DNA of 42,486 nucleotides from Pseudomonas sp. A-1 (GTDB taxonomy: Bacteria > Pseudomonadota > Gammaproteobacteria > Pseudomonadales > Pseudomonadaceae). Below the pieces are notes generated by a model. That model made no database searches and was not told where the DNA came from. It saw only the letters and a program-made list of their open reading frames with translations. Below, piece by piece: positions 1 through 42,486 of the stretch; within the stretch, counting starts at the first letter, position 1, and each line of letters starts with the position of its first letter. Position numbers and translations under genes: made by a program. The stretch lies in contig NZ_SSTC01000038.1 in NCBI RefSeq assembly GCF_004801855.1, positions 1 to 42,486 of the forward strand, in the 5' to 3' direction.

Positions 1-1
1 C

Positions 2-2164
2 GAGGCCGCGCGCCAGAAGGCCGAGGCCCCGGCCCCCGCGCCGGCCCGGCCGGAGTCGCGCCGGCGTGTCGACGACGCCGAGGAAGCCCGCCTGCGTGCA
101 GTGGCCGCCCGCCAGGCTGCCGCCGAAGCTGCCGCTGTGGCGGCAGCCCAGGTCGAGGCCGCCAAGCCGGCCACTACCGAGCGCGCCAAGGAAGAGGCTC
201 GCCGCGCGGCACCCAAGCGCAACGAGGACGACGAGCGTCGCGATCGCAAGCAGGCCCAGCATCGCCCGTCGCTGAAGGAAAAGGCGCCGACTCCGCGCGT
301 CGCTCCGCGCAGCGATGACGAGGACGGTTTTGCCCGTCGTGGCGGCCGTGGCGGCAAGGGCAAGCTGAAGAAGCGCAACCAGCATGGCTTCCAGAGCCCG
401 ACCGGCCCGATCGTACGTGAAGTGAGCATCGGCGAGACCATCACCGTGGCCGAACTGGCCGCGCAGATGTCGGTCAAGGGCGCCGAAGTGGTCAAGTTCA
501 TGTTCAAGATGGGCTCTCCGGTGACCATCAACCAGGTGCTCGACCAGGAAACCGCGCAGCTGGTGGCCGAAGAGATGGGCCACAAGGTCAAGCTGGTCAG
601 CGAGAACGCCCTGGAAGAGCAACTGGCCGAATCCCTCAAGTTCGAGGGCGAGGCCGCGTCGCGCGCACCGGTGGTCACCGTCATGGGTCACGTCGACCAT
701 GGCAAGACCTCGCTGCTCGACTACATCCGCCGCACCAAGGTGGCGACCGGCGAGGCGGGTGGCATCACCCAGCACATCGGCGCCTACCACGTGGAAACCG
801 ATCGCGGCATGATCACCTTCCTCGACACCCCCGGCCACGCCGCGTTCACCCAGATGCGTGCCCGTGGTGCCCAGGCGACCGACGTGGTCATCCTGGTGGT
901 GGCGGCCGACGACGGCGTGATGCCGCAGACCCAGGAAGCCGTGCAGCACGCGAAAGCGGCTGGCGTGCCGATCGTGGTCGCGGTGAACAAGATCGACAAG
1001 CCGGACGCCAATCCGGACAACATCAAGAACGGCCTGGCCGCGCTGGATGTGATCCCGGAAGAGTGGGGCGGCGATGCGCCGTTCGTGCACGTGTCGGCCA
1101 AGGTCGGTACCGGCATCGACGAGCTGCTCGAAGCCGTGCTGCTGCAGGCCGAAGTCCTCGAGCTGAAGGCCACGCCGTCGGCCCCGGGCCGTGGCGTGGT
1201 GGTCGAGTCGCGCCTGGACAAGGGCCGCGGTCCGGTGGCCACCGTGCTGGTGCAGGACGGTACCCTGCGTCAGGGCGACATGGTGCTGGTCGGCGTCAAC
1301 TACGGTCGCGTGCGTGCCATGCTCGACGAGAACGGCAAGCCGATCAAGGAAGCCGGTCCGTCCATCCCGGTCGAGATCCTCGGCCTCGACGGCACCCCGG
1401 ATGCCGGCGACGAGCTGACCGTGGTCGCCGACGAGAAGAAGGCCCGCGAAGTCGCGCTGTTCCGTCAGGGCAAGTTCCGCGAGGTCAAGCTGGCCCGCGC
1501 CCACGCCGGCAAGCTGGAAAACATCTTCGAGACCATGGGTCAGGAAGAGAAGAAGACCCTCAACGTGGTCCTCAAGACCGACGTGCGCGGCTCCTTGGAG
1601 GCCCTGCAGGGCTCGCTGGAAGGCCTCGGCAACGAGGAAGTCCAGGTGCGCGTGGTCGGCGGCGGCGTCGGTGGCATCACCGAGAGCGACGCCAACCTGG
1701 CGCTGGCTTCCAGCGCGGTGATCTTCGGCTTCAACGTGCGTGCCGACGCCGGCGCGCGCAAGATCGTCGAGCAGGAAGGTCTGGACCTGCGCTACTACAA
1801 CGTCATCTACGACATCATCGAGGACGTCAAGAAGGCGCTCACCGGTATGCTCGGCAGCGACGTGCGCGAGAACATCCTCGGCATCGCCGAAGTGCGTGAC
1901 GTGTTCCGTTCGCCGAAGTTCGGCGCCATCGCCGGCTGCATGGTGCTGGAAGGTACCGTCCATCGCAACCGTCCGATCCGCGTGCTGCGCGACGACGTGG
2001 TGGTCTTCGAGGGCGAGCTGGAATCGCTGCGCCGCTTCAAGGACGACGTCGCCGAAGTGCGTAACGGCATGGAGTGCGGTATCGGCGTGAAGAGCTACAA
2101 CGACGTCCGCGTCGGCGACAAGATCGAAGTCTTCGAGAAGGTCCAGGTAGCGCGCAGCCTCTAA
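2..2164 (+). CDS. infB: Translation initiation factor IF-2 (5' partial)
   Basis: IF-2 is the GTPase that brings initiator fMet-tRNA to the 30S subunit and promotes subunit joining. The reading frame is open from base 2 and the start lies outside the window, so about 720 codons are visible. They begin in the Ala/Glu/Arg-rich low-complexity linker. Next come a basic [12 protein letters not shown]-type segment, the IF2_N fold ([16 protein letters not shown]) and the G domain with G1 GHVDHGKT, G2 GGITQHIG, G3 DTPGH, G4 NKID and G5 SAK. The beta-barrel and C-terminal tRNA-binding domains follow, ending KVQVARSL. It is followed by rbfA and truB on the same strand, the usual nusA-infB-rbfA-truB-rpsO-pnp order. 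Identity is certain; only the missing 5' end limits the annotation. Confidence 0.98.
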
Positions 2165-2188
2165 GCGCCAGCGAGTGCTGCAAGCGCC

Positions 2189-2221
2189 AAGCCGGAAGCT
2201 CCTGTAGGATGCTTCCGGCTT
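2189..2221 (+). other. Long hairpin in the infB-rbfA gap
   Basis: An 11-bp perfect stem (AAGCCGGAAGC at 2189-2199 with GCTTCCGGCTT at 2211-2221) encloses an inner TCCT/AGGA pairing. It lies 25 bases after the infB stop and 38 bases before the rbfA start. No T-run follows directly, so it is more likely an mRNA-processing or stability element, or a small REP-type repeat, than a full terminator. Confidence 0.6.
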
Positions 2222-2259
2222 GTGCGTTTCGGCTTCAGGGTTTTTTACGGATTACAGTC

Positions 2260-2649
2260 ATGGCCAAAGAATACAGCCGCACCCAGCGGATCGGTGACCA
2301 GATGCAGCGCGAACTCGCGCAGCTGATCCAGCGCGAGATCAAGGATCCGCGTCTGGGCCTGGTGACCCTGACCGGCATCGACGTCAGCCGCGACCTGGCC
2401 CACGCCAAGGTGTTTTTCACCGTGATGGGGCAGGACGACAACGCCGAGAAGATCGCCCTCAACCAGGAGATCCTCAAGGATGCCGCCGGTTACCTGCGCA
2501 TGCTGCTCGGTCGCGCGATCAAGCTGCGTACCATCCCGCAGCTGCATTTCCTCTACGACGAGAGCGTGCGCCGCGGCGCCCAGCTGTCGGCGCTGATCGA
2601 GCGCGCGGTGGCCGAGGACCGTCGTCACCAGGACACGGACAAGGAGTAA
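2260..2649 (+). CDS. rbfA: 30S ribosome-binding factor RbfA
   Basis: A 129-aa RbfA, a late 30S maturation factor that acts near the 5' end of 16S rRNA and is linked to cold adaptation. The protein starts [19 protein letters not shown] and has the single KH-like fold, with the family stretch [18 protein letters not shown] around residues 29-46, and a charged C-terminal tail. I chose the ATG at 2260 because the start and length match the family; the longer open frame upstream runs back through the end of infB in another frame. It sits 95 bases after infB. Its stop codon lies inside the Shine-Dalgarno sequence of truB, which suggests coupled translation. Confidence 0.95.
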
Positions 2650-2652
2650 GGC

Positions 2653-3567
2653 GTGGCCCAGGTCAAACGCATCCGCCGCGCGGTCAGCGGTATCCTGATC
2701 CTCGACAAGCCGCGCGGCTTCAGCTCCAACGCCGCCCTGCAGAAGGTGCGCTGGCTGCTCAACGCCGAGAAGGCCGGCCACACCGGTAGCCTCGACCCGC
2801 TGGCCACCGGGGTGCTGCCGCTGTGCTTCGGCGAGGCGACCAAGTTCTCCCAGTACCTGCTGGACGCCGAGAAGGGCTACGCCACGGTCATGCACCTCGG
2901 CGTCACCACCACCACCGGCGATGCCGAGGGCGAGGTGCTCGAGCGCCGCGAGGTGAACTTCGACCGCGAACAGCTGGAGGCCCTGCTGCCGCGTTTCCGC
3001 GGTGCCATCCAGCAGGTGCCGCCGATGTACTCGGCGCTGAAGAAGGATGGCCAGCCGCTGTACAAGCTGGCGCGCGCCGGCGAGGTGGTGGAGCGCGAGG
3101 CGCGTTCTGTTACTATTGACCGGCTCGAGCTGACCCGCTTCGCGCCGCCGTTCGCCGATCTGGAAGTCAGCTGCAGCAAGGGCACCTACATCCGCACCCT
3201 GGTCGAGGATCTCGGCCAGGCGCTGGGCTGCGGGGCACATGTCGCCGAGCTGCGCCGCACCCAGGCCGGTCCGTTCAGCCTGGCGCAGGCGATCAGCCTC
3301 GACGAGCTGATCGCCGCCCACGAGCAGGGTGGCGCCGAGGCACTGGATCGCTTCCTCCTCCCGGTGGACTGCGGTCTGGAGCACTGGCCGGCAGTGCAGC
3401 TGTCGGAGCACAGCGCCTACTACTGGCTGCACGGGCAGCCGGTGCGGGCTCCCGAAGCGCCGAAGTTCGGCATGCTGCGGGTACGCGATCACCAAGGTCG
3501 CTTCATCGGTATCGGTGAGGCGACCGACGACGGGCGCATTGCGCCGCGTCGACTGATTCGGTCCTGA
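2653..3567 (+). CDS. truB: tRNA pseudouridine-55 synthase TruB
   Basis: TruB makes pseudouridine 55 in the T-loop of tRNAs. The 304-aa protein carries the catalytic motif [13 protein letters not shown] with Asp48, the [13 protein letters not shown] motif near residues 176-188, and a C-terminal PUA-like region. The start is a GTG at 2653. It is supported by AAGGAG at 2641-2646, which overlaps the end of rbfA with only three bases between the rbfA stop and the GTG. It belongs to the infB operon. Confidence 0.96.
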
Positions 3568-3621
3568 GGACCGGACGAGGGTGGCTGTCAGCAGGCACGG
3601 TCACTCCTCCATTCATGAAAA

Positions 3622-3654
3622 CGGGGTACTTCCCCGGCCTGTTACCTCAGAGGA
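3622..3654 (+). promoter_or_regulatory. rpsO leader hairpin and Shine-Dalgarno
   Basis: The 96-base gap before rpsO contains a small CGGGG/CCCCG hairpin (3622-3636, loop TACTT), then AGAGGA at 3649-3654 as the ribosome-binding site. S15 represses its own mRNA through leader structure in E. coli and other bacteria. A similar role here is possible but not shown by sequence alone. Confidence 0.35.
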
Positions 3655-3663
3655 AAGTCCATC

Positions 3664-3933
3664 ATGGCACTGAGCGTCCAAGAGAAAGCCCAGATCGTTA
3701 ACGAGTATCAGCAAGCTGCTGGCGATACCGGTTCCCCGGAAGTGCAGGTTGCCCTGCTGACCGCCAACATCAACAAGCTGCAGGATCACTTCAAGGCCAA
3801 CGCCAAGGACCACCACAGCCGTCGTGGTCTGATCCGCATGGTCAACCAGCGCCGCAAGCTGCTGGACTACCTGAAGGGTAAGGACACCACTCGTTACAGC
3901 GCCCTGATCGCGCGCCTGGGCCTGCGTCGCTAA
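3664..3933 (+). CDS. rpsO: 30S ribosomal protein S15
   Basis: S15 is a primary 16S rRNA-binding protein of the 30S platform. The 89-aa protein has the standard family length. It contains the diagnostic [22 protein letters not shown] region, the basic [21 protein letters not shown] segment and the C-terminal [14 protein letters not shown] good Shine-Dalgarno (AGAGGA) lies 9 bases upstream of the ATG. Downstream are two large hairpins before pnp, the usual arrangement for the rpsO-pnp pair. Confidence 0.98.
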
Positions 3934-3950
3934 GACGTGGCTCGCCGAAG

Positions 3951-4019
3951 CCGGGAGCTGGCGGTTCGGAGCGACAGGTGGGCCTTGGCCCGCCTCCGCC
4001 CCGGGGCGCCAGCTCCCGG
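3951..4019 (+). promoter_or_regulatory. rpsO-pnp intercistronic hairpin 1 (terminator-like)
   Basis: A perfect 13-bp outer stem (CCGGGAGCTGGCG at 3951-3963 with CGCCAGCTCCCGG at 4007-4019) encloses an inner hairpin (AGGTGGGCC/GGCCCGCCT, one G-U pair). TTTT follows at 4020-4023. It starts 18 bases after the rpsO stop. It fits a partial terminator or processing signal like that between rpsO and pnp in E. coli. Confidence 0.7.
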
Positions 4020-4031
4020 TTTTCCCAGGGC

Positions 4032-4067
4032 ATCCACGAAAGGCCGTGGCAGTCGCCTTTCGTAGAT
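4032..4067 (+). promoter_or_regulatory. pnp leader hairpin 2 (candidate RNase III site)
   Basis: A near-perfect 13-bp stem (ATCCACGAAAGGC at 4032-4044 with GCCTTTCGTAGAT at 4055-4067, one C-A mismatch) in the pnp 5' leader. In E. coli, RNase III cleaves a leader duplex and PNPase then destabilises its own mRNA. The position suggests the same kind of autocontrol; this is inference. Confidence 0.55.
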
Positions 4068-4145
4068 GACTTGCCGAGCGCGCCAGCGGGCGCGACTCCA
4101 GAGCTCCAGCGATTTCCCCAAGGCAACACAGAGAAGGAAAACACC

Positions 4146-6251
4146 GTGAATCCGGTTATCAAGCAGTTCCAGTTCGGTCAGACGACCTTCACCCTCGAGA
4201 CCGGGCGCATCGCCCGGCAGGCCAGCGGCGCGGTGCTGGTCAGCACCGACGATGTCAGCGTGCTGGTCACCGTGGTCGGCGCCAAGCAGGCCGATCCGGG
4301 CAAGGGCTTCTTCCCGCTGTCCGTGCACTACCAGGAAAAGACCTACGCCGCCGGCCGCATCCCGGGTGGCTTCTTCAAGCGTGAAGGCCGTCCGAGCGAG
4401 AAGGAAACCCTGACCTCGCGCCTGATCGACCGCCCGATCCGCCCGCTGTTCCCCGAAGGCTTCATGAACGAAGTGCAGGTCGTCTGCACCGTCGTGTCGA
4501 CCAACAAGAAGTCCGATCCGGACATCGCCGCGATGATCGGCACCTCCGCCGCCCTGGCCGTCTCCGGCATCCCGTTCGACGGTCCGATCGGCGCCGCCCG
4601 CGTCGGCTACCATGACGAACTGGGCTACATCCTCAACCCGAGCTACGAGCAGCTGCAGAGCTCGCGCCTGGACATGGTGGTGGCCGGTACCGAAGACGCC
4701 GTGCTGATGGTCGAGTCGGAAGCCGAAGAGCTGACCGAAGACCAGATGCTGGGCGCCGTGCTGTTCGCCCACGAGGAATTCCAGAACGCCATCCGCGCCA
4801 TCAAGGAATTCGCCGCCGAAGCCGGCAAGCCGCGCTGGGACTGGCAGGCTCCGCAGGCCAACACCGTGCTGATCGACGCCATCAAGGCCGAGTTCGGCGA
4901 GGCGATCTCCAACGCCTACACCATCACCGTCAAGCAGCAGCGCTACGCCGCCCTCGACGCCCTGCGCGAGCAGGTGATCGCCAAGTTCGCCGGTGACGGC
5001 GAAGGCCAGTTCCCGGCCGGCGAAGTCAAGGAAGTGTTCGGCCTGCTCGAATACCGCACCGTGCGCGAGAACATCGTCAACGGCAAGCCGCGCATCGACG
5101 GCCGCGATACCCGCACCGTGCGCCCGCTGGCCATCGAGGTCGGCGTGCTGGGCAAGACCCACGGCTCCGCGCTGTTCACCCGTGGCGAGACCCAGGCCCT
5201 GGTGGTCGCCACCCTCGGCACCGCCCGCGACGCCCAGCTGCTGGACACCCTGGAAGGCGAGCGCAAGGACGCCTTCATGCTGCACTACAACTTCCCGCCG
5301 TTCTCGGTCGGCGAGTGCGGCCGCATGGGCAGCCCGGGCCGTCGCGAGATCGGCCACGGCCGTCTGGCCCGTCGTGGCGTCGCCGCCATGCTGCCGAGCC
5401 AGGCCGACTTCCCCTACACCATCCGCGTGGTGTCGGAAATCACCGAGTCCAACGGCTCCAGCTCGATGGCCTCGGTGTGCGGCGCTTCCCTGGCGCTGAT
5501 GGACGCCGGTGTGCCGGTCAAGGCGCCGGTGGCCGGCATCGCCATGGGTCTGGTCAAGGAAGGCGACAAGTTCGCCGTGCTGACCGACATCCTCGGCGAC
5601 GAGGACCACCTCGGCGACATGGACTTCAAGGTGGCCGGTACCGACAAGGGCGTCACCGCCCTGCAGATGGACATCAAGATCCAGGGCATCACCGAAGAGA
5701 TCATGGAGATCGCGCTGAACCAGGCTCTGGAAGCGCGTCTGAACATCCTCGGCCAGATGAACCAGGTGATCGCCAAGCCGCGCGCCGAGCTGTCGGAAAA
5801 CGCCCCGACCATGCTGCAGATGCGCATCGACACCGACAAGATCCGCGACGTCATCGGCAAGGGCGGCGCCACCATCCGCAGCATCTGCGAAGAGACCAAG
5901 GCCTCGATCGACATCGAGGACGACGGCAGCGTGAAGATCTACGGCGAGACCAAGGAAGCCGCCGAGGCTGCCCGTCAGCGCGTGCTGGGCATCACCGCCG
6001 AGGCCGAGATCGGCAAGATCTACGTCGGCAAGGTCGAGCGCATCGTCGACTTCGGCGCCTTCGTCAACATCCTGCCGGGCAAGGACGGTCTGGTGCACAT
6101 CTCGCAGATCAGCGACAAGCGCATCGAGAAGGTCACCGACGTGCTCAAGGAAGGCGAGGAAGTGAAGGTGCTGGTGCTGGACGTGGACAACCGCGGTCGC
6201 ATCAAGCTGTCGATCAAGGACGTGGCGGCTGCCGAAGCCTCCGGCGTCTGA
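4146..6251 (+). CDS. pnp: Polyribonucleotide nucleotidyltransferase (PNPase)
   Basis: PNPase is a 3'-to-5' phosphorolytic exoribonuclease and a degradosome component. I chose the GTG at 4146 (AAGGA at 4134-4138). It gives a 701-aa protein beginning [20 protein letters not shown] with two RNase PH-like halves, the catalytic-core segments [20 protein letters not shown] and [16 protein letters not shown], and then a KH domain with GKGG ([11 protein letters not shown]) and an S1 domain ([21 protein letters not shown]). The length and domain order are standard. The gene ends at a strong intrinsic terminator. Confidence 0.97.
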
Positions 6252-6267
6252 TCGAGCTGAGCGCATG

Positions 6268-6300
6268 ACAGAAAAGGCCCTTCGGGGCCTTTTCTGTTTT
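6268..6300 (+). terminator. Intrinsic terminator after pnp
   Basis: Perfect 13-bp stem ACAGAAAAGGCCC (6268-6280) / GGGCCTTTTCTGT (6285-6297) with a TTCG tetraloop and a T-rich tail. It lies between the convergent pnp and DUF2845 genes. The A/T-rich stem ends mean it could work in both directions. Confidence 0.9.
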
Positions 6301-6322
6301 CCGGGATCGGCGAGGGCGAGGC

Positions 6323-6628
6323 TCAGTAGCGGCGCTGGCTGCGGATCTCGGTGAGGCGGTTGCCCTCGAAGCGCAGGAAGTAGTACATGCCGCTGCGCGG
6401 TCCGTAGATCCACTCGTCGATGCGGACCTCCTCGTAGTTGCCCCAGTCGTCGCCGCGCTGGCGGTAGCCGATGATGCTGCGGCTGGCCGGCTCGCCGCAC
6501 TTCTCCTGGACCTCGAGGGCGTGATCGCCGGTGCTGATCAGGGCGCTGCCACAGCGCAGGGTGGCGGCTCCGGCCGGAACGGCGAGCAGCAGCAGGGTCA
6601 GGGGCAGGAAGGCTTTCACTGGAATCAT
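6323..6628 (-). CDS. Small secreted DUF2845 family protein
   Basis: A 101-aa protein with a clear signal peptide (MIPVKAFLPLTLLLLAVPAGA, cleavage likely after residue 21), so probably periplasmic. The mature part contains the DUF2845 pattern: a pair of cysteines (LRCGS and EKCGEPAS), then EEVRIDEWIYGP and a C-terminal FLRFEGNRLTEI. The function of this family is unknown. I used the ATG at 6628 because it places the signal peptide at the N-terminus; an upstream extension would add a low-complexity, non-family segment. It lies 70 bases downstream of the DUF748 gene on the same strand. Confidence 0.8.
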   Translation of the reverse strand: MIPVKAFLPLTLLLLAVPAGAATLRCGSALISTGDHALEVQEKCGEPASRSIIGYRQRGDDWGNYEEVRIDEWIYGPRSGMYYFLRFEGNRLTEIRSQRRY

Positions 6629-6698
6629 CCCGATGGTGGCTGGGGGGCATTCTGCGGGCCGAGGCGGCCGCTGTCGATTGGACCGCGCAGTCGCATGC

Positions 6699-9600
6699 TC
6701 ATTCGCTGTCCAGATGCAGAGGCACGACGATGCGGCCGCCGGTGCCGGCGCCCTCGACGCTACCGACATCCAGCAGGTAGATGCGCTCGTCGGCCAGGCC
6801 GCCCTGCTCGACCAGCCAGGCCTTGATCGTGCGGGCGCGGTCCTGGGCCAGCTGGCGCTGCAGCAGCGCGCTCTGCGCCCAGGAGTCGAGCACGGCCTGG
6901 CGCAGGCGGACGGCGCGCTCGGGCTTCTTCAGCTCGCGCCATTCGGCCGGTGGCTGCTGGCCGAGGCGGGCGCGGTAGATGCCCTCGAGCAGGATCGCCT
7001 GCATGTCTTCCGGCACCTGGAGCTGGCTGGCCTCGGCCGGCACCTTGTCGCCGCGCCGCTGCAGCATGCGGTACCAGGTCTCCTGGTATTCGCGGGCCAG
7101 GCGCTGTTCGGCCAGCGGCGGGCCGTCGAGCGCGGCCACGCTCATGCCCTCGACCTCCAGGCGCAGGGCCGGGCGCTGTCCCAGCGCCTTGGCCAGCTTG
7201 CCGAGGCTGGCGCGGGCCTGCTCGTCCAGTTCGCTGGAGCCGGCGGCGAAGGGCACGCTGTCGAGCGGCTCCTCGCCGCCGTCGAGCAGGCCGGCGATCA
7301 GCTTGAACGGTGCCTGCACCGCACGCAGCATCAGGTTGCGCAGGGTCTGCCAGACGATCGGCACCACGCTGAACTCGGGATTGTTGAGGTCGCCCTGCAC
7401 CGGCAGGGCGATGGCGATGTTGCCGTCGGTGTCCTTGAGCAGCGCCACCGCCAGGCGCACCGGCAGGTCGGTGGCGCTGGGGCTGTCGACCCGCTCGCCG
7501 AGCTGCAGGTCCTCCAGCAGTACCTTGTTGTCGGCGTTCAACTGGCCCTTGGTGATCCGGTAGTGCAGGTCGAGATTGAGACGGCCCTTGCGGATCTTGT
7601 AGCCGGCGAACTTGCCGGCGTAGGGCGTCAGGGTGGTCAGCTCGACGCGCTGGAAGCGGGTGGCGATGTCCAGCTGCTCCAGCGGTGCGAAGGGCGTCAG
7701 CTGACCCTTGATGCTCACCGGCGCGTAGCGGTCGACCTTGCCGCGGATGTCCACGCTGGCCGGCTTGCGCGACTGGTTGTCCAGGGTGCCGATGCGCCCG
7801 TTGAGTTGCTGGATGGCGGTGGCGAAGTTGGGGGTGAGCGAGAAGTCGGCGAAGTTGGCCGAGCCGTCGGCGATGTCGATGCCGCCCACCACCAGGTGCA
7901 GCGGCGGCTCCGGGCGGGTCGGTGCCGCCTTGGGCGGCTGCGGGATCAGCAGCTCCTTGACGTTGGTGCTGAGATCCTCGTTGATGATGAAGCGCGCGTA
8001 GGGCTGCTGCAGGCGCACGCGGTCGATGCGCAGCTGCTCGCCGTGGCGGTAGTCGAGGCCGTCGAGGTCGAGGGTCTGCCACCTGACGAAGTCGCGCCCC
8101 TTGAGGGTGTCCAGGGTGTGCAGCTGGCTGACCCTGGCCTTGCCGGCGAGGCGCAACGCCAGCGGCGCGGCGTTCTGCAGGTCGACCGCCAGTTCGGCGC
8201 CGAGCAGGCCGCTGCGCAGCTCCAGGTGGATGAACGGGCTGAGGTAGGCCTGCGCCAGGCGCAGGTCGAGGTCGCTCGCCTGCACCTTGAGCTGGCTGGC
8301 GAGCGGCCTGAGGCGCACCTGGCCGCTGGCCGCCAGCTGGCCATGGGCGCCGATGCCGCTGGCCAGCCTGAGGGTGAAGGGCTGCTCGCCAGTGCTGGTG
8401 GCATCCTGCAGGTCGAGATCCAGCGGGCCGATGTCCAGCGCCACGGCGGGGCTGGGCACGCGGTCCGCGAGGTGGGCGCGCCAGTCGCGCAGCTGGATGT
8501 CCCTGAGCTGCACCTGCCAGGGGCCGGCCGATGGCGCCGAGGCGTCCGTGCCGGCAGTCTGTTCCGTGGCCGTGGCCGGCGCGGCAGGCGTTGCACTGGC
8601 GTTGGCCGCTTCGCCGGCCGCGACCGGCTGCTCCGCCGTGCCGACGGGGCGCTCGCTGCTGCCGGCGGCCGCGGCGTGGCGCTGGAGCTGCGCCAGCTGC
8701 TGCTCGACCAGCGTCTGCCAGTCGAGGCGGCCATCCGCTTCGCGCGCGGCCCAGGCCTCCAGGCCCTGGCTGCGCAGCTGGCCGATCACCAGCTGGCGGG
8801 CGCCCAGGTCCAGGCTGGCATTGCCGGCTTCCAGGCTGGCCAGCCTGAGCAGCGGCTGCTCGCCCGGACGGTGCAGCTGCAGCGCCGCCAGGTGCGCCTG
8901 GCCGTCGCTCAGGATCAGCTGCGGTCCCGGGCTCAGACGCAGCTGGGCGCTGGCGAGGTCGAGGCGTTCGGCATCGAGCAGGGGCTGGCCATCGGCCTGC
9001 TGCAGGCGCAGGCCGCTGAGCTGCAGCTGGCTGTTGTCCAGCTGCAGATGCAGGCCCTCGCGCAGCTCGAGGCGGAAGTCGCTGGCCACGCTGGCCTGCC
9101 CTTGGGTCAGCTCCAGCGGCAGCGCGCGGCGCACGTAGGGCCACCAGGTGGTCAGGCCGATCTCGGCCACCTGCAGCCGCCCTTCGGCGCGCACGGGCTG
9201 CAGGCCCAGGCGGCCCTGCAGGTCGAGGTTGGCGCCGCTCGAGCCGCTGGCCTTGAGGCTGAACTCGCCGTTGTCCTCCGCGCGGGTGCCGATGTGGCGC
9301 AGTTCGAGGTCGAGGGCCTCGTAGCGCAGTTCGACCGGCGGCTGCGGGCGCTCGTCGAGCAGATGCAGGCTGCCGCCGCTCAGGGCCAGGCGGTCGACCA
9401 GCAGCGGGAAGGGCTCGCCGGCCGGCTTTTCTTCCGCGGCGCCCTTCGCCGGCAACCTGAACAGGCGCAGCAGGTTGAACGGCCGGTCGGCGGCGAACAG
9501 CAGCTCGACGTGCGGCCGCTCCAGCAGCAGTTCGCGCAGGTGCAGGGCGCCCTGCCACAGGCTGTCGACCTGCAGGTCGGCGTACAGGCGGGCGAAGGCC

Positions 9601-9827
9601 AGCTGTTCCGCCCCGGCCTCGCCCACACGCAGGCCGTGCAGGGTCAGCTCGAGGCTGAACGGGTTGAGCTCGATGCGCTCGAGGCGGGCCGGCACGGTGG
9701 CGTACTCGGCCAGCTTCTGGTTGGCCAGCTTGAGGCCGGCCCAGGGCAGCACGAGGAAGCCGAGCAGGGCGTACAGCAGGGGGGCGAGAACCAGCGCGGC
9801 GAGACCGCGTTTCAATCCTTTGGACAT
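6699..9827 (-). CDS. Large DUF748 / AsmA-like envelope protein
   Basis: A 1042-aa protein with an N-terminal membrane anchor (residues about 9-31, LAALVLAPLLYALLGFLVLPW) followed by a long stretch of repeated beta-rich segments (phrases such as LELTLHGLRVGEA, LVDRLALSGGSLHLLDE, LVVGGIDIADGSANFADFSL) typical of DUF748/AsmA-like proteins. Near residues 240-275 from the middle junction is an Ala/Thr/Ser-rich linker (AGEAANASATPAAPATATEQ). The C-terminus (WLVEQGGLADERIYLLDVG) resembles the end of OmpA-like domains. AsmA-like proteins are beta-groove proteins linked to envelope lipid transport or outer-membrane homeostasis; the specific role here is unknown. A long open frame on the opposite strand is a GC-bias artefact. 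Confidence 0.85.
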   Translation of the reverse strand: MSKGLKRGLAALVLAPLLYALLGFLVLPWAGLKLANQKLAEYATVPARLERIELNPFSLELTLHGLRVGEAGAEQLAFARLYADLQVDSLWQGALHLRELLLERPHVELLFAADRPFNLLRLFRLPAKGAAEEKPAGEPFPLLVDRLALSGGSLHLLDERPQPPVELRYEALDLELRHIGTRAEDNGEFSLKASGSSGANLDLQGRLGLQPVRAEGRLQVAEIGLTTWWPYVRRALPLELTQGQASVASDFRLELREGLHLQLDNSQLQLSGLRLQQADGQPLLDAERLDLASAQLRLSPGPQLILSDGQAHLAALQLHRPGEQPLLRLASLEAGNASLDLGARQLVIGQLRSQGLEAWAAREADGRLDWQTLVEQQLAQLQRHAAAAGSSERPVGTAEQPVAAGEAANASATPAAPATATEQTAGTDASAPSAGPWQVQLRDIQLRDWRAHLADRVPSPAVALDIGPLDLDLQDATSTGEQPFTLRLASGIGAHGQLAASGQVRLRPLASQLKVQASDLDLRLAQAYLSPFIHLELRSGLLGAELAVDLQNAAPLALRLAGKARVSQLHTLDTLKGRDFVRWQTLDLDGLDYRHGEQLRIDRVRLQQPYARFIINEDLSTNVKELLIPQPPKAAPTRPEPPLHLVVGGIDIADGSANFADFSLTPNFATAIQQLNGRIGTLDNQSRKPASVDIRGKVDRYAPVSIKGQLTPFAPLEQLDIATRFQRVELTTLTPYAGKFAGYKIRKGRLNLDLHYRITKGQLNADNKVLLEDLQLGERVDSPSATDLPVRLAVALLKDTDGNIAIALPVQGDLNNPEFSVVPIVWQTLRNLMLRAVQAPFKLIAGLLDGGEEPLDSVPFAAGSSELDEQARASLGKLAKALGQRPALRLEVEGMSVAALDGPPLAEQRLAREYQETWYRMLQRRGDKVPAEASQLQVPEDMQAILLEGIYRARLGQQPPAEWRELKKPERAVRLRQAVLDSWAQSALLQRQLAQDRARTIKAWLVEQGGLADERIYLLDVGSVEGAGTGGRIVVPLHLDSE

Positions 9828-9938
9828 GGCCGGGCGCTTCTATCGGGCGTGAGCTGCCTTGGAGTATGGCATGCCCGGCCGGTTCCGATCCTTGCCGGCG
9901 CCGGCAGTTTGCCGCGGCAGGCCGGCGCCCGGCACGGT

Positions 9939-10955
9939 TCAGAGATGGAGGATCAGGGTCTTCAGCGGCGGGCGGCCGTCGAAGGAGGGGAAGTCGGCGG
10001 CCGGCGCCAGCACCTCGACCTCGCGCACCGGGCGGCCGTTCTTCGCCGCGCAGCGCAGCACCTGCTCGCGCCAGTCGTCCAGCTCGACCCTGGCGAGGTT
10101 GTTGCAGCACACCAGGGTGCCGCCCGCGGCGGTGGCCAGCAGCGCCGGCTTGAGCAGGCTCTGGTAGTCGCGCAGCAGGTCGACGGTGCCGAAGGCGCTG
10201 CGCGCCCAGGCCGGCGGATCGAGGAACACCAGGTCGAACTGCTCGGCGGCCAGGCGCGGGTAGCTCGGCAGGCGCTGGCCGCGGCGGTGCGCCACCGGCA
10301 GGCCGGCCAGCTGGCGGATCGCCGGGAAGTAGTCGGACTGGATGAAGTGCATTTCCGGCAGGGCCGGATTGAGCGCGCCATTCTCGCGGCCGACCGCCAG
10401 GTTGCCCTCGGCGAAGTCGAGGTTGACCACGCGGCGTGCGCCGCCGGCCGCGGCGCACAGGCCGACGCCGCAGGTGTAGGCGAACAGGTTGAGCACCGAC
10501 CTGCCGGCGCTGTGGCGCCTGACCCAGCCGCGGGCGTTGCGCAGGTCGAGGAACAGCAGCGGGTCCTGTCCCGGGTGGCGGGCGCGCACCCGGTAGTTCA
10601 GCCCCCACTCGTGGCCGACCAGCTCGGCCAGCGCCTCGGGGGTAGGCTGGCAGACCGGATCCGTGCGGTCGATGCGCGAGTTGGGCTGCGAGCGGTCGTT
10701 GTACACCGCCAGCAGCTCGCTGCCGAGAAAGGCCTGGCAGGCGGCGAACAGCTCGAGCAGGGCATCGCGCTCGAGCGGCTGGTGGAAGCTCTGCACCAGC
10801 AGCTGCGGGCCGTAGCGGTCGACGGTCAGGCCCGGCGCGCCCTCCTGGCTGCCGTGGAACAGGCGGTAGCAGTCGGTGCCCTGGCCGTGCAGTTCGGCGA
10901 TCAGGGCCTGACGGCGCTCGAAGGCGGCGCGCAGCGCCTGGTTCAAGGCGGACAT
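9939..10955 (-). CDS. Class I SAM-dependent methyltransferase, RlmI/RlmK-like
   Basis: A 338-aa protein with the SAM-binding motif I VLNLFAYTCGVGLCAAAGGA (residues about 154-173), an acidic motif II (VVNLDFAEGN) and motif IV DLVFLDPPAW (241-250). This is the DPP signature of the COG1092 rRNA large-subunit cytosine methyltransferases. The N-terminal 130 residues (GLTVDRYG, RSQPNSRID) are also family-like. It is shorter than RlmI (about 396 aa) and lacks an obvious N-terminal PUA domain, so the substrate is uncertain. I chose the ATG at 10955; upstream codons in frame look non-coding. It follows acs by 84 bases and may share its transcript. Confidence 0.8.
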   Translation of the reverse strand: MSALNQALRAAFERRQALIAELHGQGTDCYRLFHGSQEGAPGLTVDRYGPQLLVQSFHQPLERDALLELFAACQAFLGSELLAVYNDRSQPNSRIDRTDPVCQPTPEALAELVGHEWGLNYRVRARHPGQDPLLFLDLRNARGWVRRHSAGRSVLNLFAYTCGVGLCAAAGGARRVVNLDFAEGNLAVGRENGALNPALPEMHFIQSDYFPAIRQLAGLPVAHRRGQRLPSYPRLAAEQFDLVFLDPPAWARSAFGTVDLLRDYQSLLKPALLATAAGGTLVCCNNLARVELDDWREQVLRCAAKNGRPVREVEVLAPAADFPSFDGRPPLKTLILHL

Positions 10956-11039
10956 GGCGCGTCTCCTCGGGGATGGGGAGCGGCAGTTTACCAGCGCCCG
11001 CGCGGGCTGCCGCCGCTTTTCCACGCGCCGGCGCGACGC

Positions 11040-12977
<1,938 letters not shown>

Positions 12978-13046
12978 GGCGCAGCTCCTGGAAGGCTGTC
13001 CGCGATGTCCTTCAGCGTGGACCCGGATGGGGAGCGTCGCAAGGAC

Positions 13047-13067
13047 GGCCCGCCGCACGGGCGGGCC
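13047..13067 (-). terminator. Hairpin after pgi, possible terminator
   Basis: An 8-bp perfect GGCCCGCC/GGCGGGCC stem lies 9 bases beyond the pgi stop codon (reading the minus strand). The following sequence is T-poor, so if it terminates it is probably inefficient or needs Rho. Confidence 0.45.
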
Positions 13068-13076
13068 GCCCCGGGC

Positions 13077-14741
13077 TCAGCCGCGGTGGCGGGAGCGGAA
13101 GTGGTCGATCAGGCCCTGGGTCGAGCCATCCTCGGCGGGGCTGGAGTCCTCGCCGGTCAGGCGGGCGTAGAGGGTCTTGCCCAGCTCCTTGCCCAGCTCG
13201 ACGCCCCACTGGTCGAAGGCGTTGATGCCCCAGATCACGCTCTGGGCGAACACCTTGTGCTCGTAGAGGGCGATCAGCGCGCCGAGACGCTGCGGGCTGA
13301 CCCGCTCGAGGACGATGGTGTTGCTCGGCCGGTTGCCGGGGATCACCTTGTGCGGCGCCAGGCGCTGCACCTCGCTCTCGGCCAGGCCGGCGGCGCGCAG
13401 CTCGGCCTCGGCCTCGGCGAGGGTCTTGCCGCACATCAGCGCCTGGCTCTGCGACAGGCAGTTGGCGAACAGCCACTGGTGGTGGTCGGCCAGCGGGTGG
13501 TAGCTGGTCACCGGCACGATAAAGTCGGCCGGGATCATCAGGGTGCCCTGGTGCAGCAGCTGGTGGTAGGCGTGCTGGCCGTTGCAGCCGACCCCGCCCC
13601 AGATCACCGGGCCGGTGCCGCAGCTCACCGGGCTGCCGTCCTGGCGCACGCGCTTGCCGTTGGATTCCATGTCCAGCTGCTGCAGGTGCTGGTTGAAATT
13701 GCGCAGGTTGTGGTCGTAGGGCAGGATCGCGTGGCTCTGCGCGCCCCAGAAGTCGCCGTACCAGACGCCGAGCAGGGCCAGCAGCACCGGCATGTTGGCT
13801 TCGAAGGGCGCGGTGAGGAAGTGGCGGTCCATCTTGTAGGCGCCGGCCAGCAGTTCCTTGAAGTTGCCCATGCCGATGGCCAGGGCGATCGGCAGGCCGA
13901 TCGCCGACCACAGCGAGTAGCGCCCGCCCACCCAGTCCCACATCGGGAAGATGTTCTCTTCGGCGATGCCGAACTCGACCGCCGCCTTGCGGTTGCTGGA
14001 CACGGCGATGAAGTGGCGGTGCAGGTCGGCCTCGCCGGCGCCCTGGGCGAGCACCCAGCGCCGCGCGGCCTGGGCGTTCTTCAGCGTCTCCAGGGTGCCG
14101 AAGGACTTCGAGGAGACGATGAACAGGGTGGTTTCCGCGCGCAGCCTGGCGGTCACCTCGTGGAACTCGCTGCCGTCGACGTTGGCCAGGTAGTGGCAGC
14201 GCACGCCGCGCTGGGCGAACGGCAGCAGGGCCTCGGAGACCAGCTGCGGGCCGAGGAAGGAGCCGCCAATGCCGATGTTGACCACGTCGGTGATCGGCTT
14301 CTCGGTCCAGCCGCGCCACAGGCCGTTGTGGATGCGCTGCACCAGCTCGGTCATCTGCCCGAGCACCTGATGCACCCCCGGCATCACGTCGACGCCATCG
14401 ACCAGCACCTTGTCGCCCACCGGGCGGCGCAGGGCGGTGTGCAGCGCCGGGCGGTTCTCCGAGGCGTTCACCGCGGCGCCGTCGAACAGCGCCGCGATGG
14501 CCGGGCGCAGCTTCATCTGTTCGGCCAGCGCCAGCAGGGCGGCCAGGCTGTCGGCGTCGATCAGGTTCTTCGAGTAGTCGAGGAACAGGCCGGCCTGGCT
14601 CAGCGAGTAGCGCTGGAAGCGCTGCGGATCGGCGGCGAAGGCCTGGCGCAGGCTGAAGTCGTGCATGCGCTCGCGCTGCGCGCGCAGGGCCTGCCAGGCG
14701 GGCTGTTGGGTGGCATCCAGCGGCTTGAGGTAGTGTTCCAT
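13077..14741 (-). CDS. pgi: Glucose-6-phosphate isomerase
   Basis: Interconverts glucose-6-phosphate and fructose-6-phosphate; in pseudomonads it serves gluconeogenesis and the Entner-Doudoroff cycle. The 554-aa protein carries both PGI signatures, [17 protein letters not shown] and [18 protein letters not shown], with [13 protein letters not shown] and [12 protein letters not shown] chose the ATG at 14741 ([13 protein letters not shown]) by family length. It lies between the acs gene and panD on the same strand, with hairpins on both sides, so it may be its own unit. Confidence 0.96.
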
Positions 14742-14779
14742 CGACTGACTCGGGTTTCGTTCGGCTAGGGGCGAATGCA

Positions 14780-14806
14780 ACAAGCCCGGAGCGGGTCCGG
14801 GCTTGT
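14780..14806 (-). terminator. Hairpin after panD, probable end of the pan operon
   Basis: A perfect 10-bp stem ACAAGCCCGG (14780-14789) / CCGGGCTTGT (14797-14806) lies between panD and pgi. The minus-strand tail is only weakly T-rich (TTGTTGCATT). Its position after the last pan gene supports a terminator role. Confidence 0.55.
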
Positions 14807-14826
14807 CGGGACTGCACGGCAGGCGG

Positions 14827-15207
14827 TCAGGCCACCTGCACGGGGATCGCGTGGCTGGTGTGGCTGAGCTCGTTGCCCGGGTTGAAGTACAGCATGTACG
14901 GCTTGTGCTGGCTCAGCTCGGCCTCGCTGTACTGGGCGTAGGTGCAGATGATCAGGCGGTGGCCGACGCCGGCCTTGTGGGCGGCGGCGCCGTTGACCGA
15001 GATCACCTTGGAGCCGTCCTCGGCGCGGATCGCGTAGGTGGTGAAGCGCTCGCCGTTGTCGACGTTGTAGATCTGGATCTGCTCGTATTCGCGGATGCCG
15101 GCCAGGTCCAGCCATTCGCCGTCGATGGCGCAGGAGCCTTCGTAGTCCAGGACGGCGTGGGTCACCTGGACACGGTGCAGCTTGGCTTTGAGCATGATGG
15201 AGTGCAT
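14827..15207 (-). CDS. panD: Aspartate 1-decarboxylase proenzyme
   Basis: Makes beta-alanine from L-aspartate for pantothenate synthesis. The 126-aa proenzyme starts [20 protein letters not shown]. It has the self-processing site YEGSCAID, cut between Gly24 and Ser25 to give the pyruvoyl group, and the C-terminal [13 protein letters not shown]. It follows panC with a 13-base gap, so beta-alanine supply is co-encoded with the enzyme that uses it. Confidence 0.97.
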
Positions 15208-15220
15208 GGCGGGTTCCTCG

Positions 15221-16081
15221 TCAGGCCGTGGCGTCGAGATCCACGAGCAGGTTGTCGATCAGCCGGGTGGTGCCCAGGCGGGCGGCGGCCAGAATCACCA
15301 GCTGGCGGTCGGCGGAGGTGGCCGGGCGCAGGGTGAGCGGATTGCGGATTTCCAGGTAGTCCGGAACGAAGCCGGCATTCTGCAGCTGGGCGCCGGCCTC
15401 GGCCAGCAGGGCGGCGTGGTCGGTCTGCCCGCCACGCAGGGCCGCGGCCAGCTCGCTGAGGGTACGGTACAGCTGCGGCGCCACGGCGCGCTGCTCGTCG
15501 TCGAGATAACCGTTGCGCGATGACAGCGCCAGGCCGTCGGCGCCGCGCACGGTCGGCTCGCCGAAGATCTGGATCGGCAGGTTGAGGTCGCGCACCAGCT
15601 TGCGGATCACCGCCAGCTGCTGGAAGTCCTTCTCGCCGAAGATCGCCAGGTCGGGCTGGACCATGTGGAACAGCTTGGTCACCACCGTGGCCACGCCGTC
15701 GAAGTGGCCGGGCCGGCTGGCGCCGCACAGGCCCTCGCTGACGCCCGGCACGCTGACGATGGTCTGCCCGCTCATGCCGTCGGGGTACATCTCCTCGGCG
15801 GTCGGCGCGAACAGCAGGTTGCAGCCGGCCTCGAGCAGCTTCTCCTGGTCGGCGGCGAGGGTGCGCGGGTATTTGTCGAGGTCCTCGCCGGCGCCGAACT
15901 GCAGCGGGTTGACGAAGATGCTGGCGACCACGAAGTCGGCGCGCTGGGCGGCCTTGGTCACCAGCGCGGCGTGGCCGGCGTGCAGGTTGCCCATGGTCGG
16001 CACCAGGCCGATGCGCTTGCCTTCGCTGCGCGCGCGCGCGACGGCGGCGCGCAGTTCGCGGACGGTCTTGACGGTGATCAT
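15221..16081 (-). CDS. panC: Pantothenate synthetase
   Basis: Joins pantoate and beta-alanine, using ATP, to form pantothenate. The 286-aa protein has the HIGH-like nucleotide motif MGNLHAGH (residues 30-37), the [13 protein letters not shown] and EDLDKYPRT segments, [16 protein letters not shown], and the KMSKS-like [10 protein letters not shown]. Its ATG overlaps the panB stop codon (ATGA at 16081-16078), indicating translational coupling. Confidence 0.97.
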
Positions 16082-16872
16082 GCGGAGAAACCGTGTTCGG
16101 GGGCGGGGAACTGGCCGCTCTTGACGGCCTGGGTGTAGGCGGTCAGGGCGTCCTGGATGCTGGCCTGGCCGGCCATGAAGTTGCGCACGAACTTGGCCGG
16201 GCGCGGATTGAGGCCGAGCATGTCGTGGATGACCAGTACCTGGCCGTCGGTGTCGACGCCGGCGCCGATGCCGATCACCGGGATGTTCGCCGCGCGGCTG
16301 ATCTCGGCGGCCAGCGCGCTGGGCACGCATTCGAGCAGCAGCATGGCGGCGCCGGCCTGCTCGAGGGCCCGGGCGGCCTCGCGCATCTCGCGGGCGCGAG
16401 CCTCGTCGCGGCCCTGCACCTTGTAGCCGCCGAACACGTTGACCGACTGCGGGGTGAGGCCCAGGTGCACGCAGGCCGGAATACCGTTCTCGGCCAGGCG
16501 CTGCACGGTCTCGCACAGCCAGGCGCCGCCTTCCAGCTTGACCATGTGCGCGCCGGCGCGCATCAGCGCCGCGCTGCTCTCCAGCGCCTGCTCGAGGGTG
16601 GCGTAGCTCATGAACGGCAGGTCGCTGAGGATCAGCGCCCCCCGGTTGCCGCGCTTGACGCAGGCAGTGTGGTAGGCCATGTCGGCGACGCTGACCGGCA
16701 GGGTACTGTCGTGACCCTGCAGGACGTTGCCGAGCGAGTCGCCGACCAGCAGCACCTCGACCCCGGCGGCGCAGGCGGCGGTGGCGAAGGTGGCGTCGTA
16801 GCTGGTCAGCATGACGATCTTCTCGCCGTTCTGCTTGAGCGTACGCAGAGTGGTGAGGGTGACATCAGCCAT
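16078..16872 (-). CDS. panB: 3-methyl-2-oxobutanoate hydroxymethyltransferase
   Basis: First committed step of pantothenate synthesis: transfers a hydroxymethyl group from methylene-tetrahydrofolate to ketoisovalerate. The 264-aa TIM-barrel protein has metal-binding [16 protein letters not shown] (Asp45), [31 protein letters not shown] and [23 protein letters not shown]. The start is the ATG at 16872 with GAGGA a few bases upstream. It needs a folate cofactor, and the gene just upstream is folK. Its keto-acid substrate is an intermediate of the ilv pathway encoded near the end of the window. Confidence 0.97.
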
Positions 16873-16920
16873 CAAGAAATCCTCGTGGTGCACCGCAAAA
16901 GGGCGCGGGCAAACGGTGCC

Positions 16921-16950
16921 TATAGTCCCGATGGGGGGCGGTGAAGTCAA
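16921..16950 (-). promoter_or_regulatory. Candidate promoter for panB-panC-panD
   Basis: On the minus strand, TTGACT (16950-16945, overlapping the folK stop codon) is followed after 18 bases by ACTATA (16926-16921). It lies about 50 bases before panB. The -35 is good and the -10 is fair. The pan genes may also be read from pcnB-folK. Confidence 0.4.
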
Positions 16951-17468
16951 TCGGCGCCATTTTCTGCCGCTCTCGGCCCGTTGGCCCGTTCGAGGCGCTC
17001 CAGCCCGACGAACGGACAGTCGGCGAGCAGTGCCTGCAGCGGCTGGCCGTCGGGCAGGCGCAGATCCGGGGCGATCTCCGCCAGCGGATAGAGGACGAAG
17101 GCGCGGGCGTGCATATGGTAGTGCGGCACGCTCAGGCGCTCCTCGTCCAGTTGCAGGTCGCCGAACAGCAGGATGTCCAGGTCCAGGGTGCGCGGTCCCC
17201 AGCGCTCGGCCTTGCGCTCGCGGCCCTGCTCGCGCTCGATGGCCTGCAGGGCGTCGAGCAGCGCGAGCGGGGCGAGGTCGCAGTCCAGCGCCGCCACCGC
17301 GTTGACGTAACGCGGCTGGTCGGCCGGGCCGAGCGGGTCGCTGGCGTACAGCGAGGACACCGCGGCCAGCCTGCACTGCGGCAGGCGGCCGAGGGCTTCG
17401 AGGGCGGCCTCGAGTTGCTGCACCGGCTCGGCCAGGTTGCTGCCCAGGCCGATGTAGACGCGGGTCAT
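16947..17468 (-). CDS. folK: 7,8-dihydro-6-hydroxymethylpterin pyrophosphokinase
   Basis: Transfers pyrophosphate from ATP to hydroxymethyl-dihydropterin in folate synthesis. The 173-aa protein has [13 protein letters not shown] at the N-terminus, [19 protein letters not shown] and the diagnostic [15 protein letters not shown] with the metal-binding aspartates. I used the ATG at 17468 because it gives the standard [11 protein letters not shown] start. It begins 7 bases after the pcnB stop, so the two are almost certainly cotranscribed. Confidence 0.96.
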
Positions 17469-17475
17469 CGCCGGC

Positions 17476-18873
17476 TCACTCCTGCCCGTGGCCGCTCGGC
17501 GCATCGCTGCGGCGCTTGCGCGGGCTGCGCCGGCGCTTGCGCGGCGCGGCCTTGTCGCGGCCCTCGCCCTCGCTGAGGGCGCGGATCATGCCGCGGCGCT
17601 CGCTGTCGCTGGCGTCCTGGTAGCGCGTCCACCAGTCGCCGAGGCCGCCGGTTTCCTCGCCGGCCTCCTCGCGCAGCAGCAGGAAGTCGTAGCCGGCGCG
17701 GAAGCGCGGATTCTCCAGCAGCAGGTCGGCGCGCTTGCCGTGGCGGCGCGGCAGGCGCTCCTGCATGTCCCAGATCTCGCGCAGCGGCAGGGTGAAGCGC
17801 TTGGGGATGGCGGTGCGCCGGCACTGCTCGCTGATCACCTCGTGGGCGGCTTCCTGCAGGGCCGGCAGCGCCGGCATGCCGCGCGCCTGCAGCGCCGCGG
17901 CGCGTGCCGGCAGGGCCGGCCAGAGCAGGGCGGCGAACAGGAACGCCGGGGTCACTGGCTTGCCCAGGCGGATGCGCTCGTCGGTGTTGGCCAGCGCCTG
18001 GCGGATCAGCGCGCCGGCGTACTCCGGTTCGGCCTTCAGCGCCGCGGCGCTGGCCGGGAACAGCGGGGCGAACAGGCCGTAGTCGCAGAGCATCTCGAAG
18101 GTGCGCTCGCCCTGGCCGGACAGCAGCAGCTTGAGCACCTCGTCGAACAGGCGCGCCGAGGGAATGTCGTTGAGCAGCGGCGCCAGGCGGCGGATCGGTG
18201 CGGCGCTGTGCTTCTCGATGTCGAAGTCGAGCTTGGCGGCGAAGCGCACCGCGCGCAGCATGCGCACCGGGTCCTCGAGGTAGCGCTGCTCGGGATCGCC
18301 GATCAGGCGCACCAGGCGGCTGCGGATGTCGTGCACGCCGCGGGCGTAGTCGAGGATGCGCTCGCTGGCCGGGTCGTAGTAGAGGGCGTTGATGGTGAAG
18401 TCGCGGCGCTGGGCGTCGTCTTCCTGGCTGCCGTAGACGTTGTCGCGCAGGATGCGCCCGCTCTCGTGGCGCGCGGCCTGGGCGCTGTCCTCGTCGTCTT
18501 CGCCCTGCGGGTGGTGGGCGCGGAAGGTGGCCACCTCGATGATCTCGCGGCCGAAGTGCACGTGCACCAGCTTGAAGCGGCGGCCGATCACCCGTGCGTT
18601 GCGGAACTCGGCGCGCACCTGCTCGGGAGTGGCGCTGGTGGCCACGTCGAAGTCCTTGGGCGTGATGCCCAGCAGCAGGTCGCGCACGCAGCCGCCGACC
18701 AGGAAGGCCTGGTAGCCGGCCTGCTGCAGGCGCTCGACCACGTTCACCGCGTTGCGGCTGATCTGCTCGCGCTGCAGCGCGTGCTGGCTGCTGCCGAGCA
18801 CCTCCGGCGTGGTGCGAACGGCGCGGGCGCGGCGCAGGGGAGAACGGATGGACTGGAACAGCTTCTTCAGCAT
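17476..18873 (-). CDS. pcnB: Poly(A) polymerase I
   Basis: Adds 3' poly(A) tails that promote decay of mRNAs and small RNAs. The 465-aa protein starts MLKKLFQSIRSPLRRARAVR. It has the nucleotidyltransferase core FLVGGCVRDLLLGITPKDFDVATSATPEQV with the catalytic DFD (Asp74, Asp76), the RRDFTINALYYDP motif and DPVRMLRAVRFAAKL. The C-terminal tail is strongly basic (APRKRRRSPRKRRSD), typical of PAP I. I chose the ATG at 18873 over an upstream extension that is Pro/Arg-rich and overlaps the promoter. Only 136 bases separate it from cbrB. Confidence 0.95.
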   Translation of the reverse strand: MLKKLFQSIRSPLRRARAVRTTPEVLGSSQHALQREQISRNAVNVVERLQQAGYQAFLVGGCVRDLLLGITPKDFDVATSATPEQVRAEFRNARVIGRRFKLVHVHFGREIIEVATFRAHHPQGEDDEDSAQAARHESGRILRDNVYGSQEDDAQRRDFTINALYYDPASERILDYARGVHDIRSRLVRLIGDPEQRYLEDPVRMLRAVRFAAKLDFDIEKHSAAPIRRLAPLLNDIPSARLFDEVLKLLLSGQGERTFEMLCDYGLFAPLFPASAAALKAEPEYAGALIRQALANTDERIRLGKPVTPAFLFAALLWPALPARAAALQARGMPALPALQEAAHEVISEQCRRTAIPKRFTLPLREIWDMQERLPRRHGKRADLLLENPRFRAGYDFLLLREEAGEETGGLGDWWTRYQDASDSERRGMIRALSEGEGRDKAAPRKRRRSPRKRRSDAPSGHGQE

Positions 18874-18931
18874 GGGCGACAGGGTACCGGGATAGGGCGG
18901 GAGCGGGGACGGCCCCGCGCGATGGTGGCGG

Positions 18932-18961
18932 ATTCTAGCACTGGCTGGCGGCGATGGTGAA
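18932..18961 (-). promoter_or_regulatory. Probable pcnB promoter with extended -10
   Basis: On the minus strand, TTCACC (18961-18956) and, 18 bases on, TAGAAT (18937-18932) preceded by TGC, an extended -10. It lies in the short cbrB-pcnB gap. A GCGGGG/CCCCGC dyad (18903-18918) follows in the leader. The rest of the gap (18874-19009) holds no sigma-54 promoter and no A-rich Hfq/Crc motif. Confidence 0.5.
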
Positions 18962-19009
18962 CGCGGGGGCGGTAGCGGCCACCCCGGCAGGCGGCGGTGG
19001 GGCAACGCC

Positions 19010-20416
<1,407 letters not shown>

Positions 20417-20553
20417 GTCTGTTCAGCTCTCGCGACGTGCTCGGAAGCGTCTGGATCCTGTCGGTGCCGGTCTCTGCAGACGGCTTGGCGAGGGCGCGCC
20501 GGGCTTCCGGCGGGGTGGCCGCCCGGGCGTTGCGCGTGCAGTGTCCATCGGCT

Positions 20554-23508
20554 TCACGGGGTGTCGGCAGCCAGCGGGCCGCCATAGCGCGGCAGGCTGA
20601 TCCGGATGCGCGTGCCGCGCTGGCGTTCCGGGTCTGCCGGGCTGTCGATGGTTATCTGTCCATAATGCTCCTCGACGATCGAATAGACCAGTGCGAGGCC
20701 CAGGCCGGTCCCTTTGCCGGGGTCCTTGGTGGTGAAGAAGGGTTCGAACAGGCGCTCGACGATCGACTGCGGGATGCCCGGCCCCTCGTCCTCGACCATC
20801 AGCTCGACGCTGTCGGCGCCGGCCTCGCTGCGCACGCGGATGGCGCCGCCGGGCGGCGAGGCGTCGCGGGCGTTGGACAGCAGGTTGATCAGCACCTGGG
20901 CCAGGCGCTGCGGGTCGCCCTCGACCCAGTGCTGCGGGTCGCACAGGTTGAAGTAGTGCACGTCGTAGTCGCGGTTGAGCGACAGCAGGCCGATCGCCTC
21001 GCGCGTCACGTCGGCCAGGCACACCGGCTCGCTGGCCTGCTGGCGGCCGCCGGCGTGGGCGAAGCTCATCAGCGACTGGACGATGCGGGTGATGCGCTTG
21101 GTCTGCTCGATGATCTGCGCGCAGGTCTCGCTGATCTCGGCGTCGCCTTCGCGCTCCTCGCGCAGGTTCTGCGCCAGGCAGGCGATGCCGGTGACCGGGT
21201 TGCCGATCTCGTGGGCCACGCCGGCGGCGAGGCGGCCGATCGAGGCCAGGCGCTCGGAGTGGATCAGGCGATCCTCCAGCAACTGGGTCTCGGTGAGGTC
21301 CTCGACCAGCAGCACCAGGCCGCTGGTGCCGGGGGCCAGCGGCTCGTCGATGGCCGCCTTGTGCAGGTTGAGCCAGCGGGTCTGGCCGTCGAGGGCCAGG
21401 CGCTGCTTGTGCAGGTGCTCGTCGGGCGCTTCGCTGAAGGCGGTGAGCAGGCCGCACCAGGGCTCGGGCAGGGTGGCCAGGCGCGAGCCGACCACGCGCT
21501 GCGCCTCGATGCCGGTGAGTTCCTCCATGGCGCGGTTCCACTTGAGGATCTCCTGGTCCTGGGCCAGCGAGCAGACCCCCATCGGCAGCTCCTGCAGGGT
21601 CTGCCGGTGGTAGCGGCGCAGGGCGTCGAGTTCGGCGGCCAGGCCGGTCAGGCGCGACTGGTAGTCCTCCAGGCGGCTCTCGATGAAATGGATGTCCTCG
21701 GTGACATAGGTGTCGTCGGCGGCCTTGTAGGGCAGGAAGCTCTCGACGATGTCCTGGGCCACGCTCGGCCCCATCAGCCCGGACAGGTTGGCCTCGATGC
21801 GGTCGCGCAGGCGGCGCAGGGCGTAGGGGCGCTGCTCGTCGAAGGGCAGGCCGAGGTCGCGCAGGGCCTGCTCCACCTCGCGCTGGGCGGTGCGCGCGCC
21901 GAGCGGCTTGGCCAGCTCGGCGGCGAATTCCTGCGGCGAGGCGGCGACCAGCTCGCGGCGCTGCGGGCGGCGCACGTTGTCCACCGCGCAGGTCTCGGCG
22001 GCGCCCTGTTCCTCGGCGCTCGGCTCGCTGAACAGCGAGACCAGGGTGAACACCAGCACGTTGACCGCCAGCGAGGCGATCGCCGCCAGGTGCCAGCTGG
22101 TGTCGTCGAGCACGTAGACCATGTCCAGCAGCGGCAGGTAGAAGCCGGGCAGGTTGCCGATCAGCGGCAGCAGCATGCTGACGATCCACACGCTGGCGCC
22201 GGCCAGCAGCCCGGCGATGAAGCCGCGGCGGTTGGCCGCCGGCCAGTACAGCACCGACAGCGCGCCGGGGAGGAACTGCAGGGTGGCGACGAAGGATACG
22301 GTGCCCAGGTGCGACAGCTCCTGGCCCGAGTCGATCAGCAGGTAGAAACCGTAGCTGCCGGCGATGATCGCGACGATCAGGCCGCGGCGGGTCCACTTCA
22401 GCCAGCGGTAGATGTTGCCCTCGGCCGGCGGCTGGTACAGCGGCAGCACCACGTGGTTGAGCACCATGCCCGACAGCGCCAGGGTGACCACGATGAGCAG
22501 GCCGCTGGAGGCGGACAGCCCGCCGATGTAGGCGGCCAGCACCAGCCAGGGGTTGCCGACGTCCATGCCGATGCCCAGGGTGAAGTATTCCGGGCTGGTG
22601 GCGACGCCGAGCTTGAGGCCGGCCCACAGGATCGGCGGCACCGCCAGGCTCATCAGCAGCAGGAACAGCGGCAGCGCCCAGCTGGCGCTGACCAGCGCGC
22701 GCGGGTTGAGGTTCTCGGCGAAGGCCATGTGGAACATGTGCGGCATGACGATGGCGGCGGCGAAGAACACCAGCAGCAGGGTGCGCCAGGGACCTTCCTG
22801 CAGCGGCGTGTGCAGGGTGGTCAGCGCCTGCTGGTTCTGCAGCAGCCACTGCTCGAGGCCGGCCGGACCGTCGAACACGCCATACAGGGCGTACAGGCCG
22901 ATGGCGCTCATCGCGCACAGCTTGACCAGCGACTCGAAGGCGATCGCCAGCACCAGGCCCTCGTGGCGCTCGCGGGTGGCGATGCGCCGCGAGCCGAAGA
23001 GGATGGTGAACAGCGTGATCAGCGCACAGAAGCCCAGCGCCACGCGGGTCTGCACGCGTTCGCCGGTGATGATGCCGATGCTGTCGGCGACCGCCTGGAT
23101 CTGCAGGGCGAGCAGCGGCAGCACGGCCACCAGCATGAACAGGGTGGTCAGGGTGCCGGCCCAGGTGCTGCGGAAGCGGAAGGCGAACAGGTCGGCCAGC
23201 GAGGACAGCTGGTAGGTGCGGGTCAGGCGCAGGATCGGGTAGAGCAGCACCGGGGCGAGCAGGAAGGCGCCGGACAGGCCCAGGTAGATGGCCAGGAAGC
23301 CGTAGCCGTACTGGTAGGCCAGGCCCACCGCGCCGTAGAACGCCCAGGCGCTGGCGTACACGCCCAGCGACAGGGTGTAGACCAGCGGGTGGCGCACCAG
23401 CGCGCGCGGCAGGGGGCTGCGTTCGGTCAGCCAGGCGAGGCCGAACAGCACCACCAGATAGACCGAGCTGATCAGCAGCAGATGGGAAACGTCAAAGCTC
23501 GTCGGCAT
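20554..23508 (-). CDS. cbrA: Sensor histidine kinase CbrA
   Basis: A 984-aa CbrA. Residues about 8-495 form an SLC5/sodium-solute-symporter-like membrane domain with roughly a dozen hydrophobic segments. A STAC-type linker follows at about 520-610, then a PAS-like domain at about 630-740. The kinase has H-box [14 protein letters not shown] with His766, N-box [13 protein letters not shown]1 VEDEGPGIP and G2 [18 protein letters not shown]. CbrA of pseudomonads links histidine transport or sensing to CbrB phosphorylation. The start at 23508 overlaps the end of the small cbrX gene by 17 bases, so cbrA translation is probably coupled to cbrX. Confidence 0.95.
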
Positions 23509-23668
23509 CGCGCTGGCTCTGGAGGATGAAGGTGACGACGATCAGGATCAGCCAGAGCATGTACGGCCGGTACCAGGCGCCGTTGGGGTCGATCCACCAG
23601 TCCATGATGGCCGGGGAGAACAGGTAGATCCCCACCACCAGGAGCAGGACCAGCCGGTAGATATACAT
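23492..23668 (-). CDS. cbrX: Small membrane protein CbrX, upstream of and overlapping cbrA
   Basis: A 58-aa protein with two hydrophobic segments (about residues 4-20, YRLVLLLVVGIYLFSPA, and 37-49, MLWLILIVVTFIL) separated by a short WWIDPNGAWYRP loop, ending in a charged tail. The ATG at 23668 has GAGG nine bases upstream. It overlaps cbrA by 17 bases. A small gene at this position is described in P. putida as cbrX, where it affects cbrA translation; I assign the name from position and character. Its molecular function is not known. Confidence 0.8.
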   Translation of the reverse strand: MYIYRLVLLLVVGIYLFSPAIMDWWIDPNGAWYRPYMLWLILIVVTFILQSQRDADEL

Positions 23669-23696
23669 GAGGTGCCTCGTCTTGGGATGCCCGGAT

Positions 23697-23734
23697 GGTA
23701 ACGGAGGTGCGGGAGAAGCAGAAGCCGGTAACGG
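23697..23734 (-). promoter_or_regulatory. Direct repeat upstream of cbrX-cbrA
   Basis: Two exact copies of an 8-mer (plus strand GGTAACGG, at 23697-23704 and 23727-23734) start 30 bases apart, about three helical turns. They lie in the 79-base gap between gluQ and cbrX. This fits a two-site operator for the cbrXA unit, but no regulator is identified. Confidence 0.3.
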
Positions 23735-23747
23735 TCGGGTTGCGCCG

Positions 23748-24635
23748 TCAGTGCAGCTGTGCTTCGGCGAGGCCGGTCCGGCGCGGGATGGCGGCCGGCT
23801 GCCAGTGGCGTACGCCCCAGGCCAGCACCTCGGCGGCGCTGCCCTGCTCCAGTCCTGCCGGCGGCTGCTGGCCGAGGGCGCGCAGGGCGCGGGCGAGCAG
23901 GGCGGGCGCCTGGTCGGCGGGCAGCGGTGGCGAGCGGTAGGACTTGCCGAGCTTGTGGCCGTCGGGCTGCAGCAGCAGGGGGATGTGCAGGTAGCGCGGC
24001 TGCGGCAGGCCGAGCAGTTCCTGCAGGTACAGCTGGCGCGGGGTGGAGTCGAGCAGGTCGGCGCCGCGCACGATGTCGGTGACGCCCTGCCAGGCGTCGT
24101 CGAGCACCACCGCCAGCTGGTAGGCGTACAGGCCGTCGCGGCGGCGGATGATGAAGTCGCCGACCTCGCGGGCCAGGTTCTGTGCATATGCGCCCTGCAC
24201 GCGGTCGACGAAGCGGTACTCGGCATCCGGCACGCGCAGGCGGATCGCGGCGTCCGCCAGCGGCCGAGCGGCATCGCGGCAGGTGCCGGGGTAGATGGCG
24301 TGGCCTTCGAGCTGCTTGCGCGAGCAGCTGCACGGATAGGCCAGGCCGCGGTCCAGCAGGTCGGCCACCGCGGCGGCGTAGGCGCCGTGGCGGTCGCTCT
24401 GCCGTTCCACCGGACCGTCCCATTCGAAGCCGTAGGTCTCCAGGGTGCGCAGGATGGCGTCCTGGGCGCCGGGCACCTCGCGCGGCGGATCGAGGTCCTC
24501 CATGCGCAGCAGCCAGCGGCCGCCGGCGGCGCGGGCGTCGAGCCAGGAGGCGAGGGCGGCGACCAGCGAGCCGAAGTGCAGGTAGCCGCTGGGCGTGGGG
24601 GCGAAGCGGCCGGTGTAGGCGGTGGCTGGGCTCAT
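23748..24635 (-). CDS. gluQ: Glutamyl-Q tRNA(Asp) synthetase
   Basis: A 295-aa truncated GluRS paralogue that attaches glutamate to queuosine in the anticodon of tRNA-Asp. It has the N-terminal class I signature (YTGRFAPTPSGYLHFGSLVAAL, with a changed HIGH motif) and LLRMEDLDPPR. The zinc-binding set is CSCS...Y...C (YPCSCSRKQ, IYPGTCR). The KMSKS equivalent is HKLGKS. There is no anticodon-binding domain, as expected. I chose the ATG at 24635. It follows dksA, the standard dksA-gluQ pairing. Confidence 0.94.
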   Translation of the reverse strand: MSPATAYTGRFAPTPSGYLHFGSLVAALASWLDARAAGGRWLLRMEDLDPPREVPGAQDAILRTLETYGFEWDGPVERQSDRHGAYAAAVADLLDRGLAYPCSCSRKQLEGHAIYPGTCRDAARPLADAAIRLRVPDAEYRFVDRVQGAYAQNLAREVGDFIIRRRDGLYAYQLAVVLDDAWQGVTDIVRGADLLDSTPRQLYLQELLGLPQPRYLHIPLLLQPDGHKLGKSYRSPPLPADQAPALLARALRALGQQPPAGLEQGSAAEVLAWGVRHWQPAAIPRRTGLAEAQLH

Positions 24636-24708
24636 CGGCGGGCATTCGGCTGGAAGGGCGGAGCGACAGCGGCCCGTGCCGCGCGGGTCGGCAGGGGCCG
24701 GAAACAGC

Positions 24709-24730
24709 ACGGGGCGCCGTGGCGCCCCGT
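24709..24730 (-). terminator. Hairpin between dksA and gluQ
   Basis: Perfect 10-bp stem ACGGGGCGCC / GGCGCCCCGT with a tiny loop, six bases after the dksA stop codon. The minus-strand tail has only a short TTT. In E. coli a terminator between dksA and gluQ limits gluQ expression, so a similar attenuating role is likely. Confidence 0.55.
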
Positions 24731-24736
24731 CGCGGG

Positions 24737-25177
24737 TCAGGAACCCAGCTGCTTTTCCTTGATCTCGGCGAGGGTCTTGCAGTCGATGCACAGGGTGGCG
24801 GTCGGCCGCGCCTCGAGACGGCGGATGCCGATCTCGACGCCGCAGGAGTCGCACCAGCCGTACTCGTTGTCCTCGATCAGCTGCAGGGTCTCGTCGATCT
24901 TCTTGATCAGCTTGCGCTCGCGGTCGCGGGTGCGCAGCTCCAGGCTGAACTCCTCTTCCTGGCTGGCGCGGTCGGCCGGATCGGGGAAGTTGGCGGCCTC
25001 GTCCTGCATGTGGTGCACGGTGCGGTCGACTTCCTCCATCAGCTGCTTCTTCCAGCCGTTGAGGATGCCGACGAAGTGGGCGCGCATCTTGTCGCCCATG
25101 TACTCCTCGCCGGGAGTCTCCTGGTAGGGCTCGAAGCTGCGGATCTGGGTGCTTTTGTCTTGGGTATTGGTCGGCAT
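24737..25177 (-). CDS. dksA: RNA polymerase-binding transcription factor DksA
   Basis: DksA binds in the RNA polymerase secondary channel and, with ppGpp, represses rRNA promoters and activates amino-acid promoters. The 146-aa protein has the coiled-coil tip motif DPADRA (Asp66, Asp69, Ala71) and the four zinc cysteines (WCDSC at 109/112, CIDC at 130/133), so it is the zinc-binding form. I chose the ATG at 25177, with GAGGCGG upstream. An in-frame GTG at 25195 would place that ribosome-binding site inside the gene. The rrn-like promoters at the window end are a likely class of target. Confidence 0.96.
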   Translation of the reverse strand: MPTNTQDKSTQIRSFEPYQETPGEEYMGDKMRAHFVGILNGWKKQLMEEVDRTVHHMQDEAANFPDPADRASQEEEFSLELRTRDRERKLIKKIDETLQLIEDNEYGWCDSCGVEIGIRRLEARPTATLCIDCKTLAEIKEKQLGS

Positions 25178-25234
25178 GATCTGTCCGCCTCTCACGTTCG
25201 CTGATCCCGTGCGCAGGTTGTGTCCATCAGCGGC

Positions 25235-25240
25235 ATTTTA
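25235..25240 (-). promoter_or_regulatory. Candidate -10 of the dksA promoter
   Basis: TAAAAT on the minus strand, 57 bases before the dksA start, within GGCTAAAATGCC. No convincing -35 is seen at 16-18 bases, so this is tentative. Confidence 0.3.
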
Positions 25241-25371
25241 GCCGTCCCTGCGGTTGCAAGCGGGCGAACCTACCAGAATCGCCGGGTGGATGCCAGTCCG
25301 GGGCGCACACGCTCTGCCACGGCGTGTGACAGTTGGCTAGAATCCGCTTTTGCCCTATCGAGGAGGGCCGC

Positions 25372-26553
25372 ATGGCTCCGTCCTACAGTGCGCGCAGTCG
25401 CGCCATCGAACCCTTCCACGTCATGGCCCTGCTGGCGCGCGCCAACGAGCTGCAGGCCGCCGGCCACGACGTCATCCACCTGGAGATCGGCGAGCCGGAC
25501 TTCGCCACCGCCGAGCCGATCGTGCGCGCCGGCCAGGCCGCGCTGGCCGCCGGGCAGACCCGCTACACCGCGGCGCGCGGCCTGCCGGCGCTGCGCGAGG
25601 CGCTGGCCGGCTTCTACGCCAGCCGCTACGGGGTGAGCGTGAGTCCCGAGCGCATCCTGATCACCCCCGGCGGCAGCGGCGCGCTGCTGCTGGCCAGCGC
25701 CCTGCTGGTCGATCCGGGCAAGCACTGGCTGCTCGCCGATCCCGGCTATCCGTGCAACCGCCACTTCCTGCGCCTGGTCGAGGGCGATGCCCGGCTGGTG
25801 CCGGTGGGGCCCGAGGACAACTACCAACTGAGCCCCGCGCTGATCGAGCGCCACTGGGAGGCCGACAGCGTCGGCGCGCTGGTCGCCTCGCCGGCCAACC
25901 CGACCGGCACCGTGCTGTCGCGCGCCGAGCTGGCCGCGCTGTCGGCCGCGCTGCGCGCGCGCGGCGGCCACCTGGTGGTCGACGAGATCTACCACGGCCT
26001 GACCTACGGCCTCGATGCCCCCAGCGTGCTGGAAGTCGACGACGGCGCCTTCGTGCTCAACAGCTTCTCCAAGTATTTCGGCATGACCGGCTGGCGCCTC
26101 GGCTGGCTGGTGGCGCCGCAGGATGCGGTGCCGGAGCTGGAGAAGCTGGCGCAGAACCTCTACATCAGCGCGCCGACCGTGGCCCAGCACGCCGCACTGG
26201 CCTGCTTCGAGGCGGAGACCCTGGCGATCCTCGAGGCGCGCCGCGCCGAGTTCGCCCGCCGCCGCGACTACCTGCTGCCGGCCCTGCGCGCGCTGGGCTT
26301 TCGCATCGCCGTCGAGCCGCAGGGCGCCTTCTACCTGTACGCCGACGTCTCGGCGTTCGGCGGCGACTCCTACGCGCTGTGCCGGCATCTGCTGGAGACC
26401 GAGCACGTGGCCATCACCCCGGGGCTGGACTTCGGCCGCCACCTGGCCGACCGCCACGTGCGCTTCGCCTACACCCAGGGCGTGCCGCGCCTGGAGCAGG
26501 CGGTCGAGCGCATCGCCCGCGGCCTGAGGACCTGGCGGCCCGATGCGCTTTGA
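25372..26553 (+). CDS. PLP-dependent class I/II aminotransferase
   Basis: A 393-aa fold-type I aminotransferase. It has the N-terminal [11 protein letters not shown], the [14 protein letters not shown] cofactor-pocket segment, [11 protein letters not shown], the [10 protein letters not shown] motif and the PLP-binding Lys234 in [16 protein letters not shown]. Family resemblance is to aspartate/aromatic-type aminotransferases; the amino-acid substrate cannot be read from sequence. The ATG at 25372 has a perfect AGGAGG at 25361-25366, and a TAGAAT -10 (25338-25343) lies upstream. It overlaps sfsA by 11 bases and is divergent from dksA. Confidence 0.9.
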
Positions 26554-27250
26554 CCCGCCGCTGGAGGAGGGGCGCCTGCTGCGTCGCTACAAGCGCTTCC
26601 TCGCCGACATCGAGACCGCGGCCGGCGAGACGCTGACCATCCACTGCCCGAACACCGGCTCGATGCTCAACTGCATGGCCGAGGGCGGGCGGGTGTGGTT
26701 CAGTCGCTCGAATGATCCGAAGCGCAAGCTGCCCAGCACCTGGGAGCTGAGCGAGACGCCGCAGGGCCGCCTGGCCTGCGTCAACACCGCCAGGGCCAAT
26801 GCGCTGGTCGAGGAGGCGCTGCGCGCCGGCGTCATCGCCGAACTGGCCGGGTTCGCCGGGCTGCGTCGCGAGGTGCGCTACGGCGTGGAGAACAGCCGCG
26901 CCGACTTCCGCCTCGACTATGCCGAAGGCGTCGCCTTCGTCGAGGTGAAGAGCGTCACCCTGGGCTTTCCCGGCACGCCGGTGGCGGCCTTCCCCGATGC
27001 GCGCACCGAGCGCGGCAGCAAACACCTGCGCGAGCTGGCCGCCCTGGCGCGCCAGGGCGTGCGGGCGGTGCAGCTGTACTGCGTCAACCTGGCGGGCGCC
27101 CGGGCGGTGCGGCCGGCGCAGGAGATCGACCCGCACTACGCCGCGGCGCTGCGCGAGGCGCTGGCGGCCGGGGTGGAGGTGCTGGCCTACGGCGCCGAGC
27201 TGTCGCCGCAGGAGATCCGTCTGGCCCGGCGCCTGGAGGTGCTGCTCTAG
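26543..27250 (+). CDS. sfsA: SfsA family protein
   Basis: A 235-aa SfsA, first named for sugar-fermentation stimulation in E. coli; members bind nucleic acid and have a nuclease-like fold, but the cellular role is unsettled. Visible family motifs are [12 protein letters not shown] (residues about 34-45), [27 protein letters not shown], the nuclease-like SRADFRLDY and [10 protein letters not shown], and [16 protein letters not shown]. It overlaps the aminotransferase by 11 bases, so the two form an operon. It converges with the Rieske gene 7 bases away. Confidence 0.92.
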
Positions 27251-27257
27251 CCAGCGG

Positions 27258-27581
27258 CTACAGGGTGACCCAGATACCGCCGTCCTGCTCGCGGCAGGCC
27301 AGCGCCGCGAGGCTTTCCCCGGCGCAGGGCCCGGCCACGCACTCGCCGCTCTCGATGAGGAACAGCGCGCCATGGGTGGCGCACTGGATCAGGCTGCCGC
27401 TGTCGTCGAGGAACTGGTCGGGCTGCCACTCCAGCGGAATGCCGCGGTGCGGGCAGCGGTTGCGGTAGGCGTACACCCGGCCCTCGCGGCGCACCAGCAG
27501 CAGGCTGGTACCGGCAATGCTGGCGCCCCGGCTGGCGCCTTCGGGTAGTTGCTGGCTGTCGCACAGGCGCTGCTGATCCAT
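27258..27581 (-). CDS. Rieske [2Fe-2S] domain protein
   Basis: A 107-aa single-domain Rieske ferredoxin-like protein. Cluster ligands are visible as CPHRG (Cys, His) and CATHG (Cys, His), spaced as in Rieske domains, followed by a [12 protein letters not shown] segment. No signal peptide or membrane segment is present, so it is soluble and cytoplasmic. Such small proteins act as electron carriers or as oxygenase components; no partner oxygenase is nearby. It reads towards sfsA and away from the haem genes. Confidence 0.88.
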
Positions 27582-27706
27582 TCCGATTCCCCCCTCGTGT
27601 CTGCCGATTATCCCCAGCGTCGCGCATTCCTGCCAGGCCGGGGCTGGCCGTGGCCGCTGCGGGCTCTTATCCTGCAGCGCTGATTTCCCCGGCAGAGCCT
27701 TGCGCC

Positions 27707-28743
27707 ATGCATTCCCCCGTCCCCGGCCGCGTGCTGATCCCCGCCCTGCTGCTGCTGCTGGCGCTGGCCTTCTGGCTGGCGCTGGCGCTCGGCCCGGTGA
27801 GCCTGTCGCTGGGCGACAGCCTGCGCGCCCTGCTGCGCCTGGCCGGCCTGCCGCTGGCGGGCGCGGATCTGGAGCAGGCCGAGCTGATCGTCGGCCAGAT
27901 CCGCCTGCCGCGCGCCCTGCTCGGCCTCGCCGTGGGCGCGGTGCTGGCGCTGTGCGGGGTGGCGATGCAGGGACTGTTCCGCAACCCGCTGGCCGACCCC
28001 GGCCTGGTCGGCGTGTCCAGCGGTGCGGCTCTCGGCGCGGCGCTGGCCATCGTCGGCGCTGCGCTGCTCGGTGGCGCGCCGGCCTGGCTGGCGCCCTGGC
28101 TGCTGTCGGTCTGCGCCTTCGCCGGCGGCCTCGGTGTCACCGCGCTGGTCTATCGTCTCGGCCGCCACGACGGCGAGACGCGGGTGGCGACCATGCTGCT
28201 GGCCGGTGTCGCCGTCACCGCGCTGGCGGGGGCCGGCATCGGCCTGTTCAGCTACCTGGCCGACGACGCCACCCTGCGCAGCCTGACCTTCTGGAATCTC
28301 GGCAGCCTCAACGGCGCCAGCTACGCGCGGCTGTGGCCGCTGCTGCCGGTGGTGGTGGTGGTGGCGCTGTGGCTGCCGCGCCGCGCCGCGGCGCTGAACG
28401 CCCTGCTGCTCGGCGAGTCGGAGGCCCGCCACCTCGGCTTCGAGGTCGAGCGGCTCAAGCGCGAGCTGGTGCTGTGCACCGCGCTGGGCGTCGGCGCGGC
28501 GGTGGCGGCGGCGGGGATGATCGGCTTCGTCGGTCTGGTGGTGCCGCACCTGGTGCGCCTGCTCAGCGGCCCCGACCATCGCCTGCTGCTGCCGGCCGCC
28601 GCACTGGCCGGCGCCGCCCTGCTGCTGCTCGCCGACCTTGCCGCACGCCTGCTGCTGGCGCCGGCCGAGCTGCCGCTGGGCACCCTCACCGCGCTGCTCG
28701 GCGCGCCCTTTTTCCTCTACCTGCTGCGCCGGGAGCGATTCTG

Positions 28744-28744
<1 letters not shown>
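27707..28744 (+). CDS. phuU: Haem ABC transporter permease (FecCD family)
   Basis: A 345-aa, very hydrophobic FecCD-type permease with about ten membrane segments. Family signatures are [33 protein letters not shown] (about residues 65-97), [35 protein letters not shown] and [17 protein letters not shown]. It is closest in character to HmuU/PhuU haem permeases. I chose the ATG at 27707, although its Shine-Dalgarno is poor. Its stop overlaps phuV (TGATG). No periplasmic binding protein precedes it, and no Fur box is visible in the 125 bases upstream. Substrate by family and context: haem, though a ferric-siderophore or cobalamin role is not excluded. Confidence 0.85.
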
Positions 28745-29511
<767 letters not shown>

Positions 29512-29523
29512 GGAAGAACGTCG

Positions 29524-30417
29524 ATGCGCATCCTGCTGCTGCTCTGCCTGACCCTGCTGGCCGCCTGCCAGTCCTCTCCGCCGTTGCCGCCGCTGCCGCA
29601 ATGGCAGGGCCCCGAGGGGCGCGGGCATGGCGAGCTGGGGGCGATCGTCGACCTGCGCAGCGGCGAGCGGCTGACCCCGGCGCAACTGATCGAGCGCCTG
29701 GCGCCGGCCAGGCGCCTGCTGGTCGGCGAGCGGCACGACAATGCCGACCACCACGCCCTGCAGCTGTGGCTGCTGCGGGCGCTGGAGCGCCGCCGCGCAC
29801 CGGGCAGCCTGCTGCTGGAGATGCTCGAGCCCGGCCAGCAGGCGTCGGTCGACGCCGTGCGCGCCCGGGTGGCGCGCAGCCAGTGGCCGGCCGACCTGCC
29901 GGCGGCGCTGGCCTGGCAGAAGGGCTGGGACTGGCAGCAGTACGGTGCGCTGGTGCGCCATGTCCTGGCCCGGCCGGAGCCGCTGCTGGCCGCCAACCTG
30001 ACCCGCGCCGAGGTGATGCGGGTCTATCGCGAGGGTGCGCCGCTGCCGGGAGCGTCCGCGGGTGCAGCGACGGTGCGTGAGGCGCTGCTCGGGCAGATCC
30101 GCGAGGCGCACTGCGATCTGCTGCCGCCGGGTCAGCTGCCGGCCATGCTGGCGGTGCAGCAGCAGCGCGACCGGCGCATGGCCGAGCGCCTGCTGGCGGC
30201 GCCGACCCCGGCGGTCCTGCTGGCGGGTGGCTATCACGTACGTCGCGATCTCGGCGTGCCGCTGCACCTGGCCGATCTGGGCGCGGGCGGGGGTGTGCTG
30301 GTGCTGCAGCTGGCGGAAGTCGGCCAGCCGGTCGGTGCCGACCAGGCCGACTTCGTCTGGTACACCCCGGCGCCGCCGCCGCAGGATCATTGCGCCGGCC
30401 TGCGCCCGGCGCGCTGA
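29524..30417 (+). CDS. phuW: ChaN-family haem-binding lipoprotein (PhuW-like)
   Basis: A 297-aa ChaN/DUF399 lipoprotein. The signal peptide ends in the lipobox LLAAC (Cys15), so it should be membrane-anchored. Family segments are LLVGERHDNADHHALQLWLLRAL (about 65-87), LLLEMLEPGQQ and a C-terminal VLLAGGYHVRRDLGVP. ChaN proteins bind haem through Tyr/His residues and accompany haem-uptake genes. Strong Shine-Dalgarno GAGGAAG precedes the ATG, 12 bases after phuV. It corresponds in position to phuW of the P. aeruginosa phu operon. Confidence 0.88.
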   Translation: MRILLLLCLTLLAACQSSPPLPPLPQWQGPEGRGHGELGAIVDLRSGERLTPAQLIERLAPARRLLVGERHDNADHHALQLWLLRALERRRAPGSLLLEMLEPGQQASVDAVRARVARSQWPADLPAALAWQKGWDWQQYGALVRHVLARPEPLLAANLTRAEVMRVYREGAPLPGASAGAATVREALLGQIREAHCDLLPPGQLPAMLAVQQQRDRRMAERLLAAPTPAVLLAGGYHVRRDLGVPLHLADLGAGGGVLVLQLAEVGQPVGADQADFVWYTPAPPPQDHCAGLRPAR

Positions 30418-30438
30418 GGAGGGGCCATTCCGCCAGGC

Positions 30439-30465
30439 AAAAAAAGACCCGGCGCGTGCCGGGTC
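30439..30465 (-). terminator. Intrinsic terminator of prrF
   Basis: An 8-bp perfect GC-rich stem with a GCGT-type loop followed on the minus strand by seven T (plus-strand A-run 30439-30445). It defines the sRNA 3' end. Confidence 0.92.
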
Positions 30466-30547
30466 GAAACCGTGATTAGCCTGATGAGGAGATAAACCGG
30501 AGAAACGACTGCCATCTCTCGTTTATCGGCCGGTCTCGCGACCAGCT
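30439..30547 (-). ncRNA. prrF: Iron-responsive sRNA of the PrrF/ArrF family (single copy)
   Basis: An sRNA of about 109 nt read on the minus strand between the cNMP-protein gene and phuW. The 5' part has AGCTGGTCGCGAGACC, a small GGTC-GCGA-GACC hairpin. A middle stem pairs GATAAAC with GTTTATC. The conserved antisense core CTCCTCATCAGGCTAATCAC follows, then the terminator stem GACCCGGC/GCCGGGTC (30446-30465) with a run of seven T. The core and both ends match my memory of P. aeruginosa PrrF and A. vinelandii ArrF. These are made under iron starvation and block mRNAs of iron-using enzymes with Hfq. Only one copy is seen, against two in tandem in P. aeruginosa. No protein is encoded. Confidence 0.9.
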
Positions 30548-30552
30548 GAGTT

Positions 30553-30571
30553 GATGATAATTGTTTTCATT
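30553..30571 (-). promoter_or_regulatory. Fur box over the prrF promoter
   Basis: The 19-bp site starting GATGATAATTG on the plus strand matches the palindromic Fur consensus GATAATGATAATCATTATC at about 12 of 19 positions by my count. It overlaps the -10 and spacer, so iron-loaded Fur should block transcription. The match together with the sRNA leaves little doubt. Confidence 0.85.
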
Positions 30572-30581
30572 TAAGAGTCAA
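30554..30581 (-). promoter_or_regulatory. prrF sigma-70 promoter
   Basis: On the minus strand, TTGACT (30581-30576), a 16-bp spacer, and TATCAT (30559-30554). Transcription should begin near 30547, at the start of the conserved 5' hairpin. Confidence 0.8.
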
Positions 30582-30609
30582 GCGCATTTGAGCTGTTTTT
30601 TCTGGCATG

Positions 30610-30639
30610 AAAAAAGGCGAGCGGATTGCTCCGCTCGCC
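30610..30639 (-). terminator. Intrinsic terminator after the cNMP-binding gene
   Basis: A perfect 9-bp stem GGCGAGCGG/CCGCTCGCC with a 6-base loop and a run of six T on the minus strand, 24 bases beyond the stop codon at 30664. It insulates the upstream gene from prrF. Confidence 0.92.
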
Positions 30640-30663
30640 TTGGGCTCGTTAACCGTCTGCGCT

Positions 30664-31461
30664 TCAGGCAGGCTGCTCGTCGCGCAGCTGGGTGACCTCC
30701 TGATTGAGCAGGCGCACGCGGCGGGCCAGGCTCTCGATCAGGCTGTGGGCGATGCGCGGATTGCTGTGCATCAGGCTGACGAACTGTTCCTTGGGGATCG
30801 CCATCACCGTGCAGGGCTCGCTGGCGATCACCGTGGCGCTGCGCTGTTCGCCGGTGAACACCGCCATGGCGCCGAAGATCTCGTCCTTCTGCACGTCGCC
30901 GACCCGGTGGCCGTCGACGAATGCCTCCGCATGTCCTTCGACGATGATGAACACGTTGTCGGCTTCGTCACCCTGGTGGATCAGTTCCTCGCCGGCGGCG
31001 AAGTGCAGGAAGCCGGTGCTCGGCCGCAACTCGGGCTGGCGCAGACGGGCGAGGGCATCGGAGAGCAGGGCGATCTGGCCGCTGAGATACTGGGTGAGCA
31101 GTTCCTGGCGCCGCGGGTCGGCATGGATGTGGGCGAAGGCGGCGGCGCGTGCGTAGGGGCGCAGGCGCACCGGGTCTTCGCAGCCGATGCGGCAGGCGGG
31201 CAGTTCGAGCCCCTGGCGCAGGCCGAGCAGGTCGCCCTCGCAGAGGTAGAACACCGGGCGCTCGTCGATGCTGGCCTGCAGCAGGCCGCTCTCGACAAGG
31301 AACAGTTGGTCGCCGGGCAGGGCGCCGAGCACGTCCGGCCGATCGGCGATCTCCAGCGCGGGCCCGGCAGGCTCGAGGCCCTCCAGCATCTGGGCGGGCA
31401 GGCTCTGCAGGTGGTTGATCAGTTGATCGGCGTAGGCCGGTTGCTCGCCGGTGAGATACAT
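30664..31461 (-). CDS. cbpA: Cyclic-nucleotide-binding domain protein (CbpA-like)
   Basis: A 265-aa protein without a DNA-binding helix-turn-helix. The C-terminal half (about residues 140-245) is a cNMP-binding fold with HFAAGEELIHQGDEADNVFIIVEGHAEAF and the phosphate cassette FGAMAVFTGEQRSATV, then a C-terminal helix. The N-terminal half (about 20-95) has a weaker copy of the same pattern (LPGDQLFLVESGLLQA). It matches in position the cAMP-binding CbpA gene next to prrF in P. aeruginosa. The cassette keeps Arg-Ser-Ala-Thr but has Ala where cAMP receptors usually have the ribose-binding Glu. The start at 31461 has AAGGA nine bases upstream. Confidence 0.82.
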   Translation of the reverse strand: MYLTGEQPAYADQLINHLQSLPAQMLEGLEPAGPALEIADRPDVLGALPGDQLFLVESGLLQASIDERPVFYLCEGDLLGLRQGLELPACRIGCEDPVRLRPYARAAAFAHIHADPRRQELLTQYLSGQIALLSDALARLRQPELRPSTGFLHFAAGEELIHQGDEADNVFIIVEGHAEAFVDGHRVGDVQKDEIFGAMAVFTGEQRSATVIASEPCTVMAIPKEQFVSLMHSNPRIAHSLIESLARRVRLLNQEVTQLRDEQPA

Positions 31462-31564
31462 GGGCGCGATTCCTTGAAGGGCAGTTCGAACGATGGCGCC
31501 AGGCGCCTGTAGACAATAGGGCTTTCGCCGCGCCAGGTAAATTCGCTGCTGTGGAGGTTGTGAG

Positions 31565-31837
31565 CTAGCTCTTGTTGCGTGGTTCCTGGACATCAAGCTG
31601 GGCCAGCAGGCGGGCCTTGTGCTCGTCGCTCAGCTCGCTCCAGTGGCGGTCGAGCAGGGCGCCCTCGATCGAGTAGAGCAGCACCCGCGAGGCGTTGAAG
31701 CCGCGGGCCAGCACCGCGCGGTAGGCGGCGACCGCTCCGCGACGGCGCAGTTCGCTGGCACTGTGGATGCCGACGGCATGCAGCCAGAGTGCCGAAGTCT
31801 TGCCGAGGTTCTTCATCTGCAGCAGCTCGTCGTTCAT
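31565..31837 (-). CDS. TfoX C-terminal domain protein
   Basis: A 90-aa protein that is a stand-alone TfoX/Sxy C-terminal domain: a helical, helix-hairpin-helix-like fold with MKNLGKTSALWLHAVGIHSASELRRRGAVAAYRAVL. In Sxy/TfoX this domain is joined to an N-terminal part and the protein promotes competence; stand-alone copies are common and uncharacterised. It lies between cbpA and the APH-kinase fusion gene on the same strand, 103 bases before cbpA. Confidence 0.85.
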   Translation of the reverse strand: MNDELLQMKNLGKTSALWLHAVGIHSASELRRRGAVAAYRAVLARGFNASRVLLYSIEGALLDRHWSELSDEHKARLLAQLDVQEPRNKS

Positions 31838-31925
31838 TCCTTCCCCCTTGCTCGCCGGCGCTACCGGAGGACGCCCTGCAACTCCGCGTTTTCGGCGTCT
31901 TGCAGGGAAGTCTAGTCGGCGCCGG

Positions 31926-31954
31926 AAAGCCCGCGACTACCGTCAGTCGCGGGC
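31926..31954 (-). terminator. Terminator after the APH-kinase fusion gene
   Basis: A perfect 10-bp stem GCCCGCGACT/AGTCGCGGGC (31929-31954) with a short TTT tail on the minus strand, 23 bases after the stop codon at 31978. It separates this gene from the TfoX-domain gene. Confidence 0.7.
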
Positions 31955-31977
31955 TGCAGGGGCAGTGGTGACGCGCT

Positions 31978-33519
31978 TCAGATGCCGGGCAGGTGGCGAC
32001 GGATGCGCTCGACCAGGCCGTCGAGGCTGGCGGCCTCGTGGGTGTCGATGCGCCCGCTGTGGGCCTGCTCGTCGGCATCGAGCGGTTCGCGCCCTGCTTC
32101 CTGGTCCTTGATTACCGCCAGGGTCGCGTCGGAAGGATCGCGCCCCTCGCTCTGCCGTTCGGCCAGCCAGGCGGCGATCACCGCCTCGGGGGCGTGGCAG
32201 TCGAGGATCAGGAAGGGCACGCCGGTCAGCTCGGCCATGGCCTGGGCGGCCTGGCGCTGGCTGCGCTTGAGGTAGGTGGCGTCCAGTGCCACCGGAAAGC
32301 CGGCCTGGAGGATGTCGCCGGCCAGCGCGTGCAGGCGAGCGTAGGTGGCCTCGCTGGCGCTGGTCGAGTACAGCTCGGCTTGCGCGGCGTCGGGGTGCAG
32401 GCGCTTGCGCTCGACGTCCGAGCGCAGGCGGATCGCGCCGAAGGCTTCGACCAGGCGCAGCGCCACGTGGCTCTTGCCGACCGCGGAGACGCCATGGGTG
32501 ATGGCCAGGAAGCGTGCCGGGATGGCGGCGTAGCTCTCCGCTAGGGCGGCATAGTTGCGGTACTGGCGCAGGATCACCGCACGCTCGACCGGATCCTGCT
32601 CCTGGGCCAGGCGGAACAGGCTGATCTTGGCGCGTACCATGGCGCGGTAGGCCTTGTAGAACGGCAGCAGGGTCAGGCCCCGGTAGTCGCCGGTGTGCTC
32701 CAGGTAGGCATTGATGAAGCGCCGGGCCAGCGCCTTGAGGCCGCGGTCCTCGAGGTCCATGGCGAGGAAGGCGGCGTCGCTGATCACGTCGATCAGGCGG
32801 AACGGCTCGTTGAACTCGATGCAGTCGAACAGCACCGGACGCTCGTCCAGCAGGGTGACGTTGGCCAGGTGGATGTCGCCGTGGCACTCGCGGATGAAGC
32901 CGTCGGCCTTGCGCTGCTCGAGCAGCGGCTGCAGGCGGGTGAAGGTGTCCTCGGCCCAGGCCTCGAGGTGGCGCAGCTGCTCGAGATCGGCGGCCTCCTC
33001 GAGCAGCGGGCGGATCTGCTCGAAGTTCTGCCGCACCGGCGCCATCACCGCCTCGGCGCTGCCCAGCGGATGCTCCAGCGGCACGCGGGCGGCCTCGGCG
33101 TGCAGGGCGGCGATGCCCTCGGCCAGGGTGTCGATGTGCGCGGGTGTCAGCTCGCCGCGGGCCAGCACGTTGGACAGCAGGCCGCTCTGCGGGAACTGGC
33201 GCATCTTCAGCACGTGGTCGAGGATCGGGCCGTCGCCGCCGAGCTGCGGGGCATCGAGGCTGCCGGTGACCGGCAGCACCTCGAGGTAGAGGTCCGGGGC
33301 GGTGCGCTGGTTGAGGCGCAGCTCCTCGCGGCAGAAGTGCGCGCGGGCCTCGGCGCTGCTGAAATCGAGGAAGCCGAAGTCGACCGGCTTCTTCAGCTTG
33401 TAGGCGTAGGGGCCGGTGAGCAGAACCCAGGAGATGTGCGTCTCGATGACGTCGAAGCCCTCCACCGGGTGCGGATACAGGGCAGGATTCTGCAGGGCCT
33501 CGATCAGGGACTGGGGCAC
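31978..33519 (-). CDS. Two-domain protein: APH-like kinase fused to a P-loop kinase
   Basis: A 513-aa fusion. The N-terminal part (to about residue 320) has the aminoglycoside-phosphotransferase/choline-kinase signature ECHGDIHLANV, then VLFDCIEFNEPFRLIDVISD with the metal-binding Asp. The C-terminal part (about 340-513) is a P-loop kinase with Walker A HGVSAVGKSHVALRL and LDATYLKRSQR. This fusion (COG2187 plus COG0645) is widespread and of unknown substrate; it is not evidence for antibiotic resistance. I chose the GTG at 33519, with AAAAGGA well spaced; an ATG at 33558 has no ribosome-binding site. Confidence 0.85.
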   Translation of the reverse strand: MPQSLIEALQNPALYPHPVEGFDVIETHISWVLLTGPYAYKLKKPVDFGFLDFSSAEARAHFCREELRLNQRTAPDLYLEVLPVTGSLDAPQLGGDGPILDHVLKMRQFPQSGLLSNVLARGELTPAHIDTLAEGIAALHAEAARVPLEHPLGSAEAVMAPVRQNFEQIRPLLEEAADLEQLRHLEAWAEDTFTRLQPLLEQRKADGFIRECHGDIHLANVTLLDERPVLFDCIEFNEPFRLIDVISDAAFLAMDLEDRGLKALARRFINAYLEHTGDYRGLTLLPFYKAYRAMVRAKISLFRLAQEQDPVERAVILRQYRNYAALAESYAAIPARFLAITHGVSAVGKSHVALRLVEAFGAIRLRSDVERKRLHPDAAQAELYSTSASEATYARLHALAGDILQAGFPVALDATYLKRSQRQAAQAMAELTGVPFLILDCHAPEAVIAAWLAERQSEGRDPSDATLAVIKDQEAGREPLDADEQAHSGRIDTHEAASLDGLVERIRRHLPGI

Positions 33520-33620
33520 AGGGCGTCCTTTTCGTCGGAAAAATGGCTGGGCCCGCATTATGGCGGCTGCAGTCGGTCGTGCAAACCGCCGGGCGTCTCA
33601 TCCGTCCGCCGCCAAGTGCG

Positions 33621-33626
33621 TATAAT
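33621..33626 (+). promoter_or_regulatory. mrcB promoter -10, adjacent to the start codon
   Basis: A consensus TATAAT ends only 8 bases before the mrcB ATG, so transcription should start at or next to the ATG. The -35 region at 33598-33603 is weak. No Shine-Dalgarno is present between it and the ATG. Confidence 0.6.
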
Positions 33627-33634
33627 GCCGCGCC

Positions 33635-35986
33635 ATGAGCAGATCCCGTACCCCCACCCCACGCAACTCCCGCAATCCCCGTTCCCGCCGGAAACCGGCC
33701 AGCACCGGCCGGCCGTGGCTGCGCTGGCTGGTCAGGCTCGGCCTGGTCGGCCTGGCGCTGTTCGCCGTGCTGATGGTCTATCTGGACGGGGTGGTCCGGG
33801 AGAAGTTTTCCGGTCAGCGCTGGACGGTGCCGGCCAAGGTCTATGCCCGTCCGCTGGAGCTGTTCACCGGCCTCAAGCTGAGTCGCGAGGACTTCCTCGC
33901 CGAACTGCAGGCGCTCGGCTACCGGCGCGCCAGCAAGGTGCAGGGCCCCGGCGAGCTGGCGGTGAGCGGCAACCAGGTCGAGCTGCATACCCGCGGCTTC
34001 CAGTTCTACGAGGGCGCCGAGCCGGCCCAGGTGCTGCGCGTGCGCTTCTCCGGCAACCAGGTGGCCGGCCTCGGCCAGGCCGGCGGCGAGCTGGCGGTGG
34101 CGCGCCTCGAGCCGCTGCTGATCGGCGGGCTATACCCGGCGCACAACGAGGACCGCATCCTCATCCAGCTCGGTGAGGTGCCGCCGTATCTGGTGGAGAC
34201 CCTGATCGCCGTAGAGGATCGCGAGTTCTACAACCATTTCGGCGTGTCGCCCAAGTCGATCGCCCGCGCCATGTGGGTCAACGCCAGCTCCGGCGCGCTG
34301 GTGCAGGGCGGCAGCACCCTGACCCAGCAGCTGGTGAAGAACTTCTTCCTCAGCAACGAGCGCAGCCTGACCCGCAAGGCCACCGAGGCGCTGATGGCGC
34401 CGCTGCTGGAGCTGCACTACGACAAGCAGCAGATTCTCGAGGCCTACCTCAACGAGGTGTTCCTCGGTCAGGACGGCCAGCGCGCGATCCACGGCTTCGG
34501 CCTGGCCAGCCAGTACTTCTTCGGCCAACCGCTGGCCGAGCTGCGCCTGCACCAGGTGGCGCTGCTGGTCGGCATGGTCAAGGGGCCGTCCTACTACAAT
34601 CCGCGGCGCTATCCGGAGCGCGCCCTCGAGCGGCGCAACCTGGTGCTCGACCTGCTCGCCGAGCAGGGCGTGGCCAGCGCCGAAGAGGTGGCCAAGGCCA
34701 AGCAGGCGCCGCTGGAGGTCAGCAGCCGCGGCAGTCTGGCCAACAGCTCCTATCCGGCCTTCCTCGACATGGTCAAGCGTCAGCTGCGCCAGGACTACCG
34801 CGAGCAGGATCTCACCGAGGAGGGGCTGCGCATCTTCACCAGCCTCGATCCGATCCTCCAGCTCAAGGCCGAGACGGCGATGGCCGACACCCTCAAGCGC
34901 CTGGGCAACCGCAAGGGCGTCGACGAGGTCGAGGCCGCCATGGTGGTGACCAATCCGCAGACCGGCGAGGTGCAGGCGCTGCTCGGCAGCCGCCAGCCGC
35001 GCTTCGCCGGTTTCAACAGGGCGCTGGACGCGCAGCGGCCGATCGGTTCGCTGATCAAGCCGGCGGTGTACCTGACCGCCCTGGAGAAGCCCAGCCAGTA
35101 CACCCTGACCAGCCTGCTGGCCGACGAGCCGTTCTCGATCAAGACCGCCGACGGTCAGGTCTGGCAGCCGAAGAACTACGACCGCCGGGCCCACGGCACC
35201 ATCTTCCTCTACCAGGGGCTGGCGCAGTCGTACAACCTGTCGACCGCCAAGCTGGGTCTCGAACTGGGCGTGCCCAGCGTGCTGAAGACCGTCAACCGCC
35301 TCGGCGTCGAGCAGGACTGGCCGGCCTATCCGTCGATGCTGCTGGGCGCCGGCTCGCTCAGCCCGATGCAGGTGGCGACCATGTACCAGACCCTGGCCAA
35401 CGGCGGCTTCAACACTCCGCTGCGCGCCATCCGCAGCGTGCTGAACGCCACCGGCGAGCCGCTCAAGGGCTACCCCTACGAGGTGCAGCAGCGCTTCGAT
35501 CCGGGCGCCATCCACCTGGTGCAGGAGGCGATGTACCGGGTGATGCGCGAGGGCACCGGGCGCTCGGTGTACAACCAGCTGCCGTCCTCGCTGATCGTGG
35601 CCGGCAAGACCGGCACCAGCAACGACTCGCGCGACAGCTGGTTCGCCGGTTTCGGCCAGGATCTGCTGGCGGTGGTGTGGATGGGCCGCGACGACAACGG
35701 CAAGACGCCGCTGACCGGTGCCACCGGCGCGCTGCAGGTGTGGACCGGTTTCATGCGCCGCGCCGTGCCGGCCCCGTTGGATACCACGCCGCCGGACAAC
35801 GTGACCCGCGCCTGGGTCGACCCCTACAGCGGTCAGGGCTCCGATCCGAGCTGCCCGGGCGCGGTGCAGATGCCGTATATTCGCGGCAGCGAGCCGCCGG
35901 CGGGGCCGCCGTGCGGCCTGCCGCAGGAGCTGCAGCAGCCGGCGCAGCAGGTCATGGACTGGGTGCGTGGCTGGCTGGAGCAGTGA
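33635..35986 (+). CDS. mrcB: Bifunctional penicillin-binding protein 1B
   Basis: PBP1b polymerises and cross-links peptidoglycan. The 783-aa protein has a basic cytoplasmic tail, a membrane anchor (about residues 31-50), a UB2H-type region (YARPLELFTGLKLSREDF) and a transglycosylase domain with catalytic Glu194 in AVEDREFYNHFG and GGSTLTQQLVKN. The transpeptidase domain has SLIK with Ser472, the SYN motif at 532-534 and KTGT with Lys658. The C-terminus is Gln/Pro-rich. All catalytic motifs are intact. The ATG at 33635 fits the family start; the mRNA may be leaderless. Upstream, the APH-kinase gene is divergent. Confidence 0.96.
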   Translation: MSRSRTPTPRNSRNPRSRRKPASTGRPWLRWLVRLGLVGLALFAVLMVYLDGVVREKFSGQRWTVPAKVYARPLELFTGLKLSREDFLAELQALGYRRASKVQGPGELAVSGNQVELHTRGFQFYEGAEPAQVLRVRFSGNQVAGLGQAGGELAVARLEPLLIGGLYPAHNEDRILIQLGEVPPYLVETLIAVEDREFYNHFGVSPKSIARAMWVNASSGALVQGGSTLTQQLVKNFFLSNERSLTRKATEALMAPLLELHYDKQQILEAYLNEVFLGQDGQRAIHGFGLASQYFFGQPLAELRLHQVALLVGMVKGPSYYNPRRYPERALERRNLVLDLLAEQGVASAEEVAKAKQAPLEVSSRGSLANSSYPAFLDMVKRQLRQDYREQDLTEEGLRIFTSLDPILQLKAETAMADTLKRLGNRKGVDEVEAAMVVTNPQTGEVQALLGSRQPRFAGFNRALDAQRPIGSLIKPAVYLTALEKPSQYTLTSLLADEPFSIKTADGQVWQPKNYDRRAHGTIFLYQGLAQSYNLSTAKLGLELGVPSVLKTVNRLGVEQDWPAYPSMLLGAGSLSPMQVATMYQTLANGGFNTPLRAIRSVLNATGEPLKGYPYEVQQRFDPGAIHLVQEAMYRVMREGTGRSVYNQLPSSLIVAGKTGTSNDSRDSWFAGFGQDLLAVVWMGRDDNGKTPLTGATGALQVWTGFMRRAVPAPLDTTPPDNVTRAWVDPYSGQGSDPSCPGAVQMPYIRGSEPPAGPPCGLPQELQQPAQQVMDWVRGWLEQ

Positions 35987-36074
35987 GGGCACTTCGTTCC
36001 GCTGCGCAGTGTCCAACCGGGGGAGCGGCAGCAGGGCTGCCCGTGACGCAAACTTCTTGGCAAGGGGACTGGAT

Positions 36075-36746
36075 GTGAACAAGGTTTGGTTGGTGCCGCT
36101 GGCGCTGCTGCTTCTGGCGGGTTGTGCGACGCCGGTGCAGCGCGGCTCGATTCCGGTGGTGGAGGCAGGGCGTCCGGTGGGGCCGGGAGGCGTGGCCGTG
36201 GCCCGGCCGCAGGCCAGCATGCCGCAGGCGGCGCCGCGCGCGCAGCCGCAGGACTCCGGGGTGACAGTGGTGCCGCAGGCCGTCGGTGCACCGATCCAGA
36301 CCTATCCGGCGGCAGTTGGCAGTGCCCCGCTGAGCACCGGGGGCGGCTTCGTTGCTCAGCCGCCGGTGAGCAATGTGCCTCCGGCCGGGGCATCCTCGGT
36401 CACCCTGGCGGCGGACGAGCGTCTCGATGGGCCGGTGCTGGCCCTGCTGACTTCGGCACAGCAGATGGAGCGCAGCGGCAACCTCACTGGCGCTTCGGCC
36501 AGCCTGGAGCGCGCCCAGCGCATCGCGCCGCGCGAGCCGCAGGTGCTCTATCGCCTGGCCGAGGTGCGCCTGGCCCAGGGCAATCCGGCCCAGGCCGAAC
36601 AGCTGGCTCGCCGCGGCCTGACCTATGCGGGCGGCCGGCCGGCGCTGCAGGCCAGCCTGTGGGAGGTGATCGCGCGGGCGCGCGAGCAGCAGGGTGATGC
36701 CGCGGGCGCGGCGCAGGCCCGTCAGCGCGCCAAGGTCCAGTTGTGA
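36075..36746 (+). CDS. TPR-containing lipoprotein
   Basis: A 223-aa lipoprotein with start GTG at 36075 (AAGGGGA upstream) and lipobox LLAGC (Cys17). Residues about 20-110 are low-complexity Pro/Ala/Gly/Val-rich and probably disordered. The C-terminal part has two TPR-like helical repeats (LLTSAQQMERSGNLTGASASLERAQRI and YRLAEVRLAQGNPAQAEQLARRGL). It lies 88 bases after mrcB, matching the gene order of Pseudomonas. A role as a PBP1b-linked outer-membrane lipoprotein similar to LpoB is tempting from position but unsupported by sequence. Confidence 0.78.
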   Translation: MNKVWLVPLALLLLAGCATPVQRGSIPVVEAGRPVGPGGVAVARPQASMPQAAPRAQPQDSGVTVVPQAVGAPIQTYPAAVGSAPLSTGGGFVAQPPVSNVPPAGASSVTLAADERLDGPVLALLTSAQQMERSGNLTGASASLERAQRIAPREPQVLYRLAEVRLAQGNPAQAEQLARRGLTYAGGRPALQASLWEVIARAREQQGDAAGAAQARQRAKVQL

Positions 36747-37075
36747 TGGATGCGCGTATCCCTGTCGTCGCCGACCAGCTGCTGCTGATCGAGCGCGAGC
36801 TGCGCCGGCTGGGCTGGTGGGCGGCGGTGGCGCCCGAGGCCGAGCGCCTGGCCAGCATCGAGCCGTTCTGCGTGGATACCCTGGCTTTCGAGGAATGGCT
36901 GCAGTGGATCTTCCTGCCGCGGATGAAGATGCTCATCGAGCAGCAGGCGCCGCTGCCTGGTGCCTGCGCGCTCCTGCCGATGGCGGAGGTGGTATGGGCG
37001 GCGCGTGGCGAGCAGGTGGCCGTGCTGCTGCGCCTGCTCGACGAGTTCGACCGCCTGCTGGCAGCGGGCGCCTGA
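36746..37075 (+). CDS. YqcC-like protein (DUF446)
   Basis: A 109-aa soluble protein of the YqcC family: LLLIERELRRLGWW, FCVDTLAFEEWLQWIFLPRMKMLIE and a C-terminal helical end. The ATG at 36746 overlaps the stop of the upstream lipoprotein gene (TGATG), so the two are coupled; a GTG at 36743 is an alternative. The function of the family is not known. It converges with the DUF4124 gene 4 bases away. Confidence 0.85.
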   Translation: MDARIPVVADQLLLIERELRRLGWWAAVAPEAERLASIEPFCVDTLAFEEWLQWIFLPRMKMLIEQQAPLPGACALLPMAEVVWAARGEQVAVLLRLLDEFDRLLAAGA

Positions 37076-37079
37076 CGGC

Positions 37080-37514
37080 CTATTCGCAGTGCTCGCCGAT
37101 GGCCTTCTCGGCCTCGGCGATCTTCGCCTGGCGCTCCTCCTCGGTGAGCCGCCGGGTTTCCCCGTCAATCTTCATGAGCAGGCGCGGGCTGTTGCGCAGC
37201 TGGGCCAGATTGGTGCGCTGGGCGGTGCAATATTCTCGGCGCTCCTTTTCCTTCTGCGCGACCTCGCGGCGTACCCGCTCGTCGATCTCCGCCTGCGTGG
37301 GCGGGGCGTCTTCGCTGGCCGTCGCGCTGGCGGCGACCGGGGCGGGATGGGGGGGCTGCTTGGCGGGCGGCACCAGGCTGGCGTCACCGCCCTGCGGTGG
37401 CTGGGCGGTGAAATGGGTGATGCCCTGGGCATCGACCCACTTGTAGATCTGTCCGGCGCTGGCGGCGCCAGCGCAACCGAGCAGCAGGGTGGCTAGGAGA
37501 AGGTGGCGGCGCAT
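37080..37514 (-). CDS. DUF4124 domain secreted protein
   Basis: A 144-aa protein with a signal peptide (MRRHLLLATLLLGCAGAASA) and an N-terminal DUF4124 motif QIYKWVDAQGITHFTAQPP, a Pro/Ala-rich linker (about residues 48-72) and a charged helical C-terminal half (KEKERREYCTAQRTNL). Two cysteines (YC and the HCE end) may form a disulfide. The family is widespread in proteobacterial envelopes with no defined role. The ATG at 37514 has AAGGA eight bases upstream. Confidence 0.85.
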   Translation of the reverse strand: MRRHLLLATLLLGCAGAASAGQIYKWVDAQGITHFTAQPPQGGDASLVPPAKQPPHPAPVAASATASEDAPPTQAEIDERVRREVAQKEKERREYCTAQRTNLAQLRNSPRLLMKIDGETRRLTEEERQAKIAEAEKAIGEHCE

Positions 37515-37914
37515 GCAGGGGTCCTTGTTATCGCGGAGAAACCGGCGACAACTATACCCAAAAGCCCTGCGCTGCCATTCTGCGCTGGGTCACAGGCGGG
37601 CTGGCGCGGCGCCGTGAACTTCGGCTTGACTTGCCGGTGGCGAATCCGAACAATCTGCGATTCGCTGTAGCGAGCCCATCCTGTGGCTCCTCGGCAGACC
37701 ATGAGGTGCACACCCGCGCCGCCCAAGCCAGGCCCTGTCACGCGTTACCTCGCGCCGGGGTGGGAGTTTTCCGTAACACCAGGAGCGCTCCCGATACTTG
37801 CTAAGTCAGCAGCTGACGTCGCCGGCGACTACCGTCGCCCATGCTCTGCCTGGCAGTTAACCGAACTTCGGTCGCCCTCTCGAGGGTGTTTCTCAGGCGT
37901 TCTAGAGGTGAAAC
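37515..37914 (+). promoter_or_regulatory. 400-base ilvI leader and promoter region
   Basis: No confident gene lies here. A promoter candidate is TTGACT (37626-37631), a 17-bp spacer and AACAAT (37649-37654), which would give a leader of about 250 nt. The leader contains two perfect palindromes back to back (GTCAGC-A-GCTGAC at 37805-37817 and GTCGCCGGCGAC at 37818-37829), then hairpins ACCGAA/TTCGGT (37860-37872) and CCCT/AGGG (37875-37886). A 33-codon open frame at 37841-37942 has 7 Leu/Val among its first 18 residues but no Shine-Dalgarno. Ribosome-binding site for ilvI: AGAGGTG at 37904-37910. Confidence 0.5.
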
Positions 37915-39639
37915 GTGGAGCTTTTATCAGGCGCTGAAATGATCGTCCGCTTCCTGCGCGACGAGGGCGTGAAGTACATCTACGGGTACCCGGGTGGTGC
38001 CGTTCTGCATATCTACGATGCGCTTTTCAAGGAAAAGTCCATCGAACACATCCTGGTCCGTCACGAGCAGGCCGCCACCCACATGGCCGACGGCTATGCC
38101 CGCGCGACCGGCAAGGCCGGCGTGGTGCTGGTGACTTCCGGCCCGGGGGCGACCAACGCCATCACCGGCATCGCCACCGCCTACATGGACTCGATCCCCA
38201 TGGTGGTGCTGTCCGGCCAGGTGCCGAGCAACATGGTCGGTACCGACGCCTTCCAGGAAACCGACATGGTCGGCATTTCCCGGCCGATCGTGAAGCACAG
38301 CTTCATCATCAAGCACCCGTCGGAAATCCCCGAGGTGCTGAAGAAGGCCTTCTACATCGCCGAGTCCGGTCGTCCCGGCCCGGTGGTCGTCGACTTCCCC
38401 AAGGACATGACCAACCCGGCGGAGAAGTACGAGTACGTCTACCCGAAGAAGGTCAAGCTGCGCTCCTACGGTCCGGCCGTGCGCGGCCACTCCGGGCAGA
38501 TCCGCAAGGCGGCCGAGATGCTGCTGGCGGCCAAGCGCCCGGTGCTCTACTCCGGCGGCGGCGTGATCATGGGCAATGCTTCGGCGCCGCTGACCGAGCT
38601 GGCGCGCATGCTCAACCTGCCGGTGACCAACACCCTGATGGGCCTCGGCGGCTATCCGGGCAGCGACCGCCAGTTCCTCGGCATGCTCGGCATGCACGGC
38701 AGCTACACCGCCAACCTGACCATGCACCACGCCGACGTGATCCTCGCCGTCGGCGCGCGCTTCGATGACCGGGTGATCAACGGCGCGCCGAAGTTCTGCC
38801 CGAACGCCAAGATCATCCACATCGACATCGACCCGGCGTCGATCTCCAAGACCATCAAGGCCGATGTGCCGATCGTCGGTCCGGTCGACAGCGTGCTCAC
38901 CGAGATGGTGGCCATCCTCAAGGAAATCGGCCAGAAGCCGAACCAGGAGGCCCTGGCCAGCTGGTGGAAGCAGATCGAGGAGTGGCGCGGCAACCGCGGC
39001 CTGTTCCCCTACGACAAGGGCGACGGCAGCATCATCAAGCCGCAGACCGTGATCGAGACCCTCTACGAGGTCACCCGCGGCGATGCCTTCGTCGCCTCGG
39101 ACGTCGGCCAGCACCAGATGTTCGCCGCCCAGTACTACAAGTTCGACAAGCCCAACCGCTGGCTGAATTCCGGCGGCCTGGGCACCATGGGCTTCGGCCT
39201 GCCGGCGGCCATGGGCGCCAAGCTGAACTTCCCGGATGTCGACGTGGCCTGCGTCACCGGCGAGGGCAGCATCCAGATGAACATCCAGGAGCTGTCGACC
39301 TGCCTGCAGTACGACCTGCCGGTGAAGATCGTCACCCTCAACAACCAGGCCCTCGGCATGGTCAAGCAGTGGCAGGACATGGTCTACAGCGGCCGTCACT
39401 CGCACTCCTACATGGACTCACTGCCGGACTTCGTCAAGCTGGTCGAGGCCTACGGCCACGTCGGCATGAAGATCACCCGGCTCGAGGACCTCAAGCCGAA
39501 GATGGAAGAGGCCTTCGCGCTCAAGGATCGCCTGGTGTTCCTGGACATCCAGGTGGATGCCAGCGAGCACGTTTACCCGATGCAGATTCGTGACGGCTCC
39601 ATGCGCGACATGTGGCTGAGCAAGACGGAGCGCACCTGA
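37915..39639 (+). CDS. ilvI: Acetolactate synthase large subunit
   Basis: ThDP enzyme that makes acetolactate or acetohydroxybutyrate, the first common step of valine, leucine and isoleucine synthesis. The 574-aa protein begins at a GTG ([20 protein letters not shown]). It has the catalytic-Glu region [46 protein letters not shown] and the ThDP motif GEGSIQMN...LNNQ (a Glu in place of the usual Asp of GDGS). It is followed two bases later by ilvH, its regulatory subunit. Confidence 0.97.
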
Positions 39640-39641
39640 AC

Positions 39642-41194
<1,553 letters not shown>

Positions 41195-41213
41195 GGTCTG
41201 CGATGAGGAAAAG

Positions 41214-41236
41214 ACGCGGCTACGGCCGCGTTTTTT
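41214..41236 (+). terminator. Intrinsic terminator after ilvC
   Basis: Perfect 7-bp stem ACGCGGC/GCCGCGT with a TACG loop, followed by a run of T; the flanking A-run and T-run can extend the stem. It lies 19 bases after the ilvC stop. Confidence 0.93.
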
Positions 41237-41252
41237 CTGTCCGTCGTTCTGC

Positions 41253-41258
41253 TATAAA
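41253..41258 (+). promoter_or_regulatory. Candidate pssA promoter -10
   Basis: TATAAA about 75 bases before the pssA start and just after the ilvC terminator. The -35 region is T-rich without a clear consensus. Confidence 0.35.
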
Positions 41259-41333
41259 CCGTGGGTGGCCGGCCTGCGGCGTGAATCCGTTGCCGGCCGG
41301 TCGAAATGTCATTGCGATCTAAGGTGTGTACCC

Positions 41334-42161
41334 ATGAGTGAACAACCCGGTGAGCCGAACAAGGCGCCTGAAAGCGAGAGCCTGCTGCCGATCGACGAGC
41401 ACGTCGAGGAGGGGCAGGATGCCGAGGGGCGCAAGGTCAGGCATCGTGGTGTCTACCTGCTGCCCAATCTGTTCACCACCGCCAACCTGTTTGCCGGTTT
41501 CTTCTCCATCGTCAGCGCCATGAACGGCAAGTTCGAGGTCGCTGCCATCACCATCTTCGTGGCCATGGTGCTGGACGGTCTGGACGGGCGCGTGGCGCGC
41601 CTGACCAATACCCAGAGCGCCTTCGGCGCCGAGTACGACTCGCTGTCGGACATGGTCGCCTTCGGCCTGGCTCCGGCGCTGCTGGCCTACAAGTGGGCGC
41701 TGTCCGGCCTGGGCAATGTCGGCCTGACCGTCGCCTTCATCTATGCGGCCTGCGCCGCCCTGCGCCTGGCGCGCTTCAACACCCAGATCGGCAAGGTCGA
41801 CAAGCGCTACTTCATCGGTCTGGCCAGTCCTGCTGCGGCGGGAGTCGTGGCCGGTACGGTGTGGGCACTGAAGGACTTCGGCGTCGATGGCGTCGACATG
41901 CCAGTGCTGGTAGTGCTGCTGTTCGCCCTGCTGGTGGCGGCGGCCGGAGCGCTGATGGTCAGCAACATCAAGTACCACAGCTTCAAGGACTTCGACCTCA
42001 AGGGGCGCGTACCTTTCGTGGCCATCCTGGTCGTGGTTCTGGTGTTCGCAGTGATCTTCAGCGACCCGCCGCGGATCCTGCTGCTGATCTTCCTCGCCTA
42101 TGCAGCCTCCGGGCCGGTGCAGCGTCTGCTGCAGGTGCGTCGCCGTCGCCAGGCAGAGTAG
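41334..42161 (+). CDS. pssA: CDP-diacylglycerol-serine O-phosphatidyltransferase
   Basis: Makes phosphatidylserine, precursor of phosphatidylethanolamine. The 275-aa membrane protein is of the CDP-alcohol phosphotransferase type, with the catalytic pattern DG-x2-AR-x8-G-x3-D-x3-D visible as DGRVARLTNTQSAFGAEYD followed by SLSD (residues about 84-106). It has six or more hydrophobic segments and a basic C-terminus, and belongs to the integral-membrane type (subclass II), unlike the E. coli enzyme. AAGGTG precedes the ATG at 41334. Confidence 0.95.
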   Translation: MSEQPGEPNKAPESESLLPIDEHVEEGQDAEGRKVRHRGVYLLPNLFTTANLFAGFFSIVSAMNGKFEVAAITIFVAMVLDGLDGRVARLTNTQSAFGAEYDSLSDMVAFGLAPALLAYKWALSGLGNVGLTVAFIYAACAALRLARFNTQIGKVDKRYFIGLASPAAAGVVAGTVWALKDFGVDGVDMPVLVVLLFALLVAAAGALMVSNIKYHSFKDFDLKGRVPFVAILVVVLVFAVIFSDPPRILLLIFLAYAASGPVQRLLQVRRRRQAE

Positions 42162-42236
42162 GGCTGGAAGGGATGGTGCTGACTGCCTGTCGGCGCCATT
42201 CTTGATGGGTTGTGTAATGGTTCTGCAAAAAAGTCG

Positions 42237-42264
42237 TTGACGTCGTCGCCGATGTCTCTATAAT
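42237..42264 (+). promoter_or_regulatory. Strong sigma-70 promoter, rrn P1-like
   Basis: TTGACG (42237-42242), a 16-bp spacer and a perfect TATAAT (42259-42264). An A-tract (42226-42232) lies just upstream like an UP element. The discriminator GCGCCCC is GC-rich, the feature that makes rRNA promoters sensitive to ppGpp and DksA. Confidence 0.8.
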
Positions 42265-42486
42265 GCGCCCCACTTCCAGCGGCAAGCTGATCGAAAAGCC
42301 TTGTAAATCAAGTGCTTGGATTGGGTGGTGGAAGTGCAGGGTTGCTTTCCTGCGGCGTCGTCAGTCTCCGGGTTGAAGGCGCGTTGCTCGGAGGTGTTGA
42401 CAGCGGCTATGGTTGCTGTATGATTCATCTCCCTCGCTTCGGTGGTCGAGTTCTTCGCTGAAGCGCAAGCGGTTGATTCGAAAAGA
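42265..42486 (+). other. Leader of a probable rRNA operon (16S beyond the window)
   Basis: No open frame of note. The transcript would begin near 42271. CACTTCC (42271-42277) can pair with GGAAGTG (42330-42336), and phrases such as AAGCGCAAGCGGTTGA near the end resemble pseudomonad 16S leader sequence as I remember it. No 16S 5' end is visible before base 42486, so identity rests on promoter type and leader resemblance. A stable-RNA (tRNA) operon is the main alternative. Confidence 0.6.
42397..42424 (+). promoter_or_regulatory. Second strong sigma-70 promoter, rrn P2-like
   Basis: A perfect TTGACA (42397-42402), a 16-bp spacer and TATGAT (42419-42424), 160 bases after the first promoter. Tandem promoters are typical of rRNA operons. 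Confidence 0.78.

What the first reader, a model, noticed from the sequence alone, without database searches (positions are those of the whole stretch)
18874..19009. No CrcZ sRNA between cbrB and pcnB
In Pseudomonas, CbrB activates the sRNA CrcZ through a sigma-54 promoter, and crcZ lies between cbrB and pcnB. Here the gap is only 136 bases. It holds an extended -10 promoter for pcnB and a GC-rich dyad, with no -24/-12 element and no repeated AANAANAA motif that would bind Hfq/Crc. CbrB keeps its phospho-Asp and GAFTGA loop, so the regulator looks active but its main local target is gone. Either the sRNA has moved, a second sRNA such as CrcY does the work, or the catabolite-repression output of CbrAB is rewired in this lineage.
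Basis: partly seen in the sequence, partly recalled or inferred. Interest (0 to 1): 0.75.

Follow-up and report, generated by a model that had tools for sequence, protein, structure and literature searches.

The report
CrcZ RNA gene deleted, copies remain
A soil-type relative of Pseudomonas has cleanly lost the small-RNA gene that normally sits beside its carbon-control regulator, but keeps three copies of that RNA elsewhere, so the control circuit probably still works and has only lost its usual address.

Summary
The cbrB-pcnB gap is 136 nt, without CrcZ, strict -24/-12 element or AANAANAA motif. A one-contig genome of the same species has the same gap, so it is not an assembly error. Six congeners have 625-807 nt there with an ordinary crcZ. 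The alignment shows one clean loss (about 495 nt against the sister species) of the cbrB terminator, two of three CbrB subsites, the IHF-like and sigma-54 sites and the whole sRNA; pcnB's promoter stays.

The CbrAB output is not gone. The genome holds three full-length CrcZ-family genes elsewhere (250-253 bits), each with F1/R1/R2 CbrB sites, an IHF-like site, GG-N10-GC and 11-13 AANAANAA matches. Crc, Hfq and RpoN are encoded.

The wider finding: this genus (probably Geopseudomonas) carries 2-5 copies over seven sites. Their RNA bodies look homogenised between copies, and in the sister species and three other genomes the cbrB-linked copy stands outside that pool. The likely cost of the deletion is the read-through, RpoN-independent CrcZ* supply. 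That step is inferred; nothing was measured in the cell.

The parts
18874..19009 (-). cbrB-pcnB intergenic gap, 136 nt: scar of the crcZ deletion
   Evidence: six congeners have 625-807 nt here with crcZ; the same-species one-contig genome has the same 136 nt
19010..20416 (-). cbrB, response regulator (468 aa), receiver Asp and GAFTGA kept
   Evidence: 90-95% identical to CbrB of the six congeners
20554..23508 (-). cbrA-like ORF (984 aa) upstream of cbrB
   Evidence: ORF; named from position and membrane/kinase-like sequence by eye, not tested by profile
17476..18873 (-). pcnB, poly(A) polymerase, now directly downstream of cbrB
   Evidence: its N-terminus matches the gene that follows crcZ in relatives
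19001..19007 (-). decayed remnant of CbrB subsite F1: CGTTGCC where the six congeners have TGTTACC
   Evidence: Alignment; R1 and R2 subsites deleted
18932..18961 (-). conserved pcnB promoter (TTCACC-N18-TAGAAT, extended -10 TG)
   Evidence: conserved in all 8 genus genomes aligned; promoter by consensus only
18978..19003 (.). GC-rich dyad (arms 18978-18985 and 18996-19003), no T tract
   Evidence: sequence; fold of the gap not better than shuffles

Best explanation
The gap is a deletion scar. An ordinary crcZ gene, its sigma-54 promoter, its IHF-like site, two of its three CbrB subsites and the cbrB terminator were lost from between cbrB and pcnB in this species. The CbrAB-to-Crc/Hfq circuit is kept by three dispersed CrcZ-family genes (sites A, B, C), each with its own CbrB sites and sigma-54 promoter. 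Under poor carbon supply CbrB would activate these three promoters, and their A-rich motifs would sequester Hfq/Crc as CrcZ does. Shown: the deletion, the three genes, their control motifs, and the presence of crc, hfq and rpoN genes. Inferred: that they are expressed and functional; that loss of the cbrB-linked copy removes the CrcZ* made by read-through from the cbrB promoter; and that cbrB transcripts may now run into pcnB.
For: Three RF01675 hits in the own genome, full length, 250-253 bits against a cut-off of 95; three in the one-contig genome of the same species, none beside cbrB. Alignment of the gap with 6 congeners shows one clean loss. Each of the three copies has TGTTAC, GTAAC and GTAAC at about -150/-130/-108, YAANNNNTTGATW at -59, TGGCAC-N6-TGC at -27, 11-13 overlapping AANAANAA matches and a GC-rich terminator. 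The triple-site pattern hits 3 places in the own genome and 26 in the 8 genus genomes; all 26 lie upstream of a CrcZ copy, and the reversed-pattern control gives 0. The layout is the F1/R1/R2 + IHF + GG-N10-GC arrangement dissected in P. putida (PMC6296734, passages). Crc matches PDB 4jg3 at E 2.4e-152; Hfq and RpoN are present. Crc/Hfq antagonism by CrcZ, CrcY and CrcX comes from papers seen as passages.
Against: No expression data. CbrB, IHF and sigma-54 binding at the three sites is by motif only. Exact boundaries and mechanism of the deletion are not resolved. Two same-species genomes do not prove that the whole species lacks it.
Confidence: 0.88

Rival explanations
1. The catabolite-repression output of CbrAB is truly lost or rewired in this lineage: CbrB now serves only other targets.
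For: The cbrB-crcZ neighbourhood is gone, and read-through CrcZ* from cbrB can no longer form.
Against: Three full-length CrcZ-family genes with CbrB/sigma-54 control motifs remain, and crc, hfq and rpoN genes are present.
Confidence: 0.06
2. The sRNA moved: the cbrB-linked copy was transposed to one of the new sites, so loss and gain are one event.
For: Site C is occupied in this species and in G002 but was not found in the sister G004.
Against: Sites A and B are occupied in congeners that also keep crcZ at cbrB. The site C copies of this species group with G002's site C copy (support 94/94), not with cbrB-linked copies, and G002 has both site C and the cbrB-linked copy occupied.
Confidence: 0.05
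3. Assembly collapse removed crcZ from the gap in this draft genome, since repeated sRNA copies can confuse short-read assembly.
For: The own genome is a 246-contig draft with three similar copies.
Against: The single-contig genome of the same species has the same 136-nt gap, and the cbrB end and pcnB promoter align on both sides of it.
Confidence: 0.01

Closest known systems
CrcZ of P. aeruginosa / P. putida (Rfam RF01675)
   Same: RNA covered end to end by the family model, A-rich Hfq/Crc motifs, CbrB F1/R1/R2 sites, IHF-like site, sigma-54 promoter motif, GC-rich terminator
   Different: No copy at the usual cbrB-pcnB address in this species; three dispersed copies instead
CrcY (P. putida, A. 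vinelandii) and CrcX (P. syringae)
   Same: Second or third CbrB-controlled members of the same RNA family away from cbrB (papers seen as passages)
   Different: Neighbour genes of eight chosen copies of this genus found no shared neighbourhood that identifies a site in 15 loci around copies of other lineages, so orthology to CrcY or CrcX is not shown; in P. putida crcY follows PP3539-mvaB
[quoted passage not shown]
   Same: The arrangement in the 6 congeners with a cbrB-linked copy could make it
   Different: Cannot be made from the cbrB promoter here, because crcZ is gone from behind cbrB; sites A and B lie just after co-directional ORFs and might substitute (inference)

Membership tests
CrcZ family (RF01675), window gap 18874-19009 | Match to the family covariance model | tested here: not met
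   no RF01675 match in the window at the gathering score
CrcZ family (RF01675), window gap 18874-19009 | CbrB sites and -24/-12 promoter | tested here: not met
   only a decayed F1 left
CrcZ family (RF01675), the three copies at C178, C99, C232 | Full-length model match over the gathering score | tested here: met
   250.3-253.1 bits, positions 1-398 of 398, cut-off 95
CrcZ family (RF01675), the three copies at C178, C99, C232 | CbrB F1/R1/R2 sites, IHF-like site and sigma-54 promoter motif | tested here: met
   3 of 3 copies, by motif
CrcZ family (RF01675), the three copies at C178, C99, C232 | Several AANAANAA Hfq/Crc motifs | tested here: met
   13, 13 and 11 overlapping matches at sites A, B and C
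CrcZ family (RF01675), the three copies at C178, C99, C232 | CbrB-dependent expression and sequestration of Hfq/Crc in the cell | not testable with these tools
   Needs RNA and binding assays
CrcY / CrcX as named orthologues | Same chromosomal neighbourhood as CrcY or CrcX of other genera | tested here: inconclusive
   five weak protein matches in 15 loci, none that identifies a site; the P. putida and P. syringae loci themselves were not compared
Genus Geopseudomonas (GTDB Pseudomonas_K) | Five-residue insertion in MurD, region 372-421, reported as specific to the clade (PMC10797017, passages) | tested here: met
   present in 5 of 5 genus genomes read (at about residue 384 of the protein), absent in 14 of 15 other family genomes; the 15th (G012) lacks four of the five; the match is 1317 nt in 7 of 7 genus genomes, 1293-1305 in 15 of 16 others, 1314 in one. 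Only 1 of the clade's 15 published indels was tested

The most novel reading that the evidence does not exclude
In this genus the CrcZ unit (CbrB sites, IHF site, sigma-54 promoter, RNA, terminator; about 540 nt) behaves as a dispersed multigene family kept alike by gene conversion. The cbrB-linked copy, the one shared with the rest of the family, stands outside that pool in this lineage, diverged, and in this species was deleted. Release from catabolite repression thus lost its read-through, RpoN-independent floor and depends wholly on phospho-CbrB and sigma-54, or on read-through into the copies at sites A and B.
Probability: 0.35. Interest if true: 0.6.

Novelty: new variant of a known kind. 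Interest (0 to 1): 0.45.

Why it matters
A 2022 review (PMC8871633, passages) calls the cbrA-cbrB-crcZ order highly conserved in Pseudomonas and Azotobacter. Here is a natural, clean loss of that copy with the rest of the circuit encoded, in a genus with up to five copies. It is a natural experiment on why pseudomonads keep redundant CrcZ-type RNAs, whether the cbrB-linked read-through copy is needed, and how regulatory RNA families spread and stay alike. It is also a practical warning: annotating crcZ by position would call this system broken when it probably is not.

Tried and rejected
Assembly collapse: rejected by the one-contig same-species genome. A hidden structured RNA in the 136 nt: the fold is no better than shuffles and there are no motifs. 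Relocation of the cbrB copy: sites A and B coexist with crcZ in congeners. Matching the non-cbrB sites to second copies of other lineages by neighbour genes: five weak protein matches, nothing that identifies a site. The gaps of five more distant relatives (L037-L041: 731-955 nt) are not in the count of 30; L034, L036 and the five rearranged genomes showed no pcnB downstream and have no gap value; G010, whose CrcZ is next to cbrB by coordinates, was not measured.

Errors of mine, mended: the sigma-54 expression had the wrong spacing and printed None for all 27 copies, the corrected one finds the element in 27 of 27; gap values of minus-strand loci were wrong and were recomputed, 7 of 18 MurD rows were read on the wrong strand, redid the test in the right frame with 20 rows.

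Results against a simple 'demotion of the cbrB copy' story: in G003 the non-cbrB copy is the lowest scoring; in G005 and G006 the cbrB copy is as close to its paralogues as they are to each other, which could also mean that it was overwritten there rather than that it left the pool elsewhere; few tree branches are firm (4 of 24); and the diverged cbrB copies keep their control sites, so they are not pseudogenes.

Full report
WHAT WAS CHECKED. The gap between cbrB (19010-20416, minus) and pcnB (17476-18873, minus) is 18874-19009, 136 nt. The window as a whole has no RF01675 match at the gathering score; cmscan lists only PrrF and the S15 leader. On both strands of the gap there is no strict -24/-12 element, no GTTAC/GTAAC, no exact IHF consensus and no AANAANAA. 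CbrB keeps VVSDLRLPG and GAFTGA.

NOT AN ARTEFACT. A second genome of the same species, in one contig (G056), has the same 136 nt. Among 30 other measured cbrB-pcnB gaps in Pseudomonadaceae the range is 587-815 nt, median 682; these are 29 distinct genomes, because L035 (Serpens gallinarum) is the same assembly as G021. Comparing the coordinates by eye, a CrcZ hit lies just downstream of cbrB in 23 of 28 Pseudomonadaceae genomes outside the genus (G007-G034). In the other 5 (G012, G017, G023, G028, G033) it lies elsewhere or was not found, but in all five pcnB was not found after cbrB in the 2.0-2.8 kb read either. In those lineages the neighbourhood was rearranged, which is a different event from the clean loss seen here. 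One search used stricter filters and can miss weak copies.

WHAT HAPPENED. Aligning the gap with six congeners shows a single clean loss, net 495 nt against the sister species G004 (631 to 136). Congeners have, in order: cbrB stop, CbrB subsite F1 (TGTTACC), R1, a terminator-like hairpin with R2 in its loop, an IHF-like site, the -24/-12 promoter, crcZ with its terminator, and the pcnB promoter. The window keeps only a decayed F1 (CGTTGCC, 19001-19007) and the pcnB promoter (TTCACC-N18-TAGAAT, 18932-18961). With the cbrB terminator gone, cbrB transcripts may run into pcnB (inference).

WHERE THE OUTPUT IS. The own genome has three full-length CrcZ-family genes: G000:C178:22042-22436 (+), C99:10338-10733 (-), C232:4210-4605 (-), at 250-253 bits against a gathering score of 95 (0 of 14 control genomes ring). 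Each has F1/R1/R2 at about -150/-130/-108, an IHF-like site at -59, TGGCAC-N6-TGC at -27, 11-13 overlapping AANAANAA matches and a GC-rich terminator. This is the arrangement dissected in P. putida (PMC6296734, passages). As an independent test I searched the pattern TGTTAC-N12-16-GTAAC-N15-20-GTAAC in the 8 genus genomes. It gives 26 hits, all upstream of one of the 27 CrcZ copies, with 0 hits of the reversed control; in the own genome exactly 3. The one copy without it is G004:C23, whose R1 is altered. An exact IHF consensus is present in 22 of 27 promoters, against 22 of 5,400 mononucleotide shuffles of the same 110-nt regions; the sigma-54 element is found in 27 of 27. Hfq, Crc (best PDB match 4jg3, Catabolite repression control protein, E 2.4e-152) and RpoN are encoded.

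A GENUS-WIDE FAMILY. The 8 genus genomes carry 3, 3, 4, 5, 2, 4, 3 and 3 copies (G000, G056, G001-G006). Flank comparison (then read by hand) gives seven sites. Z (cbrB-pcnB) is occupied in 6 of 8 genomes, all but the two of this species. A is occupied in 8 of 8 (G003 by its downstream flank only), B in 6, C in 3, D in 2, A' (beside A, in G001) in 1 and E in 1. The script's automatic clusters were coarser: they lumped A, A', D, E and Z through one shared ~600-base stretch and the A/A' overlap. I discounted the 600-base stretch as a likely paralogous gene; that is a judgement. In a draw of 248 Pseudomonadaceae genomes, the 240 outside the genus have 0-3 copies: seven have none and six have three. 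That search used stricter filters and scored only five candidates per genome, so undercounts are possible.

WHICH GENUS. It is probably Geopseudomonas (GTDB Pseudomonas_K). Genome sizes of 3.2-4.7 Mb equal the published range (PMC10797017, section 26 and passages). The clade's five-residue MurD insertion is present in 5 of 5 genus genomes read and absent in 14 of 15 other family genomes read, the 15th lacking four of the five residues. Window GC of 69.4% is slightly above the published 66.4-68.3% for whole genomes.

WHAT IT MAY COST. In P. putida and A. vinelandii, read-through from the cbrB promoter gives CrcZ*, a processed form that does not need RpoN; an A. vinelandii rpoN mutant, which makes mainly CrcZ*, grew on acetate but not on fumarate or malate (PMC6292655, passages). 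That source cannot exist here. Sites A and B lie just downstream of co-directional, coding-like ORFs (stops at -183 and -193 from the RNA start), and site C does not (ORFs judged by codon-position GC, not annotated), so A or B could supply a read-through form. This is inference.

LITERATURE. In the listings (30 of 96 papers shown; 17 of 18; 15 of 66, from 2023 on; 12 of 29) no title or abstract start reports more than three copies or loss of the cbrB-linked crcZ. I read passages of PMC6292655, PMC8871633, PMC6296734, PMC11332353 and PMC10797017 (plus its section 26), no whole paper; the library omits most subscription journals. The original CrcX paper was not held.

VERDICT. It is a new arrangement of a known system: clean loss of the usual copy within an expanded CrcZ family.

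Noticed in passing
L133 2905-3060 (G004) and the same place in 5 other congeners: In the six cbrB-linked loci aligned the third CbrB subsite (GTAAC) lies in the loop of the terminator-like hairpin after cbrB, so one stretch of DNA may serve as terminator and as activator site.
   Followed up: partly
G001: L185 and L186 (copies at C10:132801-133193 and C36:218899-219298): Two CrcZ copies are 98-100% identical over the first ~240 nt of the RNA but differ in promoter and 3' part, as expected for a gene-conversion tract.
   Followed up: partly
27 CrcZ copies in the genus (L162-L188): Six of seven sites place the CrcZ unit shortly downstream of a co-directional coding-like ORF, which would allow read-through as for CrcZ*.
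   Followed up: partly
27 CrcZ promoters printed (L162-L188): A CTGGG block (CCGGG in the cbrB-linked copies, within the hairpin) recurs between CbrB subsites R1 and R2; its role is unknown.
   Followed up: no
window 30438-30581 (-): A PrrF iron-responsive sRNA (122.8 bits); only one match in this window.
   Followed up: no
G012, G017, G023, G028, G033 (L220-L224): In these five Pseudomonadaceae genomes pcnB was not found after cbrB; CrcZ is elsewhere or was not found (none in G017 and G033, genus g12).
   Followed up: partly
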